A DNA stretch of 64,000 bases from an uncultured cyanobacterium (lineage in GTDB: Bacteria > Cyanobacteriota > Cyanobacteriia > PCC-6307 > Cyanobiaceae): assembly GCA_903917565.1 (NCBI GenBank), contig CAIXBB010000001.1, positions 310,001 to 374,000 on the forward strand, written 5' to 3'. A program made the translations under genes and the position numbers. This document shows, piece after piece, positions 1 through 64,000 of this stretch. The notes beneath the pieces were generated by a model that had not been told where the DNA came from, made no database searches, and saw only the letters and a list, made by a program, of their open reading frames with translations. Position 1 is the first letter of the stretch, and each line of letters begins with the position of its first letter.

Positions 1-254
1 CGATCGCCCAGGAACACCCGCAGACCCGCTCCAGCCCCGAAAGCGGGGCTGACGCTGGTGATGCTGTCCTGTTCGGCGAGCAGGCCGAGGTGGTCGGAGC
101 GTTCCAGGAACACCTCCACGAGATCGGCACCTGCCGATCGGCCACCGGCCAGGAGGGGTTCCAGAACGGAACGCCAGGCCGGATCACCCAGGACCGCAGG
201 GGAAGAGGACCGCTCGGTGGCGGCAACGGCGCCGGTGGGAGGGGAGACGACCAA
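1..254 (-). CDS. tldD: TldD-type metalloprotease, N-terminal fragment
   Basis: About 85 residues of the N-terminus are visible; the gene continues beyond the left edge. The frame reads through a GADLVEVFLER stretch, then LAEQDSITSV and a GAGAGLRVF turn, which match the start of TldD/PmbA-family proteins. In other bacteria TldD pairs with TldE (PmbA) to degrade unfolded or modified peptides in the cytoplasm. No ATG lies in frame near the expected start; the TTG at 254 is the best candidate and lacks a clear Shine-Dalgarno sequence. It sits 40 bases downstream of acsF on the same strand. The family call is good, the exact start is not. Confidence 0.72.
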   Translation of the reverse strand, partial: MVVSPPTGAVAATERSSSPAVLGDPAWRSVLEPLLAGGRSAGADLVEVFLERSDHLGLLAEQDSITSVSPAFGAGAGLRVFLGD

Positions 255-294
255 GCGGCGAAATGACGAACTGGAGCGATTCTGGCGGTTCAGC

Positions 295-1386
295 TCAACG
301 CACGGCTGGCTGGAAGCGCTCGCTGCGGATCGGGGCCATCAGGAACAGGCGCGCCATCTGGACGCCATTGCCGATCCAGTGGGGCAGCTTGCGCAGGGTG
401 CGCACAGGAGCCGGGCCGCCGGAACGCTCGGCCTCGGCCAGCGCCGCGTTGTTCTGCACCAGCTTCTCCAGCCGTTCGTAGAACTCGGGATGCTCCACGT
501 TGAGCACCACGGGGAACACCCGGGCGGAGGTTTCGTTGGTCTTGGCGATCACGTACTTGTCATAGGTGCGGGCATCGAGCCCGAGGGCCTCATAGAACTC
601 CTTGCGGGCCACGTCGCGCACGTACATGGTGGCGAACACAGCCAGCAGAAAGAAGCGGCACCAGAGGCGGGCCGTGAAGCCACGCACCGTGTCCGGCTGC
701 GCCTTCATCAGGGCATCGAAGAAATCGCCGTGGCGGTTCTCGTCCTGGCACCAGTTCTCGAAGAAGTTGAAGATCGGAAAGATCTTGCTTTCGGGATGCT
801 TCTCGAGATGGCGGTAGATGGCGATGTAACGCCAGTAGCCGATCTTCTCGGAGAGGTAGGTGGCGTAGAAAATGAACTTGGGCTGGAAGTGGGTGTAGGC
901 CTTGGTGGCCGTCAGGAAGCCAAGGTCAAGCTGGAGGCCGAAGTCAGCCATGGACTTATTGAGGAAGCCGGCGTGGCGCGCCTCATCGCGGGCCATGTGG
1001 GCGAAGCATTCCGCCAGCAGGGGATTGCGCTCCTTGATGCGACGGCTGAGTTCCTTGTATAGCAGGAAACCGGAGAATTCCGACGTGCAGCTCTGCTCGA
1101 GGAATTCGACGAACACTCGGCGCGTTTCCGGGTCGAGCTTGTCGGCGGCGCCTTCAAACTGGCTGTCACGGACAAAGTGGTGGCGGTTGTAGTCCTTGCG
1201 GAACTCCTCGCAGATGGCCTCCAGCTCCACCACATTGGGCCGCAGATCCATCGCCGCCATGGCGTCGAAATCCGTGGTGTAGAAGCGCGGGGTGAGGATC
1301 GTGTCCTTCACAGGGTCCTTGATGGCCGGGGCATCAGGGGTGCCCACCCTGGGGGCGGTGGGGACTTGGGTGGTGGGAGGCACCAT
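295..1386 (-). CDS. acsF: Mg-protoporphyrin IX monomethyl ester oxidative cyclase (aerobic, diiron)
   Basis: This 363-residue protein makes the isocyclic E ring of chlorophyll from Mg-protoporphyrin monomethyl ester using O2. The two diiron signatures are plain: an [13 protein letters not shown] segment and a later [13 protein letters not shown] segment, each with the Glu/His ligand spacing of this family. The conserved [14 protein letters not shown] block follows the N-terminus. The frame stays open 18 codons upstream to 1440, but those residues look random and the ATG at 1386 (MVPPT) matches the usual family start. It is a membrane-associated enzyme of the chlorophyll pathway. The family is widespread in oxygenic phototrophs, so the call is secure. 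Confidence 0.97.
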
Positions 1387-1476
1387 CGCGCTGGACGTAC
1401 AGAGAGCTCGGACGCCATCGTAGGCATCGATCCTCGCCATCGGCCCGGATGTGAAGCCGGTGAAGGGTTCGGAGCC

Positions 1477-1920
1477 TCAGTTGGGGCCGAGCCACTTCTG
1501 GCCGTTGAGCCGCTGCACGACCCGCGACACAAGCAGCTGGAGGGTCATCTTCTTCTCGTCGATCAGGAACGACTCCAGCAGGCTGGGACTGCCTCCCCCC
1601 TCGGTGAGGGTGATGGTCTTGGCGGAGCTGATGTCCGGCTGGGTGAAGCAGAGCCAGAAGCGCCGCTCGCCGGGCAGCCGGCCCCGGACCATCCAGCAGT
1701 CCACCCCCACCACGGGCATGGCGCCCTGCTCAAAGACCAACTCGGGGGAGGGACCGCCGTAGGCCTCGATCTCCTTGGACAGGGCCGGCAGCAGCAGCTC
1801 CGGCACGAAGGCTTCGAACGGCCGGTCTTCCGGAGCGGGGGGCTTCGCCTTCGGCGGTGCGGTCTTCGCCTCCGGCGGGGTGGCGACAGGGTCGGGCGTG
1901 TTGCTGGGGGTCTCGGTCAC
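1477..1920 (-). CDS. DUF2996-type cyanobacterial protein
   Basis: 147 residues. A low-complexity Pro/Ala/Lys leader (about residues 1-35) precedes a compact domain containing PFEAFVPELLLPALSKE, then WMVRGRLPGERRFWLCF and LLESFLIDEKKMTLQLLVSR. This matches my memory of the cyanobacteria-specific DUF2996 family, whose function is unknown. No signal peptide or membrane segment is visible, so it should be cytoplasmic. It lies 90 bases upstream of acsF on the same strand and could share its transcript. The family name comes from pattern memory and needs a profile search. Confidence 0.75.
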   Translation of the reverse strand: MTETPSNTPDPVATPPEAKTAPPKAKPPAPEDRPFEAFVPELLLPALSKEIEAYGGPSPELVFEQGAMPVVGVDCWMVRGRLPGERRFWLCFTQPDISSAKTITLTEGGGSPSLLESFLIDEKKMTLQLLVSRVVQRLNGQKWLGPN

Positions 1921-1997
1921 CGGATCGATCCCTGGGCGCGATGGTGCGGCAACTTTAGGCAGCCTCCTCTAGCCCCAGGTGCGCGCGGAGACGGGAC

Positions 1998-2540
1998 TCA
2001 CCATTCCTCGCCATCGCTTTCGCCCCAGTCCCCTTCCGGGGAGACCTCGGCCGCAGGGCGGGACGCCGCCGCCGGTTCGGGACGGAAGGGCCTTGGGGCG
2101 CCGCCCTCGGGGCGATGCAACACCCGGTAGGGCACCGAAACCGTAGGGGCCGGCTCGCCTGGGGCACGGCTGGGGCCGGCGGGCGCCGTGGAGGTAGGGG
2201 CCACCGCGTGTCGATCCGCGTAGGTCGGGGCGGGAGTGGATCGCGCTTCGCTGCTGCCGCCCCAAGGCGGTGTCCAGACGTCGCGCTCCCGCCCCTCGCG
2301 GCGGCGGACGGTGCGACGCAGCGGCGGCCGCTCCCCCTGGCGCAGGGCCAGGGCCGTGGCGCTGGCGCTGAGGACCGCGCCACCGCCGGCGGCGATGGTC
2401 ATCCACAGACCGATCGGAAGGGAGGGGGTCTGCCAGGTGAGCAACCGCAGGGCCAGGCTGGGACTCGGGTTGAGGGACGCCACCAGGACGGTCACCAGCA
2501 GGGGCGACAGCAGGGGCAGCAGCAGCAGGCGGTGCAACAC
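1998..2540 (-). CDS. Two-helix membrane protein with Pro-rich acidic tail, unknown
   Basis: About 180 residues if translation starts at the GTG at 2540; the open frame extends to 2630 but would then overlap ubiX in full. Two hydrophobic segments near the N-terminus (LHRLLLLPLLSPLLVTVLVA and a later GLWMTIAAGGGAVLSASATAL) predict a small hairpin membrane anchor. A long cytosolic tail rich in Pro, Arg and Thr ends in a PYRVLHRP motif and an acidic Trp-containing C-terminus (EGDWGESDGEEW). It overlaps nothing when started at 2540 and follows ubiX by about 10 bases, so co-translation is likely. I do not recognise the family with confidence; similar hairpin proteins occur in other picocyanobacteria. 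Confidence 0.6.
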   Translation of the reverse strand: MLHRLLLLPLLSPLLVTVLVASLNPSPSLALRLLTWQTPSLPIGLWMTIAAGGGAVLSASATALALRQGERPPLRRTVRRREGRERDVWTPPWGGSSEARSTPAPTYADRHAVAPTSTAPAGPSRAPGEPAPTVSVPYRVLHRPEGGAPRPFRPEPAAASRPAAEVSPEGDWGESDGEEW

Positions 2541-2550
2541 GGTCGGAGCG

Positions 2551-3201
2551 TCAGGGGGGGGAGGCTTCGTCCGCTGGAGAACGGGCCACGGGCCCCTGCC
2601 AGCGCTGCAGGGAACCCAACTGGAGCCCAAGGGTGTCGAAGACGCGGATCACCAGGAAATCCACCATCTCACCGATCGTGGTGGGTTGGTGATACCAGGC
2701 AGGTACCGGAGGGGCGATGCGGGCACCGGCCTCGGCAAGGCGGGTGAGGTTGCGCAGATGGACCAGGTTCCAGGGCAGCTCCCGCGGCGCGATCACCAGG
2801 GGCCGGGCTTCCTTGAGGTGAACATCGGCCGCCCGTTCGATCAGATCCAGGGCCACCCCGGAGGCGATCCGCCCCACTGTTCCCATACTGGCCGGCAGGA
2901 TCACCATGCCGCGGGTGAGGTAGCTGCCGCTGGCGATCGCGGCGGCCTGGTCGTTCCAGCGATGGCAATGGAGCCGACCGGAGTTGCAGCCCGTGCGGTC
3001 ACGCCAGAAATGCTCCTGGGCGTGGGGCTCCGACGGCACCCGCAGGCCCATCTCCGCCTGCCAGACCCCGATGGCGCCACGGCTGGTCACCATTTCGACC
3101 GACTGGCCGTCCTCGAGGAGCAACTGCAGGGCCCTCTCCGCCAGGGGCTGGGCGGAGGCGCCGGACACCGCCAGGACCACGGGAAGCGAGGACGGCGCCA
3201 T
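2551..3201 (-). CDS. ubiX: Flavin prenyltransferase UbiX
   Basis: 216 residues. UbiX makes prenylated FMN, the cofactor of UbiD-type decarboxylases used in quinone synthesis. The N-terminal VVLAVSGASA loop, the GSYLTRGMVILPASMGTVGRIA flavin-binding region (residues about 90-115) and the late LVIAPRELPWNLVHLRN block are typical of this family. It lies 7 bases downstream of the RNB-family gene on the same strand. The length is normal for the family and no key residue appears to be missing. Confidence 0.93.
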   Translation of the reverse strand: MAPSSLPVVLAVSGASAQPLAERALQLLLEDGQSVEMVTSRGAIGVWQAEMGLRVPSEPHAQEHFWRDRTGCNSGRLHCHRWNDQAAAIASGSYLTRGMVILPASMGTVGRIASGVALDLIERAADVHLKEARPLVIAPRELPWNLVHLRNLTRLAEAGARIAPPVPAWYHQPTTIGEMVDFLVIRVFDTLGLQLGSLQRWQGPVARSPADEASPP

Positions 3202-3208
3202 CCGTTGC

Positions 3209-5524
3209 TCAGCCTTCGCTCACGGGCGGGGCCGGGTCGCCATCGTCAGCATCGGTGGTCTCGGAGCCGCCCGTGGCGCTGTCAGCCCCGTCCTGCTCGA
3301 ATCCCTCAGGCTGGAGTACCGCCAGGTCGATCTGATGGCGCAGGGCGTCGACCTTCTGGATCTCCACATCGACACCATCACCCACCATGTAGGTGCGACG
3401 GAACTTGCGGCCCACCAGGCGGTTCTGCCGTGAGCGGTACTCATACCAGTCGTCCTTGAGGGAGCTGACGTGGACCAGCCCCTCCACCTGGGACGGGGGG
3501 ACCTCCACGAAGAAGCCATAGCTCTGCACACCGCTGATCACACCGGGCACGGTCTGGCCCACCAGGGGCTCGGTGTGGCGGGCCTGGGCCAGGGCCAGAG
3601 CATCGGACTGCAGCTCGTGCAGGAAGCGGCTGCGGCCGTTGAGGCGCTGGGCCAGGCCCTGCTCAAGGCCCTGCTGGTAGGGGGCCAGCTGGCTGGGGGT
3701 CAGCAGGGGCCAGTCGGTGCTGCCATGGCAGGTGTCGCTGGCCAGGTCGGTGCTGATCTTGTGGCGCACGCTGGGCCGGTCCTTGCCGTCCACCAGCAGG
3801 GTCACCAGCAGATGCTGGTTCCAGAGGTCGGCGTAGTGCAGACCGGGACAGCACCAGGGCGCCACGGCGATCTCCTCACCGGCCACCGCATGGGTGCCGG
3901 CTTCGGTGGCCAGCTGCACCGGCCTGAGGGCATCGCGCAGCTGCTGCTGCAGCGGGCGTCCCCGATCGGTGGCGGCAAAGACGGCGGCCAGCTCGGCGGC
4001 ACTGGCATTGCCGTCGGCGCTGAGCTCCATCGGGATGTCCAGGGCCAGGGCCGCCTTGGCGACGTCATTGATCTCCGTGGCGTCCGGGCCCGGGTTGAGG
4101 GCGAACAGGGCGGGCAATTCCAGGGCCAGCAGATGACGGCCCAGGGCCCGGTGGGCCACCAGCACGGCTTCCCGCAGGATCGCCATCGGATCCTCGGCGG
4201 GCAGCTCCACCAGCCAGCCCTGCTGGGCCGCATCCGGCGCGGGCACGCGAAGGTCGCCCAGGCTGTCGATCGCGGGCATGGGCAGATCCAGATCGATCGA
4301 GCCAGCCGCCAGCCGCCGCTGGCGCAGCAGGCCGCTCAGCTGGACCAGTTGCTCCAGCAGGGGCAGGTGGTCCTTGAGTGCCTTGAGGGGCGCCGGGATC
4401 GTGCGGGCCTTGGGTTTCCGCTCGACCAGGGCCTGCATGGCGGCTCGGTTGACCAGGGCCGTGGGCGTGACCTGACTCAGGCTGAAACGGAAATGCTCGA
4501 GATTGCCGTCCCCATCCAGCTCCAGGGCCACCGAGACGGCCGCCTGGCTTTCACCGGGGCGGAAGCCACAGGCCTTGGCCAGGGCCGGTGGCAGCAGGGG
4601 GAGCCAGCGGCGCCCCAGGCAGATCGCCTCGCCCTGCTCCCGCAGCCAGGTGTCGAGGCTGTTGCCCATGCCGATCCGCTCGGCGATGGCAGGGCTGTGG
4701 AGCCACAGCCGCCAGCCCCCCTCCCGCTCCTCCAGGGACACGGCGGGCAGGCCGGGGGCCTCAGCGCCGTCCCAGGCCTCCAGCAGCAGGGTCGGCAACG
4801 CCGTCAGATCGGCACGGCCCTTGGCGACGGGCTGCTTCAGGGTCGTCCGGGGGCAGGCCGGCCGCTCCTGCAGGCGATGCTTGGCCAGCAGCAGATCGGT
4901 GTCGGCCGCCTCACCGCCACGCACCGGCAGGCTGCGGGCGACATGGCCGGCCGGACCGAACTGGGCCACCGGGAAACGGTCGATCTTCACCTCCACCACC
5001 ACCTCCTCGGCCGGGTCGAGGTGGACAGCATCGTCCTCCGGCAAGGCCACGGAGGTCAGCAGCCTGTCGTCGAGGGGAACGGCGACCAGCTGCCCGTCCT
5101 GGCGTTCGACCTGGGCCAGCAGGCTGGGGGTGTGGCGCTCGAGGATGCATTGCACCCCCCCCTCCGGGGAACGGCGCCGGCCCCCTTCACGGGTGATCCT
5201 GACCAGAACGCGGTCACCGTTCCAGGCGTGGTTGAGCTGGTGGTCACGGATGTAGATGTCCTCGCCGCCGTCTTCCCTGAGGGCGAAGCAGAAGCCCTTG
5301 CTGGAGCAACGCAGGCGGGCCGGGATCAGCTCAGGGGTCTGGCGGGCACGCAGGCCTTCGTTGTCCTCCTCCACCAGCCCCAGACGCTGGAGGGCATCCA
5401 GGCCGATACGCAGCTGCTGCCTGCAGGACTTGGTGGTGAGACCCAGCGACTTCTCAAGCTTGGCGAGGGCCACCGCATCGGTTGTGGAGAGGTGGTCGAG
5501 CAGATCAGCGACCGTGAACTTCAT
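3209..5524 (-). CDS. RNB (RNase II/R)-family protein with S1 domain and degenerate active site
   Basis: 771 residues from the ATG at 5524 (MKFTVADLLDHL); the open frame runs further upstream without support. Order: N-terminal winged-helix-like region (1-60), cold-shock/OB region (about 70-190), RNB-like core (about 235-640), and a well-kept C-terminal S1 RNA-binding domain (about 655-737, VPGVISGVQSYGFFVEVP and EGLVHVSSL). By eye the core aligns with E. coli RNase II from LTAL onwards, but the catalytic Asp cluster (consensus D-x5-D-x-DD) is absent: the region reads LTALPTLLLEAWDGAEAPGL. The block that carries the catalytic Arg (TSPIRKY in RNase II) reads CCPGLHY. It may therefore bind RNA without cutting it. 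It resembles the cyanobacterial Zam/RNase II-like proteins. Confidence 0.85.
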   Translation of the reverse strand: MKFTVADLLDHLSTTDAVALAKLEKSLGLTTKSCRQQLRIGLDALQRLGLVEEDNEGLRARQTPELIPARLRCSSKGFCFALREDGGEDIYIRDHQLNHAWNGDRVLVRITREGGRRRSPEGGVQCILERHTPSLLAQVERQDGQLVAVPLDDRLLTSVALPEDDAVHLDPAEEVVVEVKIDRFPVAQFGPAGHVARSLPVRGGEAADTDLLLAKHRLQERPACPRTTLKQPVAKGRADLTALPTLLLEAWDGAEAPGLPAVSLEEREGGWRLWLHSPAIAERIGMGNSLDTWLREQGEAICLGRRWLPLLPPALAKACGFRPGESQAAVSVALELDGDGNLEHFRFSLSQVTPTALVNRAAMQALVERKPKARTIPAPLKALKDHLPLLEQLVQLSGLLRQRRLAAGSIDLDLPMPAIDSLGDLRVPAPDAAQQGWLVELPAEDPMAILREAVLVAHRALGRHLLALELPALFALNPGPDATEINDVAKAALALDIPMELSADGNASAAELAAVFAATDRGRPLQQQLRDALRPVQLATEAGTHAVAGEEIAVAPWCCPGLHYADLWNQHLLVTLLVDGKDRPSVRHKISTDLASDTCHGSTDWPLLTPSQLAPYQQGLEQGLAQRLNGRSRFLHELQSDALALAQARHTEPLVGQTVPGVISGVQSYGFFVEVPPSQVEGLVHVSSLKDDWYEYRSRQNRLVGRKFRRTYMVGDGVDVEIQKVDALRHQIDLAVLQPEGFEQDGADSATGGSETTDADDGDPAPPVSEG

Positions 5525-5669
5525 CGGATGGGGAATACGCAGGGGATGGCGCTGCCTGGGCAGCGCGGTGGCCAGGGTGATCCGCAGCGCCACGGGGGTT
5601 CGGCGGCCCCGTGGGACGGTGAATGGCCCGAAGGGCGCACGCCGTCGCGGCGGACGTCATGCGGCGACT

Positions 5670-5978
5670 CTAAGGAGCGGGGGTGTCGGGGTCTTCGTTG
5701 GTCTCCGCGCCGGAGCGGAGGATCAGGCGGGTGCCGATGATCAGGAAGCCGGCGGCGGCGGCGAGTTGCAGGCCATCGGTGGGGATCACGCTGGAGAGGG
5801 AACCACCCGCCGCTGCCCCCACCAGACTGGCCAGCACCAACGCCGAGGCACTGCCGGCGAAGACGGCGCCGGGACGATTGGAGGTGCCGCTGATACTGAC
5901 GATGGCCAGCTGCGTCTTGTCGCCGAGTTCCGCCAGAAAGACGGTGGCGAACGTGGAGGCGAGCAGGGCGAACGGCAT
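5670..5978 (-). CDS. Half-size UPF0016/GDT1-type cation (Mn) exporter subunit, C-terminal-like half
   Basis: 102 residues with three hydrophobic segments. The UPF0016 signature ELGDKTQ lies in the first one. Full-length family members (TMEM165, GDT1, cyanobacterial Mnx) carry two such motifs in one chain; here each motif is in its own gene. The partner gene starts upstream, with only 7 bases between them (5979-5985). The two products probably assemble as a heterodimer that exports Mn2+ or Ca2+ at the thylakoid or plasma membrane. Split or hemi forms of this transporter are known in cyanobacteria. Which membrane and which ion are inferred from the family. Confidence 0.88.
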   Translation of the reverse strand: MPFALLASTFATVFLAELGDKTQLAIVSISGTSNRPGAVFAGSASALVLASLVGAAAGGSLSSVIPTDGLQLAAAAGFLIIGTRLILRSGAETNEDPDTPAP

Positions 5979-5985
5979 GACGATC

Positions 5986-6363
5986 TCAGGAATGGAGCAG
6001 GTGCAGTGGCGCCAGGTTCAGCATCGCCTGGCGGGCCAGCCACAGCCCCAGGGCCACCATCAGCACCCCCGCCGCCCGCTCGAGCTGGTGGGCGGGCATG
6101 ACGGTGGAGAGCCAGCGCCCCAGCAGCACCCCCACCAGGCTGGAGCAGATCAGGGCCAGCGAAGCCCCCACGAACACGGTGAAAGGACGGCCCGACTGGG
6201 CCGACAGCAGCAGGGCAGCGAGCTGGGTCTTGTCGCCCAGCTCCGCCAGGAACACGGTGGTGGCGGTGCTCAGAAACACCGTGATCCAGCTGGAGGCGGT
6301 CGGGGTGTCGGTGGGTTCCAGCGGTGGAGCGGAGGGATTGGGGGCGTCGGGGGCGCTGCTCAT
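5986..6363 (-). CDS. Half-size UPF0016/GDT1-type cation (Mn) exporter subunit, N-terminal-like half
   Basis: 125 residues: a Pro/Ser/Ala-rich tail of about 25 residues, then three hydrophobic segments, the first with ELGDKTQ. It is paralogous to the next gene downstream and would supply the second cation-binding motif of a full transporter. It overlaps the upstream CxxC-protein gene by 4 bases (ATGA at 6360-6363), so the two are likely translated together. Function is inferred from GDT1/Mnx homologues that keep Mn2+ or Ca2+ at safe levels in photosynthetic membranes. Confidence 0.88.
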   Translation of the reverse strand: MSSAPDAPNPSAPPLEPTDTPTASSWITVFLSTATTVFLAELGDKTQLAALLLSAQSGRPFTVFVGASLALICSSLVGVLLGRWLSTVMPAHQLERAAGVLMVALGLWLARQAMLNLAPLHLLHS

Positions 6364-6746
6364 GACGGCTGACGGATCGTCTGCAGAAAACGGTGCATCA
6401 CCCTGTGGCGGCCCCCCAGCTCAGCACGGATCTGTTGCTTGCAGGAGTCGATGGCCAGGGTCTCGGGATCGTCGCCGGGCTGGCCGAACAGGGTCACCAG
6501 CTGATCCACCCGGCAGAAGTCGGGCCGCTCCGCATAGATGCGGCAGCGGCGGGAGCCGGTGTCGAAGTGGCGGCACCAGCCGTCCTCACCCACCATCGCC
6601 AGGTAGCGCTGCTGCTGGTCGGGATCGAGGGCCTCGATCGCGTCGCCCCTGAGGGCCGGGTCAAGACGGCAGCAGGAGCCACAGCCGCTGATGCATTGCC
6701 AGTGCTCGGATCGTGGCAACGGAGAGGAACGGGTTCTCCCATTCAC
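6360..6746 (-). CDS. CxxCxxCC-type zinc/iron-chelating domain protein (YkgJ family)
   Basis: 128 residues. The N-terminal [13 protein letters not shown] cluster and the later [18 protein letters not shown] and DSCKQQI elements give the spaced cysteines of the YkgJ/UPF0153 family, thought to chelate zinc or an iron-sulfur cluster. The molecular function is not established. The 4-base overlap with a putative Mn/Ca exporter subunit hints at a role linked to metal handling, but this is context only. The ATG at 6746 is used because it leaves about 15 residues before the first Cys; an alternative start further in cannot be excluded. Confidence 0.8.
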
Positions 6747-6823
6747 TCACACCCCACGCCCAGCCAGCCATCACAAGCCATCACGGGAGCCGCCACCAGG
6801 CTCGGAAGACACCCGCAGGCGAC

Positions 6824-8257
6824 CTACACTCCATTCCGATCGTCCCCTTCGCCAGCCGTCGCCCCATGGGTATCGACTTTCATCTCATCTCCAACTTCGG
6901 TGCTCTGGCCCTGATCACCCTGGCCGGTCCTGCCGTGATCTTCATCCTTTACTTCCGGCGCGGCGCCCTCTGAGTCCCCCGGCATCAGGAGCTCGGCCAA
7001 GGCGTGATACACCGGCCGGCCCTGAATCGCCTGGCCGGTGTAGGCCGCGATCACGGCGGCCGCCACCAGGCCTGGCAGGAGTTGCTGGTCGCCCGCCATG
7101 CGGATGGCGAAGGCGACCGTCATCACCGGCAGCTGGGTGGCTCCAGCCAGCCCGGCCGCCATGCCCAGGGCCAGGCCCAGGTGGGGGTCCCCCGCCAGGG
7201 CCCGCACGACCCCCGCACCGAACACTCCTCCCAGGGCAAAGGCCGGATCGATCAGCCCACCGGGGATTCCCGCCGACAACGCCAGCACTGGTCCAAGCAG
7301 CCTTGAGGCCAGCAGGGCGACCCAGTTCCAGTCGAGGGTGGTGGCGGCGTCCTGGTCGAGGACCAGTCGCATCAGGGCCTCCCCGTCACCACCACTGGCG
7401 CCGCCGGTGACCAGGGCCAGAAGGGCCAGCGCCAGCCCTGCAGCCAGCCCGACCCGCAGGGGCCGTCGGCGGGCGATGGGGGTGATCAGGGCCGTGGCCC
7501 GCACCAGCAGCCAGGCGAAGCCGCCGCCGAGCAGACCGCCGCCCAGGCCGATCGGGATCGCCCAGAGCAGCTGGTCGACTTCCTCCACCGGGCTGGCGTT
7601 GATTCCCAGGGCGAACATCGGCTGACCACCCAGGTTGCTCACCAGCGCCGCGGCGCTGGCCAACACCAGGGCCGGCCAGACCAGCCGCTGCTGGAAGCTG
7701 CCGGTGAGCTCCTCGACCACGAAGATCACTCCCATCAATGGCGTGTTGAAGCCGCCGGCCAGACCGGCACCCGCCGCCCCGGCCAGCAGATGGCCCCGGC
7801 TGGCCCGGTGCAGCAGGCCCGGCCAGCGCTTCACGAGTGCCTGACCCACCGCTGCGCCCACCTCCACCACAGGACCCTCCCGGCCCAGGGGCAACAGCGC
7901 CAGGCTGGCCGCGGTCCAGAGCCCCAGCCGTTCTCCCGTGGGGGCGGCGGTGAGCAGCGTCGCGCCGCGGTGGGGATCGTCCAGACAAAGCATCACCTGG
8001 GGGATACCCGAGCCGGCACCACGGCGCCAGGGGCCCCGCTGGACCCAGAGCAGCAGCGGCACCAGGGGGATCGGTGCCATGGCCATCAGCCAGCCGACGC
8101 CGCTCCAGGGGCCGCCGCTGAACGCCGGCAGGGCGGTGAGCAGCCGGTCCTGAATCACGTCGATGCGGTTGAGAGGCCAGCAGGCAAGTCCCACGAGCGC
8201 CCCCAGCAGCGCCAACTGGGCCAGGGACCGCAGCAGGGCAAAGGGGTGACGGCTCAT
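6824..8257 (-). CDS. ClC-family chloride channel / H+-Cl- antiporter
   Basis: 477 residues with about ten hydrophobic segments. The three anion-pathway signatures are present: GSGIPQ (residues 82-87), GREGP with the gating Glu at about 127, and GIPGGLIDP near 325. Together they place it in the ClC family; the gating Glu favours an exchanger-like mechanism. There are no C-terminal CBS domains. The last 50 residues or so after LLMPGDSEG are hydrophilic and Gly/Asp-rich, and this tail is encoded exactly across psb30 on the other strand, so its sequence may be constrained by psb30. It overlaps recJ by 4 bases (8254-8257). Confidence 0.92.
6825..6830 (+). promoter_or_regulatory. Possible -10 element for psb30
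   Basis: A TACACT hexamer lies 35 bases before the psb30 ATG, in a position that would give a short leader. No convincing -35 hexamer is present at the proper distance, so this is a weak call. Confidence 0.25.
6866..6973 (+). CDS. psb30: Photosystem II reaction-centre protein Psb30 (Ycf12)
   Basis: A 35-residue single-helix protein starting [14 protein letters not shown] and ending FRRGAL. The pattern of a short polar start, an [16 protein letters not shown] membrane helix and a basic tail is that of Psb30/Ycf12, a small subunit at the edge of the PSII core near cytochrome b559. It is easily missed because it is short and lies wholly antisense inside the 3' end of the ClC antiporter frame. 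The ATG at 6866 is the only reasonable start. Confidence 0.9.
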
Positions 8258-10170
8258 CCTTCCACCATCCCCAGGGCCATGGCCGCCTCCCGCAACAGAC
8301 TCAGCACATAGGGGTGGGTGGGGTCCTCCGAAGCGGTGGGGGCACCGGAATCCGGGTGAATGGCCGAGCGCAGCTCCTCACCGGCGGCATTGCGGATCAC
8401 CAGGCTGTCCCCCTGGCGCCGGCACCAGTAGGTGCGATCCCGCCGCTGCAAGACCACCCCGTCGCCACCGCTGCAGCGGATCGCCTCCAGTTCCAGCTGG
8501 AACCGTTCCACCCCCTGCCAGTCATCACGGCGCAGCCGGAAAGCCACATCCACCGGCCCGGACCACTGGCTGGGTCCCTGCCAGCGCCAGGCAATCGCCC
8601 GCAGCCGCGCCTGCCCCTGGGCCAGCTGCAGTTGCAGGTGGCCACCACGCAACAGCTTCTGCTCCACCACCTGGCAGCGACTGGTCCAGAACAGGGGTGT
8701 GGGGTGGCCGATGCCGAAGGGTGCCAGCCGTTGCAGGTGATGCCAGAACTCCCGGTCAATGCGCTCCAGCCGCAGCAGGGCCTCGGGCTCCACGGTGCGC
8801 CCGTCCCCCTCCGCCGCCAGCCAGGTGCCGGCGAGGGCGTCGAGGCGTTCCTGCAGGGCCGCCACGTTCTCGGCCCGCACCGTGAAGCCCCCGGCGGCCG
8901 GATGGCCGCCGTGGCGCTCCAGCAGCTCGGCGCAGGCCGTCAGGGCCGCGTCCACGGCGAACCCCTTCGGCGCCCGCACCGAGGCCCGCAGGCGACCGCC
9001 TCCCTCCGCGGCCAGGAGGGCCACCGGACGGCCAAAACGCTCCACCAGCCGCGAGGCGACGATGCCGATGACGCCGTGGTGCCAGTGGCCCTGGGCCAGC
9101 AGCAGGAAGGCAGGCCGCTGGGGACCGTCGGCCTCCAGCAAGGCCAGGGCCTCCGCCTCGATCGCACCGCAGAGTTCCCGCCGTTGGCGGTTGAGGGCTT
9201 CGCAGGAGCGGGCCAACTCCAGGGCGCGCTCCGAATCCTCCGTGGTGAGCAGGTCCACCACCAGCTGGGGGTCCCCCAGCCGCCCCACGGCGTTGATGCG
9301 AGGGGCCAGCTGGAAGCCCACCGCCTCCGCATCGACCCGATGCTTCTCCAGGCCCGCCAGTTGGCGCAGGGCCTGCAGGCCGGGCAGGGGGCTGCTCCCC
9401 AGCAGGGGCAGGCCATCGAGCAACCAGCGGCGGTTCACCCCCTGCAGCGGGGCCATGTCAGCGATGGTGCCGATGCAGAACAGGTTGAGGGCGATCTCCA
9501 GCCCCTGGCGGTTCTTCAGCCGCCGGCAGAGGGCGGTGGCCAGCACGTGGGCCAGCCCCACCCCAGCCAGGCCCCGGTAGGGGGAGCCTGCCGGGGTGAC
9601 GGCCGGGTGCAGCAGGGCCAGGTGGGACGGCAGCTGGGGCGGCAGGGTGTGGTGATCGGTGAGGATCACCTCCACGTCGAGGGCAGCAGCTCGCTGGAGG
9701 GCCTCGATGGCGGCCACCCCGTTGTCCACGGTGATCAGCAGCCGCACCCCCTCGGCCGCCAGCCGCTCCACCATGGCGGCGTTGAGGCCATAGCCGTCGT
9801 CCATGCGGCTCGGGATGGCGGCCAGGGGCCGGGCACCGAGGCGCTGCAACACCCCTACCAGCAGGGCGGTGCTGGTCATGCCGTCGGCGTCATAGTCGCC
9901 GCAGATGGCCACCGCCTCGCCCGCCTGGCAGCAGCGCACGAGCCGCTCCACGGCCACCGCCAGGCCGGGAAAATGGGCGTCGGGATCGGGGGCGGCCTCG
10001 GGCTCCAGCAGGCGGCGCACCGCCTCCGCCGTCAGCAGTCCGCGACGCCGCAGGATTGCCAGCAGTTCATCGGGCAACTCGCCGCCTGGATCCTCGGCGG
10101 CTTCTGCCGGGCCCGTGCTGTCCAGCGGCGAGGGCAGCAGCCAGCGTCGCTCGTCGAGGGCAGGGAGCAA
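8254..10170 (-). CDS. recJ: Single-stranded-DNA-specific exonuclease RecJ
   Basis: RecJ is the 5'-3' ssDNA exonuclease of recombination and mismatch repair. DHH-family motifs appear in order: ICGDYDADGMTSTALL, ITVDNGV, VILTDHHTLP, then the DHHA1-like region with GHWHHGVIGIVASRL and RHGGHPAAGGFT, followed by an OB-like C-terminal part. The open frame extends to 10392, but that part runs antisense through the start of the CbbY-like gene and looks random. The TTG at 10170, just before LPALDERRW, gives 638 residues and fits the family; its ribosome binding site is weak. Start uncertain, function secure. Confidence 0.9.
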   Translation of the reverse strand: MLPALDERRWLLPSPLDSTGPAEAAEDPGGELPDELLAILRRRGLLTAEAVRRLLEPEAAPDPDAHFPGLAVAVERLVRCCQAGEAVAICGDYDADGMTSTALLVGVLQRLGARPLAAIPSRMDDGYGLNAAMVERLAAEGVRLLITVDNGVAAIEALQRAAALDVEVILTDHHTLPPQLPSHLALLHPAVTPAGSPYRGLAGVGLAHVLATALCRRLKNRQGLEIALNLFCIGTIADMAPLQGVNRRWLLDGLPLLGSSPLPGLQALRQLAGLEKHRVDAEAVGFQLAPRINAVGRLGDPQLVVDLLTTEDSERALELARSCEALNRQRRELCGAIEAEALALLEADGPQRPAFLLLAQGHWHHGVIGIVASRLVERFGRPVALLAAEGGGRLRASVRAPKGFAVDAALTACAELLERHGGHPAAGGFTVRAENVAALQERLDALAGTWLAAEGDGRTVEPEALLRLERIDREFWHHLQRLAPFGIGHPTPLFWTSRCQVVEQKLLRGGHLQLQLAQGQARLRAIAWRWQGPSQWSGPVDVAFRLRRDDWQGVERFQLELEAIRCSGGDGVVLQRRDRTYWCRRQGDSLVIRNAAGEELRSAIHPDSGAPTASEDPTHPYVLSLLREAAMALGMVEG

Positions 10171-10258
10171 CGATTGGCGAGCGGGGCCCCCGCATTGTGG
10201 GAGGCGGGACTCCGCGACGCACCCCTTAGCCTTTCGATGGCAACAAGCGTGGCAACCG

Positions 10259-11020
10259 ATGGCCCCGGCCCTGTCGGCCCTGCTCTGGGACGTGGATGGC
10301 ACCCTGGCCGAAACGGAGTTTGAGGGCCACAGGGTGGCGTTCAACCGCAGCTTCGCGTCCGCCGGCCTGCCCTGGCGATGGGACCGCCCCACCTACGCCC
10401 GCCTGCTCGTCGTGGGCGGGGGCCACGAGAGGATCACCAGCTTTCTGCAGCAGGCGGAAGGCCTCGCCCCCGAGCCGGGACGGGTGGAGGAGCTGCAGCG
10501 CCACAAGCAGGCCATCTATATGGACCTGGTGCGCCAGGGCGGCCTGGCCCTCAGGCCAGGGGTGGGCCGGCTGGTGGAGGCCGCCGCCGCTGCAGGCCTG
10601 CGGCAGGGGATTGTCACCACCAGCGGCCGCAGCGCCGTGGAGGTCCTGCTCGAAGGAGCGCCGCCCGGGGTGGCCGGGGCCTTCGACTTCTGGATCTGCG
10701 GCGAGGATGTGGCCTGCAAGAAGCCCGATCCGGAGGCCTACCGGCTGGCCCTGCGGCGCCTGGACGCCGGTGATCGGGGCGTCCTGGTGCTGGAGGACTC
10801 CCCAGCCGGTCTGGCGGCCGCCAGCGGCGCCGGGCTGCCCTGCCTGGTGTGCCTGAGCGTGGCGACACGGGAGCAACCGGCCAGCGCCTTCAGCGCCGCC
10901 CGAGCCGTGGTTGACAACCTGGAGGAAGGCGAGGGCGCGATCGTCGTGCGCAAGGGGCCGTCTTGCCCCGGCCGCCAGGTGACGCTGTCGTGGTTGGAGC
11001 GCCTGCTCGATCCGTCATGA
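10259..11020 (+). CDS. cbbY: HAD-superfamily phosphatase, CbbY-like
   Basis: 253 residues. HAD motif I is LLWDVDGTLAETE, motif II TTSGRS, and motif III/IV KKPDPEAY with VLEDSPAGLAAA. The helical cap contains RLLVVGGGHERI, as in CbbY proteins. CbbY of other autotrophs dephosphorylates xylulose-1,5-bisphosphate, a misfire product that inhibits Rubisco; that substrate is inferred here. The ATG at 10259 begins MAPALSALLWDVDG; the longer open frame upstream is antisense recJ. It overlaps the ycf20-like gene by 4 bases (ATGA at 11017-11020). Confidence 0.85.
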   Translation: MAPALSALLWDVDGTLAETEFEGHRVAFNRSFASAGLPWRWDRPTYARLLVVGGGHERITSFLQQAEGLAPEPGRVEELQRHKQAIYMDLVRQGGLALRPGVGRLVEAAAAAGLRQGIVTTSGRSAVEVLLEGAPPGVAGAFDFWICGEDVACKKPDPEAYRLALRRLDAGDRGVLVLEDSPAGLAAASGAGLPCLVCLSVATREQPASAFSAARAVVDNLEEGEGAIVVRKGPSCPGRQVTLSWLERLLDPS

Positions 11021-11364
11021 CCCGCCTCCCGGTGCAGCGCACCCGTTTTCAGGGACTGACCAGCCGGCTGGGGGGGCGGGTGGCCGGCCTGGTGCGGCGC
11101 AGCTGGCGGACCGGCAGCCTGGCCGCCCTGGCCCTGCTGCTGGGGTTCTTCGCCGGTCAGAACCTCACCAGCTACGTCCTGTTCGCCTCTCCTGGGGGGA
11201 GGCCGGTCGTGGTGTTCGCCCTGTTGCTGCTGATTGAAACGCTGGTGCGACTGCGCAGCCGGCTGGTGGGCACCGAGCCCAGCCTGGGCTGGGTGATCGT
11301 CGACAACCTCCGCATCGGCGCCACCTACGCGATCGTGCTGGAGGCCTTCAAGCTTGGGACCTGA
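11017..11364 (+). CDS. Ycf20-like (DUF565) membrane protein
   Basis: 115 residues. A basic N-terminus leads to a hydrophobic LAALALLLGFFAGQNLTSY segment, a second helix VVVFALLLLIETLVRLRSR, and a C-terminal [21 protein letters not shown] block. This layout is that of the Ycf20/DUF565 family of cyanobacteria and chloroplasts. In algae and plants Ycf20 homologues affect thermal dissipation of light energy, but the bacterial role is not settled. It starts inside the stop of the CbbY-like gene and its end overlaps the start of the glycerate kinase gene by 11 bases, giving a tight three-gene operon. Confidence 0.78.
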   Translation: MTRLPVQRTRFQGLTSRLGGRVAGLVRRSWRTGSLAALALLLGFFAGQNLTSYVLFASPGGRPVVVFALLLLIETLVRLRSRLVGTEPSLGWVIVDNLRIGATYAIVLEAFKLGT

Positions 11365-12307
11365 GCCGACGGCCGACGCCTGGCAGCGGCGGCTGGACGG
11401 GGCCGGCCCCCTTGGCCCGGTCGACCGCTCGGTGCTGCTGCACCTCGCCCTGCCGATGCTGCGGCGACTGGAGTGCTGCCTCGGCGGCGGATCGGCACCT
11501 CGGCGTCCGGTGCTGGCCCTGAACGGACCGGTGGGTGCGGGCAAGACCAGCCTCGGCCAAGCTTTGGAGCGCCTCGCCGCCCTGGGCGGGCTGCGGCTCG
11601 TGGTGGCCTCGATCGACGACCTCTACCTTCCCGCCGAGCAACGGCGCCAGGTGCTGGCGGGCAATCCCTTCGGCGTCAGCCGGGTCCCGCCCGGCAGCCA
11701 TGACCTCCCCCTGCTGATGGCGGCGGTGGAGGCCTGGCGCACTGGAGGCCCGCTGCGGCTGCCCCGTTTCGACAAGACCCTTGCGGGAGGCGAAGGGGAG
11801 CGGGTCGGGTGGCGTGAGCAGCCGGCGGACGCACTCGTGATCGAAGGCTGGCTGATGGGCTGCCGCGCCCTTGGTCCGGCGGCCTTGGGCGCGCGCCTGC
11901 GGAGCGGGGCCGGCCTGGAGGACCTTACGGCCCAGGAACGGGACTGGCTGCCCCTCTGGGACCACCATCTGGCGGCCTATGGGAAGCTCTGGGGTGCCTG
12001 CGACGGCCTCTGGATGCTGCGACCGGAGCGCTGGAGCCTGCCGCGACGCTGGCGCTTCCAGGCGGAGGCCAGACAACGGCGATCCGGTGGGGGCTGGCTC
12101 AAGCCCGACCAGCTCGAAGGCCTGGTACGGGCCACACTTCATTCGCTGCCTCCTGCCCTCTATCAGGACCCACTGCTCGAGCAGGCCCTGTCCCTGGAAC
12201 CAGGGCTACCACTGGAGGGCAGCGTGATCCTCGATGGCAGGAGGCGTTACCGCCCCCTGGGAGTTCAGCTCTCTTCGCTGGCTTCGGCGTCTTCGGCGAT
12301 CGGATAG
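11354..12307 (+). CDS. D-glycerate 3-kinase (plant/cyanobacterial GLYK type)
   Basis: 317 residues. The P-loop is [13 protein letters not shown] (about residues 54-66), followed by [11 protein letters not shown] and a [15 protein letters not shown] block typical of the GLYK/P-loop kinase family, and [14 protein letters not shown]. The enzyme phosphorylates D-glycerate to 3-phosphoglycerate, the last step of the photorespiratory cycle. No ATG is available; the TTG at 11354 has GGAGG about 12 bases upstream and overlaps the end of the ycf20-like gene. Its last 43 bases overlap the 3' end of rpmF on the other strand. The neighbouring CbbY-like gene suggests a small carbon-salvage operon. Confidence 0.82.
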
Positions 12308-12447
12308 ACGAAGCCCTGGGCGCGTCCGCTCAGGACCGCCTTGCCCAGGGACATGGCCTTCTGGGCCGCCACACCGGCCTTGGCCTTCCAGTGGGCATGG
12401 CGCTGATTGCGCTTGCCTTTGGAGGTTTTCTTCTTGGGTACGGCCAT
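12265..12447 (-). CDS. rpmF: 50S ribosomal protein L32
   Basis: 60 residues beginning [20 protein letters not shown], the usual L32 start, with a basic N-terminal half and an acidic tail (EDAEASEES). The four-Cys zinc ribbon found in some L32 proteins is absent, as is common in cyanobacteria. It is convergent with glycerate kinase and their 3' ends overlap by 43 bases. It is divergent from ftsH across a 92-base gap. Confidence 0.95.
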
Positions 12448-12524
12448 CCCGCTATCTCATTACCAAACGTTGATCCTGCGTCGCCGACTCGCCTTTCGTC
12501 AAATCGCTACAGTCACGTCCTGAT

Positions 12525-12531
12525 AAGGAAG
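12525..12531 (+). promoter_or_regulatory. Shine-Dalgarno supporting the ftsH GTG start
   Basis: AAGGAAG lies 8 bases before the GTG at 12540. The frame upstream of this GTG soon meets a TGA and contains no hydrophobic segment, so the start is well placed. Confidence 0.6.
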
Positions 12532-12539
12532 CCAGGCCT

Positions 12540-14411
12540 GTGAGCAGCAGTTCTCCTCCCGAGCCGGCCAAACCAGCCCCGCCGGTGCAACCGGGCTTCA
12601 GTCTGGGGGGCCAGACCTCCGCCGCGCCCTCCTACAGCCAGTTGCTGCAGGATATCGAAGCCGGACGGGTCAAGAGCCTGGAGCTCTCCCCTGCCCAGCG
12701 GGTAGTGAACGCCACCTTCAAGGACGGCCGCAGCCGCCAGGTGGCCGTCTTCAGCGACAACCAGCAGCTGCTGCGCACCGCTGAGCAGGCCAGGGTTCCC
12801 CTGTCGGTCCGGGACGAACAGCGTGATGACGCCATGGCCGGGCTGGTCACCAACGGCCTGCTGGTGGCTCTCCTGATCGCAGGACTCGTTCTGCTGGTGC
12901 GGCGTTCCGCCCAGGTGGCCAACAAGGCGATGGGCTTCGGCCGCAGCCAGCCCCGGCTGCAGGAGGAGGGGGCGATCACGGTGCGCTTCGAGGACGTGGC
13001 CGGCATCGCCGAGGCCAAGGAGGAGCTTCAGGAGGTGGTGACCTTCCTCAAGACCCCCGAACGGTTCACCTCCATCGGCGCCCGGATTCCCAAGGGGGTT
13101 CTGCTGGTCGGCCCCCCCGGCACCGGCAAGACGCTGCTGGCCCGGGCCATCGCCGGCGAAGCCGGTGTGCCCTTCTTCTCCATGGCCGCCACCGAGTTCG
13201 TGGAGATGTTCGTCGGGGTGGGCGCCAGCCGGGTCCGGGACCTGTTCCGCCAGGCGAAGGCCAAGGCTCCGTGCATCATCTTCATTGACGAGATCGATGC
13301 GGTGGGGCGCCAGCGGGGGGCGGGGATCGGTGGCGGCAACGACGAACGGGAGCAGACCCTCAACCAACTGCTGACGGAAATGGATGGCTTCGAGGACAAC
13401 TCGGGGGTGATCCTGCTGGCCGCCACCAACCGCCTTGATGTGCTCGACTCGGCCCTGCTGCGCCCGGGCCGCTTCGATCGCCGCATCAGTGTCGATCTGC
13501 CGGATCGCTCGGGGCGTGAGGAGATCCTGTCGGTCCACGCCCGCACCAGACCCCTGGCGGAGGAGGTGTCAATGGCCGACTGGGCCCGCCGCACCCCCGG
13601 CTTCTCCGGCGCCGACCTGGCCAACCTGCTCAACGAGGCCGCCATCCTCACGGCGCGGCGCCAGAAGAGCCAGGTGGATGACCAGGCCATCGGCGACGCC
13701 CTCGAACGCATCACCATGGGGCTGACCGCCGCCCCGCTGCAGGACAGCGCCAAGAAACGGCTGATCGCGTACCACGAGATCGGCCACGCCCTGCTCACCA
13801 CCCTGGTGCCCCATGCCGACAAGCTCGACAAGGTGACCCTGCTGCCCAGGGCCGGCGGCGTGGGCGGCTTCGCCCGCACCATGCCCGATGAGGACATCCT
13901 CGATTCCGGCCTGATCAGCAAGGCCTACCTGCGGGCCAGGCTGGTGGTGGCCCTCGGCGGCCGCGCCGCGGAACTCGTGGTGTTCGGCCCCAGCGAGGTG
14001 ACCCAGGGAGCCAGCAGTGATCTGCAGCTGGTGCGGCGCATCTGCCGCGACATGGTGCTGCGTTACGGCTTCTCCAGCCTCGGCCCCCTGGCCCTCGAGG
14101 AAGAAGGTGAGGAAGTGTTTCTCGGGCGCGACTGGATTCGCTCAAGCCCCCACACCTCCGTTCGCACCGGCAACCGCATCGATGAGCAGGTGCGCCAACT
14201 GGCCTTCGAGGCCCTGCAAAGGGCCGTGGAGGTGCTCACCCCGCGGCGGGAGCTGATCGACGACCTGGTCAACCGGCTGATTGAGATGGAAACCATCGAT
14301 GGCGACAGCTTCCGCGGCCTGGTGGAAGCCCACGAGGCTCGCGGCGGGTCAGCCTTCGCCGCCAAGGCCGGAGGCAAAGCGGATGTCGAGGCTGCGCAGG
14401 TAGGTGTGTAG
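12540..14411 (+). CDS. ftsH: ATP-dependent zinc metalloprotease FtsH
   Basis: 623 residues. FtsH is a hexameric membrane AAA+ protease; in cyanobacteria it removes damaged PSII D1 and other membrane proteins. Walker A GPPGTGKT lies at 191-198, Walker [12 protein letters not shown] at about 246-256, the second region of homology includes LLRPGRFDR at 307-314, and the zinc site HEIGH is at 412-416. Only one clear transmembrane segment is present (about 102-120); the first helix that normally opens the protein is replaced by a Pro/Ser-rich tail. The frame upstream of the GTG cannot supply one. Its 3' end overlaps the cupin gene by 63 bases in antisense. Confidence 0.95.
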
Positions 14412-15359
14412 GCCGGCATCCTGAATCGGCAGCAGCCGTGCCGGATGGCCGCTTTCGTTCACATGGGAGTGCCAGTGCCCCGGGGGCGTCACGAAGGCGG
14501 CACCCGGTTCCCACTCCATCCGCAGGGGGTTGCGGATCGTGCCGTCCGCGTTGAGCTCAGGCCCCGAGACGGTGGCGCAACCGGGCTGGCAGTCAATCAC
14601 CAGATCAAGGGCCACGGACTGGTGACGGTGGGGTGGCTGGATGGCTCCGGAAGGCACCAGTCCGTACATCGCCCAGAGGGTGTGGGTCACGGTGCGGCTG
14701 GCCGGCAGAGTCTTGTTGGCCAGCAGCAGGCTCAGCCTGTTGCTGCGGGCGCTGCTCGGATCGGCCGCCAGGGCTGCCAGTTCCTGATCGAGCCAGGCCG
14801 CCGGGTAGAGGGAGGGTTGGAAGCGGGGCGTCTCGGCCTTCGCCCCCAGGAAGGTCAGCAGCGGGCCGTCATGGACCCAGTACAGAACACTGTCAGCGCT
14901 GGCTTCGAGCCGGGGGGCGACGCCTGAGGGAAGAACGAACAGGTCACCGCTGCTCCAGGCCTGGTTGAGCTCAGCGATGGGGGCACTCCCGGCACGGAGA
15001 CAGCGGCCTGAGCCGTACAACACGTAGAAGAGCGAACTGGTGGCGTTGACCCCCACCGCAAGGCTTTCCCCCGCGAGGATCCGGATGAAGTTGGCGGAGA
15101 GGGCCGGGCTGGTGGCAGGGCCCGGGCAACCCAGCTGGGCGCTGAGGTCGAGCGGGAGGATGGCCGTCGGCCCGGAGGCATGGAGGTCGGGCCCCCAGCG
15201 GCCTTCAGGGATCGGTTCGGTCAACCCGGGTCGGATCGGGTTGGCAGCCTGGCGATAATCGAACAGCTGGCTTTGCGCCTGCCAGTCGTGGGGCCCCTGG
15301 ACGCTGCCGCCGGTGGCTCGGGGGGGTGTCTGGGGCCTGGGCGCGTGGATCTGCCCCAT
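14349..15359 (-). CDS. Double-cupin-type protein, unknown substrate
   Basis: 336 residues from the ATG at 15359 ([10 protein letters not shown]); the open frame extends upstream to 15449 without support. The second half has a cupin core, [14 protein letters not shown] and then [16 protein letters not shown], giving the His ligands of a metal-binding cupin. The first half has a more diverged cupin-like stretch ([17 protein letters not shown] to FVLPSG). The overall shape recalls gentisate-dioxygenase-like bicupins, but no catalytic assignment is possible. The 3' end overlaps ftsH by 63 bases. Confidence 0.72.
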
Positions 15360-15455
15360 GGGAAACCATTCCGAACGTTGAGGAATCTTATGGAGTTCAG
15401 ACGACGGGCGGTGGTGATCCCGCCTGGGGACCTGCAGCCGGCCGCCCATGGACCT

Positions 15456-15731
15456 TCAGCCCCCAGCGACCGCCGGCACAATGCTCACCTCGTCACCATC
15501 ACTGAGGACGGTGGCCTGGTTGTCAAGAAAGCGAATGTCCTCGCTGTTCACATAGAGGTTGAGGAAGCGACGCAGCTTGCCGTTTTCATCACACAGGCGT
15601 GCCCGGATGCCGGGATAGCGCCCTTCAAGGGCCTGCAGCAGGCCGTCGATGCTGGCGGCCTCCAGGCTGATGCTGGCCTCGTCGTTGGTGAATTTCTGCA
15701 GGGGGGTGGGGATCAGAACCTGGATGGCCAT
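15456..15731 (-). CDS. MoaD/ThiS-like sulfur-carrier protein
   Basis: 91 residues ending in the Gly-Gly tail needed for adenylation and thiocarboxylate formation. The beta-grasp pattern is clear: an [13 protein letters not shown] strand, a loop, [16 protein letters not shown], the [16 protein letters not shown] strand, and a final [12 protein letters not shown]. It is encoded 35 bases downstream of thrC on the same strand. A MoaD-type carrier next to a PLP-dependent synthase recalls CysO/CysM pairs, but the role with ThrC is unproven. Confidence 0.85.
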
Positions 15732-15766
15732 GGAGAACGTCGGTGGAGCAGGGAGCAGGGAAGGGC

Positions 15767-17071
15767 TCAGACCTTTTCGGCCTTGCCCCCGTGGGGGGCC
15801 TGGGATTGTGCCCAGGCGGCATTGAAGCTGGCGAGCTGGGGCTCGATGGTGTAGGGGGCGCCGATGGAGGAGGCGATCGCTTCGGTGGTCTTGAGGCCGT
15901 TGCCGGTGATGTAGGCGACGGTGGTTTCCGAGGGGTCGATCTTTCCCTGTTCCACCAGCTTCTTGAGCACGGCGATGGTGGTGCCACCGGCGGTTTCGGT
16001 GAACACCCCCTCCATCTCGGCCAGCAGCTTGATGCCGTCGATGATCTCCTCATCGGTGACCGCCGCGATGGTGCCACCGGTGCGGTTGGCGATGTCGATG
16101 GCATAGGGGCCGTCGGCGGGGTTGCCGATGGCGATCGACTTGGCGATGGTGTTCGGTTTCACCGGGGTGATGAAATCGCGGCCGGCGGCGAAGGCCTGGG
16201 CGATGGGGGAGCAGCCCTCGGCCTGGGCGCCGCTGAAGCGCACGGGCTTCTCCTCGACGAGGCCCACCTTGATGAACTCGTCGAAGCCCTTGCGGATCTT
16301 GGTGAACAGGGAGCCGGAGGCCAGCGGGGCCACGATGTGGTCGGGAAGCTGCCAGCCGAGCTGCTCAATCACCTCGTAGCCGAGGGTCTTGGAGCCTTCG
16401 GAGTAGTAGGGGCGCAGGTTGATGTTCACGAAGCCCCAGCCGTAGGTGTTGGCCACCTCGGAGCAGAGCCGGTTGACCTGGTCGTAGTTGCCCTTCACCG
16501 CCATCAGGGTGGGGTTGTAGACGAGGGTGCCGAGCACCTTGCCCAGTTCCAGGTCACTGGGGATGAACACGCAGCACTCCAGGCCGGCGTGGGCGGCGAT
16601 GGCGGCGGTGGAGTTGGCCAGGTTGCCGGTGGAGGCACAGCTGACGGTGGTGAAGCCCAGCTCACGGGCGCGGGTGAGGGCCACCGACACGACGCGGTCC
16701 TTGAAGGACAGCGTCGGCATGTTGACGCCGTCGTTCTTGATGTACAACGAGGACAGACCCAGGCGCCTGGCAAGGCGATCGGCCTTGAGCAGGGGGGTGA
16801 AGCCGGTGCCAACGTCAATGGGCTCCCCCTCGACGGGCAGGAATTCCCGGTACCGCCAGATGGAGGTGGGGCCGGCCTCGATGGTGGCGCGGCTGACCCG
16901 GCTGCGGATGGCGTCGTAGTCGTAGACCACCTCGAGGGGACCGAAGCAGACGTCTTCACAGACGTGGCGGGCTCCGGCCTCGTAGGGATGACCGCATTCC
17001 TTGCAGCGCAGGCCCGTGAAGGTGGAGCGGGAAAGGGTGGCGGTCAAGGCGGTCCCAGTCACTGGTGACAA
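15767..17071 (-). CDS. thrC: Threonine synthase
   Basis: 434 residues; converts O-phospho-L-homoserine to threonine with PLP. The Schiff-base lysine is in [13 protein letters not shown] (about residue 120), the phosphate-binding loop is [10 protein letters not shown], and a Cys-x2-Cys pair ([11 protein letters not shown]) lies near the N-terminus as in the long cyanobacterial/plant-like form. The frame opens with a TTG at 17071; a GTG three codons in (17062) is an equally possible start, neither with a clear ribosome site. The MoaD-like gene follows closely. Confidence 0.95.
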
Positions 17072-17222
17072 CGCTAACAGCGGCGGTCGGACCAGACCTA
17101 CAAAGCCGACCTCTGATGTCGGGTATTGAGCTCATCGCTTCTCGCCCACCTTCACGAAGGCGATGGTGGTGGCCCAGGGGCCTGCACCTTGTCGCCCGCA
17201 GGGTTCTGCCTACGCTCCGCTT

Positions 17223-20069
17223 GTGCCCGATCCTTCCCCCCTGCAGGCCCGCGTGGGGCCACGCCTCGCCGCCGGCCTTGCCTTCGCCTTCGGGCTGCTG
17301 CTGGCCCTCTGGGCGGTGGCCCGACTGGGGATCGAATGGCTCTGGTTCACCCAGTTCGACTTCCAGGCCATCCTGCTGCGGCGCTGGATGCTGCAGATCA
17401 TGGCCTTCGGGTTGGTCTTCGGCCTGGGCTCGGTCATGCAGCTGGCCCAGCTGCAGCGCTGCTGGCGTCTGCGGGAACAGGTCGCCGAGGCATCGAGGCC
17501 AGGGGAGACGATGCTGCGGCTGGGTAACGGCGCCCTGGTGTTGGTGCTGATCGGCCTGGTGCTGCTGCTCGCGGGTGGCCTGAGCTATCTGATGGTGCAG
17601 GCCAGGGGACTGATCGCGAACCCCTTCAATGGCGACGTGATCACCGGCTTTTCGGTGCTCCGGGATCTGCCGCCCCTGCTGGTGGCGGGCCTGGCGGGCG
17701 GACTGCTGCTGCCGCTGCTGCTCTGGCCCCTCACCACCCTGCGAATCACCCTGGCGGCCGCCCTCGCGGGCTCGGCCACAGCGGTGGCGCGGGGTTGGAG
17801 CCTCTGGTTGCCGGCCCTGCTGGCCACCGCCTTCGGCGAAGGGGATCCCCTCACAGGCTTTGATCTGTCGTTCACGGTGCTACGCCTGCCGGCCCTGCGT
17901 CTGCTGCTGAGCGTGCTGCTCGCCCAGGGGCTGGTAGGTCTGGCGGCGTGCCTGCTGCTCACCATCGGCAAGGCCCGCAACCTGTCGGATCTGCAGTTCG
18001 GTGGCCTCAGCAAAGCCCAGAAGCGGGTGCTGCAGCCCCAGGTGGCTGCCCTGGCCGTGGTGCTGGCCATCAGCAATGCCCTGGCACCCTTCGATCTGAT
18101 GGTGCAGGGGAGTGGCGTGGCTTCGGGGGCGGGCTACGTGGATCTGCACGTGCGGCTGCCGCTGCGGCTGCTGTTCGCCGTGCTGCTGCTGCTCACGGCC
18201 TTTGCCCTGCTGGTGCCCCTGCCCCGGGGCTGGCTGCGGCGCGGCGCCCTGCTTCCCCTGGCCGGCACCGCCCTGCTGGTGCCTATCAGTGAGTGGATCC
18301 TCGCGCCGCTGGCCCAGCGGTTCTGGGTACAGCCGAGGGAGCTGGCGGTGGAATCCCCCTATCTGGAGCGCAGCATCAACGGCACCCGCCGTGCGTTCGG
18401 CCTGGAACATGTGCGCACCGAGCGGCTCGAACCTCGCCAGAGGATCACCTCTGCGGATCTGGCCAAGGCCCCCGGCACCCTCGACAACATCCGCCTCTGG
18501 GACAGCCAGCCCCTGCTGGCCGCCAACCGCCAGCTGCAGCAGCTGCGGCTGTACTACACCTTTCCTTCGGCGGCGGTGGATCGTTACCCGCTCCAGGGCA
18601 AGCAGGCACGCGATGGCTCCCAGCAGGTGCTGATCTCGGCCAGGGAGCTCGACAGCAACGCGCTTCCGCCCGGCTCTCGCACCTGGCTGAACCGCCATCT
18701 GGTGTTCACCAACGGCCACGGCTTCACCGTCTCACCGGTGAACGCCTTCGGCTCCGACGGCCTGCCCCTGTTCTTCGTGAAGGACCTCGGCAGCAGCGGC
18801 CGCGTGCAGGGCCTCCCCGAACTGGGCGTCACCGACAAGGCCGCCCGGGCGGCCCTGCCGGTGGGCAGCCCCAGCCTCTACTTCGCCTCAGGCCCTTCCC
18901 CCTACGCGATCGCCCCCACCAAGGTGAAGGAGTTCGCCTACCCGGAAGGGGAGCTGAACGTCTACACCCACTACACCGGGACCCGTGGCATTTCCCTGGC
19001 CCACCCCCTGAACCGGCTGGGCGCCGCGATCTACCTGCAGGAAGCGCGGCTGCTGTTCACCGGCTCCTTCACCGACCGATCGCTGCTGCTCCTGCGGCGG
19101 CAGGTGAACCAACGTCTGGCGGCCCTGGCGCCGTTCCTGCGCTTTGAAAGCCAGCCCTACCTGGTGACGGCCCGGGTGGCCGGCAGCAAGGGCTATCGGC
19201 CGGAGCAACACCAGTACTGGCTCCTGGACGGCTTCACCACCAGCCGCTCCTATCCCTACAGCGATCCCAATCCCCAGGGTCTGCGCTACTTCCGCAACCC
19301 GGTGAAGGCGGTGGTGGATGCCCATGACGGCCGGCTCTGGTTTTACGTGAGCGACGCCAAAGATCCCGTGCTGCGCACCTGGATCCGCGCCTTCCCCGAG
19401 CTGTTCCGGCCGCTCTCGGCCATGCCGAGGACCCTGCTCGCCCACATCCGGGTGCCCAAGAGCCAGTTCGATATCCAGGCGGAGCGGCTGCTCCGTTACC
19501 ACGTCACCGACGTGCGCACCTTCTACAACGGCGACGATGTCTGGTCGGTGCCCACCGAGATCTACGGCGAGAGCAGCGTGCCGGTGTCGCCATACCACCT
19601 CACCCTGCAGCTGCCCGGCCAGGAACGCTCCGAGTTCGTGCTGCTGCTGCCCTTCACCCCCCTGCGGCGCTCCAACCTGGTGGGCTGGCTGGCGGCCCGC
19701 AACGATCCCCCCAATTACGGGGAGCTGCTGCTGGTGCGCTTCCCCCAGCAACGGCTGCTGCTCGGCCCCCAGCAGATCACCGCCCTGATCGATCAGGACC
19801 CGACGATCAGCTTCCAGTTCGGCCTCTGGAACCGGCTCGGCTCGAGGCTTTTCCGGGGCAACCTGCTGGTGTTGCCGGTGGGCGAGGGATTGCTCTATGT
19901 GGAGCCGATCTACCTGCAGTCAAAGAGCAACGACCTGCCCACCCTGGTGCGGGTGGTGGTCACCGATGGACGGCGCTTCGTGATGGAGCGCAGCCTGCGC
20001 CGTGCGCTCGAACGGCTGGTGGAGGAAGAGTCCCCGGGAAAGGGGGCGCCGCCGCTGCCCTTGCCTTGA
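17223..20069 (+). CDS. UPF0182 large membrane protein
   Basis: About 948 residues. Seven or so hydrophobic segments fill the first 370 residues, followed by a large soluble, probably extracytoplasmic part of about 560 residues with FWVQPRELAVESPYLERSI, DNIRLWDSQPL and FKSQ-type strands typical of UPF0182 proteins. The function of the family is unknown. The GTG at 17223 begins VPDPSPLQARVG right before the first helix; an ATG at 17163 would add 20 residues of doubtful sequence. The gene is divergent from thrC. Confidence 0.85.
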   Translation: MPDPSPLQARVGPRLAAGLAFAFGLLLALWAVARLGIEWLWFTQFDFQAILLRRWMLQIMAFGLVFGLGSVMQLAQLQRCWRLREQVAEASRPGETMLRLGNGALVLVLIGLVLLLAGGLSYLMVQARGLIANPFNGDVITGFSVLRDLPPLLVAGLAGGLLLPLLLWPLTTLRITLAAALAGSATAVARGWSLWLPALLATAFGEGDPLTGFDLSFTVLRLPALRLLLSVLLAQGLVGLAACLLLTIGKARNLSDLQFGGLSKAQKRVLQPQVAALAVVLAISNALAPFDLMVQGSGVASGAGYVDLHVRLPLRLLFAVLLLLTAFALLVPLPRGWLRRGALLPLAGTALLVPISEWILAPLAQRFWVQPRELAVESPYLERSINGTRRAFGLEHVRTERLEPRQRITSADLAKAPGTLDNIRLWDSQPLLAANRQLQQLRLYYTFPSAAVDRYPLQGKQARDGSQQVLISARELDSNALPPGSRTWLNRHLVFTNGHGFTVSPVNAFGSDGLPLFFVKDLGSSGRVQGLPELGVTDKAARAALPVGSPSLYFASGPSPYAIAPTKVKEFAYPEGELNVYTHYTGTRGISLAHPLNRLGAAIYLQEARLLFTGSFTDRSLLLLRRQVNQRLAALAPFLRFESQPYLVTARVAGSKGYRPEQHQYWLLDGFTTSRSYPYSDPNPQGLRYFRNPVKAVVDAHDGRLWFYVSDAKDPVLRTWIRAFPELFRPLSAMPRTLLAHIRVPKSQFDIQAERLLRYHVTDVRTFYNGDDVWSVPTEIYGESSVPVSPYHLTLQLPGQERSEFVLLLPFTPLRRSNLVGWLAARNDPPNYGELLLVRFPQQRLLLGPQQITALIDQDPTISFQFGLWNRLGSRLFRGNLLVLPVGEGLLYVEPIYLQSKSNDLPTLVRVVVTDGRRFVMERSLRRALERLVEEESPGKGAPPLPLP

Positions 20070-20085
20070 GGGAACGCCAAAATAA

Positions 20086-20102
20086 GGGGGCCCGAGGCCC
20101 CC
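20086..20102 (-). terminator. Rho-independent-type terminator of fba
   Basis: A perfect 7-base-pair stem, GGGGGCC / GGCCCCC with a 3-base loop, lies between the convergent UPF0182 and fba stops. On the minus strand it is followed by TTATTTTGG, a T-rich tract, so it best fits termination of fba transcripts; on the plus strand no T tract follows. Confidence 0.65.
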
Positions 20103-20126
20103 GAGGCAAGGTTGGCGGGACGCTGA

Positions 20127-21200
20127 TCAGGCGGCCACGGCGGTCTTGGGATCCAGGGCACCCTTGGCATAGAGGGCCGCGTAGTAGTTGATGTCGCGCT
20201 GCTTGATCTTGCTGGCGTTGCCGGCACACCAGAACTGCTGATAGCGATCCAGGCACACCTTCTTCATGTAGGCCCGGGCCGGCTTGTTGAAGTGGCGGGG
20301 ATCGAAGTTGGCGGGATCCTTGGCGGCGGCTTCACGCACGGCGGCGGTGAAGGCGAGGCGGTTGTCGGTGTCGATGTTGATCTTGCGCACGCCGTTGCGG
20401 ATGCCTTCCTGGATCTCCTCGACGGGAACGCCGTACGTCTCGGGGATGGCACCACCGTACTTGTTGATCATGTCCAGCCATTCCTGGGGAACGGAGCTGG
20501 AGCCGTGCATCACCAGGTGGGTGTTGGGGATGGCTTTGTGGATCTCGGCGATCCGGGAAATGGCCAGCACCTCACCGGTGGGCTTGCGGGTGAACTTGTA
20601 GGCGCCGTGGCTGGTGCCGATGGCGATGGCCAGGGCATCGACCTTGGTCTTGGCGACAAAGTCTGCCGCCTCGGCGGGATCGGTGAGCAGCTGCGAGTGG
20701 TCGAGGGCACCTTCGAAGCCGTGGCCGTCTTCAGCTTCACCCTTGCCGGTTTCGAGCGACCCCAGGCAGCCCAGCTCCCCTTCCACGCTCACGCCGATGG
20801 CGTGGGCCACATCCACAACTTCCTTTGTGACCGCCACGTTGTACTCGTAGCTGGCGGGGGTCTTAGCGTCGGCCTCCAGGGAGCCATCCATCATCACCGA
20901 GGTGAAACCGTTGGCGGCGGCGCCATAGCAGGTGGCGGGGCTGTTGCCGTGGTCCTGGTGCATCACCACCGGGATGTCGGGATAGGTTTCCACCGCAGCC
21001 AGGATCAGGTGACGCAGGAAGCTTTCTCCGGCGTACTGGCGGGCGCCCCGGGAGGCCTGCAGGATCACCGGGCTGTCGGTTTCGTAGGCAGCCTCCATGA
21101 TCGACTGCACCTGCTCCAGGTTGTTGACGTTGAAGGCAGGGATGCCGTAGCCGTTTTCTGCGGCGTGATCGAGCAGCAGCCGAAGCGGTACGAGCGCCAT
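20127..21200 (-). CDS. fba: Class II fructose-bisphosphate aldolase (Calvin-cycle subtype)
   Basis: 357 residues. Zinc ligands appear in [13 protein letters not shown] (His pair), [13 protein letters not shown] (Glu) and ISTSHGAYK-like [10 protein letters not shown] plus [10 protein letters not shown] (His). The insertion-bearing, roughly 350-residue form matches the CbbA type that cleaves or forms both fructose-1,6- and sedoheptulose-1,7-bisphosphate in the Calvin cycle. It stands as a single gene with its own terminator, and with a 90-base upstream region holding an inverted repeat. The assignment is secure; dual substrate use is inferred. Confidence 0.96.
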
Positions 21201-21227
21201 GGGAAATCTCGCGGTTTTTGGGTGGGT

Positions 21228-21245
21228 ACGGTTGGGGAGAACCGT
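21228..21245 (-). promoter_or_regulatory. Inverted repeat in the fba leader
   Basis: ACGGTT and AACCGT, a perfect 6-base inverted repeat with a 6-base spacer (GGGGAG), lies 28 to 45 bases upstream of the fba ATG. It could be an operator or a leader hairpin. No T tract follows, so it is not a terminator. Confidence 0.35.
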
Positions 21246-21293
21246 TGTCGAGGGACGGCTGGCGGGGTCGTCCCGCCGGGTCTGCCGGGGAGT

Positions 21294-22388
21294 CTAGGGG
21301 ATGCCCGAGGAGAGCCCTGTTCCCTGGCGGGCCCAGTCGCAGCAGCGCTGGCTGGTCACCGCCTCCGCCAGACCCGGCACCATCGGCCGGCGCTCCCGCA
21401 CCGCCTGCGACCACCAGCTCAGCAGCCGCCGCACCGGTGCGATGCGACCGTCCTCCCAGGTGCGGCCGTAGGCCAGGGCCGGGTCGGCCGGCAGGGGCCG
21501 CAGTGCCTCGCCGGGCCGGGCCATCCACAGCTGCATGCCGTGCACATAATCGGCCTGGTTGCTGGAGCCCAGCACCAGGGTGGCCTCACTGCCGTAGAGC
21601 TCGATCCAGAAGCCCCGCCCCGCCCTGGCCACCGAGGAGAGAGTCAGCTGGGCGGGGACGGCCCGACCCCGGACGTCTTCGAGATCGAGCTGGATCAGGG
21701 CGCTGTCCTCGGCGTCCACCAGTCCCATGGCGCCGGACCCGGCGATGGGCCGCTCGCCGATGGCGGTGCTCAGCCGGGCGGTCAGGCTGCGGCTGGGGCC
21801 GATCAGCCAGTGCAGGGTGTCGAAGGCGTGGGTGCCGAGGGCACCGAGGACACCGCCCCCTGCGGCCGCCTGGGAGTACCAGGTATGGGGGCGGCGGGGA
21901 TCGGCGCGGCTGGACATCAGCCAGTCGAACTTCACCAGCCAGGGATCCCCCAGCACCCCCTGGCCGACCAGGGCCGCCAGCTGCTGGAGGTGGGGCACGG
22001 CCCGGTACTCGAAGTCCACCGCCACCCCCAGGTCCCGTTCGATGGCAAGGCGTTGCAGCGCCTCCACCTGGTCGGCGTTGAGGGCCACCGGCTTCTCCAG
22101 CAACAGGTGCTTGCCGGCCTCCAGGGCCGCCCTGGCCAGGGCGAAGCGGGGCTCGGGGGGGGTGGCGATCACCACCGCCTCCACGCCCGCATCGTCCAGG
22201 AGGGCGGCGAAATCGTGGTGGGCAGGCAAGTCCGCCGCCAGGCCCGCGGCGGTGGCCCGTTCGGCGCGGGGATGCCAGAGCGCCACCGGTTCGGTGCCCG
22301 GGCAGTCGCGCAGGGCCGGCAGGATCACCTTCTCACCGAAGCCGAGGCCGGCGACGGCGACCCGCAGGGGAGCATCAGGCCGTCGCAT
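21294..22388 (-). CDS. Gfo/Idh/MocA-family NAD(P)-dependent oxidoreductase
   Basis: 364 residues from the ATG at 22388. The N-terminal Rossmann fold is VAVAGLGFGEKVILPAL; the signature EKPVALNADQ (Lys-Pro of the catalytic site) lies around residue 95, and the C-terminal half has the usual sheet with AGGGVLGALGTHAFDTLHWL. The substrate, often a sugar or inositol derivative, cannot be told from sequence. It overlaps the next upstream gene by 14 bases and belongs to a tight cluster with accD. Confidence 0.88.
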   Translation of the reverse strand: MRRPDAPLRVAVAGLGFGEKVILPALRDCPGTEPVALWHPRAERATAAGLAADLPAHHDFAALLDDAGVEAVVIATPPEPRFALARAALEAGKHLLLEKPVALNADQVEALQRLAIERDLGVAVDFEYRAVPHLQQLAALVGQGVLGDPWLVKFDWLMSSRADPRRPHTWYSQAAAGGGVLGALGTHAFDTLHWLIGPSRSLTARLSTAIGERPIAGSGAMGLVDAEDSALIQLDLEDVRGRAVPAQLTLSSVARAGRGFWIELYGSEATLVLGSSNQADYVHGMQLWMARPGEALRPLPADPALAYGRTWEDGRIAPVRRLLSWWSQAVRERRPMVPGLAEAVTSQRCCDWARQGTGLSSGIP

Positions 22389-22839
22389 CGCGCTCCTGGG
22401 GGAGGCGGGCGGCCGCGCAGGCGGCGTGCAGCACCCGGATCGTGAGGTTGTCACCGGCGGCGGCCTGCCAGTTGGCACCCCAGCGGGGCAGGCCGTTGAC
22501 GGCCGTGTCCCGGTAGATCTCCTCGTCGCAGTCGAGCTGCATCACGTACAGCTGGCCGACGGGCGGGCGATCCTCTTCAGCTGCACCGGCGGGAGTGGCG
22601 GGCTGGAAGCGGCTGAGCACCGAAAGGCGACCCTGCCGATCGAAGCGAAGGCTGCCGGAGTCCCACCACTGGCGACCCTCAGGGCTGGCCCGCACTTCCT
22701 GCCAGTCAACCGGGCCGGCCCAGGCGGCGGAGGCAGCGGACAGCCAGAGGCCGAGCACCAGCAGCGTGGCGAGCAGCAGGCTCGCGCCCGCCAGGGCAGG
22801 GCGCCCCGTGAAGCGGCTGGCCCCCATGGCGCCACTCAT
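22375..22839 (-). CDS. Exported or membrane-anchored small protein, unknown
   Basis: 154 residues. One long hydrophobic segment near the N-terminus (about residues 16-42) ends with SAASAAWA, a plausible signal-peptidase site. The mature part opens with [23 protein letters not shown] and has the pattern W-x-E-V...G-S-L...V-L-S-R-F seen in surface-adhesin-E-like small exported proteins, with two Cys near the end (LDCDEE and HAACAAARL). I do not assign a function. It starts within the last 4 bases of accD (ATGA overlap 22836-22839). Confidence 0.7.
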
Positions 22840-23726
22840 GGCGCCAAGGAAAGGACCGGGCGCACGCTGCCGTGCAGGCGCAGCAGGGTGGCCAGGGTGC
22901 CGCGCAGCTCGGGGCGGGGCACGATCGTGTCCACGAAGCCGTGGTCCTGGAGGTACTCGGCGGTCTGGAAGCCGTCAGGCAGCTTTTCGCCCAGGGTCTG
23001 CTCGATCACCCGTCGGCCGGCGAAGGCGATCATTGCTTTGGGCTCGGCCAGGATCAGATCGCCCAGCATGGCGAAGCTGGCGGTGACCCCACCCGTGGTG
23101 GGGTGGGTGAGCAGGGGCAGGTAGAGCAGCTCGGCGCTGCGGTGGCGCTGCAGGGCGCCGGACACCTTGGCCATCTGCATCAGGCTCAGCATCCCCTCCT
23201 GCATGCGAGCGCCGCCGGAGGCGCAGACGATCACCAGCGGGTAGCGGCGGGCGGTGGCCAGTTCCACCAGCCGGGTGAGCTTCTCGCCCACCACCGAGCC
23301 CATCGAGCCGCCCATGAAACGGAAATCCATCACCCCCAGCGCCAGGGGCATGCCCTCCAGGCGGCACAGGCCGGTGACCACCGCGTCACGCAGGCCCGTG
23401 GCCCGCTGGGAGTCCCGCAGCCGATCGGAGTAGCTTCGGCGGTCCTTGAACGCCAGTGGATCGGTGGGGGCCAGATCGGCATCGATGGGTTCGAAGCTTC
23501 CCTCATCGGCGATCAGGCGGATGCGCTCGCTGCTGTCGATGCGGTGATGGTGGCCGCAGCCCTTGCACACGCTGGCGTTGGCGATCAGATCCTTGCGGTA
23601 GACCACCAGGCCGCATTCGGCGCACTTGCTCCAGAGGCCATCTCCCTCGTCGGCTTCAGGTCCCTTGCTGGCCCGTACAGCCGGGGCGTTTTTGCGGCGA
23701 TCGGCGAACCAGTCGAACAGTGACAT
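22836..23726 (-). CDS. accD: Acetyl-CoA carboxylase carboxyltransferase subunit beta
   Basis: 296 residues. The N-terminal zinc ribbon is intact, with CAEC at about 35-38 and CKGC at about 54-57. The crotonase-like carboxyltransferase core follows, with [16 protein letters not shown] and [19 protein letters not shown]. With AccA it transfers CO2 from carboxybiotin to acetyl-CoA in fatty acid synthesis. Length and residues are normal. Confidence 0.96.
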
Positions 23727-23762
23727 GGGGCGACGGAAGCAAGGGTGAAGGCAGACCAGTCA

Positions 23763-24614
23763 TTAAAGACCCAGGCCCCACAGCTTCAGCCAGGGCCCAT
23801 GGCCACCGATCCAGACCGCCAGGGCACCGGCGGCAAGAAAGGGCCCGAAGGGGAAGGGCTGCTGGCGGCCGAGCCGGCCGGTGAGGCGGGCCAGACCGCC
23901 GATCAGGGCGCCACCAAGGACGGAGAGGCTGACGGCCAGGGCAAGGCCCAGCGGTCCGAGCCAGGCCCCCATCAGAGCGGCCAGTTTGGCGTCCCCCAGC
24001 CCCAGGGCCGGCCGGCCCATCGCCCTCTCGGCCAGGGCGCTGAGGGCCTCGAAGCCCAGCAGACCGGTGGCCACGGCCAGCAGATGGGAGAACAGCAGGG
24101 TGCGACCGACCACGGCTCCCTGCTGGAAACCAACGGCGGCGGTGACCGCCAGGCCGAGCAGCACCCCCCAGCGGCAGAGGGGTTCCGGCAGCCACAGGCT
24201 GTCCAGGTCGATCAGGGCCAGGGGCAGCAGCCAGCTGGCCAACAGCCAGCCGGCCGCCAGCAGCAGCCAGGGACTCGGATCGGGGCCCATCGCTGCGGGA
24301 CGGGCGAAGAGCATCGCCACCCAGAGACCGGCGGTAAGCAGCTCCACCAGGGGGTAGCGGACGGCGATGGGGGCCTGGCAGTGGCGGCAGCGGCCGCGCA
24401 GCAGCAGCCAGCTGAGCAACGGCACGTTCTCGAACCAGGCCAGGGAGGTGCCGCAGCGGGGGCAATGGCTGCCGGGAAACAGCAGCGACTCCGACCGCGG
24501 CAGCCGCCACACCACCACGTTCAGGAAGCTGCCGATGCAGGCGCCGGCCAGGGCCACCAGGGAAGCCAGCAGGGTCAGCGGCAGAGCCGACGGCAGGAGG
24601 GGGGCGGGGGTCAT
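23763..24614 (-). CDS. pilD: Prepilin peptidase / N-methyltransferase PilD
   Basis: 283 residues, integral membrane. The N-terminal methyltransferase part has two Cys pairs (CPRC and CRHC, about 35-75) bound to zinc. The aspartyl protease motifs are ALIDLDSLWLPE and GLGDAKLAALMG. PilD trims and methylates type IV prepilins. It overlaps the preceding small gene by 4 bases. A decayed pilin-like gene at 39.7-40.1 kb would have been a substrate. Confidence 0.93.
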   Translation of the reverse strand: MTPAPLLPSALPLTLLASLVALAGACIGSFLNVVVWRLPRSESLLFPGSHCPRCGTSLAWFENVPLLSWLLLRGRCRHCQAPIAVRYPLVELLTAGLWVAMLFARPAAMGPDPSPWLLLAAGWLLASWLLPLALIDLDSLWLPEPLCRWGVLLGLAVTAAVGFQQGAVVGRTLLFSHLLAVATGLLGFEALSALAERAMGRPALGLGDAKLAALMGAWLGPLGLALAVSLSVLGGALIGGLARLTGRLGRQQPFPFGPFLAAGALAVWIGGHGPWLKLWGLGL

Positions 24615-24973
24615 GGCAGCGGGCGACTGGCTCCCCCCCGGGCGCTGCGGCTCCGGGCCGAGCGGGGACGCAGCAGGTCCATCGGCACGAACTGCTCGTC
24701 CGGCAGCAGGATCGGGGCCTCAAACACCACCCGCCCCTGGGGGCCGGCGCCGAGAAGCACCACCCCCAGCGGCTCGGGGGCCGTTGGGCAGGACTCCAGG
24801 AATCGGAAATAGATCCGGCGCGCGTGGCGCAGAAGCTCGGCGCTGTTGATGCGATCGAGGCGCAGGGATCCCTGGGACGGGGACGCCGAGGACTCAGCGC
24901 CACGGATCTGGAAGGAGGGACTGCCGGATCGGGACGGGCTGATGGTGGGGGGCTGGGCGGTGATGGGATTCAC
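24611..24973 (-). CDS. Small soluble protein, unknown
   Basis: 120 residues. The first 40 are Ser/Pro-rich and look disordered; then INSAELLRHARRIYFRFLESCP and LGVVLLGAGPQGRVVFEAPILLPDEQ suggest a short folded core, followed by an Arg/Ser-rich tail. No known motif is visible. It is kept as a gene because of its 4-base overlap with pilD and its codon use, which is like its neighbours. Confidence 0.55.
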   Translation of the reverse strand: MNPITAQPPTISPSRSGSPSFQIRGAESSASPSQGSLRLDRINSAELLRHARRIYFRFLESCPTAPEPLGVVLLGAGPQGRVVFEAPILLPDEQFVPMDLLRPRSARSRSARGGASRPLP

Positions 24974-25025
24974 CGATTCCTTTCGGGCGATCTTAGGGCC
25001 GAAAGGAAGATCAAGAGGCTGATCT

Positions 25026-25928
25026 TCAGCTGAGTTTCTTCTGCTCCTCGATCATCTTGTGGATGATCGGAGTGAGGATGATCTCCATGGCGAAGCCCAT
25101 CTTGCCGCCGTTCACGACGATGCTGGTGGGGCTGGACATGAAGGAGTCGTTGATCATGCGCAGCAGGTAGGAGAAGTCGATGCCCCATTTCTCACGGGCA
25201 CCCTTGCGGAAGTGAATGATGACGAAGCTCTCGTCAGGGGTGGGGATGTTGCGGCAGATGAACGGGTTGGAGGTGTCCACCGTGGGCACCCGCTGGAAGT
25301 TGATGTCGGTGCGGCTGAACTGGGGGCAGATGTGGTTGATGTAGTCGGGCATGCGGCGCAGGATCGTGTTGACGATCGCTTCGGCCGAGTAGCCGCGCTC
25401 GGCGTTGTCGCGGGAGATCTTCTGGATCCACTCCAGGTTGGCGATCGGCACCACACCGATCAGCAGATCCACCATCGCGGCCACGTCATAGCCGTCACCC
25501 ACCACTCCGCCATGGAGGCCCTCATAAAATAGAAGTTGCGTGTCGGAAGGGATGGGTTCCCAGGGGGTGAACTGGCCCGGCTCCAGGCTGGTGCCCAGGC
25601 GGGCGTTGTGCTCGGCCGCCTCCTCCACCGAGTGGAGGTAGTAGCGGCGTTCGCCGCTGCCGGTTTCGCTGTAGGTGCGGAACAGCTGCTCGAGCTTGTC
25701 GAAGATGTTGGCCTCGGGGCCGAAGTGGGAGAAGTTCTCACCGCGGGACTGGGCCTCGGCCATGGCCTTCCTCATCGGGCCACGCTCGAAGCGGTGGAAG
25801 CTGTCGCCTTCCACCACCGCGGGGATGATGCCCTCACGAGAGAAGATGTGCTCGAAGGCCCGTTTGACGGTGCTGGTTCCCGCTCCCGAGGAACCGGTGA
25901 CTGCCACGACCGGGTGACGCTTCGACAT
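25026..25928 (-). CDS. prk: Phosphoribulokinase, class I (proteobacterial) type
   Basis: 300 residues from the ATG at 25928. It phosphorylates ribulose-5-phosphate to the Rubisco substrate. The P-loop GSSGAGTS (12-19), VVEGDSFHRFER, FYEGLHGG and the C-terminal HFRKGAREKWGIDFSYL are typical of the octameric proteobacterial (class I) enzyme. The redox-active Cys pair of the cyanobacterial/plant class II enzyme is absent: there is no Cys before the NHICPQFSR segment. CP12/thioredoxin control is therefore not expected through those residues. It lies 80 bases downstream of leuB on the same strand. Confidence 0.94.
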   Translation of the reverse strand: MSKRHPVVAVTGSSGAGTSTVKRAFEHIFSREGIIPAVVEGDSFHRFERGPMRKAMAEAQSRGENFSHFGPEANIFDKLEQLFRTYSETGSGERRYYLHSVEEAAEHNARLGTSLEPGQFTPWEPIPSDTQLLFYEGLHGGVVGDGYDVAAMVDLLIGVVPIANLEWIQKISRDNAERGYSAEAIVNTILRRMPDYINHICPQFSRTDINFQRVPTVDTSNPFICRNIPTPDESFVIIHFRKGAREKWGIDFSYLLRMINDSFMSSPTSIVVNGGKMGFAMEIILTPIIHKMIEEQKKLS

Positions 25929-26008
25929 CGACGCAGGGGGATTCAGAGGGTGTGAGTTTGGCAGGTCGCCGGTCCGCACCCCCCGCAGGCGTTACCTGAC
26001 GGAGGACT

Positions 26009-27091
<1,083 letters not shown>

Positions 27092-27120
27092 CGCGAAGGG
27101 GGGCCGCTCAGCAGGCGAGG

Positions 27121-28149
27121 CTACTTCTGCAGCTGACGCAGGGTGCGGGCCATCTCGGGCAGCTTGTTGAAGACGGCGGAGCAGCGCAGCCAGAGGCGGT
27201 TGGGGATGGCGGGGTAACCACTGACCACCTCACCGGCTGCGATCTCGCCGTGGATGCCGGACTTGGAGGAGGCGATGGCCCGATCGCCGATCACGGCCCG
27301 GTTGGCCACCCCCACCTGGCCGGCCAGGATCACGCCGTTGCCGAGGACGGCACCGCCGGCGATGCCCACCTGGGCGGCCAGGGCACAGCCCTTGCCCGTC
27401 ACCACCCCATGGCCGACGTGGACCAGGTTGTCGATCTTGGTGCCGGCGCCGATGCGGGTCTCACCGACGCTGGGGCGATCGATGGTGGAGCCGCAGCCCA
27501 CCTCGACGCCGTCTTCGAGCACCACCCGGCCGGTCTGGGGCATCTTCACCCAGCCTGTGGTGGTGGGCACGAAGCCGAAGCCCTCGGCACCGATCACCGC
27601 CTGCGACTGCACCACGCAGCCGGCACCCAGGCGGCTGCCGGGGTGGAGCACCGCCTGGGCATGGATCTCGCAGCCCTCGCCGAGTTGAACGTCGTCGTAG
27701 AGGACGACACCGGGATGGAGCACGCAGCCGCGGGCCACGACACAACCGGGGCCGATGACGACATGGGCGCCCACATGCACCTCGGCGGCGACGCTGGCGC
27801 TGGGGTCGACCACGGCGCTGGGGTGGAGGCCCGGGGGTCTGGGGGTGGGCGGATGCAGGGCGGCGAGGGCCTCGGCAAAGCCGAGACGGGGATGGGCGAG
27901 CGCCACCCAGGCCAGCCCCCGCTCGCTGGCCAGCTGCTGGAGACCAGCATCGAGCGGCAGCAGCAGGGCGGCGGCACCGCTGGCAGAAAGGGCCGCCGCC
28001 AGGGCGTTGCCGGGCTCCAGGAAGGCCAGCTGGCCGGGGCCGGCGCGATCGAGCGCTTCGGCGCCCGAGATCTCCGGATCCCCTGCCAGGTGCCGGGGGC
28101 TGCCGTCCTGAACGGCGCCGATCCGGCTGAGCAGGCTGCTGAAGCGCAT
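27121..28149 (-). CDS. lpxD: UDP-3-O-acylglucosamine N-acyltransferase
   Basis: 342 residues. A 100-residue N-terminal domain is followed by a left-handed beta-helix of hexapeptide repeats ([28 protein letters not shown] and so on) and a C-terminal helical part. The catalytic His is in [11 protein letters not shown]. LpxD adds the second acyl chain to UDP-GlcN in lipid A synthesis. It starts just 60 bases from the divergent subtilase remnant. The family is secure. Confidence 0.95.
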
Positions 28150-28209
28150 TCCCCAGGGGGCGGACGGCCCGGATCGTAGGCCCCACGTCCTTCGTCAGGC
28201 TCCAGAACG

Positions 28210-28824
28210 GTGACCCTGCTGGCTCCCCTGGTGGTGCTGGCCGCCGCCGACTGGGATTGCAGCGGCAGGGGGCTGGTGCGGCAGGGCAGTGGCAACATCG
28301 TTGTAGACGGCTTCAACGCCACCCGCTCCTTCGACCTCTCGATCGGCGATCCCGCCAACCTCGACGAGGCGATCGCCGTGGGCTCGGTGCAACCGACCCT
28401 GCCCCACCGCTACGGCACTTCCTGCTTCTCCTCGCGGGGCCCCACCGCCGATGGACGTCTGAAGCCCGACGTGGTGGGTCCGGGGGAGCGGATCCTCTCC
28501 TGCCGCAGCAGCAGCGACCCTAAACGCCCCCCCAGCCGCAACAAGGGCAAGAGCCTCGAGGAGCTCTATGAGGCGCTTTCCGGCACGAGCATGGCGGCGC
28601 CCCACATCTCCGGCCTGCTGGCCGTCTTCCTGTCGATGCGAACCGAATTCATCGGCTATCCCGACCGGGTGAAGCGAATCCTGCTGGAGCACTGCACCGA
28701 TCTCCAGAGCGACCGCCTTAACCAGGGTGCAGGGCTGCCGGATCTGGCGAAGATGCTCCTGGAGACCCGAGGGAGACCCTCATACAGTGGCAGGGGTTTG
28801 CCTATCTCCGAGGGCAATGGGTGA
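28210..28824 (+). pseudogene. Subtilisin-like (S8) peptidase remnant, C-terminal part
   Basis: 204 codons with no internal stop. The frame keeps the S8 serine block ALSGTSMAAPHISGLLA and the preceding GTSCFSSRGPTADGRLKPDVVGPG and SIGDPANLDEAIAVGSV, but lacks the catalytic Asp and His regions that should lie 100 or more residues upstream. Only 60 bases separate it from lpxD, so the 5' part is gone. It may still be translated (its first residues are hydrophobic) but cannot be an active protease. It marks the left edge of an accessory stretch. Confidence 0.75.
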
Positions 28825-28896
28825 TCGAAGGGTGCCTGATGGTGACGACGAAGAGACGGGCACCACCAGGAGTGTGAGGTGTAGGGAGATGGACAT

Positions 28897-28970
28897 GTGG
28901 CTCACGGGTCCGTGAACCACGGCTACGATCTGGCAGAGAAAGGTCTGGGCAATGTCGCCCAGGGGTTTTT
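28897..28970 (+). ncRNA. Possible structured RNA ending in a terminator
   Basis: Two hairpins occur in a row in an intergenic stretch. The first (28897-28920) has outer stem GTGG/CCAC and inner stem TCACG/CGTGA with one mismatch. The second (28945-28962) is CTGGGC/GCCCAG and is followed by GGGTTTTT. This could be the end of a small RNA or simply a leader/terminator behind the subtilase remnant. No known RNA family is recognised and no promoter is clear. Confidence 0.25.
28945..28970 (+). terminator. Rho-independent-type terminator
   Basis: Stem CTGGGC/GCCCAG with loop AATGTC, followed within three bases by a run of five T. It would stop plus-strand transcription coming from the subtilase remnant before the methyltransferase gene. 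Confidence 0.5.
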
Positions 28971-29078
28971 GACAATCGCTGCAGGCCTTGTTCCGTGTCT
29001 CAAGGAATAATGGGATGGGCGTTGGGATTCGTTCACGAAAACCGGCGAAGAACAAGTTAGACATTCATCAAAGCACCT

Positions 29079-29765
29079 ATGTTCACGCTAGATCAAGTCG
29101 TTCCCTGGGGCCGCTCCTATGAGGAATACGCTTCCATGTTTTCACTCACCGGTGCAGACATGGCAGGCCGAATCCTTGGCTGTGGGGATGGACCAGCAAG
29201 CTTCAATGCCGAAGCCACCAGAAGAGGCAACAAGGTGGTTTCATGCGATCCAATCTATACATTTAGCAAAGCCGATATCAAAGCTCGCATTGTCGCAACC
29301 TATGAACAAGTGATCGATCAGACCAAGCATAATCAGAATGAGTTCGTTTGGGAAGCTATCACATCGGTCGAGGAGCTTGGTCAAGTTCGCATGGCCGCAA
29401 TGGAAGCTTTCTTGGATGACTATCCAGCCTGCTTGGTCGAGGGTCGTTACTTGAACTTTGAATTACCATCTCTGCCATTCCCTGATGGCGAATTCGACTT
29501 AGCCCTCTGCTCGCATTTTCTGTTCTTGTATAGTCGACAGCTGGACGAGGCGTTTCACCATTCTTCGCTGCTGGAGCTATGCAGAGTTGCCAAAGAAGTC
29601 AGGGTGTTTCCACTTCTTGCATTGGGTGGTACGATTTCACCTCATCTTGAAAGGAGTATCGAGATTCTGCGTGCAGCGGGGCATCAAGTGTCGATTCAAC
29701 AGGTGAACTACGAGTTCCAGAGAGGCGCGTCCGAAATGTTGCGAATACAAAGCGCTGATGGCTAG
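29079..29765 (+). CDS. SAM-dependent methyltransferase-like protein
   Basis: 228 residues. A class I methyltransferase motif I-like loop, RILGCGDGPASFNAEATRRG, is followed by VVSCDPIY (acidic end of strand 2) and PFPDGEFDLALCSHFLFLY, where the usual motif IV lies. The closing EILRAAGHQVSIQQVNYEFQRGA fits the family. The substrate is unknown. The gene is clearly less GC-rich than the flanking housekeeping genes, which suggests acquisition. No operon partner is evident. Confidence 0.72.
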   Translation: MFTLDQVVPWGRSYEEYASMFSLTGADMAGRILGCGDGPASFNAEATRRGNKVVSCDPIYTFSKADIKARIVATYEQVIDQTKHNQNEFVWEAITSVEELGQVRMAAMEAFLDDYPACLVEGRYLNFELPSLPFPDGEFDLALCSHFLFLYSRQLDEAFHHSSLLELCRVAKEVRVFPLLALGGTISPHLERSIEILRAAGHQVSIQQVNYEFQRGASEMLRIQSADG

Positions 29766-29868
29766 CATCAAAATTCAGCGGATGGGTCGAAAGCTGCTAT
29801 ATGAGCGCACAGGGCTACTGCCCGCCGCTGATCTTGAGCGTTAGGCCCATCACCACACTCCGGAACGC

Positions 29869-30387
29869 ATGTCAAAGATGATTCAGAATCTGGAGCGAGT
29901 TCGCTACTTCTTCGGCAAACTCATATCGGTAGAAGACTTTCAGGAAGAGCAGTCCTACTTTCTGAACCATCTTCGTCGGCGCAACAGGTTTTTGCACGGG
30001 TGGGGCGTCATTGCAGGACTTTAGGTGAGCATCTCAAAATCCAACGAAGTTGTGGTTTCGGCTGGCCTTGCAATTGACTGCGTCGGCAACGAAATTGCAG
30101 TCCCGGAGCCGGTCCGCCTTCCAGTCTGTATCGTAGAGGGCACGCTGTAAGTAGCCATTCAATACCAGGAACTGGAAGTGAGCCCAGTGCCGACAGGCGA
30201 GGGCGTCGAGTTCTCCAGAATCAGAGAAGGCGCAGAGGTGCTTCTCCTTGAGCTCAACCCTGCTGTCCAGCATCGAGGCATCGGGCCAAGAACACCAGGC
30301 TGTGGCCAAGCTCACCCCTTGTGTCTCCTCAAGCTCACTTGGAGCCCGTCCAAGTTGAAACTCCGAAAGATCAGGAATGAGGCCTAA
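29869..30387 (+). pseudogene. Remnant of a conserved protein associated with contractile-injection-type loci
   Basis: One frame reads RVRYFFGKLISVEDFQEEQ, then FLHGWGVIAGL, a TAG stop (30022-30024), then VVVSAGLAIDCVGNEIAVPEP, a TAA stop (30148-30150), and then EVSPVPTGEGVEFSRIREGAEV. The three pieces are collinear and match, from memory, a family with an RYFFGKL...EQ.Y...R..NR.LHG.GVV.GL pattern found near phage-tail-like injection systems and other actinobacterial/cyanobacterial loci. Frame is conserved across both stops, so the decay looks recent. The ATG at 29869 is the likely original start. The family link needs checking. Confidence 0.6.
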
Positions 30388-30435
30388 CCCATGGCTCCAG
30401 CGGAAGCACACGCACCAAAATCTTTAAGCGTCACA

Positions 30436-30861
30436 ATGTCGAAAACCCTTCAAGCCAGCCTCGTGTACTTCGCCATCGTGCTTGGCACAGGCTTTATGCT
30501 CGGTGTCCTCCGGGTTTCATTCCTGGTTCCGCTCATTGGTGAGCGCTGGGCAGAGCTCGCAGAGATGCCGTTCATGGCGATCGTCATCTTCATTTCAGCT
30601 GGGCATATCCGCCGCCGCTTCCCAGAGATAGGCCAACCAAGTTGGTCGTTGGTCGCTGGTGTTCTGGCCTTGGTTCTCACGGTTGCCACAGAGCTCACTT
30701 TGGCAACAATCCTTCAAGATAGAACCCTGGCTGAATACATTGCCACCCGAGACAAAGTTTCAGGCTCGGTCTACATCGCCTTATTAGTGATATTCGCAAT
30801 CATGCCAAGGCTTCGCCTCACAAACCATGACCAGGTCGCCCGCAAACCCAGCCAGTCCTAA
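30436..30861 (+). CDS. Four-helix membrane protein, unknown
   Basis: 141 residues from the ATG at 30436 (MSKTLQASLVYFAIV); the frame also opens at 30391, but those residues overlap the end of the pseudogene context and look unrelated. Four hydrophobic segments are visible: SLVYFAIVLGTGFMLGVL, MPFMAIVIFISAG, LVAGVLALVLTVATELTLA and VYIALLVIFAIMP. Similar proteins of unknown function occur in proteobacteria and cyanobacteria. GC is lower than in the flanks, as for the neighbouring accessory genes. Confidence 0.68.
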   Translation: MSKTLQASLVYFAIVLGTGFMLGVLRVSFLVPLIGERWAELAEMPFMAIVIFISAGHIRRRFPEIGQPSWSLVAGVLALVLTVATELTLATILQDRTLAEYIATRDKVSGSVYIALLVIFAIMPRLRLTNHDQVARKPSQS

Positions 30862-30897
30862 ACTGACGCACTGAGATAGCCATTGCTGGAGCAGCCC

Positions 30898-31293
30898 ATG
30901 CGACAACGACTGCTTACCGTGGTGATGACTCTGGCCATGGGTTCAACGCCTGCCTGGGCTGCACCAGCACCATCGGCCTGTGACGCGGCGGTCGGCACCT
31001 GGGACTACGTGGCTCCGAGCAAGCCAGGGAGGGCGGTGGTGACGAAACTGGCCGACGGTCGCCATCACGTGGTGTGGATCGTGTCAGAAGGCGGCACAAC
31101 CTCCGCCGGCGCCTGGGAGGCCACCTGCGAGGGCTCCCGCAGGACCTGGCGGATCCTCTTCCCAACGGATCCAGGCACCGTTGGACTGAAGATCGTGGAG
31201 GAGTTCGAGGTGAGCGGCGATGCGATTCGTTTCTGGCTTTTTGGCCCTGATGGCAAGCGTGGTCCGATGGGTGCCGCCCGTCGTCTCCCCTAG
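30898..31293 (+). CDS. Small secreted protein, unknown
   Basis: 131 residues from the ATG at 30898. A classic signal peptide (MRQRLLTVVMTLAMGSTPAWA) with an Ala-x-Ala site precedes a mature domain of about 110 residues with ACDAAVGTWDY, HHVVWIVSEGG and WEATCEGSRRTWRI. One Cys pair could form a disulfide. A beta-rich periplasmic fold is likely. Not recognised further. Confidence 0.65.
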   Translation: MRQRLLTVVMTLAMGSTPAWAAPAPSACDAAVGTWDYVAPSKPGRAVVTKLADGRHHVVWIVSEGGTTSAGAWEATCEGSRRTWRILFPTDPGTVGLKIVEEFEVSGDAIRFWLFGPDGKRGPMGAARRLP

Positions 31294-31573
31294 GGCAGGC
31301 ATCAAAGCTAGGCCAGGATTCTGATGAATGGATAGTGCCTGTCAAACTCTCAACTGCCGTGATACCTGTGCGTTGGGCAAGCCAACCAATCAAGTCGATC
31401 CAGATGTCTGCGTCAGTCATTGGCGAGGTCATGCCGCCGGCCATCTGCGATGAATCCATGATGAACTTGGGCAACCGGCTGTCACACGACTCTGTGACTG
31501 GTGCCCGTCCAGAGACCATTGCTTTCCCTCTGAACCCTTAAACTGAACGTCCTATGTCGAGTCCGGCAGAACA
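31294..31573. other. Intergenic stretch, nothing recognised
   Basis: 280 bases between two exported-protein genes. A 68-codon open frame on the plus strand (31335-31541) has no recognisable motif and no ribosome site, and I do not call it a gene. No hairpin with a T tract is visible. Confidence 0.5.
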
Positions 31574-32320
31574 ATGGTCAGCATGCGTCCAGGAATCTGG
31601 CTGACCAGCTTATTGGTGATACCAAGCTTAGTCATGCTTGGGCCGCAGACGCTTGCGCAGCCCAATGATCCTGCTGCAGGGCTGGAACTCAATCCTGCCA
31701 CCTACCGATCTGTGATCGGCAATCCACCGGCTCCAGGGAGCCGCCAAGCCCTCGACGACCTGGCCATCCTCCGCTGGAACCAACGCACCCGCACCCCTGA
31801 GGGAGTCCGGCATAGCTGGCGATTCCTATACAGGAATCTTAGTGTCTTCGATGCCGCCGTGGGAACCGACCTGGCCAAGACCTCACCCACCTTGTTCAAA
31901 GGTTTACCTGCATTCCTGTTGCGCGTGGATACCCTCAAGGATCAACTCAAAGATGCCGTGGCCCGGCCTCGGCCCTTCGTGAGCCATGGGGATCTGCAAC
32001 CCTGCCTGCCCCTGGAGACGTCCTGGTCCTTTCCCAGTGGCCACGCCACCTGGTTTGCCACCGCTGCCTTGCTCCTGGCCGATCTGGTGCCGGAACGCCG
32101 TGACCGGCTTTTGACAGTCGGCCTTCAGGGTGGCTATGCCCGTGCCTACTGCGGTGTGCACTATCCCAGTGATGTGGAGGCGAGTCAGCGCCTGGCCCAG
32201 GCCATCAGCAAGGAGCTGATCGCTTCCCCCCAGTGGCGCACGTTCAAAGAGCAACTGGCCGGAGAGCGCAGCAAGCTGCTGGTGACGCCTCCAGCCGGGG
32301 TCCCCCTGCTGACGGATTGA
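31574..32320 (+). CDS. Exported PAP2-family acid phosphatase
   Basis: 248 residues with an N-terminal signal segment (WLTSLLVIPSLVMLGPQTLAQ). The three PAP2/class A acid phosphatase motifs are in order: KDAVARPRPF, SFPSGHATWFAT (catalytic His) and ARAYCGVHYPSDVEASQ (second His and Asp). It should hydrolyse phosphomonoesters or lipid phosphates in the periplasm. The start may be the ATG at 31574 or the one at 31583. Its stop overlaps the ATG of the next phosphatase, so the two form an operon. Confidence 0.87.
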   Translation: MVSMRPGIWLTSLLVIPSLVMLGPQTLAQPNDPAAGLELNPATYRSVIGNPPAPGSRQALDDLAILRWNQRTRTPEGVRHSWRFLYRNLSVFDAAVGTDLAKTSPTLFKGLPAFLLRVDTLKDQLKDAVARPRPFVSHGDLQPCLPLETSWSFPSGHATWFATAALLLADLVPERRDRLLTVGLQGGYARAYCGVHYPSDVEASQRLAQAISKELIASPQWRTFKEQLAGERSKLLVTPPAGVPLLTD

Positions 32321-33000
32321 TGGCGGGTGTTGTGGCCTCATCGGCCAGACGGCTGGTGGGCCTTGCCACTCTGGCAGCTGTTGCCCTGCCGCCTCCAGCG
32401 GCGAGGGCCGTGCCGGAGCTCGTGGTGCTCATCCGCCATGGGCACAAGGATGTCCCGGCGGCAGGCGGAGTCAACTACAACCTTTCCGACACGGGACTGC
32501 TTCAGGCCTTGCGCCTGAGTCACCTGTTGCCTTCCTGCCTGGTACCGCGGCGGCGTCTGCACCTGGCCAGTTACGGCTTCGATCCCGCCACTGGCAAGAA
32601 CGCTCGCAGCTATCAGACCTTGGTTCCCCTGGCCGTGGCCACAGGGGTCAACATTCGTCTGTTTCAGGAGGCCGACGATCGCTCCGAGCAGATCGGCCGC
32701 CAGATGCTCGCCGATCCCCAGTTGAACGGCGCCGTGCTGGTGGTGGCCTGGGAGCATCGGCGCCTGCCGTTGCTTGCCCGTGGGCTGGGCTGGACACAGA
32801 TGCCCAGGATCGACGACGACGACTTCGATCAGGTCTGGCTTCTGCGCTACCGCCCGTCCGTCCCCACCCCTGAGGTCAGCCTGCTCTCCCAGGCCAGCCT
32901 GTTGCAGCAGGACTGCTTCCGAACGGTGGCGACCGGCGGCCATCCCCTGAAGCGCCTGGCAGAGCAACTGCTCGAATCGCTACAGCAGGCGCCACGCTGA
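32320..33000 (+). CDS. Exported histidine phosphatase-superfamily protein
   Basis: 226 residues starting at the ATG that overlaps the PAP2 stop. A signal-like N-terminus (LVGLATLAAVALPPPAARA) is followed by the RHG motif LVVLIRHGHKD (catalytic His), and a second conserved His lies in VVAWEHRRLP. This is the phosphoglycerate-mutase-like/phytase-like superfamily; the substrate is unknown. Pairing with PAP2 suggests periplasmic phosphate release. The frame extends upstream to 32233, but that part lies inside the PAP2 gene. Confidence 0.8.
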   Translation: MAGVVASSARRLVGLATLAAVALPPPAARAVPELVVLIRHGHKDVPAAGGVNYNLSDTGLLQALRLSHLLPSCLVPRRRLHLASYGFDPATGKNARSYQTLVPLAVATGVNIRLFQEADDRSEQIGRQMLADPQLNGAVLVVAWEHRRLPLLARGLGWTQMPRIDDDDFDQVWLLRYRPSVPTPEVSLLSQASLLQQDCFRTVATGGHPLKRLAEQLLESLQQAPR

Positions 33001-33113
33001 CGCGATGTTGAAGTTTGGGACCCCTCAATTCAAGCCATTGGGTTCAGGAGCCTTCGGGCGGCCGCGGGCCATGGTCCGCCAGCGGTGCTCGAGGGAAGCA
33101 CTTTGCAGCGGTC

Positions 33114-34259
33114 TCACGCCGGCAGGCAGGTGAGCACCAGCTGGTCGCGGTGCACCACCGCATCGCCCACCGGCCCCAGCTGGCGGCGCACTTCCTCGCT
33201 GCTGAGGCCCATGATGCGGCGCAGCTCCTCGCTGCTCAGGGTGCTCAGGCCCCGCCCCAGTTCACGGCCGTCGCTGGCCAGCACCCGCACCGCATCGCTC
33301 CTGGAGAACTGTCCTTCCACCGCTCGGATGCCCACCGCCAGCAGGGAGGCCCCCCGCTGCAGCAGGGCCCGCTCGGCGCCCGCATCCACCCGCACACTGC
33401 CCTTCACCATCAGGGCATGGGCCAGCCAGCTCTTGCGGTCGGCCAGGGGCGTGCTGCTGGGCTGGAACACCGTGCCCACCTTCTCGCCAGCGAACAGGGC
33501 ATTGAGGACCGCCGGATCGCGGCCATCGGCCAGCCGCACCCGGATGCCGCTGGAGGTGGCGATGCGGGCCGCCGCCAGCTTGGTGGTCATGCCGCCGGTG
33601 CCCCACTGCCCACCCCCCTCGGCCACATGGCTGAGGCGCTCCAGCTCGGCCAGATCCCTCACCTCCTCGATCGGGCTGGCGTCGGCATCGGTGCGGGGGT
33701 TGCCGGAATAGAGCCGGTCGACATCGGTGAGCAGCACCAGCTCATCGGCACCGATCGCCACCGCCACCAGGGCCGAAAGGGTGTCGTTGTCGCCGAAGCG
33801 CAGTTCATCGGTGGCCAGGGTGTCGTTCTCGTTCACCACCGGCAGCACGCCCCATTCCAGCAGTTGCTCCAGGGTGCGGCAGGCGTTCTGGTAGCGGCGC
33901 CGGGAGGCCAGATCGCTGCGGGTGAGCAGCACCTGGGCCACCGCCAGCCCCCGGACGGCGAAGGCGTCCTGGTAGAGGGCCATCAGCCGGCCCTGGCCCA
34001 CGGCGGCGGCGGCCTGCAGGGCCACCACCTCGGTGGGGCGCTTGCTGAAGCGAAGGGCCTCGCAGCCCAGGCCCACCGCCCCACTGGTGACCAGGGCCAG
34101 GCGATCACCCTTGCGCTGCTGCCGGCCGAAGCTGGCCGCCAGATCGGCGATCACCGCGGCCGTGGGCCTCTCGGGGGTGCCCCGTAGCAGGCTGGTGCCC
34201 ACCTTGATCACTCGCCGCAATCCTTCGCCGGCGCCAGCGGCCGTTCCGGAAGCCGCCAT
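33114..34259 (-). CDS. proB: Glutamate 5-kinase with C-terminal PUA domain
   Basis: 381 residues; first step of proline synthesis. The amino-acid-kinase domain shows VIKVGTSLLRGT, LVTSGAVGLG, NENDTLATDELRFGDNDTLSA and GTGGMTTKLAAARIA. The C-terminal PUA-type domain (about 285-370) contains GSVRVDAGAERALLQRGASLL. It follows YqeG by a 1-base overlap (34259). Confidence 0.95.
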   Translation of the reverse strand: MAASGTAAGAGEGLRRVIKVGTSLLRGTPERPTAAVIADLAASFGRQQRKGDRLALVTSGAVGLGCEALRFSKRPTEVVALQAAAAVGQGRLMALYQDAFAVRGLAVAQVLLTRSDLASRRRYQNACRTLEQLLEWGVLPVVNENDTLATDELRFGDNDTLSALVAVAIGADELVLLTDVDRLYSGNPRTDADASPIEEVRDLAELERLSHVAEGGGQWGTGGMTTKLAAARIATSSGIRVRLADGRDPAVLNALFAGEKVGTVFQPSSTPLADRKSWLAHALMVKGSVRVDAGAERALLQRGASLLAVGIRAVEGQFSRSDAVRVLASDGRELGRGLSTLSSEELRRIMGLSSEEVRRQLGPVGDAVVHRDQLVLTCLPA

Positions 34260-34768
34260 CAGCCTGGAACCGAGCCCACCCAGCGGGCCATGCGCAGCTC
34301 CAGGTTCTGGAGGCGGTCCTGCCGGCAGGGCTCGCCGTCGGGGTCGATCGGCTTGACCAACACGGTGAACAGCCCCATGCGGTTGCCCACCAGCACATCG
34401 GTGAACAGACGATCGCCCACCAGGGCCACCTGGGCGGGGGGCAGATCAAGGTCCTGCAGCACCTTGCGCAGGGCTGCACGGCGCGGCTTACCCGCTGAGG
34501 TGGTGTAGGGAAGGCCCATGGTGTCGGCCACCGCACCGATGCGGCGCCGGGAGGGGTTGTTGCTGAACAGATGCAGGGGCATCTGCTCGCGGGCATGGCG
34601 CAGCCACAGCTCGGCCTGGACGGGCATGGTGGCCTGACGGCGGGGCAGCAGGGTGCGGTCCACGTCCAGGACCAGGGCGCGAATGTCACGGTCGAGCAAC
34701 TCCTGCAGGGGCAGGTGGGCCAGAGAGGTCCCCGGCAGCCAGTCGGGCGTGAGGAGGTCGCGCAACAT
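34259..34768 (-). CDS. YqeG-family HAD IIIA-type phosphatase
   Basis: 169 residues. HAD motifs are ALVLDVDRTLLPRR, HLFSNNPSRRR (motif II), GKPRRAALRK and VALVGDRLFTDVLVGNRMGLF. The family is conserved in bacteria and plastids, where a homologue (PGPP1) dephosphorylates phosphatidylglycerophosphate; that activity is inferred only. It is coupled to the DUF3727-type gene upstream by a 1-base stop/start overlap and to proB downstream. Confidence 0.88.
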   Translation of the reverse strand: MLRDLLTPDWLPGTSLAHLPLQELLDRDIRALVLDVDRTLLPRRQATMPVQAELWLRHAREQMPLHLFSNNPSRRRIGAVADTMGLPYTTSAGKPRRAALRKVLQDLDLPPAQVALVGDRLFTDVLVGNRMGLFTVLVKPIDPDGEPCRQDRLQNLELRMARWVGSVPG

Positions 34769-35316
34769 CAGTCGTCGCTCTCCCGATCGTCGAGTTCGGC
34801 CTCGATACGGGGCTGGACCCGCTCGAATTCCTCCCCCTCCACCATCACCGCGTCGGCCCCCTCCATGCGGGCCACCACGAAGAAGGGATCGAGGGGGATG
34901 TAAAGGCCGTACTCCTCCTCGCCGGCCATGAAGCTCACGAGCAGTTCGTAGGTCTCGCTGTCATCATCGCCCTCCTCATCGTCGAGTTCATCGGGATCGG
35001 GCTCCTCCAGTTCACCACTGACGGTGAGGGTGACGGCGGAACGCACCAGGGTGAGGTCGTGTTCCTGCAGCACCACATCCGCCACCGACAGGATCGGCTC
35101 GGTGGCATCGAGGGTCTCCACCAGTTCGGGGTCGTCCTCTTCCCGCAGCCGGAACAGGCAGACCGGGGTGTCCACCGGCGTCAGCAGGGCGTAGTCGTGG
35201 CCATCGAGGGGAATCAGCTGCTCAAGGAAACACAGCAGCTGACGGCCGCTGCCGTCCCGCACCTGCACAGTGGGCACGTCGCCGGAGCCCGTCATCGCAG
35301 GGGGGTCGGAGGCCAT
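34768..35316 (-). CDS. DUF3727/DUF1292-type acidic protein
   Basis: 182 residues from the ATG at 35316. A folded N-terminal part (LLCFLEQLIPLDGHDYALL and VCLFRLRE) is followed by a strongly acidic linker (PDPDELDDEEGDDDSE) and a second similar repeat (YELLVSFMAGEEEYGLYIPLDPFFVV). It matches the DUF3727 family of cyanobacteria and plastids, of unknown function. It ends in the start codon of yqeG. The longer frame upstream lies inside ruvX. Confidence 0.78.
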   Translation of the reverse strand: MASDPPAMTGSGDVPTVQVRDGSGRQLLCFLEQLIPLDGHDYALLTPVDTPVCLFRLREEDDPELVETLDATEPILSVADVVLQEHDLTLVRSAVTLTVSGELEEPDPDELDDEEGDDDSETYELLVSFMAGEEEYGLYIPLDPFFVVARMEGADAVMVEGEEFERVQPRIEAELDDRESDD

Positions 35317-35335
35317 CAAGAGGAAGCGGGTGTAC

Positions 35336-35854
35336 TCAGAATGAATCAGCACCGGCCCGAGTGCCCAAGGCGATGGCCGCCGGGGCGACCGGATCGTCCG
35401 TGATCGCCGCCGGGGAGATCGGTTCGGGGCCCTCCCGCAGCCATTGCTCCAGCAGCAGCACCGCCGCCGCGCTGTCGAGCCGGCCACTGCGGTCGCCGTG
35501 CAGCCCGAAGCGCTCGCCCGCCACCCAGCTGCTGGCGTGCTCATCCACCCAGGCCAGGGTCAGGGCCTGGCCAAGGGCCTGCAGGGCCCGGGCGAGCCGC
35601 AGGCCATAGCGGCCGCAGTGAAGACCCTGGGCGGTGGGCCGCTGACTGGCATCAAGGGGCAGACCCACCACCAGCGCCTCCACCCGCCGCTGACGCACCA
35701 GGGCCAGCAGACGGTCGAGGTCGGCCTGAAAGTCCCCCCGCGCCAGGGCCGGCAGCGGGGTCACTGTGATCCCCAGGGGATCGCAGCCGGCCAGGCCGAT
35801 GCGTCGGCGCCCCACATCGAGGGCCAGCACCGACCGGGGCCTCGGTGGGGCCAT
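35336..35854 (-). CDS. ruvX: Putative pre-16S rRNA nuclease / Holliday junction resolvase (YqgF/RuvX)
   Basis: 172 residues with the RNase H-like fold of YqgF: LALDVGRRRIGLAGCDPLG, VEALVVGLPLDASQRPTAQG and a DEHASSW helix, with LDSAAAVLLLEQWL carrying the last acidic residue. Family members mature the 5' end of 16S rRNA or resolve junctions. It lies 19 bases before the DUF3727-type gene. Confidence 0.87.
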   Translation of the reverse strand: MAPPRPRSVLALDVGRRRIGLAGCDPLGITVTPLPALARGDFQADLDRLLALVRQRRVEALVVGLPLDASQRPTAQGLHCGRYGLRLARALQALGQALTLAWVDEHASSWVAGERFGLHGDRSGRLDSAAAVLLLEQWLREGPEPISPAAITDDPVAPAAIALGTRAGADSF

Positions 35855-36919
35855 TCAGCGGGGCAGCAGGGGCGCCGTGGGCAGGCTGCCAAGGGGACCA
35901 CTGGGGGTGGGCATGGGCCGCCGCCGGGGCTGCAGCTGCTCCAGCACCGCTTCGATGCGGCGCGCTGCCCGCTTGGCCGGCTGGCCCTCCTGGCGCCGCC
36001 AGACGCTGCGGGCCATCAGCACCTCCTCGCCGTGGGCCTCGGCCCCGAGGGCTTCCAGCCACCCCTGGCGCTCGCCATCGCTCACCTCGCAGCGCAGCCA
36101 GAGGCTGGTGCCCCCCTTGGCGATGCGGTGCAGCAAGGATTCCGCCGCTGACCCGAGCAGGTGGGCCCAGCCGGGGTGGATGCTCAGCTCCACCGCCTGG
36201 CCGCCGCCGGGGTGCTCATCGAGCCAGCGCACGCCCGCCACCGCCTCGTTGCGCAGCGCATCCACCAGCATCCAGCCCTGGCTGCGGCTCTGGTCGAGCA
36301 GGTCTTCGATGCGGCGGTCCTGGAGCTGGCGCAGATGGGCCGGGCAGGTGGCCTGCTCCAGGTGCCACAGCAACGGGGCATTGCGGCGGTTGAGCTGGCG
36401 CAGTTGCAGCTCGGCGGGGGGGAGAGGGGCGGGGCGATCCGCCGCTGGCTGCAATCGCCAGAGGCGATCGGTGCGCTGGGGCTGGAAGCCCTGCTCCCGC
36501 AGGGTGGCCAGCCGGGAGGTGTCGAGGCTGGAGGCGGTGGCGATCCAGCTCGCGGCTCCCTTCACCCGGCCGATGGCCTGGCGCAGCAGATCCCCGGCCA
36601 GGGCCGCCCGGCCGGGGGCTGAGGACTCTGGGGAGGGACCTTCCGTGGCGGCCAGCGCCAGGCGCAGGTGCTGCACCTGCCAGCAGGAGCCGCTGCGGTT
36701 GAGACGCCGGCAGACGATCAGACCCAGGGCCTGCTGACGGGTGAGCCCCTGGCGCTGCAGGGCGACCAGCACGTGGGCGGCCAGGGGGCGGCGGCTGATC
36801 ACCGCCGTCAGCAACTGCTCCGGCAGGGCCAGCAGCAGCGAGCGCTGCAGCAGGGGCTGCAGCGGCAGGAAGGCGGGGTCATCGAGCAGGGGCAGGTGCC
36901 AGCCCTGAAGTGGCTCCAC
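35855..36919 (-). CDS. GNAT-like cyanobacterial protein, unknown
   Basis: About 354 residues from the GTG at 36919 (MEPLQGWHLPLLDD). The frame is open further upstream but there it runs antisense-like through low-complexity sequence and a 15-base tandem repeat. The C-terminal half (LLWHLEQATCPAHLRQLQDR, then GWMLVDALRNEAVAGVRWLDEHP and AVELSIHPGWAHLLGSAAESLL) has the feel of an acetyltransferase fold with an acetyl-CoA-binding turn. The N-terminal half is helical and Leu/Gln-rich. It abuts ruvX with no gap. Function not assigned; start uncertain. Confidence 0.6.
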   Translation of the reverse strand: MEPLQGWHLPLLDDPAFLPLQPLLQRSLLLALPEQLLTAVISRRPLAAHVLVALQRQGLTRQQALGLIVCRRLNRSGSCWQVQHLRLALAATEGPSPESSAPGRAALAGDLLRQAIGRVKGAASWIATASSLDTSRLATLREQGFQPQRTDRLWRLQPAADRPAPLPPAELQLRQLNRRNAPLLWHLEQATCPAHLRQLQDRRIEDLLDQSRSQGWMLVDALRNEAVAGVRWLDEHPGGGQAVELSIHPGWAHLLGSAAESLLHRIAKGGTSLWLRCEVSDGERQGWLEALGAEAHGEEVLMARSVWRRQEGQPAKRAARRIEAVLEQLQPRRRPMPTPSGPLGSLPTAPLLPR

Positions 36920-36950
36920 CGTCCAGCTTGGGGAGGTTCTGCCCTGGGCA

Positions 36951-36980
36951 GGCACTGGCACGGCAGGCACTGGCACGGCA
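36951..36980. repeat. Perfect 15-base tandem duplication
   Basis: GGCACTGGCACGGCA occurs twice in direct succession just upstream of the presumed start of the GNAT-like gene. If the longer frame were translated it would encode VPVPA twice. It is probably a replication-slippage product. Confidence 0.8.
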
Positions 36981-37050
36981 GACGGTGGGGGAAAGGAGAG
37001 GGAAGACGAAACGGGACGACGACGCAGGAGGCAACATCCTCCACACGATT

Positions 37051-38229
37051 CTACGTGGGACGCACCAGGACGAGGGGGGTGCGCTCGTTGGCATTGCCGG
37101 CGGGGTTGGGACGCAGGGCCCGCATCAGCAGGGCCTCGTCGGTGCCGCCGCTGGCGGCCAGCACCTTCACCCGCCCCAGGTCGTTCACATCCACCACCGC
37201 CACGGCCACCCCGAGGGCCGCCGCCATCCGCTTGCACCAGGCCGCCGGTTGGTCCGGGCCCAGCACGATGGTCTGGTCATAGGGGGGGGTGGTTCCTGTG
37301 ATGTCGTCGATCAGGCGGGCCTGCTCCCCGGCCAGCCGATAGAACCATCCCTTGCTGCCCACCAGCTTCATGGCGGTGCCCACCAGCCAGCTCCCCAGCA
37401 CCCGGGCCGGGCCGGACACGTCGATCAGGCTCTGAAGGCCGCAGGCGGTGGCCAGGGAGCTGGTGGGGTGGAACGCCCGACAGAGCAGGCGGGCCAGGAA
37501 GGAGGGCTCCACCGTCGATGGGTGGTGGTAGCGACCCTGGATCACCGCCAGGGGTGTCTCGCCGATGGTGAGCACATCACCGGGCTGGAGCAGCCCATCA
37601 GTGTAGCGCCGCAAGACCTCGAGCGAATCGTCGAGCACCCCCAACAGGTGGGTGCGCACCGGCAGCACCCGGCAAGCCTCCCCCTCGCGCCACCCGGGGG
37701 CTGCCGGATCGCCCGGTTCCGGTTTCTGCAGGGGCAGCAGGATCCCCTGGCGCCGCTGCAGCCGCCCGAAGGGTCCGTAGTTCACCCAGAGGATGTCCAT
37801 CCAGAGGGTGTCGAGCACGCTCTCCAGATCCAGCCCGCCGGGCCCGGTGAGGTTGAGGCGGATGTGGGCGGCGGTGGTCTTGCGGCCCTTGACGATGTAG
37901 GCGGCCCAATAGCCGTCGGGGCGCGCTTCTTCATCCGGGTGCAGCGGCGTGATGCGCAGCTCGTGGCGCACCTGGCTCACGTCGCTGCGGCCCAGCACGG
38001 TGGGCACCAGCGTGATCTCCGGCACCATCACCTCCATGCGGGGGTGGGGGTTGCGGATGCGGATCTCCCCGGTGATCTCCAGCCCCTTGGCACGGCGGCG
38101 CACCTGAAAGGCGCCGGGCAGCAGCTGCAGGGGGGAGGCGGGCCGCAGACGGTGGCGCAGTTCGAGCACCACCAGCGCCAGCCCGAGCAGCAGCAGCAGA
38201 ACCAGCAGCAAGGAAACGGGAAACGGCAA
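37051..38229 (-). CDS. Membrane-anchored CofE-like (F420-0:gamma-glutamyl ligase family) protein
   Basis: 392 residues. A single N-terminal hydrophobic anchor (PVSLLLVLLLLLGLALVVLEL) precedes a roughly 350-residue domain with PGDVLTIGETPLAVIQGR, GPARVLGSWLVGTAMKLVGSKGWFYRLAG and a C-terminal VVDVNDLGRVKVLAAS block. This is the COG1478/CofE-like family often annotated as F420 ligase in cyanobacteria; the anchor argues for a different or membrane-linked amino-acid ligase role. Substrates are unknown. Confidence 0.75.
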   Translation of the reverse strand: MPFPVSLLLVLLLLLGLALVVLELRHRLRPASPLQLLPGAFQVRRRAKGLEITGEIRIRNPHPRMEVMVPEITLVPTVLGRSDVSQVRHELRITPLHPDEEARPDGYWAAYIVKGRKTTAAHIRLNLTGPGGLDLESVLDTLWMDILWVNYGPFGRLQRRQGILLPLQKPEPGDPAAPGWREGEACRVLPVRTHLLGVLDDSLEVLRRYTDGLLQPGDVLTIGETPLAVIQGRYHHPSTVEPSFLARLLCRAFHPTSSLATACGLQSLIDVSGPARVLGSWLVGTAMKLVGSKGWFYRLAGEQARLIDDITGTTPPYDQTIVLGPDQPAAWCKRMAAALGVAVAVVDVNDLGRVKVLAASGGTDEALLMRALRPNPAGNANERTPLVLVRPT

Positions 38230-38314
38230 GCCGATACGTCAGGGAATGTCCGGGCGGAGCGTAGAGGCACCCGTGGCCCTAGTTTCGGGCCCATGGAAAC
38301 GGCTCGGCCCTGGC

Positions 38315-39694
38315 ATGCGCAAGACCTTCGTGCTCGACACCAACGTGTTGCTGCATGACCCCCAGGCCCTGAACCGCTTCGAGGACAACCAGGTGGTGGT
38401 CCCGATCGAGGTGGTCGAGGAGATCGACCGCTTCAAGCGGGACTCCTCCGAGAAGGGCCGCAACGCCCGCCAGGTGTCCCGCCTGCTCGACGAACTGCGC
38501 GAAAAGGGCAACCTGGCCGAAGGGGTGCCGATCGATGGCTCCAGCGGCGGGACCTTGAAGGTGGTGTTCTGCCGCAGCGAAACCCTGCGCCAGCTGCCCC
38601 CCGAGCTCAAGGCGGGCAACGGCGACAACAACATCCTGGCGGTGGCCCTGGAGCAGCGGTTGCAGGAGGTGGTGGGCAGCCAGCCACCGGTGGTGCTCGT
38701 CACCAAGGACACCAACCTGCGCATCAAGGCCGATGCGGTGGGCCTGATCGCCCAGGACTACACCACCGACAAGGTGGACATGGCGGACCTGTATCCCGGT
38801 TTCTGCGAGCGCTGGATGGGCGCCGAGCAGATGGACGAGGTGAAGGCCGGCGAGGGCCTGTCGGCCGATTCCATCCCTGAACAGCCCGTTCCCGTCTCGC
38901 CATTGCAGGCCAATGAGGGGGTGACCCTCGTCGACCTCGCCCAGCCGGCCCACACCCTGCTGGCCCGCTACAACGGCCGCACGGGGACCCTGCAACCGCT
39001 TCTGAAATCAGCCAAGGCGAAAATGGGGCGCATCCAACCCCGCAATCGGGAGCAGGCCTTCGCCCTCGATCTGCTGCTCGATCCGGCGGTGGCCCTGGTG
39101 ACCCTGGTGGGCAAGGCCGGCACCGGCAAGACCCTGCTCGCCCTGGCGGCGGGGCTGCATCAGGTGGCCGATGAGCGCCTCTATGAACGCCTTCTGGTGA
39201 CCCGCCCGGTGATCTCCCTGGGCAAGGAGATGGGCTTCCTGCCCGGGGATCTCGAGGAGAAGATGGCCCCCTGGATGCAACCGATCGTCGACAACCTCGA
39301 CTTCCTGCTCGGTGGCGAGGACGCCCAGAACACCCGGGGGGGCCACCGGCCACCACGCAGCAACTGGAGCGACCTGAAGGGTATGGGACTGCTGGAAGTG
39401 GAGGCGATCAGCTACATCCGCGGCCGTTCGATTCCTCGCCAGTTCATGGTGGTGGATGAGGCCCAGAACCTGACCCCCCATGAGGTCAAGACGATCGTGA
39501 CCCGGGTGGGTGAAGGCACCAAGATCGTGCTCACCGGCGATCCCTACCAGATCGACAATCCCTATGTGGATGCCGAGAGCAACGGACTCACCTGGCTGGT
39601 GGAGCGCTTCAAGGGCCAGCTGCTCTCCGGCCACATCACCCTGATGCGGGGGGAGCGCTCCGAGCTGGCCGAACTGGCGGCCAACCTGCTCTGA
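38315..39694 (+). CDS. PhoH-family ATPase with N-terminal PIN domain
   Basis: 459 residues from the ATG at 38315 (MRKTFVLDTNVLLHDP). The N-terminal PIN nuclease-like domain (1-150) has acidic residues in LDTNVLL, NGDNNILA and VTKDTNLRIKA. The C-terminal PhoH ATPase has Walker [34 protein letters not shown], the DEAQN Walker B and VLTGDPYQID. PhoH2/YlaK-type proteins are RNA helicases with RNase activity. It is transcribed away from the CofE-like gene. Confidence 0.93.
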   Translation: MRKTFVLDTNVLLHDPQALNRFEDNQVVVPIEVVEEIDRFKRDSSEKGRNARQVSRLLDELREKGNLAEGVPIDGSSGGTLKVVFCRSETLRQLPPELKAGNGDNNILAVALEQRLQEVVGSQPPVVLVTKDTNLRIKADAVGLIAQDYTTDKVDMADLYPGFCERWMGAEQMDEVKAGEGLSADSIPEQPVPVSPLQANEGVTLVDLAQPAHTLLARYNGRTGTLQPLLKSAKAKMGRIQPRNREQAFALDLLLDPAVALVTLVGKAGTGKTLLALAAGLHQVADERLYERLLVTRPVISLGKEMGFLPGDLEEKMAPWMQPIVDNLDFLLGGEDAQNTRGGHRPPRSNWSDLKGMGLLEVEAISYIRGRSIPRQFMVVDEAQNLTPHEVKTIVTRVGEGTKIVLTGDPYQIDNPYVDAESNGLTWLVERFKGQLLSGHITLMRGERSELAELAANLL

Positions 39695-39747
39695 GATTCC
39701 TTCCCTGGAGCCACCGGTAGCGGCTGCCCCGGCAGAGGCCCATCAGG

Positions 39748-40122
39748 TCAGGAAGGTGCAGGTGATTTCCCCAGTGACGGTGAGACGCAACTGACCTGCC
39801 GGGTCAAGGTGCCGTTGCAGTTTAGAGAGGCGCCGCCGGAGGGCTGCGACACAACCACCGGCGGCCCTGACTTGTGGGCCGCGACACATTGTTCGGCAAA
39901 GGCCACCGTTTCCAGGATTCTGCTGGAGGCTTCTGCCAGCGCGACGGTGCGACGTCACTGGGGAAGCACAATCGCGCTGAGGATCCCCACGATGCTGACG
40001 ACACTCATGTGTTCCATGAGCGTGAATCCAGGCGATCCAACATGGAAGTGCGATCTGAGACTGGTCAGTTGGTCGGTATGAACAGATTGATGATTGGGTT
40101 CCAGAGGAGGGGAGTAGGACAT
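39748..40122 (-). pseudogene. Type IV pilin-like (pseudopilin) gene interrupted by a stop
   Basis: The ATG at 40122 has a good ribosome site (AGGAG, spaced 5 bases). The frame codes a leader of about 32 residues ending in Gly, then FTLMEHMSVVSIVGILSAIVLPQ, which is the prepilin cleavage site and hydrophobic helix with the usual IEL worn to MEH. An in-frame TGA (39955-39957) follows at codon 56. Beyond it the same frame continues with VALAEASSRILETVAFAEQCVAAHKSG and later Cys residues to a stop at 39748-39750. The second part looks pilin-like too, so this is a nonsense-mutated gene. A 55-residue product could still be made. Confidence 0.72.
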
Positions 40123-40391
40123 GTCACTCCTACGACCTCGCTGTCTGGAAAGCGCTACTGGGGGTGAACAGGATCCGCAACACCAGGAGCTAAAAACCGA
40201 TGCATGCGTACATCGGGAATGTCAGCAGGTTGGACTGGGGCCTGATCAACTCAGGAGGGCGTGCTGATGTGGTTGAACAACAATGGAGTAAGAAGGAATG
40301 GCTTCAGCAGGACAATCCTTTCCAGGTGAGTGGCCATTGACCAACTGGCAGATCTTAAGGAAGATCGACGGGAAATCAAGGCTGGCCGTCC
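40123..40391. other. Intergenic stretch between fumC and the pilin pseudogene
   Basis: 269 bases without a convincing gene. It holds a perfect inverted repeat GATCTT / AAGATC with a 4-base loop at 40351-40366, 26 bases beyond the fumC stop. It lacks a GC-rich stem and T tract, so it is not a standard terminator. Confidence 0.5.
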
Positions 40392-41771
40392 TCAGACCAT
40401 CTGCTCGGGCCTGACCCAGCGGTCGAAGTCCTCTCCACTGATCTCTCCGAGGACCAGGGCCGCCTCGCGCAGGCTGAGCCGGTGCTGGTGGGCATGGCGG
40501 GCGATGGCGCAGGCCCGGTCGTAGCCGATGGCCGGCGTCAGGGCGGTGACCAGCATCAGGCTGCGGTCGCGCTGGGCTTCGATGTGGGCCACGTCCGCCC
40601 GCAGTCCATCGATGCAGAGTTCCCGGAACGTGCCGCAACTCCCCGCCAGCAGGTCGATGCTCTCCAGCAGGTTGTGGGCGATCAGCGGCTTGAACACGTT
40701 CAGTTCGAAGTTTCCCTGACTGGCGGCCATCTGGACGGCGGTGTTGTTGCCCATCACCTGTACGGCCACCATGGTGAGGCTCTCGCACTGGGTGGGATTC
40801 ACCTTGCCGGGCATGATGCTGGAGCCCGGTTCGTTCTCCGGCAGCACCAGTTCCCCGAGACCGCAACGGGGCCCGCTGGCCAGCCAGCGGATGTCGTTGG
40901 CAATCTTCATCAGGCTGCCCGCCAGCACCGTCAGGGCCCCGTGAGCGGACGCCAGCCCCTCCTGGCCAGCGAGGGCCTGGAACTTGTCGGGGGCACTGGT
41001 GAAGGGCAGGCCCACCCGTTCCGCCAGCCTGGCCGCCACCGCTTCGCCGAACCCCGCCGGTGCATTCAGCCCGGTACCCACCGCCGTGCCACCGATGGCC
41101 AGTTGCAGCACCTGGGGCAGGGTGGCCCGCAGACTGGCCAGCCCCAGCTCCAGCTGGGTGGCATAGCCTCCGAATTCCTGGCCCAGGCTGAGGGGCACCG
41201 CATCCTGCAGGTGGGTGCGCCCGATCTTGATCAGGCGGGCATAGGCCTCCGCCTTGGCCCGCAGGGCGGCGATCAGCGCCTCCAGGCTCGGGATCAGGCG
41301 CTGGTGCAGCTCAATGGCCACCGCCATGTGCATCGCCGTGGGGAAGGTGTCGTTGCTCGACTGGCTCAGGTTGACGTGGTCGTTCGGGTGGACCGGCACC
41401 TTGCTGCCCAGCAGGCCGCCGGCGGCGGCGATTGCCCGGTTGGCGATCACCTCATTGACGTTCATGTTGGTCTGGGTGCCCGATCCGGTCTGCCAGACCC
41501 GCAGCGGAAACTCGCCATCAAGCCGGCCCTGGCTCACCTCCTCGGCCGCCGCCACGATCAGGGCCGCCAGGCCCTCGGGCAAAGTGCCCATGGTGGCGTT
41601 CACCTCGGCGCAGGCGGCCTTGAGCTGGCCGAAGGCCTGCACCACCGTGATCGGCATCGGCGCGCCGAAGGGGAAATTGCGCAGCGAACGCTGGGTCTGG
41701 GCACCCCAGTAATGGTCGGCCGGCACCTCCACCGGGCCGAGGCTGTCGGTTTCGGTGCGGGTGGCCGGCAT
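40392..41771 (-). CDS. fumC: Class II fumarate hydratase
   Basis: 459 residues, cytoplasmic tetramer interconverting fumarate and malate. The superfamily signature [15 protein letters not shown], the [19 protein letters not shown] block, and [14 protein letters not shown] with the [17 protein letters not shown] site are all intact. It lies immediately before a thioredoxin-fold lumenal protein gene on the same strand, with a shared base at 41771. Confidence 0.96.
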
Positions 41772-42364
41772 CAGCGGGACGCCACCACTTCGCTGTTGAG
41801 TTCGTTGAAGCTCAAGGTGGCGCTGTTGCCCGCGCCTGGCGCCATGGGAATGCCGGTGGCTGCGCTCACGGCGGTGTTGATGGCATCGACGCTCACCTGA
41901 CCATGGCGATCGAAGACCACACGGCCGTCGCTGTCGATCACCACGACCTGGGGGATCAGACCATCCCAGTAATGGGCCGGATCGCCGGCGCCCCCATCGG
42001 GTCGGTTCTGGAGAGGATCGGTGACCAAGGGGATCAGGTCAATGCCGTTGCCCCAGACCCGCTGCAGCTCGGACACCACCGGGGCGAACTGCTTGCTGAC
42101 GCTGCTGTCGTCGAGGTAATAGACGACCACCGCCACCCGATGCTCCGCCAGGGACTGGGCCAGACTGCTGCGGGGCGGCACCAGGGAGCCGTTGCCGGCA
42201 TAGAGGGCGAAGATGTTGCCGTCATAGCGGTCGTTCTCGAGGCTGGCCGCCGCCGGCCCAGGGGCCCAGAACAGGCCCATCGCCACGATCAGCATCAGGG
42301 CCCAGAGACCAGACAGGGGCCGGGACAGTGAACGGGGCAAGGGGAAACGGGCGTCTGGGGTCAT
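41771..42364 (-). CDS. Thioredoxin-fold thylakoid/lumenal protein, PSI accumulation factor-like
   Basis: 197 residues from the ATG at 42364. An N-terminal signal or anchor ([24 protein letters not shown]) is followed by [24 protein letters not shown], then a thioredoxin-like core ([28 protein letters not shown] and [18 protein letters not shown]). The CxxC active site is absent. Homologues are conserved in cyanobacteria and, to my memory, annotated as a thylakoid factor for PSI accumulation; this is not certain. Confidence 0.72.
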
Positions 42365-42386
42365 TGTGGCGTGGACACCAGCCACC

Positions 42387-44063
42387 TCAGTTGCGGTTCA
42401 GGCTCCGGCCCATCCCCTGGACGATGCCACGGCCCACCAGACCGATCGCCTTGCCGAGCACCTGGGTCAGCAGCACCACCAGCAGATCCCCCAGGCGCTT
42501 CAGGAAACTCTGGAGCTGGGGGCCAAGGGCATCCCGTGCTTCCAGCGCCAGGGTGACCGCCTGCTGCACCCAGCCGAGCTGGCGCAGCTCGGCATCGCGG
42601 GGCTCGGTGAGATCCACGCAATCGATCGCTCCGGCACCGAGGCGGAACAGGGGGCGCCGACTCTCGTAGAGGTGGATCGGCCGGTCGAACCAGCTGGTCC
42701 AGCGCTGCTGGGCATTGAGCTGGTTTCGCAATCGTTCCAGGTTGCGGGTGGCCAGCAGCTCGGGGCGGAGCAGGTAGCGGCGCAATTCGGGCCAGTCGGC
42801 GCAGGCCGCCAGCACCTCGGCACTGATCAGCTCGGCACTGCGCACCAGCCAGTTGCTGAGCAGCAGTTCGAGGTAAAGGACGGCCTGGGGCTCATCCGGG
42901 GCCAGCAACCGGCCGTCCACCAGCAGCGGACGGGCCTGCAGCAGCGGCGTGAGCATGGCCACCGGATCGGGCAGCTCCTGGTCGTCAGCCGCAAACTCGC
43001 TGCGGCGCAGGAGCGTTTCTGCCACCGGGCACAGCTTGCCGGCCATGGGGAGCTGCACATAGGAGCCGGCCATGTGGCGCAGGGCCTGCTGGCGCAGCTC
43101 CGGTTGCAGCTCCGTCCAGAGGCGCTCCAGCTGGTCGCCACGGGGATCGTCCTGCAGCAGTCGGTGGCGCAGCCGGTCGAACTGCTCCAGCAGCCCCAGC
43201 AGCAGATCGCTGCGACGGGAGGCATGGAGACCGTCGAGGGCAAGGAGCTGGCCGCTGTTGTTGCTGGGCCCGGCGGCAGCCGCCTCCTTCAGCCGCTCTC
43301 GCAGGGCCTCCCAGAGCCCCTCGGCCGTGCGCTGCCGCAGGGTGATCGCCACCCCATGGCCGATGCCCGAGGTCTGGCTTTCAGCAGCGGTGGGGGCGAG
43401 GGGCTCAGGGGCCAGGGGCTGGCCCCAGGCCAGGCTCAGCGGACCCCAGAGCCATAGCAGCAATCGCCGGGCCAGCCGCAACTCCCGCACCCGGCCCTCC
43501 AGCAGCAGCAGCGGCAGCAGCTGGGCAGGCGATGGATCGAGCAGGCGCAGACACAGGCGAAGCTCGGCGTCGATCTGCTGCAGGCCGCTCAACAGCAGCC
43601 ACTGGCCGAGGCCCATGGGAACGGCACCGGAGGTGGCAGAGGCCTGGTGCGCCGCGGCGATGGCCAGCACCCGTCCGCCGGCGAGAAGGGTGCCGACGGC
43701 CTCCCGCAGGCTGTCGACATCAGCCGCTTCGATCAGGCCCTGGGCCGGAAGCTGCAGCAGGACGTCACTGTCGTAGGGGTGATGGTCCGGCAGCAGCAGC
43801 AACAACGGCGCCGGATGCCAGCGCTCCAGCAGCCGGCGGCTCTCGGCGTCTAGGGCCTGGGGTTCGGGCAGGACGCTGAGGCACCAGACGATGAGCTGGG
43901 GTGGCCCCTGCAGCGTGTCAACGTCAACCACGTGGCAGCCGCTCCAGCCGGTTGCATCCCCGCTGGAGGAATCAGCCTCAAGCCAGCTGGTGAGGCCTGC
44001 CCGCTGCAGGGGTTCGGCGAACAGCAGCAGCTGGGGAAGAGGCTGTGCCGGACGTCGACCCAC
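42387..44063 (-). CDS. Ycf55-like (DUF3685) protein
   Basis: 558 residues. The first 150 resemble a response-regulator-like fold without recognisable phosphorylation residues (LLLFAEPLQRAGLTSWL, APLLLLLPDHHPYDSDVLL). The remainder is helical and Leu/Gln/Arg-rich, ending with FLKRLGDLLVVLLTQVLGKAIGLVGRGIVQGM. This fits the Ycf55/DUF3685 family known in cyanobacteria and red-algal plastids. Its function is unknown. It follows the Fur-family regulator by 26 bases on the same strand. Confidence 0.72.
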   Translation of the reverse strand: MGRRPAQPLPQLLLFAEPLQRAGLTSWLEADSSSGDATGWSGCHVVDVDTLQGPPQLIVWCLSVLPEPQALDAESRRLLERWHPAPLLLLLPDHHPYDSDVLLQLPAQGLIEAADVDSLREAVGTLLAGGRVLAIAAAHQASATSGAVPMGLGQWLLLSGLQQIDAELRLCLRLLDPSPAQLLPLLLLEGRVRELRLARRLLLWLWGPLSLAWGQPLAPEPLAPTAAESQTSGIGHGVAITLRQRTAEGLWEALRERLKEAAAAGPSNNSGQLLALDGLHASRRSDLLLGLLEQFDRLRHRLLQDDPRGDQLERLWTELQPELRQQALRHMAGSYVQLPMAGKLCPVAETLLRRSEFAADDQELPDPVAMLTPLLQARPLLVDGRLLAPDEPQAVLYLELLLSNWLVRSAELISAEVLAACADWPELRRYLLRPELLATRNLERLRNQLNAQQRWTSWFDRPIHLYESRRPLFRLGAGAIDCVDLTEPRDAELRQLGWVQQAVTLALEARDALGPQLQSFLKRLGDLLVVLLTQVLGKAIGLVGRGIVQGMGRSLNRN

Positions 44064-44089
44064 GTTGCCAGGACAGTGTTGGCCCGACC

Positions 44090-44608
44090 CTAACCAAGGC
44101 GAACGCTTTTCTCCAGTGCCGTCCGGCGGTGGCCGGAAAGATGCAGGGTGTACGACTCGATCGCGAACCCGGTTTGCGCCTCAATCTGCTGCAGGAGGTG
44201 AGCCGGAAGAAGCACATCGAGATCAAGGATCTCCCCGGATTGTGTGCAGGTGAGATGGCTGTGGGGATCGGCGCGATAGCCGTAGAGACGGCCGTTGGCC
44301 CGCTCGAGGCATTCGATCATCCCGGCCGATTGCAGAGCTTCCAGATTCTGATAAACAGACGTATGGCCGATGTGGCGCCCCTGATCGTTGAGCTTCTCGA
44401 AGATGTCCCGGGCGGAAAGGTGGCTTTTCTCGGCCCACAGGAGATCAAGCACCATGCGCCGCTGGCGGCTCAGCCGCATGCCCAGATCCCTGCAACGCTG
44501 GTAGACCGCCTCCACATGGGCCAAGGCCTGCGCCACCGGTTGACGATCACCAGCCTTGCCACGTCTGCCGCCGGCCGTGGAGGGTTCGGTGGTCGTGGTG
44601 GGATGCAA
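44090..44608 (-). CDS. Fur-family transcriptional repressor
   Basis: 172 residues. The winged helix covers about residues 35-110 (MRLSRQRRMVLDLLW, HLSARDIFEKL, HIGHTSVYQNLEALQSAGMIE). The dimerisation half has DPHSHLTCTQSGEILDLDVLLP. The CxxC pairs that bind structural zinc in Fur/PerR are missing: only three Cys occur and none are paired. It could sense metal or peroxide through the remaining His/Asp residues. Translation seems to start at a TTG (44608), as no ATG fits. A palindrome and -10-like hexamer lie just upstream. Confidence 0.85.
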   Translation of the reverse strand: MHPTTTTEPSTAGGRRGKAGDRQPVAQALAHVEAVYQRCRDLGMRLSRQRRMVLDLLWAEKSHLSARDIFEKLNDQGRHIGHTSVYQNLEALQSAGMIECLERANGRLYGYRADPHSHLTCTQSGEILDLDVLLPAHLLQQIEAQTGFAIESYTLHLSGHRRTALEKSVRLG

Positions 44609-44619
44609 ACGCTGCCGCC

Positions 44620-44640
44620 ATCAACATTGATTCTGTTATA
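44620..44640 (-). promoter_or_regulatory. Promoter and possible operator of the Fur-family gene
   Basis: On the minus strand a TATAAC hexamer (44635-44640) is followed by a perfect short palindrome, ATCAA-TG-TTGAT (44620-44631), 12 bases before the presumed start codon. Position suits an autoregulatory site. It is not a canonical Fur box. Confidence 0.35.
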
Positions 44641-44691
44641 GGGCAGTTGCACCAACACCGGCATGGCCCAGCCTCCGGCCGGCGGCAGGTC

Positions 44692-45453
44692 TCAGGCGAT
44701 CGGCAGTTGCAAGGGATCCTGCAGCCGCCCGTCGCCGATGGCCTGCAGGGCCTCGAGCAGATCCACCCGGCCGTCGTACAGCGCCCGTCCCACGATCACC
44801 CCTGTCACGCCCAGGGGTTCAAGACTCAGCAGGCTCAGCAGATCGGTGAGGCAACCCACGCCCCCCGAAGCGATCACCGGAATCGTGGAGGCCTGGGCCA
44901 TGGCCCGCAGGGCCGTCAGATTGGGGCCCTCCAGGGTGCCGTCGGTGGCGATATCGGTGCTGATGATCGCCGCCACCCCCGTGCCCTCGAGGCTGGCGGC
45001 AAGCGCCGTGGCCTCCACCGTGCTCTGCTCGATCCAGCCCCGGGTGGCCACCATGCCCCCGTTGGCATCGATCCCCACCACGATCCGGCCGGGATGGCGG
45101 CCGGCCAGGCAGCGCACCAGCTCCGGGTTCTCGACGGCCAGCGTGCCGAGGATCACTCGATCCACACCCCAGCCCAGCAGTTGTTCGGCCCGTTCGAGCG
45201 AACGCACACCACCCCCCAGCTGCACCGGAATCGCCAGGGCCGCAGTGATCGCCTGGACGGCGGTGTCGTTGCAAGGGGTTCCGCTTCTGGCCCCGTCGAG
45301 ATCCACCAGGTGCAGCCGCGTGGCTCCCTGGCGCTGCCACTCCAGAGCCTGGGCCACGGGATCGTCGCTGAAGCGGGTGACACGGCCGTAGTCGCCCTGA
45401 TGCAGACGCACGCAATGGCCGTCGAGCAGATCGATGGCAGGGATGACTTGCAT
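44692..45453 (-). CDS. hisA: ProFAR isomerase (histidine biosynthesis)
   Basis: 253 residues, TIM barrel. HisA opens the ring of ProFAR by Amadori rearrangement. [22 protein letters not shown] starts the protein with the catalytic Asp, the second catalytic Asp is in [16 protein letters not shown], and the phosphate sites are QLGGGVRS and IASGGVG. Length is standard. Single gene in this cluster; other his genes are not nearby. Confidence 0.95.
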
Positions 45454-45491
45454 GGGGCTGCGGTCGCGGAAAGGGGGAGGTGGGTGGTGGC

Positions 45492-46265
45492 TCAGAGGGA
45501 GTAGCGCAGGATCGCGGCGACGGCGTCGCCTTCGGGCAGATCCTCCTGCCGAACCCCCAGCACCTCGCCTCCCGAGAGCAGCACCCTCCGGGCGATCTCG
45601 TCGTAAACGCCGTAGCTGTCGGCGCCGGCGGTTTCGGCCTCGTCGATGCGGCCGTCGGTCTCATCGATCCGGCCGTTCATCACCCGGTCCATGTCCACCA
45701 TCAGGCTCTGGACCGCTTCGAAGGTGGCGGTCCGGGCCACCTGAGCCACATCGGTGCTGGCACGGCCCTGGTTGCCGCGCACGGCCAACCGATCCCGCAG
45801 CACATGATCCACCAGGCGGGCGTACTGCCGCAGCCGCACCTTCTTGCCCTCGGCCAACGCCAGCACGTAGCAGGTGTTGGCGAACGTGCGGGAGCGCAGC
45901 AAGGGTTCGAGGTGGAACCGGTCGGAGACCGCCACCAGCGGTTCGACCGTCGTGGGCAGGCGATAGGTGATCAGATTCTCAGGTGTGGCAAATACCACCT
46001 GAGCATGGGTCTGAAAGCGCCAGAACGCGTCGTCATCGGTCAGATCGTCGAAGGTTTCGCCCAGGGCCTCCACAGCGTCGCGCCCGAAGCCGATGGCTTC
46101 CAGCTGGGCGATCGCCTCCAAGGCCAGGGCGCGAAAGGCGAGCCGATCCACGGCCGTGTCCGGGGTGACCGGGGTCGTGGGCAGCGCGATCGAGACACTG
46201 GCTGGGTGGCGGCGCCGGGCCAGCGCCGAGAGTTCGACGTCGGTGGGGAGATCGAGATGCAGCAT
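45492..46265 (-). CDS. BaeRF-type (bacterial eRF1-like) protein with missing central part
   Basis: 257 residues from the ATG at 46265 ([15 protein letters not shown]). The N-terminal domain ([23 protein letters not shown], then [17 protein letters not shown] and [25 protein letters not shown]) and the C-terminal domain ([19 protein letters not shown] to [13 protein letters not shown] and AAILRYSL) both match my memory of this family. Full members are about 350-380 residues. Here the chain jumps from CYVLALAEG to [16 protein letters not shown], and from LAVRG to NQGRASTD, so two segments of the middle domain appear deleted in frame. Function in the family is unclear. Confidence 0.65.
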
Positions 46266-46383
46266 CCGCTCCTGGGAAGCGTCAGTGTCAAGTGTGCCCT
46301 GCGACCGTTCGCTCACCGCTTGATGGCGGGGATGGCCTGGATGGGGAACGAGGACAATGCCGGTCTCGGATCCACCCTGCGCC

Positions 46384-46581
46384 ATGCCTCTGACTCCGCC
46401 CGAGCTGCACCCGGATGACTGGCGCCGGCTGCGGGATGCCCTGCGCTACCAGGGTCGCGACCTGCATCACCGCTCCTATGCGGTGGATGCCCGCCGTCGC
46501 GAACTGCTCTGGGAGGAAATGGACCGCTGCCTGGCCCTGGCCGATCGGATCGAGGCTCACCTGGATGGCGCCGATGGTTGA
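46384..46581 (+). CDS. Small helical protein, unknown
   Basis: 65 residues from the ATG at 46384 (MPLTPPELHPDDW). It has a helical, Arg/Leu/Asp-rich pattern (LRDALRYQGRDLHHRSYAVDARR, then LWEEMDRCLALADRIEAHLD). Small proteins with this pattern occur in other picocyanobacteria. It overlaps, or nearly abuts, the lipoprotein gene downstream. No function is proposed. Confidence 0.6.
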   Translation: MPLTPPELHPDDWRRLRDALRYQGRDLHHRSYAVDARRRELLWEEMDRCLALADRIEAHLDGADG

Positions 46582-46603
46582 GCCTGGCCCGTTTCTGCTG
46601 CCG

Positions 46604-47362
46604 ATGTCGCCGCTGCGGCTGCTTGCTGTCCTGCTCCTGATCAGCAGCTGCGGGCCCGCCCGGGGCCAGCACCTGCCGCCCCCTCCGCTCGCAGCGCCGC
46701 CGCCGCTGGCCCCGAAGCGGCCGCCGCCGGGACCTGCCGGGGCGGAGGGGCTGGGGGCACCGCCGCCGCTGGCATCGCCGGGATCGGTGATCCCGGCGAT
46801 CGCCAGCCCCGATCCACTGGTGGAGAAGGCCATCCGCCTGCGGCTGTTCCATGGCCCCCTGGCCGCCAGCCCCGCCAAGACCGGTGATCCGGAAAGCACC
46901 GAATGGGAGCAGGCCCGGGCCACGGGAACGCGACCCGCCTGCGGCGAGGTGGGACCGCTCCGCTACCTCTTCAACCGGATCGACCTCGATGGCGATGCCC
47001 AGCTGGAAACCGTGGTGGTCGTGCTCGGCTCCTTTGCCTGCGCCAGTGGCGGCTGCACCCTGCTGATCTTCCGAACCACCGACAACGGCCTCTCCCTGGT
47101 GGCGGAGAACGGCCTGTTCCAGTCGCCGCTGCAGGTGATCAGCAGCCGCCATCGCGGCTGGCTTGATCTGACCATGCCGGCCAACATCGATGGAGCACCC
47201 GGCGGAGTCAAGGATCTGCACTTCAACGGGCGCACCTATCGGCCCGCAGCAGCGAAACCGGGGGCCGATCCTGCGGCGCCGCCGCCTTCGGGCACCGTGG
47301 TGCTGGAACTGCTGCCCATTCCCTTCGAACGGCTGGGTCACCCCTTGCCCTGCGGATCCTGA
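46604..47362 (+). CDS. Predicted lipoprotein, unknown
   Basis: 252 residues from the ATG at 46604 (an ATG at 46574 would add ten). The N-terminus SPLRLLAVLLLISSCGP has a lipobox-like LISSC, so lipidation at that Cys is likely. A Pro-rich linker of about 60 residues (LPPPPLAAPPPLAPKRPPPG) leads to a globular domain with YLFNRIDLDGDAQLETVVVVLGSFACASGGC and a calcium-binding-like DLDGDAQLE loop. It may be anchored to the outer face of the plasma membrane or outer membrane. Confidence 0.7.
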   Translation: MSPLRLLAVLLLISSCGPARGQHLPPPPLAAPPPLAPKRPPPGPAGAEGLGAPPPLASPGSVIPAIASPDPLVEKAIRLRLFHGPLAASPAKTGDPESTEWEQARATGTRPACGEVGPLRYLFNRIDLDGDAQLETVVVVLGSFACASGGCTLLIFRTTDNGLSLVAENGLFQSPLQVISSRHRGWLDLTMPANIDGAPGGVKDLHFNGRTYRPAAAKPGADPAAPPPSGTVVLELLPIPFERLGHPLPCGS

Positions 47363-47406
47363 AGCGGTCCGGCCGCTTGAATAGCGCTCACTGACGCGGC
47401 TTGGCG

Positions 47407-48324
47407 ATGAGGATCCTGGTGATGGGCGGCACCCGCTTCGTGGGAAAACCACTGGTGAGCCGGTTGCAGGCCGCCGGCCACGAACTCAGCCTCTTCACCC
47501 GCGGCCGCCAGCCTGTGCCAGCGGGCGTGGAGCACCTGCAGGGCGACCGCACCAGCGCGGAGGGTCTGGCGGTGCTGCAGGACAGGCCCTTCGACGTGAT
47601 CGTCGACAGTTCCGGCCGCAGCCTCGAGGACACCCGGCAGGTGCTGGAGCGCACCGGCCCCCCCGCGCACCGCTTCGTGTACGTGAGCTCCGCCGGGGTG
47701 TATGCCGACAGTGAACTCTGGCCCCTCGACGAGGACGCCCCCACCGACCCTCAGAGCCGCCACGCCGGCAAGCTGGACACCGAAACCTGGCTGCGGGAGC
47801 AGGGCATCCCCTTCACCAGCTTCCGGCCCACCTACATCGTGGGGCCCGGCAACTACAACCCGGTGGAGAGCTGGTTCTTCGATCGGATCGTGCACCGCCG
47901 GCCGGTGCCCCTGCCCGGTGATGGCAACACCATCACCCAACTGGGCCACGTGAGCGACCTGGCCACCGCCATGGCCCGCTGCATCGAAGTGGAGGCCGCC
48001 GCCAACCGGATCTACAACTGCACCGGCTCCCAGGGCATCAGCTTCCGGGGGCTGGTGGCCGCCGCCGCCCGGGCCTGCGGCACCGATCCGGCGGCGGTGG
48101 AGATCCGCAGCTTCGATCCCGCCGGACTCGACAAGAAGGCCCGCAAGGCCTTCCCGCTGCGGCTGGCCCATTTCCTCACCGACACCCACCGGGTGCGGCG
48201 GGAGCTGGCCTGGGAGCCCTCCTTCGACCTGGAGGCCACCCTCGCCGACAGCTACGCCAACGATTACGCCCTGCGTCCAGCTGGCAGCCCAGATTTCAGC
48301 GCTGATGGAGCGCTGCTGGGGTGA
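47407..48324 (+). CDS. NAD-dependent epimerase/dehydratase, CSP41-like
   Basis: 305 residues from the ATG at 47407. The atypical SDR nucleotide motif is LVMGGTRFVGKPLVSRL, followed by RFVYVSSAGVYADS and FTSFRPTYIVGPGNYN. The YxxxK catalytic pair is not evident. Plastid CSP41 proteins of this family bind and stabilise or cut RNA; sugar epimerase activity is not demonstrated. It is the last intact gene before the vanW pseudogene region. Confidence 0.82.
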   Translation: MRILVMGGTRFVGKPLVSRLQAAGHELSLFTRGRQPVPAGVEHLQGDRTSAEGLAVLQDRPFDVIVDSSGRSLEDTRQVLERTGPPAHRFVYVSSAGVYADSELWPLDEDAPTDPQSRHAGKLDTETWLREQGIPFTSFRPTYIVGPGNYNPVESWFFDRIVHRRPVPLPGDGNTITQLGHVSDLATAMARCIEVEAAANRIYNCTGSQGISFRGLVAAAARACGTDPAAVEIRSFDPAGLDKKARKAFPLRLAHFLTDTHRVRRELAWEPSFDLEATLADSYANDYALRPAGSPDFSADGALLG

Positions 48325-48409
48325 TTGGCCACGGGATCAAACCTGTTTCATGAGAAGACATCTACCGCTGGTAGTGAGTCAGGAGATCAGACATTGCTGG
48401 CGCCGATGA

Positions 48410-49020
48410 AACGATTGTGCGCAGAAGATAACGTTCTACAAGACCGTGGGCGCCCTGCGTAAACAGTCATTCATCGGCATCACCCAGCCGATCAGGCCAA
48501 GTGAGTTATGTGAAAACAAGGTTCTCAACATCACGCGCGGTGCTGGCTTACTGAATCACGGCCTTGTGGGGGCCAACAAGAACTGGTAGTTCTGGCATCG
48601 CATCGGCCTTCCCAATACAGCCAATGGATTTTTACCGGGACGCAACATTGCCAGGGGCAAGCTTGTTGACCTTACCGGCGGTGGGCTTTGCCAGCTGTCT
48701 TCGATGGTGTATCGCCTGGCCTTGCTTGGTGGGTTGACAGTGCTGGAATGACACGCCCACAGCCTTGATATCTACGAAGAAGATCAGCGATTCACGCCTT
48801 TGGGGGCAGATGCCACGGTTGTGTGGGGATTCAAGGACTTATGACTTCACAATCCCCATCCGTTCCAAATCTCATTTGAATTCAAGGTGGCGCACAACAC
48901 GTTGATTGGCGAGCTCATTGCCGATGCCGACTTAACCGAGCGCCATGTCAAATTTGTTCGCATCCATCTTGAAAGGCCATGGGTTTGCTTCAACACTACG
49001 AACAGAAACAAGGCCTGCAA
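48410..49020 (+). pseudogene. VanW-family protein, nonsense-mutated
   Basis: One frame carries RPSELCENKVLNI, then FWHRIGLPNTANGFLPGRNI, LTGGGLCQLSSMVYRLALLG, HAHSLDIYEEDQRFTPLGAD, VVWGFKDL and LHNPHPFQISFEF. This is the VanW pattern (RNI..G.L....GGGLCQLSS, HSLDIY..E.RFTPLGADATV). Three in-frame stops interrupt it: TAG at 48587-48589, TGA at 48749-48751 and TGA at 48842-48844. Both TGA lie where an Arg (CGA) is usual. No frameshift is needed. GC is lower than in the flanks. An in-frame TGA at 48407 sets the left limit. Confidence 0.8.
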
Positions 49021-49082
49021 GTCATCCCATGGCCACATCTCGTTTCTGTCCCTGATGGCACCAGTACCGGCGTGGCCTGCCC

Positions 49083-49640
49083 TCAGCCCCGGCTGCCCGC
49101 ACGCACATACCCCACCGCGGAGCTGAGCGCCAGCAGCAGCGACGGCCAGAACAGCCACCAGCCGATGGCGTGAAGCCAGTCCGCCGTTGCCGAGCCGGTG
49201 AGGGCCCAGTCCGGCGGCCAGAGCAACAGCAGCAGCGAAACGAACTGCAGGATCGTCTTCGCCTTGCCCCCCAGCGACGCCGGCCCGCCACTGCCCTGGC
49301 CGGCCCGCCAGCCGGAGATCAGCAGTTCCCGGGCCAGCAGCAGCCACACCGCCCACAGGGGCAGGCCGCCGGTGTGGGCCAGCCACAGCAGCGGGGCGCT
49401 GATCAGGATCTTGTCGGTGAGGGGATCCAGCCGCGCCCCCCACACCGAGCCACCGCCGGCCCGGCGGGCCAGGGCGCCGTCGGCCCAGTCGCTCAGGCCG
49501 CCCAGCAGCAGCAGCACCCAGGCCAGGGCGGGCCGGCCACCGGCCAGGGCCAGCAGCAGGGGCAACCCCAGCACGGCCCGGGCAAGCGTCAGCAGGTCGG
49601 CGAGGCGTCGCAGGGGAGGGGTCCCGTTCAGCAGCAGAAT
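49083..49640 (-). CDS. pgsA: CDP-alcohol phosphatidyltransferase, PgsA-like
   Basis: About 185 residues. It joins CDP-diacylglycerol to glycerol-3-phosphate in phosphatidylglycerol synthesis. The CDP-alcohol motif is LSDWADGALARRAGGGSVWGARLDPLTD (positions about 46-72). Four or more hydrophobic segments follow. The normal N-terminus (LRRLADLLTLARAV) is present, but no ATG, GTG or TTG precedes it: upstream in frame are ATT (49640) and three CTG codons (49637 to 49629). The start is therefore non-standard, or the next usable GTG lies inside the first helix. The CBS gene starts divergently only about 20 bases away. Confidence 0.82.
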   Translation of the reverse strand: MLLLNGTPPLRRLADLLTLARAVLGLPLLLALAGGRPALAWVLLLLGGLSDWADGALARRAGGGSVWGARLDPLTDKILISAPLLWLAHTGGLPLWAVWLLLARELLISGWRAGQGSGGPASLGGKAKTILQFVSLLLLLWPPDWALTGSATADWLHAIGWWLFWPSLLLALSSAVGYVRAGSRG

Positions 49641-49661
49641 GCCACCACCGAGGAGATCCGC

Positions 49662-50129
49662 ATGGTCGTCGAGCGCAGCGTGGCCGAGGTGATGACCAGC
49701 CCCGTCCTGAGTGTTACCACCACCACGCCCCTGCAGGAGGCCGTGCAGCTGATGAGCGACCACCACATCAGTGGCCTGCCGGTGCTCGACGAGCTGGGGG
49801 TGCTGGTGGGTGAGCTCAGTGAGCAGGACCTGATGGTGCGCGAAAGCGGCTTCGACGCCGGGCCCTACGTGATGCTGCTCGATGCCGTCATCTACCTGCG
49901 CAACCCCCTCGACTGGGACAAGCAGGTGCACCAGGTGCTGGGCAGCACCGTGGGCGACGTGATGGGCTCCAGACCCCACAGCTGCCCGGCCGCCACCAGC
50001 CTGCCGCTGGCGGCGCGCCAGCTGCACGATCGCGCCACCCAGCGGCTGTTCGTGCTCGACGACCAGGATGGGCTGGTGGGGGTGCTCACCCGCGGCGACG
50101 TGGTGCGGGCCCTGGCTTCCGCCGGCTGA
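49662..50129 (+). CDS. CBS-domain pair protein
   Basis: 155 residues consisting of two CBS domains: VAEVMTSPVLSVTTTTPLQEAVQLM with ISGLPVLDELGVLVGELSEQDLM, and TVGDVMGSRPHSCPAATSLPLAARQL with RLFVLDDQDGLVGVLTRGDVV. A 40-residue insert between them contains YVMLLDAVIYLRNPLDWDKQVHQVLG. Such proteins bind adenine nucleotides and regulate partners; chloroplast CBSX proteins regulate thioredoxin. The partner is not known here. It is divergent from pgsA. Confidence 0.85.
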   Translation: MVVERSVAEVMTSPVLSVTTTTPLQEAVQLMSDHHISGLPVLDELGVLVGELSEQDLMVRESGFDAGPYVMLLDAVIYLRNPLDWDKQVHQVLGSTVGDVMGSRPHSCPAATSLPLAARQLHDRATQRLFVLDDQDGLVGVLTRGDVVRALASAG

Positions 50130-50138
50130 GCGTGCAAT

Positions 50139-50819
50139 TCAGGCGGCCCCCCTCTGGGCTCTTGGGAGCTTTGGGGAAGGGTTCCAGGGGATGATGGCGC
50201 CCTCGGCCACAAGCCAGAGCGCCTCCCCCGGTGGGCAGGGGTGGCCTCCCGTCAAGGCGCCGAAGGACGGCAGCACCAGTTGTTCCAGCGCCTTGTCGTA
50301 GGCGAAGCAGGGCAACCGCAGCCGGTCGGCGCCACGGCCCACCAGGGCCACCGGATGGCGATGGCCGCAGACATTCAGCCTGCCTGCTCTGGGCTCCGGG
50401 GCATGGCTCAGCCACAGGGGGCCCATGGCCAGGGAGGGCTCCTGGACGAGCCCCTCCAGCCAGCTGCCCCGCTCGTGATTGCCGCCGACCAGCCTCAGGG
50501 GACAGCCCAGCAGGGAGGGCAGGGCCGCCAGTTTCTGGCGCAGTTCCTCGGTGAGCCCGAGGCGGCTGTGGATCAGGTCGCCGAGCACCACCACCTGGCG
50601 GGGCTGGAGCCGGTGGGCCACCGCCAGCAGAGCATTGAGCGTGGCGGCATCACCGTCGCTGGGCAACGGGATGCCCTGGCACTGAAAGGATTCCGCCTTG
50701 CCGAGGTGCAGGTCGGCCAGCAGCAGCAGCCGCTGCTCCGGATCCCATACGGCTTTCTCGGCCCGCAGCTCCAGGCGGTGGCCCCGCCAGGGGAAGGCAG
50801 CGGCGGCAGGAGCGTTCAC
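50139..50819 (-). CDS. pdeM: Ligase-associated metallophosphatase PdeM
   Basis: 226 residues from the GTG at 50819 (MNAPAAAAFPWRGHRLELRAE). Calcineurin-like motifs are LLLADLHLGKAES, VVVLGDLIHSR, LVGGNHERGS and VCGHRHPVAL. The PdeM family is usually found with an ATP-dependent DNA ligase and an Lhr helicase; here neither is adjacent. The longer open frame (to 51011) is not supported. It is convergent with the CBS gene. Confidence 0.82.
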   Translation of the reverse strand: MNAPAAAAFPWRGHRLELRAEKAVWDPEQRLLLLADLHLGKAESFQCQGIPLPSDGDAATLNALLAVAHRLQPRQVVVLGDLIHSRLGLTEELRQKLAALPSLLGCPLRLVGGNHERGSWLEGLVQEPSLAMGPLWLSHAPEPRAGRLNVCGHRHPVALVGRGADRLRLPCFAYDKALEQLVLPSFGALTGGHPCPPGEALWLVAEGAIIPWNPSPKLPRAQRGAA

Positions 50820-50929
50820 GCCGGCGGCTTCGGGGCGCCGTAGAGGGTGACGGACATGGCGCGATCGAAGGGCGAACTGGAACCCTGGCATTCTCTCCGC
50901 CCAGACTCTCTTCAGCGAGGCGCTCCCCG

Positions 50930-53065
50930 ATGACGTCCACCCAGCCGGATGCGGCAGCGAACGCCAGGGCCTGCCTGCTGCGGTTGGCGCCCTTCCTGCT
51001 GGGCCGGGCACGGCGTGGGGTCGTCGGCAGCAGCCGCTACGCCCAGAAGCTGCGGGAGGCGATCCGCGACGCCGCCGCCGATGTCGCAGCCGGGCCCGTT
51101 CTGATCAGCGGCGAACCGGGTCTGGAGAAGGACAACGTGGCAGCCCTGATCCATTTCGGATCGGCGGCCCGCAAGCAGCTGCTGGTGCAGCTCAACTGCG
51201 CCCTGCTGCGGGCCGATGGGGCCGAGCTGTTCGCGGCCGGGGCCGAAGGCGTGGCCCTGATCGACTGCCTCGGCGCCGGCGGCCTGCTGCTCGATCAGAT
51301 CGATCAAGCCGATCCCCAGCTGCGGCGGACCCTGCTGGAGCTGGCGCGCAGCGGTCGCTGGATCTCGCCCGAGGACGGCCGGGAGCATCACTTCCCTGGA
51401 CGGGTGTTCCTCACAGCTGAAGCCACGACTCCCGACTTCGATGCCTGCTGCTCCCACATCCGGGTGCCGCCCCTGCGGGTGCGGCGTCAGGACCTGGGCG
51501 AATGGTTGCGCTATGGGGTGCGCCAGAAGGCCCGCAGCCTGGGCTGGGCCACGCCCCCCACGGTGAGTGAGGGGCTGGTCAAGCGGCTCCAGATCCACGA
51601 CTTCCCGGGCAACATCCGCGAGCTCAACCTGGTGATCGAGCGGGCCCTGCGCCAGTGCGCTCCCGGCCATCCCGCCGTCCTGCCCGATGAGGTCTTCTGG
51701 ACCGGGCGTCGCTCCCAGCGGGCCCGTTTCGATCTCTGGCGCTGGAAGCCCCAGCTGCGGGACGCGATGCGTTCGCCGCGGCTCTGGAACGGCCTGCTGT
51801 TCGGCGTCGTGAGCTGGGTGTTCGTGCTGGTGAACCTCTGGCTCTGGTTCGGTCCCCAGGATCGGGATCACAACGGGGCCCTGAACCTGTTCTGGGCCTG
51901 GTGGTGGCCGCTGATCCTGCTGACGTACCCGGTTGTGGGCCGGCTGTGGTGCTCGTTCTGCCCCTTCATGGTCTGGGGGGAGATCACCCAGCGGCTGGCG
52001 AGGGCGCTGGGCTGGCAGCCGGCGCGCTGGCCGCGGGGCGAAAGCGACGACTGGGCGGCGCCGCTGCTGGCGGCCGGCTTCGCGGCGATCCTGCTCTGGG
52101 AGGCGGTGTGGGATCTGGAGAACACCGCCTGGCTGAGCAGCTGCCTGCTGCTGCTGATCACCCTTGGTGCCGTGATCGGTTCGCTGCGTTTCGAGAAGCG
52201 CTTCTGGTGCCGCTATCTGTGCCCGGTGGGGGGGATGAACGCCCTGTTCGCCAAGCTGTCAATCAGCGAGCTGCGGGCCCAGGCGGGCACCTGCAGCGGC
52301 AGCTGCACCAGCTACGCCTGCTTCAAGGGAGGCCCCGCCGAAGGGGAGGGCATGGAAACCGAAGGCTGTCCGCTGGGCACCCATCCGGCCTACCTGGCCG
52401 ACAACCGCAATTGCGTGCTGTGCCTCACCTGCGCCCAGGCCTGTCCGCACCGTTCCGTGCAGCTGCGGTTGCGGCCGCCCGCCGCCGATCTGCAACGCGA
52501 CATGGAGCCTCCGGCCGGCGAGGCAGGCCTGATCCTGGTGCTGGCCGGTGGGGTGTGTCTGCATCATTGGCGGAGGCTGCTTGGCAGCGTGGCCCTGGCG
52601 CCGCAAAGCCTGGCCGAAGGCCCCTTGCTGCCGCGGCTGGCCTTCGCGGCCCTGGCCCTGGCCCTTCCGGCGGGGGCCTTCCTGCTGGTGCGCCACCAGC
52701 GGGGCTGGGGACGCCGCCCGGAGGTCGCCGCCTCGCGGCTGCGGCTTTCCCTCTACGCCCTGCTGCCGCTGCTGTGGGCCCTGATGCTGGCCGACCATCT
52801 GCCCCTGGGCATGGCGGAGGCGGGGCTGGTGCTGCCGGTCAGCGCCAGCCCATGGTGGCCCCAGCTGACCTCCCGCTTGCCCGGCTGGAGCGCCGACCGG
52901 CACGTGATCGCCTTCTGCCAGAGCCTGGTGGTGGCAGTGGGTGTGGCGGGTTCTGTGGTGCTGCTGCGGCGACTGCTGCAGCCCCTGCGCTGGGGCTGGC
53001 TGGCCCTGGGGTGGCTGGCGCTGGGGCTTGGGGCCGGTGGCCGCTGGCTGGTGGTGGCGGGCTAA
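50930..53065 (+). CDS. AAA+ (sigma-54-activator-like) domain fused to membrane polyferredoxin
   Basis: 711 residues. Residues about 30-260 look like the AAA+ core of bacterial enhancer-binding proteins: a Walker A-like SGEPGLEKDN (60-69; the second Gly of GxGK is Glu), a Walker B-like GGLLLDQID (117-125; the catalytic Glu is Gln), and PGNIRELNLVIERAL (226-240). The GAFTGA sigma-54 contact loop is absent. From about 285 on there are about eight membrane helices with paired Cys (CSFCP at 341-345, CRYLCP at 427-432) and a 4Fe-4S motif CVLCLTCAQACP (495-506), as in NapH/CcoG-type proteins. No DNA-binding domain is visible. It looks like a redox sensor or a maturation factor. Confidence 0.83.
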   Translation: MTSTQPDAAANARACLLRLAPFLLGRARRGVVGSSRYAQKLREAIRDAAADVAAGPVLISGEPGLEKDNVAALIHFGSAARKQLLVQLNCALLRADGAELFAAGAEGVALIDCLGAGGLLLDQIDQADPQLRRTLLELARSGRWISPEDGREHHFPGRVFLTAEATTPDFDACCSHIRVPPLRVRRQDLGEWLRYGVRQKARSLGWATPPTVSEGLVKRLQIHDFPGNIRELNLVIERALRQCAPGHPAVLPDEVFWTGRRSQRARFDLWRWKPQLRDAMRSPRLWNGLLFGVVSWVFVLVNLWLWFGPQDRDHNGALNLFWAWWWPLILLTYPVVGRLWCSFCPFMVWGEITQRLARALGWQPARWPRGESDDWAAPLLAAGFAAILLWEAVWDLENTAWLSSCLLLLITLGAVIGSLRFEKRFWCRYLCPVGGMNALFAKLSISELRAQAGTCSGSCTSYACFKGGPAEGEGMETEGCPLGTHPAYLADNRNCVLCLTCAQACPHRSVQLRLRPPAADLQRDMEPPAGEAGLILVLAGGVCLHHWRRLLGSVALAPQSLAEGPLLPRLAFAALALALPAGAFLLVRHQRGWGRRPEVAASRLRLSLYALLPLLWALMLADHLPLGMAEAGLVLPVSASPWWPQLTSRLPGWSADRHVIAFCQSLVVAVGVAGSVVLLRRLLQPLRWGWLALGWLALGLGAGGRWLVVAG

Positions 53066-53706
53066 CGACCGCCGCAGACCCGCTGCAGGTCGCTCTCGCT
53101 GTAGAGCTCCACGGGGGCCTCGGCGGGGCTTTCCTGCAGCCGTAGCTGTTTGGTGAGGTAGTGGGCGGCGCCGAGGCTGTTCCCCAGCACCAGGCGTGCG
53201 GCGCCGTGGCTGCCGCGCCAGGCATTGCAGGTGGCGAGGGTGTCGAGGGCCAGGGAGGGCGAGGGGAGAGCACCGGCCAACAGCGCAGCCTCGCCCAGGA
53301 ACACCATCACGGCCAGGCCCATCCGGCTGCGGCGCACGGCGGCTCCAGGCGCCGGACCCCTCCAGCACCCATCGGCAATGACGGACACATGGCGCACCTG
53401 GTGCGGCCGGCCCAGATACACCCAGGCGCGGCGGCCATCGGCCAATGGCAGGGGCTGGCGGTCGTAGAGGCGGGGATAGCCCTCCAGCCGATCGAGGCGG
53501 GCCAGGCCGGCGGCATCCACGGCATACACCTCGCCTCGCACCAACCCCTCGCCGGGCACGGCCATCGGGAAGGGCCCCAGGTCGTGGAGCACCACGTCCG
53601 GCAGTGCCGCCTCCCCCTGAAAGGGCGCATCGATGAGCCAGTGGTGGTTGCCATGACCACGCATGAGTGTGCCGTAAACGAAAACCAGCTCAGGAGTCCT
53701 GTTCAC
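53062..53706 (-). CDS. Gamma-glutamylcyclotransferase-like domain fused to an exported-type domain
   Basis: 214 residues from the GTG at 53706. The first about 115 residues form a GGCT/AIG2-like fold: ELVFVYGTLMRGHGNH, then PGEGLVRGEVYAVD and LDRLEGYP. Downstream, without a stop, comes MGLAVMVFLGEAALLAGALPSPSLA, which reads like a signal peptide, and a domain with LATCNAWRGSHGAARLVLGNSLGAAHYLTKQL and a final VCGGR. In related strains I would expect two genes. The internal ATG at 53322 could start the exported part separately. It shares 4 bases with the end of the AAA+/polyferredoxin gene. Confidence 0.68.
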   Translation of the reverse strand: MNRTPELVFVYGTLMRGHGNHHWLIDAPFQGEAALPDVVLHDLGPFPMAVPGEGLVRGEVYAVDAAGLARLDRLEGYPRLYDRQPLPLADGRRAWVYLGRPHQVRHVSVIADGCWRGPAPGAAVRRSRMGLAVMVFLGEAALLAGALPSPSLALDTLATCNAWRGSHGAARLVLGNSLGAAHYLTKQLRLQESPAEAPVELYSESDLQRVCGGR

Positions 53707-53735
53707 GGCTCGGACCTGGGGCAGGGGCCAGTGGC

Positions 53736-53741
53736 CATAAT
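53736..53741 (+). promoter_or_regulatory. -10-like hexamer for the 27-residue ORF
   Basis: CATAAT lies 23 bases before the small ORF's ATG, in the divergent gap from the GGCT gene. No clear -35 was found. Confidence 0.3.
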
Positions 53742-53764
53742 GCGACGGTTGTGCCGAGAATTCC

Positions 53765-53848
53765 ATGACCATCGCCTTGCTCGCGGCCCTGCTGGGTTCC
53801 TTGGTGTTCATGGGCTGGATTGTCAAGCGGCTGGAGAAGGCCTCCTGA
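53765..53848 (+). CDS. Very small single-helix membrane protein, unknown
   Basis: A 27-residue ORF: MTIALLAALLGSLVFMGWIV then KRLEKAS. A membrane helix followed by a basic/acidic tail is a shape common among small photosystem, cytochrome b6f or transporter subunits, but it does not match any I know (not PetM, PetN, PsaM, PsbT or PsbM). It is preceded by a -10-like CATAAT and lies 31 bases upstream of the esterase gene, with which it may be co-transcribed. It is a candidate only. Confidence 0.45.
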   Translation: MTIALLAALLGSLVFMGWIVKRLEKAS

Positions 53849-53879
53849 GCAAGACAAAGCCCGCCAAGGGGAATCAGCG

Positions 53880-54818
53880 ATGGGGAGACGCCGCTGGATC
53901 GTGATCGGCCTCGGGGGGGCCGGATTGGTTCTGGCCTCCGGTCTCATGGCCGGCTGGTGGTACACCTTCGTCGAGGGGGCTCCCCAGCTGGATGCGGCGG
54001 CGATTCCCGTCAGCCAGGATCTCCGCTTTCAGTTGGAGAGCTTCCCCAGTGCCGCCATGGGCGAGCGCCGCAGCTACGGCGTGATCCTGCCGCCTGGCTA
54101 CGAACGCGAGCCCCAGAGGCGCTATCCGGTGGTCGTGTTGCTGCATGGGGGCCATGACGACGGCCGAGCCTTCTTCGACAAATACGCCATCACCGCGACC
54201 CTCGATCAGCTGTACCGCAGCGGGAAACTGGCGCCAAGCCTGATCATCACCCCCGACGGCAACGACGCGCGGGGGTCCAGCCCCCTGTTCGATCCGGACT
54301 ACTTCGACGGCCCCCATGGCCGGGTGGGCACCCTGATCGGTGTGGAACTGGTGGCGGAGGTGAAGCGGCGCTACCGGGTGCGGCCGGAGCCAGGGCAGTG
54401 GGCCCTGGGGGGCTTCTCCTCCGGCGGCTGGGGGGCCCTCAACATCGGCCTGCGCCATCCCGAGTCCTTCCACACCCTGTTCAGCCACGACGGCTACTTC
54501 GTCGATGCCAGCGGTCCGGCGAACAGCCCGGAGCAGTTCATCGGCAGCCTGCCGAAGCAAGAGCTGGCCCCACTTCGCATCTACCTCGACGTGGGCAAGA
54601 ACGATCCCACCTTCCTGCGTTCCACGCAACAGTTCCATGCCACGCTCGATCGGCTCGGCGTCCGCAACAGCCTGCACGTCTTCCCCGGCGGCCATGGGCT
54701 GAGCGGCGCCGATGTCGGCTGGAACTACATCCGCAAGCACCTGCGCGATTCCCTCACCTTCGTCGGCCGCAGCTTCGCCGCCAACGATCGGGCGCTTCCC
54801 CCCGGGAGCCGGCCATGA
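53880..54818 (+). CDS. Exported alpha/beta hydrolase, esterase D-like
   Basis: 312 residues from the ATG at 53880 (MGRRRWIVIGLGGAG). An uncleaved anchor or signal segment spans about 5-28. The fold is that of esterase D/Fes proteins: YGVILPPGYEREPQRRYPVVVLLHGG, the nucleophile elbow GGFSSGGWGALNIG, an Asp in YLDVGKNDP and a His in FPGGHGLSG. It overlaps the MprF-like gene by 4 bases (ATGA at 54815-54818), so it may act on the lipids made or modified by that protein. Substrate not known. Confidence 0.82.
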   Translation: MGRRRWIVIGLGGAGLVLASGLMAGWWYTFVEGAPQLDAAAIPVSQDLRFQLESFPSAAMGERRSYGVILPPGYEREPQRRYPVVVLLHGGHDDGRAFFDKYAITATLDQLYRSGKLAPSLIITPDGNDARGSSPLFDPDYFDGPHGRVGTLIGVELVAEVKRRYRVRPEPGQWALGGFSSGGWGALNIGLRHPESFHTLFSHDGYFVDASGPANSPEQFIGSLPKQELAPLRIYLDVGKNDPTFLRSTQQFHATLDRLGVRNSLHVFPGGHGLSGADVGWNYIRKHLRDSLTFVGRSFAANDRALPPGSRP

Positions 54819-56500
54819 AGGGGATTCCCAGGGCCCTGCAGGGTCGTCGGGGGCGCCTTGCCCTGCGTCTGGTCAGCCTGCTGACGGCCGCGGTGGGGCT
54901 GATCGATCTGCTGGCGGCGGTGACGCCGGGGCTGCCCGAGCGGGTCGCCCTGCTGGAGGACCTGTTCCCCCTGGAGGTGCGGGTGGGGGCCCGGCTGTTC
55001 GGTGCCCTGGCCAGCTTTCTGCTGTTCACCCTTGCCTTCCACCTGCTGCGCCGCAAACGCCAGGCCTGGCTGCTCACCTGCCTGCTGCTGTGCGCCTCGA
55101 TCGTCTCCCACCTGCTCACCGGGCTGAACGTGGAGGAGAGCCTGGCCAGTGGAGCCCTGCTGCTGCTGCTGCTCTGGATGCGGCCCCTGTTCACCGCCGG
55201 CTCCGACCAGCCCTCGGTGGTGCAGGGGGTGCGGGTGCTGGGACTGGCGGTGCTGTTCACCCTGGCCTACGGCACCATCGGCTTCTACCTGCTCGATCGC
55301 CACTACGCGATCAACTTCGACTGGGACCAGGCCCTAGGCCAGACCCTGGCAATGTTCTTCAGCGAGAACGACGCCGGCCTGGTCCCGATCACGACCCACG
55401 GGCGGCGCTTCGCCTGGTCAATCCATCTGATCGGTGCGGTCACCATCGGCTACGCCCTGGTGATGGTGCTGCGCCCGGTGCTCCAGCCCGCCGGCGCCAG
55501 CGAGGCGGAGTGCCGCGAGGCCGCCGTCATCGTCAAGGAGCATGCCCGGTCCTCCCTGGCGGCCTTCACCCTGCTGCCCGACAAGACCCTCTTCTTCAGC
55601 CAATCCCATCGCAGCCTGGTCGCCTTCGGGGTTCGCGGCCGCGGGGCGATCGCCCTGGGGGATCCGGTCGGCCCCGCCGACGACCGGCGCGAAACGATCG
55701 TCGCCTTCCGCGATCACTGCTTCAACAACGACTGGCAGCCGGCGTTCTATCAGACCCTGCCGGACCACCTCGATCTTTACCAGGAGCTGGGTTTCCGGAC
55801 CCTGAAGATCGGCGAAGAGGGGATCGTCGATCTGACCGCCTTCAGCCTCAAGGGCAAGGCTGCCGCTCCGCTGCGCACGCCTATCAACAAGCTGCACAAA
55901 CTTGGTCACCAGGTGGAGTTCCACGGCCCGCCGGTGAGCGATCACCTGATCGAAGAGCTGGAGCCGATCAGCAGCGAATGGCTGCTGCGCATGAAGGGGC
56001 CTGAAAAGATGTTCTCCCTGGGTTGGTTCAATCGCGACTACCTGCGGAACACGGAGATCGCCCTGATCCGCACTCCCGAGGGGGCGATCAGCGCCTTCGC
56101 CAACCTGCTGGTGGGGGTACGCCCCGGCGAGGTGGTGATCGATCTGATGCGGAGCCGCACCAAGCTGGAGCCCGGCACGATGGATGTGCTGTTCACCTCC
56201 CTGCTGCTGCACTACCAGGAGGCCGGCTTCGGCAGGTTCAACCTGGGCTTGTCGGCCCTCTCCGGGCTCGGCGACAGCCAGGAATCACCACGGCTGGAGA
56301 AGGCGATGGCCGGCCTGGCGGACCACCTCGACCGGTTCTACGGCTTCCGGGGCCTGCACACCTACAAGGCCAAGTTCAAACCCCACTGGGAATCCCGCTA
56401 CCTGGTCTATCCGAGCCTGGCGGCCCTTCCCGATGTGGTGCTGGCCCTGGTGCGCCTGGATGCAGGCGATCGCCTGCTGGATTACCTCCGTCTGCCCTGA
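54815..56500 (+). CDS. MprF-like phosphatidylglycerol aminoacyltransferase
   Basis: 561 residues. The N-terminal 230 residues hold about six hydrophobic segments. The C-terminal part (235-560) is the DUF2156 double-GNAT domain: LPDKTLFFSQSHRSLVAFGVRGRGAIALGDPVGP, FYQTLPDHLDLYQELGFRTLKIGEE, and ALIRTPEGAISAFANLL with DLMRSR. Classic MprF transfers lysine or alanine from tRNA to phosphatidylglycerol. The flippase half of Firmicutes MprF seems shortened. No lysyl-tRNA synthetase fusion is present. Tight coupling to an exported esterase fits an aminoacyl-lipid make/undo pair. Confidence 0.82.
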   Translation: MKGIPRALQGRRGRLALRLVSLLTAAVGLIDLLAAVTPGLPERVALLEDLFPLEVRVGARLFGALASFLLFTLAFHLLRRKRQAWLLTCLLLCASIVSHLLTGLNVEESLASGALLLLLLWMRPLFTAGSDQPSVVQGVRVLGLAVLFTLAYGTIGFYLLDRHYAINFDWDQALGQTLAMFFSENDAGLVPITTHGRRFAWSIHLIGAVTIGYALVMVLRPVLQPAGASEAECREAAVIVKEHARSSLAAFTLLPDKTLFFSQSHRSLVAFGVRGRGAIALGDPVGPADDRRETIVAFRDHCFNNDWQPAFYQTLPDHLDLYQELGFRTLKIGEEGIVDLTAFSLKGKAAAPLRTPINKLHKLGHQVEFHGPPVSDHLIEELEPISSEWLLRMKGPEKMFSLGWFNRDYLRNTEIALIRTPEGAISAFANLLVGVRPGEVVIDLMRSRTKLEPGTMDVLFTSLLLHYQEAGFGRFNLGLSALSGLGDSQESPRLEKAMAGLADHLDRFYGFRGLHTYKAKFKPHWESRYLVYPSLAALPDVVLALVRLDAGDRLLDYLRLP

Positions 56501-57321
56501 TCCAGGCCCTCGGCACCGATCCAGTCAGCGATGGCGGCATTCACCACGTCGGCCTGCTCCACCATCAGCAGGTGCCCGGCCCCGGGAAGGTGTCGGTGGT
56601 GGCCCCGCTCGTAGCGCTCCGCCAACGCCTCCCCCATGGCCTGGCTGAACATGGGGTCGCGGCCGCCGCTGAGCACCAGAGCTGGAACATGGGGCCATGG
56701 GGCCGGGGCGGGGCGGCGATGGAAGTCGTAGCCCCAGAAGATCTCCATGGAGCGGTAGGGCTCGGCGGTCATCGGAATCGGCGATTCGGCGCAGAAGCGA
56801 TCCAGCCGCGGGTTGGCGGCAGCGCCCAGCATGCGGCGGTTGAGGGCCTGGGCCGCCGGCAGGCGGAACAGGTGCCGGCCCGCCGTGCCCATGACGCGCG
56901 CCAGGGGCCGCTCCCACCATGGATCCAGCTCGTGGGTGCCACCGGCAATCAGCACCAGCCCCCGCACCGGCCGGCGCCGGGCCCACTCCAGGGCGAGCGG
57001 CACCCCGTAGCTGTGGGCGCACAGGAGGGGTTCCCGGATGGTGAAGCGCTCCAGCAGCCGGGCCAGATCCCGGATGTGCCGTCCGATGGAATAGCGACGG
57101 CTGCTGCTCGACTGGCCGTGGCCGGCGAGGTCGTAGGCCAGCCATTCCCACTGCCGCTCGAGGCAGAACTCCACCTGCGGACGCCAGTTGAAACGGTTGC
57201 CAAGGGCGCCGTGCAGGAACACCAGGTCCGGAGAGCCACCAGGACCATGGGCCACCTGCAGCGTCATCCCCCGACGCAGCCGGCAACCCTCCCCCTGCAA
57301 CGGGTCGGAGGAGGCCATCAA
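56482..57321 (-). CDS. Alpha/beta-fold hydrolase
   Basis: 279 residues. The oxyanion part is LVFLHGALGNRFNWRPQVEF, the nucleophile elbow is CAHSYGVPLALEWA, the acid is in LVLSGGRDPMFS and the His in LPGAGHLLMVEQ. Close to many unclassified hydrolases (possibly lipase- or esterase-like). Its 3' end overlaps the MprF-like gene by 19 bases in antisense. It is directly followed, with 4 overlapping bases, by the PhzF gene upstream on its strand. Confidence 0.85.
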   Translation of the reverse strand: MMASSDPLQGEGCRLRRGMTLQVAHGPGGSPDLVFLHGALGNRFNWRPQVEFCLERQWEWLAYDLAGHGQSSSSRRYSIGRHIRDLARLLERFTIREPLLCAHSYGVPLALEWARRRPVRGLVLIAGGTHELDPWWERPLARVMGTAGRHLFRLPAAQALNRRMLGAAANPRLDRFCAESPIPMTAEPYRSMEIFWGYDFHRRPAPAPWPHVPALVLSGGRDPMFSQAMGEALAERYERGHHRHLPGAGHLLMVEQADVVNAAIADWIGAEGLDQGRRR

Positions 57322-58151
57322 AGCGCCAGGGGGCGCACCTGGCCCGCCACCCGGATCGAGCCACCCGGCTGTGCCGGAATCTCGGCGGCCAGCAGGGAGC
57401 GGCAGCCCATGTCCTCCCCCTGCACCACCGCGATGCTGCCGCCGTGTGGCCAGCCAAGGCCCTGCAGATGGCCCGCCAGCGCCGCGGTGGCCGAGCCGGT
57501 GGCCGGATCCTCGTAGACGCCGCAGGCGGCGGCGGCATTGCGGCTGTGGAACGTCTGGGGCCCTTCCGCCCAGACCAGCAGGAGCGTCAGCAGCCCCGCC
57601 GCCGCCATCAGCCGGGCCCCGTTCTCCATGGCGTAGGCCATGGCGGCCAGGTCCTCCCGGCGGCGCAGGGCCAGCAGGAGATGGTCGGCGCCACCGTGGA
57701 CGATGGCCGGTGGCAGGGCCGGATCCAGATCCAACGGCCCATAGCCGAACAGATCCAGGCTGGCAGAGAGAAGGTCCGGCGCCACGGGGCGCTGGTGGGT
57801 AGGGGGCGACTGGAGGGCGGCACTCCAGCGTTCGCCCTGCCGACGGCCCTCCACCGTGATCTCGGCCTGATTCAGCGTCAGCGGGAAGACCCCATCCCCG
57901 AAGCGTTCGGCCAGGGCGGCCCCGAGGGCGACGGTGGCATGGCCGCAGAAGGGCACCTCGGCGGCAGGGGAGAAGTAGCGCACCCGCCAGCCTTCTCCCT
58001 GCGGGGCCGCGAAGACCGTTTCCGAATACCCCACCTCGGCGGCGATCCGCTGCATCTGGGGGGCTTCAGGCAACCGCTCGCCGATCAGGACCCCAGCGGG
58101 ATTGCCGCCCTGATCGCCGTCACTGAAAGCCGCCAGTCGCCGCAGGGTCAT
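57318..58151 (-). CDS. PhzF-family isomerase-like protein
   Basis: 277 residues. PhzF folds as two diaminopimelate-epimerase-like halves. The catalytic Glu is in EVGYSETVFA, and FCGHATVALGAAL (residues about 70-83) and DPATGSATAALAGHL mark the two symmetric sites. The cellular substrate of most PhzF homologues is unknown; phenazine synthesis is not implied. Overlaps the hydrolase gene by 4 bases. Confidence 0.88.
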   Translation of the reverse strand: MTLRRLAAFSDGDQGGNPAGVLIGERLPEAPQMQRIAAEVGYSETVFAAPQGEGWRVRYFSPAAEVPFCGHATVALGAALAERFGDGVFPLTLNQAEITVEGRRQGERWSAALQSPPTHQRPVAPDLLSASLDLFGYGPLDLDPALPPAIVHGGADHLLLALRRREDLAAMAYAMENGARLMAAAGLLTLLLVWAEGPQTFHSRNAAAACGVYEDPATGSATAALAGHLQGLGWPHGGSIAVVQGEDMGCRSLLAAEIPAQPGGSIRVAGQVRPLAL

Positions 58152-58174
58152 GGCAGAGGATGTCGTTGTTCGGC

Positions 58175-59149
58175 TCAGAGCAGTCTGCTGGCCAGGCCGA
58201 AGTAGAGCGCGATCGAGGTGATATCGGCCACCGCCAGGGTGAGCGGGCCGGAAGCGATCTTGGGATCGAGCCGCAGGGCGTGGAACAGGGCGGGAATGGT
58301 GAGACCGTAAAAGCAGGCGGCCATCACGCTGAACACGATCGTGGCCGCCACGATCAGGGCCGCTGGCCCCATGCCGAGCCAGAGCACCAGCACCAGGGCC
58401 ACCAGGGCGGCACAGGAACTGCCCAGCAGCAGGGCCGTGGCCAGCTCCCGCCGCAGGCTGGCTCGGTACCAGCGCCAGGTGGGCGGCGAAAGCTGCAGGG
58501 ACTGGATCGACACCGTCATGCTCTGGATGCTGACGCTCTCCCCGAGGGCCAGCACGAGGGTGAGGAAGAAGGCCAGGGCGATGCTGCTGGCCAGGGTGAG
58601 CTGGAAGACACTCACCAGGACGGCGCAGGCCAGGCCGCTGGCGATGGTGGCCAGCAGCCAGGGGAAACGGAAGCGGAAGGCCCGCAGCGGCGAAGCGCCG
58701 CGAACCTGGGACACGCGGAAGCCCAGGGCCTCGAACAGGGCCGCCGCCTGGGCCGGCTGGTCAGGCAGAAAGTCCTCCTCGCTGAACATCGTCACATCCA
58801 CCACCCCCACCACCCGCTGCTGATCGTTCACCACCGGCAGGGCCAGGAAGCGGTGATCGGCAAAGGCTTCGTGGGCCTCCAGGATCGTGGCGTGCTCCGG
58901 GATGGTCACCGGGCGGCGCACCATCAGCGCTGCCACCGGCGTCTCCTCCGCGGCCGACAGCAGACGCCGCAGGGGCAGCACGCCGATCAGGCGCTGCTCC
59001 GCATCGAGCACATAGAAGTAGACGATCCGATCAGCAATGTCGCGCCGACGCAGGCTGGCCAGCGCCTGAGCCACCGTCTGGTGGCCATCTAGGCATGACA
59101 CCGCCCGGCGGGCGATGGTCGTGATCGGTTGGTGGAGGGTGTCGAGCAC
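58175..59149 (-). CDS. MgtE-like divalent cation transporter lacking the N domain
   Basis: 324 residues. Two CBS domains come first (about 1-130: TVAQALASLRRR, VYFYVLDAEQRLIGVLPLRRLL, and VAALMVRRPVTIPEHATILEAHEAF), then five membrane helices of the MgtE core (SSIALAFFLTLVLALGESVSIQSMTVSIQ contains the usual pore region). Typical MgtE is about 450 residues with a 130-residue N domain that senses Mg2+; it is missing here and there is no room for it in front of the start. Gating may be simpler. Confidence 0.85.
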   Translation of the reverse strand: MLDTLHQPITTIARRAVSCLDGHQTVAQALASLRRRDIADRIVYFYVLDAEQRLIGVLPLRRLLSAAEETPVAALMVRRPVTIPEHATILEAHEAFADHRFLALPVVNDQQRVVGVVDVTMFSEEDFLPDQPAQAAALFEALGFRVSQVRGASPLRAFRFRFPWLLATIASGLACAVLVSVFQLTLASSIALAFFLTLVLALGESVSIQSMTVSIQSLQLSPPTWRWYRASLRRELATALLLGSSCAALVALVLVLWLGMGPAALIVAATIVFSVMAACFYGLTIPALFHALRLDPKIASGPLTLAVADITSIALYFGLASRLL

Positions 59150-59158
59150 AGGGAAACC

Positions 59159-59968
59159 TCAGTCGTCCTCCCTGGCGCGCACGTAGACGATCGTGCGGTT
59201 GCCGCTGGGGGCCTCCCGCTCCTCCATCACGAACAGGGAAGGACAGCCCCGCACCAGATCGGAGAGTTTGCGGAAGCCGTAGAGACGGGTGTCGAAGTCG
59301 GGCTGGATCTTCTGCAGATAGCTGCCGAAGGTGCCCAGCTGGGTCCAGCCCGATTCATCCACCGAGCGATCCAGGGCCTCCATCAGGAAATCAGCGGGAA
59401 TGACGGGATGGCCGCTGGCGGGGGGATCGCTGTCGTGGGGGCGGCGGGCACTTTCCGCGGCAGCGGCATCTTCTCCGTGGCGGGCGGCGGTCCGCAGCAT
59501 CTCGGTGAACAGAAACTTGTGGCAGGCATTGCGGAAGGCCGCAGGGGTCTTCTCCTCACCGAAGCCGTACACCAGCAGGCCTTCCTCCCTCAGGCGCACG
59601 GCCAGGCCGGTGAAATCGCTGTCGCTGGTCACCAGGCAGAACCCATCGAAACGGCGGGTGTAGAGCAGATCCATCGCGTCGATGATGAGGGCGCTGTCAG
59701 TGGCGTTCTTGCCCACCGTGTAGGCGAACTGCTGCATCGGCTTGATCGAGAACTTGTTCAGCAACGCCTTCCAGGAGGCGCTCTGGGTCGAGGTGAAATC
59801 CCCGTAGATGCGCCGCACGATCGCCTCACCGAAACGGGCCACTTCCTCCAGCACCGCCTCGATCACCGCCGCCCGGGCGTTGTCGGCATCGATCAGCACC
59901 GCCAGGCGCTTGCCGTTGTCCTCTCCCTGGCCTCCGGCCGGCGCCAGGGCTCCTGTTGGGGTTTTCAT
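59159..59968 (-). CDS. NYN-domain nuclease with C-terminal OST-HTH/LOTUS domain
   Basis: 269 residues. The NYN (PIN-like) part starts RLAVLIDADNARAAVIEAVL, with acidic residues in VGKNATDSALIIDAMDLLY and LVTSDSDFTGLAVRLREEG. The C-terminal third (PADFLMEALDRSVDESGWTQLG, then LQKIQPDFDTRLYGFRKLSDLV) is a LOTUS RNA-binding domain. The pair fits an RNA endonuclease, as in LabA/DUF88 proteins, some of which affect clock-controlled expression in cyanobacteria. It is 9 bases downstream of the MgtE gene's start region on the same strand. Confidence 0.9.
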   Translation of the reverse strand: MKTPTGALAPAGGQGEDNGKRLAVLIDADNARAAVIEAVLEEVARFGEAIVRRIYGDFTSTQSASWKALLNKFSIKPMQQFAYTVGKNATDSALIIDAMDLLYTRRFDGFCLVTSDSDFTGLAVRLREEGLLVYGFGEEKTPAAFRNACHKFLFTEMLRTAARHGEDAAAAESARRPHDSDPPASGHPVIPADFLMEALDRSVDESGWTQLGTFGSYLQKIQPDFDTRLYGFRKLSDLVRGCPSLFVMEEREAPSGNRTIVYVRAREDD

Positions 59969-60050
59969 CGCTCACCCCCTGGGGGATTGGACCCTAACCG
60001 CCCCCAGCGGGTGTCCCCGGATGCCGCCGTCAACCCGCGCCGACAGGAGA

Positions 60051-61070
60051 ATGAAAACCATGGTTCTGCCGCTCGCCGCCGTCGCGCCGCCACCCCTGCT
60101 GCCCTGTCCGGCCGAGGCGGGCTGGGAGCTGGTGGCCCGCGGGCGCCTGTCGCGGCGCGGGGCGAACGGAGAACCTTCCGGGGGCTTCTCCGCCGCCAAC
60201 TACCTGAGCGAGACCGATGCGCTGCTGCTGCTCAGCGATGCCCCCCAGGGCCGCGTGAGCGCCTGGAGCGGCCTGCGGCAGTTGGGGCGCGTGCCGCTGC
60301 GGCCCCTGTTCCAGCTCGACCTGAAGGGATCCCCCTCGGCTCCACTACCGGCGGAGATCGATGGTGAAGGCCTGGTGGTGCTCGGCGATCGGCTCTGGGT
60401 CGCGAGCGAAGGCCGGCGCAGCACCGACCGGCCGGCCCAGCTGCTGGCCTTCGATCGGGCCAGCGGCCTGCTGGAGCGCGCCTATCCCCTGCCCGACGAC
60501 TGGCAGCCGGGCCCGGGACGGGGGCTGGGGGCCAACAAGGGACCGGAATCCCTGGCACTGCTGCGCCGGACCGGGCAGGCCGACGTGCTGCTGATGGCCT
60601 CGGAATCGCCCCTGCTGCAGGACCCTCCTGGCCAGGTGAGGTTGCTGGGGTGGGCTCTCACCCCCTCCGGACCCGTTGTCCGCCCCCTGGCCCGGCTGGC
60701 GATTCCCCCAGGCGATGGCTGGGGGCTGACCGATCTGCTGGTGGTCGACGCTGCCGCTCCAGCGCCTGGGCTGCTGGCCCTGCTGCGGCGCTTCCGGCCC
60801 CCCGATCAATGGCAGGCGCTCCTGGCCCACTACCCGCTGCCCGATGGCCGGGCTGATCCGGGCGTCGTGCTGGAGCCGATCCGCCAGTGGGATCTGATCG
60901 CGGCCGGCCTGCCGCCCGACAACTGGGAGGCCATGACCCCGGGGCCATCCCAGGCCGATGGGCGGGCCAGCCTGCTGCTGGCGTCGGATGACAACTTCAG
61001 CGCCATCCAGGACAACCATCTGGCCCTGCTGGTGCCCCGCCGCAGCGGCCCCTGCCAACCGAACCGATGA
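60051..61070 (+). CDS. Esterase-like activity of phytase family protein
   Basis: 339 residues from the ATG at 60051, with GGAGA close upstream. A signal-like start (VLPLAAVAPPPLLPCPAEA) is short and may not be cleaved. The core has blade-like repeats: GFSAANYLSETDALLLLSDAP, IDGEGLVVLGDRLWVASEGRR, NKGPESLALLRR and DNWEAMTPGPSQADGRASLLLASDDNFS. This is the esterase-like phytase family. It overlaps phoX by 4 bases, so both are likely made together to release phosphate from organic compounds. Confidence 0.82.
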   Translation: MKTMVLPLAAVAPPPLLPCPAEAGWELVARGRLSRRGANGEPSGGFSAANYLSETDALLLLSDAPQGRVSAWSGLRQLGRVPLRPLFQLDLKGSPSAPLPAEIDGEGLVVLGDRLWVASEGRRSTDRPAQLLAFDRASGLLERAYPLPDDWQPGPGRGLGANKGPESLALLRRTGQADVLLMASESPLLQDPPGQVRLLGWALTPSGPVVRPLARLAIPPGDGWGLTDLLVVDAAAPAPGLLALLRRFRPPDQWQALLAHYPLPDGRADPGVVLEPIRQWDLIAAGLPPDNWEAMTPGPSQADGRASLLLASDDNFSAIQDNHLALLVPRRSGPCQPNR

Positions 61071-63289
61071 ACCGACGCGATCTGCTCTCCCTGCTCGGGA
61101 TCGGGGCCTGTGCCCTCGCCAACACCGCTCGGCCCTCGGCCGCTGCGGGCACAGTGGCGGCGGGGCGGGCAGCGGCGGCCGGCGCGGGTGACAGCCCCTT
61201 CCCAGTGGTGCCCACCCCCCTGCCGGTGCCCACCGATGGGCTTGATGCGGACAGCCAGCGGCGTCGGTATGCCCGGATCGAACTGGAGGACAGGCTGGTG
61301 CTGCCGGATGGCTTCCGGGCCGACGTGGTGGCGGTCTGGGGGGATCCGTTGGCCGATGGCCGCTTCGGCTTCAACAACGATCACCTCTCCTTCCTGCCCC
61401 TGGCCGCGGATCGGGCCCTGCTGACGGTGAACTTCGAGTACATCAGCGCCAGGGCCTGGCGGGAGGGCTATGGCGAAGCCGTGGGCGGGGAACTGCCGTT
61501 CGAGGCCCTGATCGAGGCCATGGCCGCCAGGGGCGGGCAGGTGGATGCCGCCAGCCTGCCGGCTGGCGATCCGCTGCTGCAGAGCATGCGCCAGCTGGCG
61601 GTGGCGGCCATGGCCGATCTGGGGCTCGGTGTGATCGAGCTGCAGCGGGAGCCCGGCGGCCCCTGGCGGCGTCGGCCGGGGACGTTCGATCGGCGCATCA
61701 CCGGCCTGAGCGGCTGGGGCGACCCCGCCCAGCGGCTACGCAGCTCCAGTCCGGCGGCGGCCGTGTTCCGCCGCCGCGCGCGGCTCGGCTACGACGACGG
61801 ACTGGGGGACGCGATCATCGGCAGTTTCGCCAACTGCGCCGGAGGCGAGACCCCCTGGGGCACGGTGCTCAGCGCCGAGGAGAACATGCAGAGCCAGGTG
61901 GCCGAGGCGGTGCACGCCGACGGCTCCTCCGTCTCCCCAGCCGAGCGGCCCTTCGCCTACGACGGCCAGCGCCTCGACGGCCTCGGCAATCCCTTCGGCC
62001 TGGCGGGCAACAAGTACGGCTGGATGGTGGAGATCGACCCGCGCCGGCCCGAGCGGGCTGCGGTGAAGCACAGCTGGCTGGGCCGCTTCCGCCACGAGGC
62101 GGTGGCAGTGAAGGCCGTCGCTGGCCAGCCCCTGATCGTCTACTCCGGCTGCGACCGCCATGGCGGCCACCTCTACCGCTTTGTCAGCGACGCCACGATC
62201 CGCGATCCGGCCGATCCGGCCAATTCGGCCCTGTTTGCTGCCGGACGCCTCGAGGTGGCCAGGTTCGATCCGCCGGCCACCGCCGGCGGGGAGGGCCAGG
62301 GCCGCTGGCTGCCCCTGGAGCCCTCCACTCCGGTGGCCCCGCTCACCCCCGCCCATTTCGCCCGCCACGGCCTCCACCAGCCGATCCTCCTGCCCCACAG
62401 CGACCGCCTCAGGCCCGGCGCCGAAGCCTTCAGCAGCGACGCGGCCGTGGCGGCCTACCGCCACCGGTACCGCACCCTGGCGGACCTCTACCCCGGCCAA
62501 GGCGAGGAGCGGATGGGAGCGATCCTGATCGATGCCCATCTGGCCGCCTGCGCCATCGGGGGCACCCCCGGCGCCCGGCCGGAGGACACGGTGATCGATC
62601 CCACCAGCGGCGATCTGCTGATCGCCTTCACCGCCGGTGGCGGCAGCGACGACGGCCGGGCCGACCCGGCCATCTTCCCCGGGCCCCAGGGCCAGCCCAC
62701 CTGGCCCTATGGCTGGATCATGCGTCTGGCCGACGCCGGGCCCCAGAAGGCGGGGGCGTTCCGCTGGCGTCTGGTGGCCACCGGCGGGGCCCCCTGGCAG
62801 GGGGGGCTGGGCTTCGCCAATCCCGACAACCTCAGCATCGACCGGCTGGGGAACATCTGGATGATGACCGACCGCTCGACCAAATCGGCCGATCTGGACC
62901 TGTTCGGCAACAACAGCTGCTGGGTGCTGCCCACCCGCGGCCCCGGCGCCGGTGGGGCTTTCTGCTTCGCCACCGGGCCGATGGAGTGCGAGCTCACCGG
63001 CCCTTGCTTCGACAGCGTCGAATCCACCCTGTTCCTGGCGGTGCAGCATCCGGGCGAGGACAACGGCACCCGCCCCTCCCCGGAGGCCCGTGAGGCCCAG
63101 GCCCACCGGCTCATCGACCGGTCCGGCCGCCCCTTCGAGCAACTGCGCTGGGTACCCCAGGGCTCCAACTGGCCGTCCGGGGTGCCTGGCAGGGCCCCCC
63201 GCCCCGGGGTGGTGGCGATCCGGCGCCTCAGCGGCGGGCCGCTGCTGGGGAATCAGGCGGTGCCTGCGTCCAGGGAGCGCTCGATCTGA
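61067..63289 (+). CDS. phoX: PhoX-family alkaline phosphatase
   Basis: 740 residues. The N-terminus NRRDLLSLLGIGACALA is a twin-arginine-type signal, as expected for PhoX, which is folded and loaded with Fe3+ and Ca2+ before export. Core motifs include FNNDHLSFLP, NCAGGETPWGTVLSAEEN (Cys and acidic metal ligands), HEAVAVKAVAGQPLIVYSGCDRHGGHLYRFVSD and NPDNLSIDRLGNIWMMTD. It hydrolyses phosphomonoesters in the periplasm. It overlaps the phytase-like gene by 4 bases and, at its 3' end, the last gene of the window by 37 bases in antisense. Confidence 0.92.
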   Translation: MNRRDLLSLLGIGACALANTARPSAAAGTVAAGRAAAAGAGDSPFPVVPTPLPVPTDGLDADSQRRRYARIELEDRLVLPDGFRADVVAVWGDPLADGRFGFNNDHLSFLPLAADRALLTVNFEYISARAWREGYGEAVGGELPFEALIEAMAARGGQVDAASLPAGDPLLQSMRQLAVAAMADLGLGVIELQREPGGPWRRRPGTFDRRITGLSGWGDPAQRLRSSSPAAAVFRRRARLGYDDGLGDAIIGSFANCAGGETPWGTVLSAEENMQSQVAEAVHADGSSVSPAERPFAYDGQRLDGLGNPFGLAGNKYGWMVEIDPRRPERAAVKHSWLGRFRHEAVAVKAVAGQPLIVYSGCDRHGGHLYRFVSDATIRDPADPANSALFAAGRLEVARFDPPATAGGEGQGRWLPLEPSTPVAPLTPAHFARHGLHQPILLPHSDRLRPGAEAFSSDAAVAAYRHRYRTLADLYPGQGEERMGAILIDAHLAACAIGGTPGARPEDTVIDPTSGDLLIAFTAGGGSDDGRADPAIFPGPQGQPTWPYGWIMRLADAGPQKAGAFRWRLVATGGAPWQGGLGFANPDNLSIDRLGNIWMMTDRSTKSADLDLFGNNSCWVLPTRGPGAGGAFCFATGPMECELTGPCFDSVESTLFLAVQHPGEDNGTRPSPEAREAQAHRLIDRSGRPFEQLRWVPQGSNWPSGVPGRAPRPGVVAIRRLSGGPLLGNQAVPASRERSI

Positions 63290-64000
63290 TCGAGGGCCTC
63301 GTCGAGTGGTTCGATCGCCGTTGCCATGGCAGCATCGCTGGCTTGGGTGCTGGGCCACTGGTGATCGACCTGGCGGCGCAGCTGCTGCAGGCCGCCATCG
63401 ATGGCCTCCAGCCGGGTGGCCAGGGCCAGCAACCGGGCCTCCCGTTCGTCCATCCCCTGGCGCGCCGCATGCAGATTGCGGCGCAGCTGGTCCACCAGCC
63501 GTCGCCGCTCCTGGCGCAGGGGGCCCTCCGCCTCCCGCTGCAGGGACTTCTCCTCCCGCGCCAGGCGGCGGGCCAGGTCGTCGGGATCCAGGGGCCGCCC
63601 CCCGCCCGACTCCAGCAGGGGCCGCCGTTCCCGCAGTCGCTCCGGCAGTTGCTGCAGCCGCTCGCAGCAGAGCTGGACGCTGCCCAGGGCCTCCAGATGG
63701 CCCGGGTCGGTGAAGCGGACCACGGTCTCCTCTTGTAGGGCCAGGGCCGCCACCGCCAGGCCGCTGGCCCGATCCAGGGCCTCCTCCAGCCCCGCATCGA
63801 GCCGCTGGGCATGGAGCCGTTGCGTGCGGCTGCGGCGTCCAGCGGCCCCACCCCTGGCCAGCAGAGCGGCGCTGGCCACGCTGAGGGCGACGGCAGGCAG
63901 GATCGCCAGGGGAAGGGCCACCCCCGCGCCACGCACCAGCAAGAGCAGACAGGCCCCGCCGGCGGCGACCGCCAGGGGATGGTCTAGGGGGTTACTCCAG
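63253..64000 (-). CDS. Membrane-anchored coiled-coil protein, N-terminus beyond the window
   Basis: At least 248 residues, open to the right edge. The visible start has a two-segment hydrophobic region (LAVAAGGACLLLLVRGAG and LPLAILPAVALSVASAALLA) and then a long helical, Arg/Glu/Leu-rich region (LEEALDRASGLAVAALALQEE to LARREEKSLQ-like and LRRNLHAARQGMDEREARLLALATRLEAI) that predicts a coiled coil. Its family is not recognised. Because the frame continues past 64000, a GTG at 63942 need not be the true start. Confidence 0.65.
   Translation of the reverse strand, partial: WSNPLDHPLAVAAGGACLLLLVRGAGVALPLAILPAVALSVASAALLARGGAAGRRSRTQRLHAQRLDAGLEEALDRASGLAVAALALQEETVVRFTDPGHLEALGSVQLCCERLQQLPERLRERRPLLESGGGRPLDPDDLARRLAREEKSLQREAEGPLRQERRRLVDQLRRNLHAARQGMDEREARLLALATRLEAIDGGLQQLRRQVDHQWPSTQASDAAMATAIEPLDEALDQIERSLDAGTA

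Follow-up and report, generated by a model that had tools for sequence, protein, structure and literature searches.

Transcriptional activation by NtrC-type AAA+ proteins requires the GAFTGA motif, the arginine fingers and the Walker B glutamate. Among membrane polyferredoxins, NapH/MauN proteins (TIGR02163) have two Cys-Pro motifs, paired at the membrane face, and a ferredoxin loop with eight cysteines. In the window, a 64,000-nt stretch from an uncultured cyanobacterium of the family Cyanobiaceae, a gene on the plus strand (50930..53065) brings features of both together: it encodes, in one continuous and uninterrupted reading frame, a 711-aa pseudo-AAA+/membrane polyferredoxin fusion for which relatives were found, and the AAA+/polyferredoxin fusion noticed in the original prediction is confirmed. 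It is highly probable that the gene product is a pseudo-AAA+ domain fused to a real membrane Fe-S protein. With sigma-54 activators (NtrC, PspF, FleQ, NtrX) it has in common the fold, the P-loop lysine, the PLRxR and GNxREL motifs and the lid domain. Unlike them, it lacks the Walker B glutamate, the GAFTGA motif and the arginine-finger loop, has the sensor I asparagine replaced, carries no DNA-binding domain, is fused to a membrane protein and is encoded in a genome without sigma-54.

The NtrC/PspF-type AAA+ domain as a whole comprises residues 30-262, of which the sigma-54-activator-type core takes up residues 30-182 (51017..51475, plus strand) and the lid residues 183-262 (51476..51715, plus strand). 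Pfam matches were found to Sigma54_activat at residues 32-137 (28.7 bits; cut-off 20.2) and to AAA_lid_14 at residues 183-244 (32.9; cut-off 27). The AlphaFold2 (AF2) model of this domain, with a pLDDT of mostly 82-95, resembles FleQ, NtrC1 and PspF at Z scores of 17-19 over approximately 225 residues; the VIA-align match to FleQ (6jdi) gave a Z score of 18.8 and an rmsd of 3.1 over 226 residues.

The motifs GEPGLEKDN, LLDQID and FPGNIREL are present as originally described, and GAFTGA and a helix-turn-helix (HTH) domain are absent; the Pfam scan found no DNA-binding domain in the window protein. A census of 126 family members, with subfamily A or B assigned from the P-loop pattern, showed which residues are kept. 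In the altered P-loop GEPGLEKDN (residues 61-69; 51110..51136, plus strand), which is the usual form in subfamily A, that of the window protein, K67 is invariant (126/126), and position 66 is glutamate in 101 of 113 subfamily A members and glycine in all 13 subfamily B members. The Walker B remnant LLLDQID (residues 119-125; 51284..51304, plus strand) has its catalytic glutamate replaced, and none of the 126 members has this glutamate. At the sensor I region, TAEA (residues 162-165; 51413..51424, plus strand), the asparagine is replaced by Glu164, found in 113/113 subfamily A members. By comparison, the sensor II motif FPGNIREL in the lid (51602-51625) is intact, with N228 (the sensor II asparagine), E231 and L232 present in every member.

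Two loops are missing altogether. Alignment with L129, a canonical activator of the same phylum with two AAA domains, showed that the sigma-54-contacting L1 loop, which carries GAFTGA, is deleted in every aligned member, and that approximately 11 residues, corresponding to the arginine-finger loop, are missing in all of them before the RVPPLRVRR motif (residues 178-186; 51461..51487, plus strand). The reference protein itself (G321:C44, 1090-3111, minus strand), with its two tandem sigma-54-activator AAA+ domains, comes from another class of the phylum.

The altered motifs are not due to chance, since GEPGL.KD and RVPPLRVRR.DLG-type motifs, along with the cysteines, are conserved across relatives with 60-79% identity and the altered motifs are kept phylum-wide over the 126 members. 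Moreover, dN/dS between close pairs lay at 0.12-0.38 in the AAA+ half and at a similar 0.09-0.33 in the membrane half, so both halves are under constraint. The AAA+ residues are thus neither random nor unconserved but under purifying selection, and a degenerate pseudodomain was rejected on the basis of motif conservation and dN/dS. The proposal that an activator module was reused in an Fe-S fusion is supported, but its suggestion that ATP hydrolysis might "drive" the relay is not, because no member has the catalytic glutamate, the L1 loop or the arginine-finger loop. In addition, phosphate binding should be weaker with E66 in the P-loop, and the AAA+ domain may therefore bind no nucleotide.

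The genomic background agrees with the general lack of sigma-54 in cyanobacteria. No rpoN match was found in the window genome, in a search with positive controls including E. coli and Caulobacter, and only two matches above the cut-off, one of them clear, were found across 291 sampled Cyanobacteriota genomes. Absence of rpoN, conservation of the altered motifs and fusion to a membrane Fe-S protein all support reuse of the activator-type module outside sigma-54 transcription. Even though family sequence and fold are those of AAA+ proteins, it is extremely improbable that the protein works as an ATP-driven remodelling motor or activates sigma-54, given the loss of the catalytic glutamate and of both loops together with the lack of HTH and rpoN; on the same grounds an active sigma-54 activator was rejected.

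The membrane part (residues 283-709; 51776..53056, plus strand) has about nine helices in two AF2 models, not about eight as first counted, and contains a Pfam Fer4_5 match (34.5; cut-off 22). Of the cysteine motifs as originally read, the NapH-type pattern of two Cys-Pro membrane motifs plus eight ferredoxin cysteines is present, and all 12 cysteines are invariant across the 126 members, but the first pair, C341/C344 (51950..51964, plus strand), at the predicted cytoplasmic end of helix 2, forms a CX2CP and not a CX3CP motif. A CX3CP motif is formed by C427/C431 (52208..52225, plus strand). The remaining eight cysteines, C455, C459, C464 and C480 followed by C495, C498, C501 and C505, lie in a loop (52292..52444, plus strand) with weak Fer4 matches, modelled by AF2 at low confidence; their spacing (C455-C459-C464...C480P and C495-C498-C501...C505P) would fit a 2[4Fe-4S] ferredoxin with an insert. 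All 12 cysteines are predicted to be on cytoplasmic loops provided that the N terminus lies inside, which agrees with the positive-inside rule.

NapH/MauN matches residues 329-512 with an E value of 9e-11, at a score (approximately 42-43 bits) far under the curated NCBIfam cut-off of 213. The window family differs from NapH/MauN in having CX2CP as one of its two Cys-Pro motifs, a long insert in the first ferredoxin motif and five additional C-terminal helices. The cupric reductase group CcoG/RdxA/FixG shares only the general type of a membrane [4Fe-4S] polyferredoxin; there was no match to this family in the profile scans, and oxidase-assembly neighbours are absent. Foldseek, VIA-align and HMMER found no solved structure matching the membrane half, although a missing match does not amount to a new fold. 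Two more membrane proteins with Fer4_5-type motifs, apparently without AAA+, are encoded elsewhere in the window genome (L170, G000:C43; L171, G000:C33).

Matches to the protein were found in 104 of 386 sampled Cyanobacteriota genomes and, in the family Cyanobiaceae, in 61 of 151 genomes. The fusion is kept across cyanobacterial families and is in a single frame in about 50 of the 61 positive Cyanobiaceae genomes. Separately translated halves were rejected, as relatives are mostly single-frame and only three frameshift-type splits were found (G340, G490 and G255); the two pieces of each are in different frames, and the domains themselves are parted by the break in G340 alone. Outside the clade of the window protein, most members are 840-880 aa long because of an extra N-terminal cNMP-binding-like domain, matched above the cut-off by the cNMP_binding (CRP-type) model in those of this length that were scanned. 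The window protein has no such domain; it was lost in its clade and is also absent from a few others. In a midpoint-rooted tree, group B, with a canonical GxGKT P-loop, was monophyletic (13 rows, 100/100), and the remaining group A, which includes the window protein and in which GEPGLEKDN is the usual P-loop, has its picocyanobacterial part on a long branch.

Gene context differs between the two groups. In Cyanobiaceae the gene adjoins a PdeM-like phosphoesterase gene, and several relatives have helicase- and ligase-like frames downstream that look like a ligase-associated repair cluster, all names being read from the sequences and not from a family scan. In the window, the PdeM-like gene is at 50139-51011, beside the fusion gene; by eye, together with the downstream frames of L011 and its kin, it resembles a split ligase-associated DNA repair cluster. 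Beyond Cyanobiaceae, group A has no neighbours that are shared between families. The window subfamily was present in 39 of 45 genomes with NiFe hydrogenase (Fisher P 2e-14); since this association vanishes within genera g8 and g10, it was read as genome size or phylogeny, and a functional link to the hydrogenase was rejected. A link to cytochrome bd was also rejected: all 10 cyd-bearing Cyanobiaceae genomes have the gene, yet the window genome, which has it, is without cyd.

In group B, cysteine synthase (cysK) is adjacent to the gene in 10 of 15 loci, and selected loci are surrounded by genes for SQR-like, HdrB/C-like, rhodanese, ArsR, CydB, psbA and persulfide-dioxygenase-like proteins according to family models, several of them below curated cut-offs. 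On Pseudanabaena and Aulosira plasmids with a group B gene, psbA, a second cytochrome b6f Rieske protein and cysK are annotated. Group B thus lies in apparent sulfide/low-oxygen islands with SQR-like, CydAB, rhodanese, ArsR, psbA or HdrB/C-like genes (L136, L137, L139, L144, L149, L150, L152, L156, L157 and others). Cyanobacteria are known to respond to sulfide with psbA variants and with its oxidation by SQR, which feeds the quinone pool (PMC8002359). One further group B copy (L151, G464:C29; 17663-18280 of its contig) is fragmentary, has in-frame stops and lies approximately 2 kb from a NiFe hydrogenase large-subunit gene.

These surroundings could also indicate a redox sensor, in which the Fe-S clusters respond to oxygen, sulfide, NO or the redox state of the quinones and the output comes from the AAA+ (and cNMP) domains through protein-protein contact and not through DNA. 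Both the activator and the cNMP domain are modules of signalling proteins, the sister clade lies in sulfide/low-oxygen clusters with ArsR-type regulators, and the lack of a DNA-binding domain suits such an output. Twelve cysteines on a nine-helix membrane domain are, however, more than a sensor needs, and no conserved partner to receive the signal was found for the window subfamily; we regard a sensor as unlikely, though as the strongest of the alternatives.

Relatives of the membrane half without AAA+ could point to metals. Such standalone proteins, FtrD-like or named "4Fe-4S binding protein", were found in Deinococcus (31%), haloarchaea and Azospirillum; relatedness extends to the C-terminal helices (LYxLLP-type motif) in Deinococcus and haloarchaea, and within a small plasmid sample the fusion occurred only in cyanobacteria. 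They differ from the window protein in having neither an AAA+ nor a cNMP domain and, in some, in a metal-transport context that is absent at the window gene. The Azospirillum relative adjoins an FTR1 family protein and an "iron transporter", and the Natronorubrum relative has metal transport genes nearby. In Deinococcus (L158, 4027-4953) the gene that overlaps the start of the polyferredoxin gene encodes a His-rich protein that is apparently secreted and matches no Pfam family, which suggests that this pair is metal-related.

The only possible named member of the cyanobacterial family is slr0593 of Synechocystis, which, judging from its name, we take to be perhaps an orthologue. This gene, encoding a "cAMP binding membrane protein", falls on iron deprivation (PMC3516471). 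Together with the standalone relatives, it could speak for a function in reducing metals or in helping their uptake, comparable to that of the cupric reductase CcoG or of FtrD, a polyferredoxin of ferrous iron uptake. Such a function is nevertheless improbable for the window protein: no metal transport gene lies beside it or is conserved near its relatives, FTR1/P19 iron-uptake genes being absent next to the gene among both window ORFs and conserved neighbours; moreover, the Azospirillum protein shows weak similarity (23%), and the orthology of slr0593 is putative.

Taking into consideration both halves, we infer that the AAA+ domain of a sigma-54 activator ceased to work as a motor and turned into a regulatory module, which may bind nucleotide, on a membrane Fe-S relay. 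That the protein is a membrane electron relay controlled by a catalytically dead AAA+ domain has, with the gating, roughly an even chance of being correct. Electrons would be exchanged between a cytoplasmic donor or acceptor and the quinone pool, or some other partner in the membrane, by way of two [4Fe-4S] clusters and of the CX2CP/CX3CP sites at the membrane face. The AAA+ domain would bind a nucleotide or other ligand and not turn it over, and could switch the electron flow on and off, together with the cNMP-like domain in proteins that have one. Such a gated relay is supported by the conserved fusion, the motif census, the dN/dS of both halves, the fold match to FleQ, NtrC1 and PspF, the absence of rpoN, the predicted cytoplasmic position of the 12 cysteines, the NapH-type match and the quinone-linked genes adjoining the sister clade (SQR-like oxidoreductase, CydAB, HdrB/HdrC-like). 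Against it are the neighbours of the window subfamily, which are not conserved between families, E66 in the P-loop and the missing structural match for the membrane half. A role for quinones is suggested by the NapH resemblance and the group B neighbours and is less well founded for group A.

Non-hydrolysing P-loop proteins can serve as scaffolds, and the AAA+ part could accordingly help to load Fe-S clusters or mature a partner enzyme. With no Fe-S assembly gene nearby, no hydrolysis machinery and no specific evidence, such an assembly factor is very improbable. Extending the gated relay to its history, we tentatively propose, at somewhat less than even probability, that the AAA+ domain left transcription at an early stage of cyanobacterial evolution, lost its catalysis and is now a ligand-binding gate, controlled by nucleotide, energy charge or cyclic nucleotide, on a quinone-linked Fe-S relay, with one branch serving sulfide/low-oxygen life.

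A motor domain whose known function depends on sigma-54 thus survives, conserved and joined to an electron carrier, in a phylum without sigma-54. If electron flow is indeed gated, many cyanobacteria would possess a previously undescribed control point that links energy state to membrane redox, and sulfide-tolerant ones would gain, with the sister clade, a component not assigned before; a ligand gate would be a new way of controlling electron flow in cyanobacterial membranes. The domains are already known, but no published description of the family was found in the open-licence literature, and the terms AAA, NapH and polyferredoxin do not occur in a 2026 review of redox signalling in cyanobacteria. 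Database names are generic ("cyclic nucleotide-binding domain-containing protein") or, as with "nitrogen assimilation regulatory protein", misleading for this family.

The species-genome scan confirmed 517 relatives, and nearly all of the 80 kept are labelled Cyanobium, Synechococcus and kin. One contig among these 80 is filed as Bifidobacterium (L017, Bifidobacterium breve); it carries a cyanobacterial gene at 76% identity, and its bin label looks wrong, as does that of L070, filed as Prochlorococcus marinus MIT 9215, where the gene was found at 59% identity.
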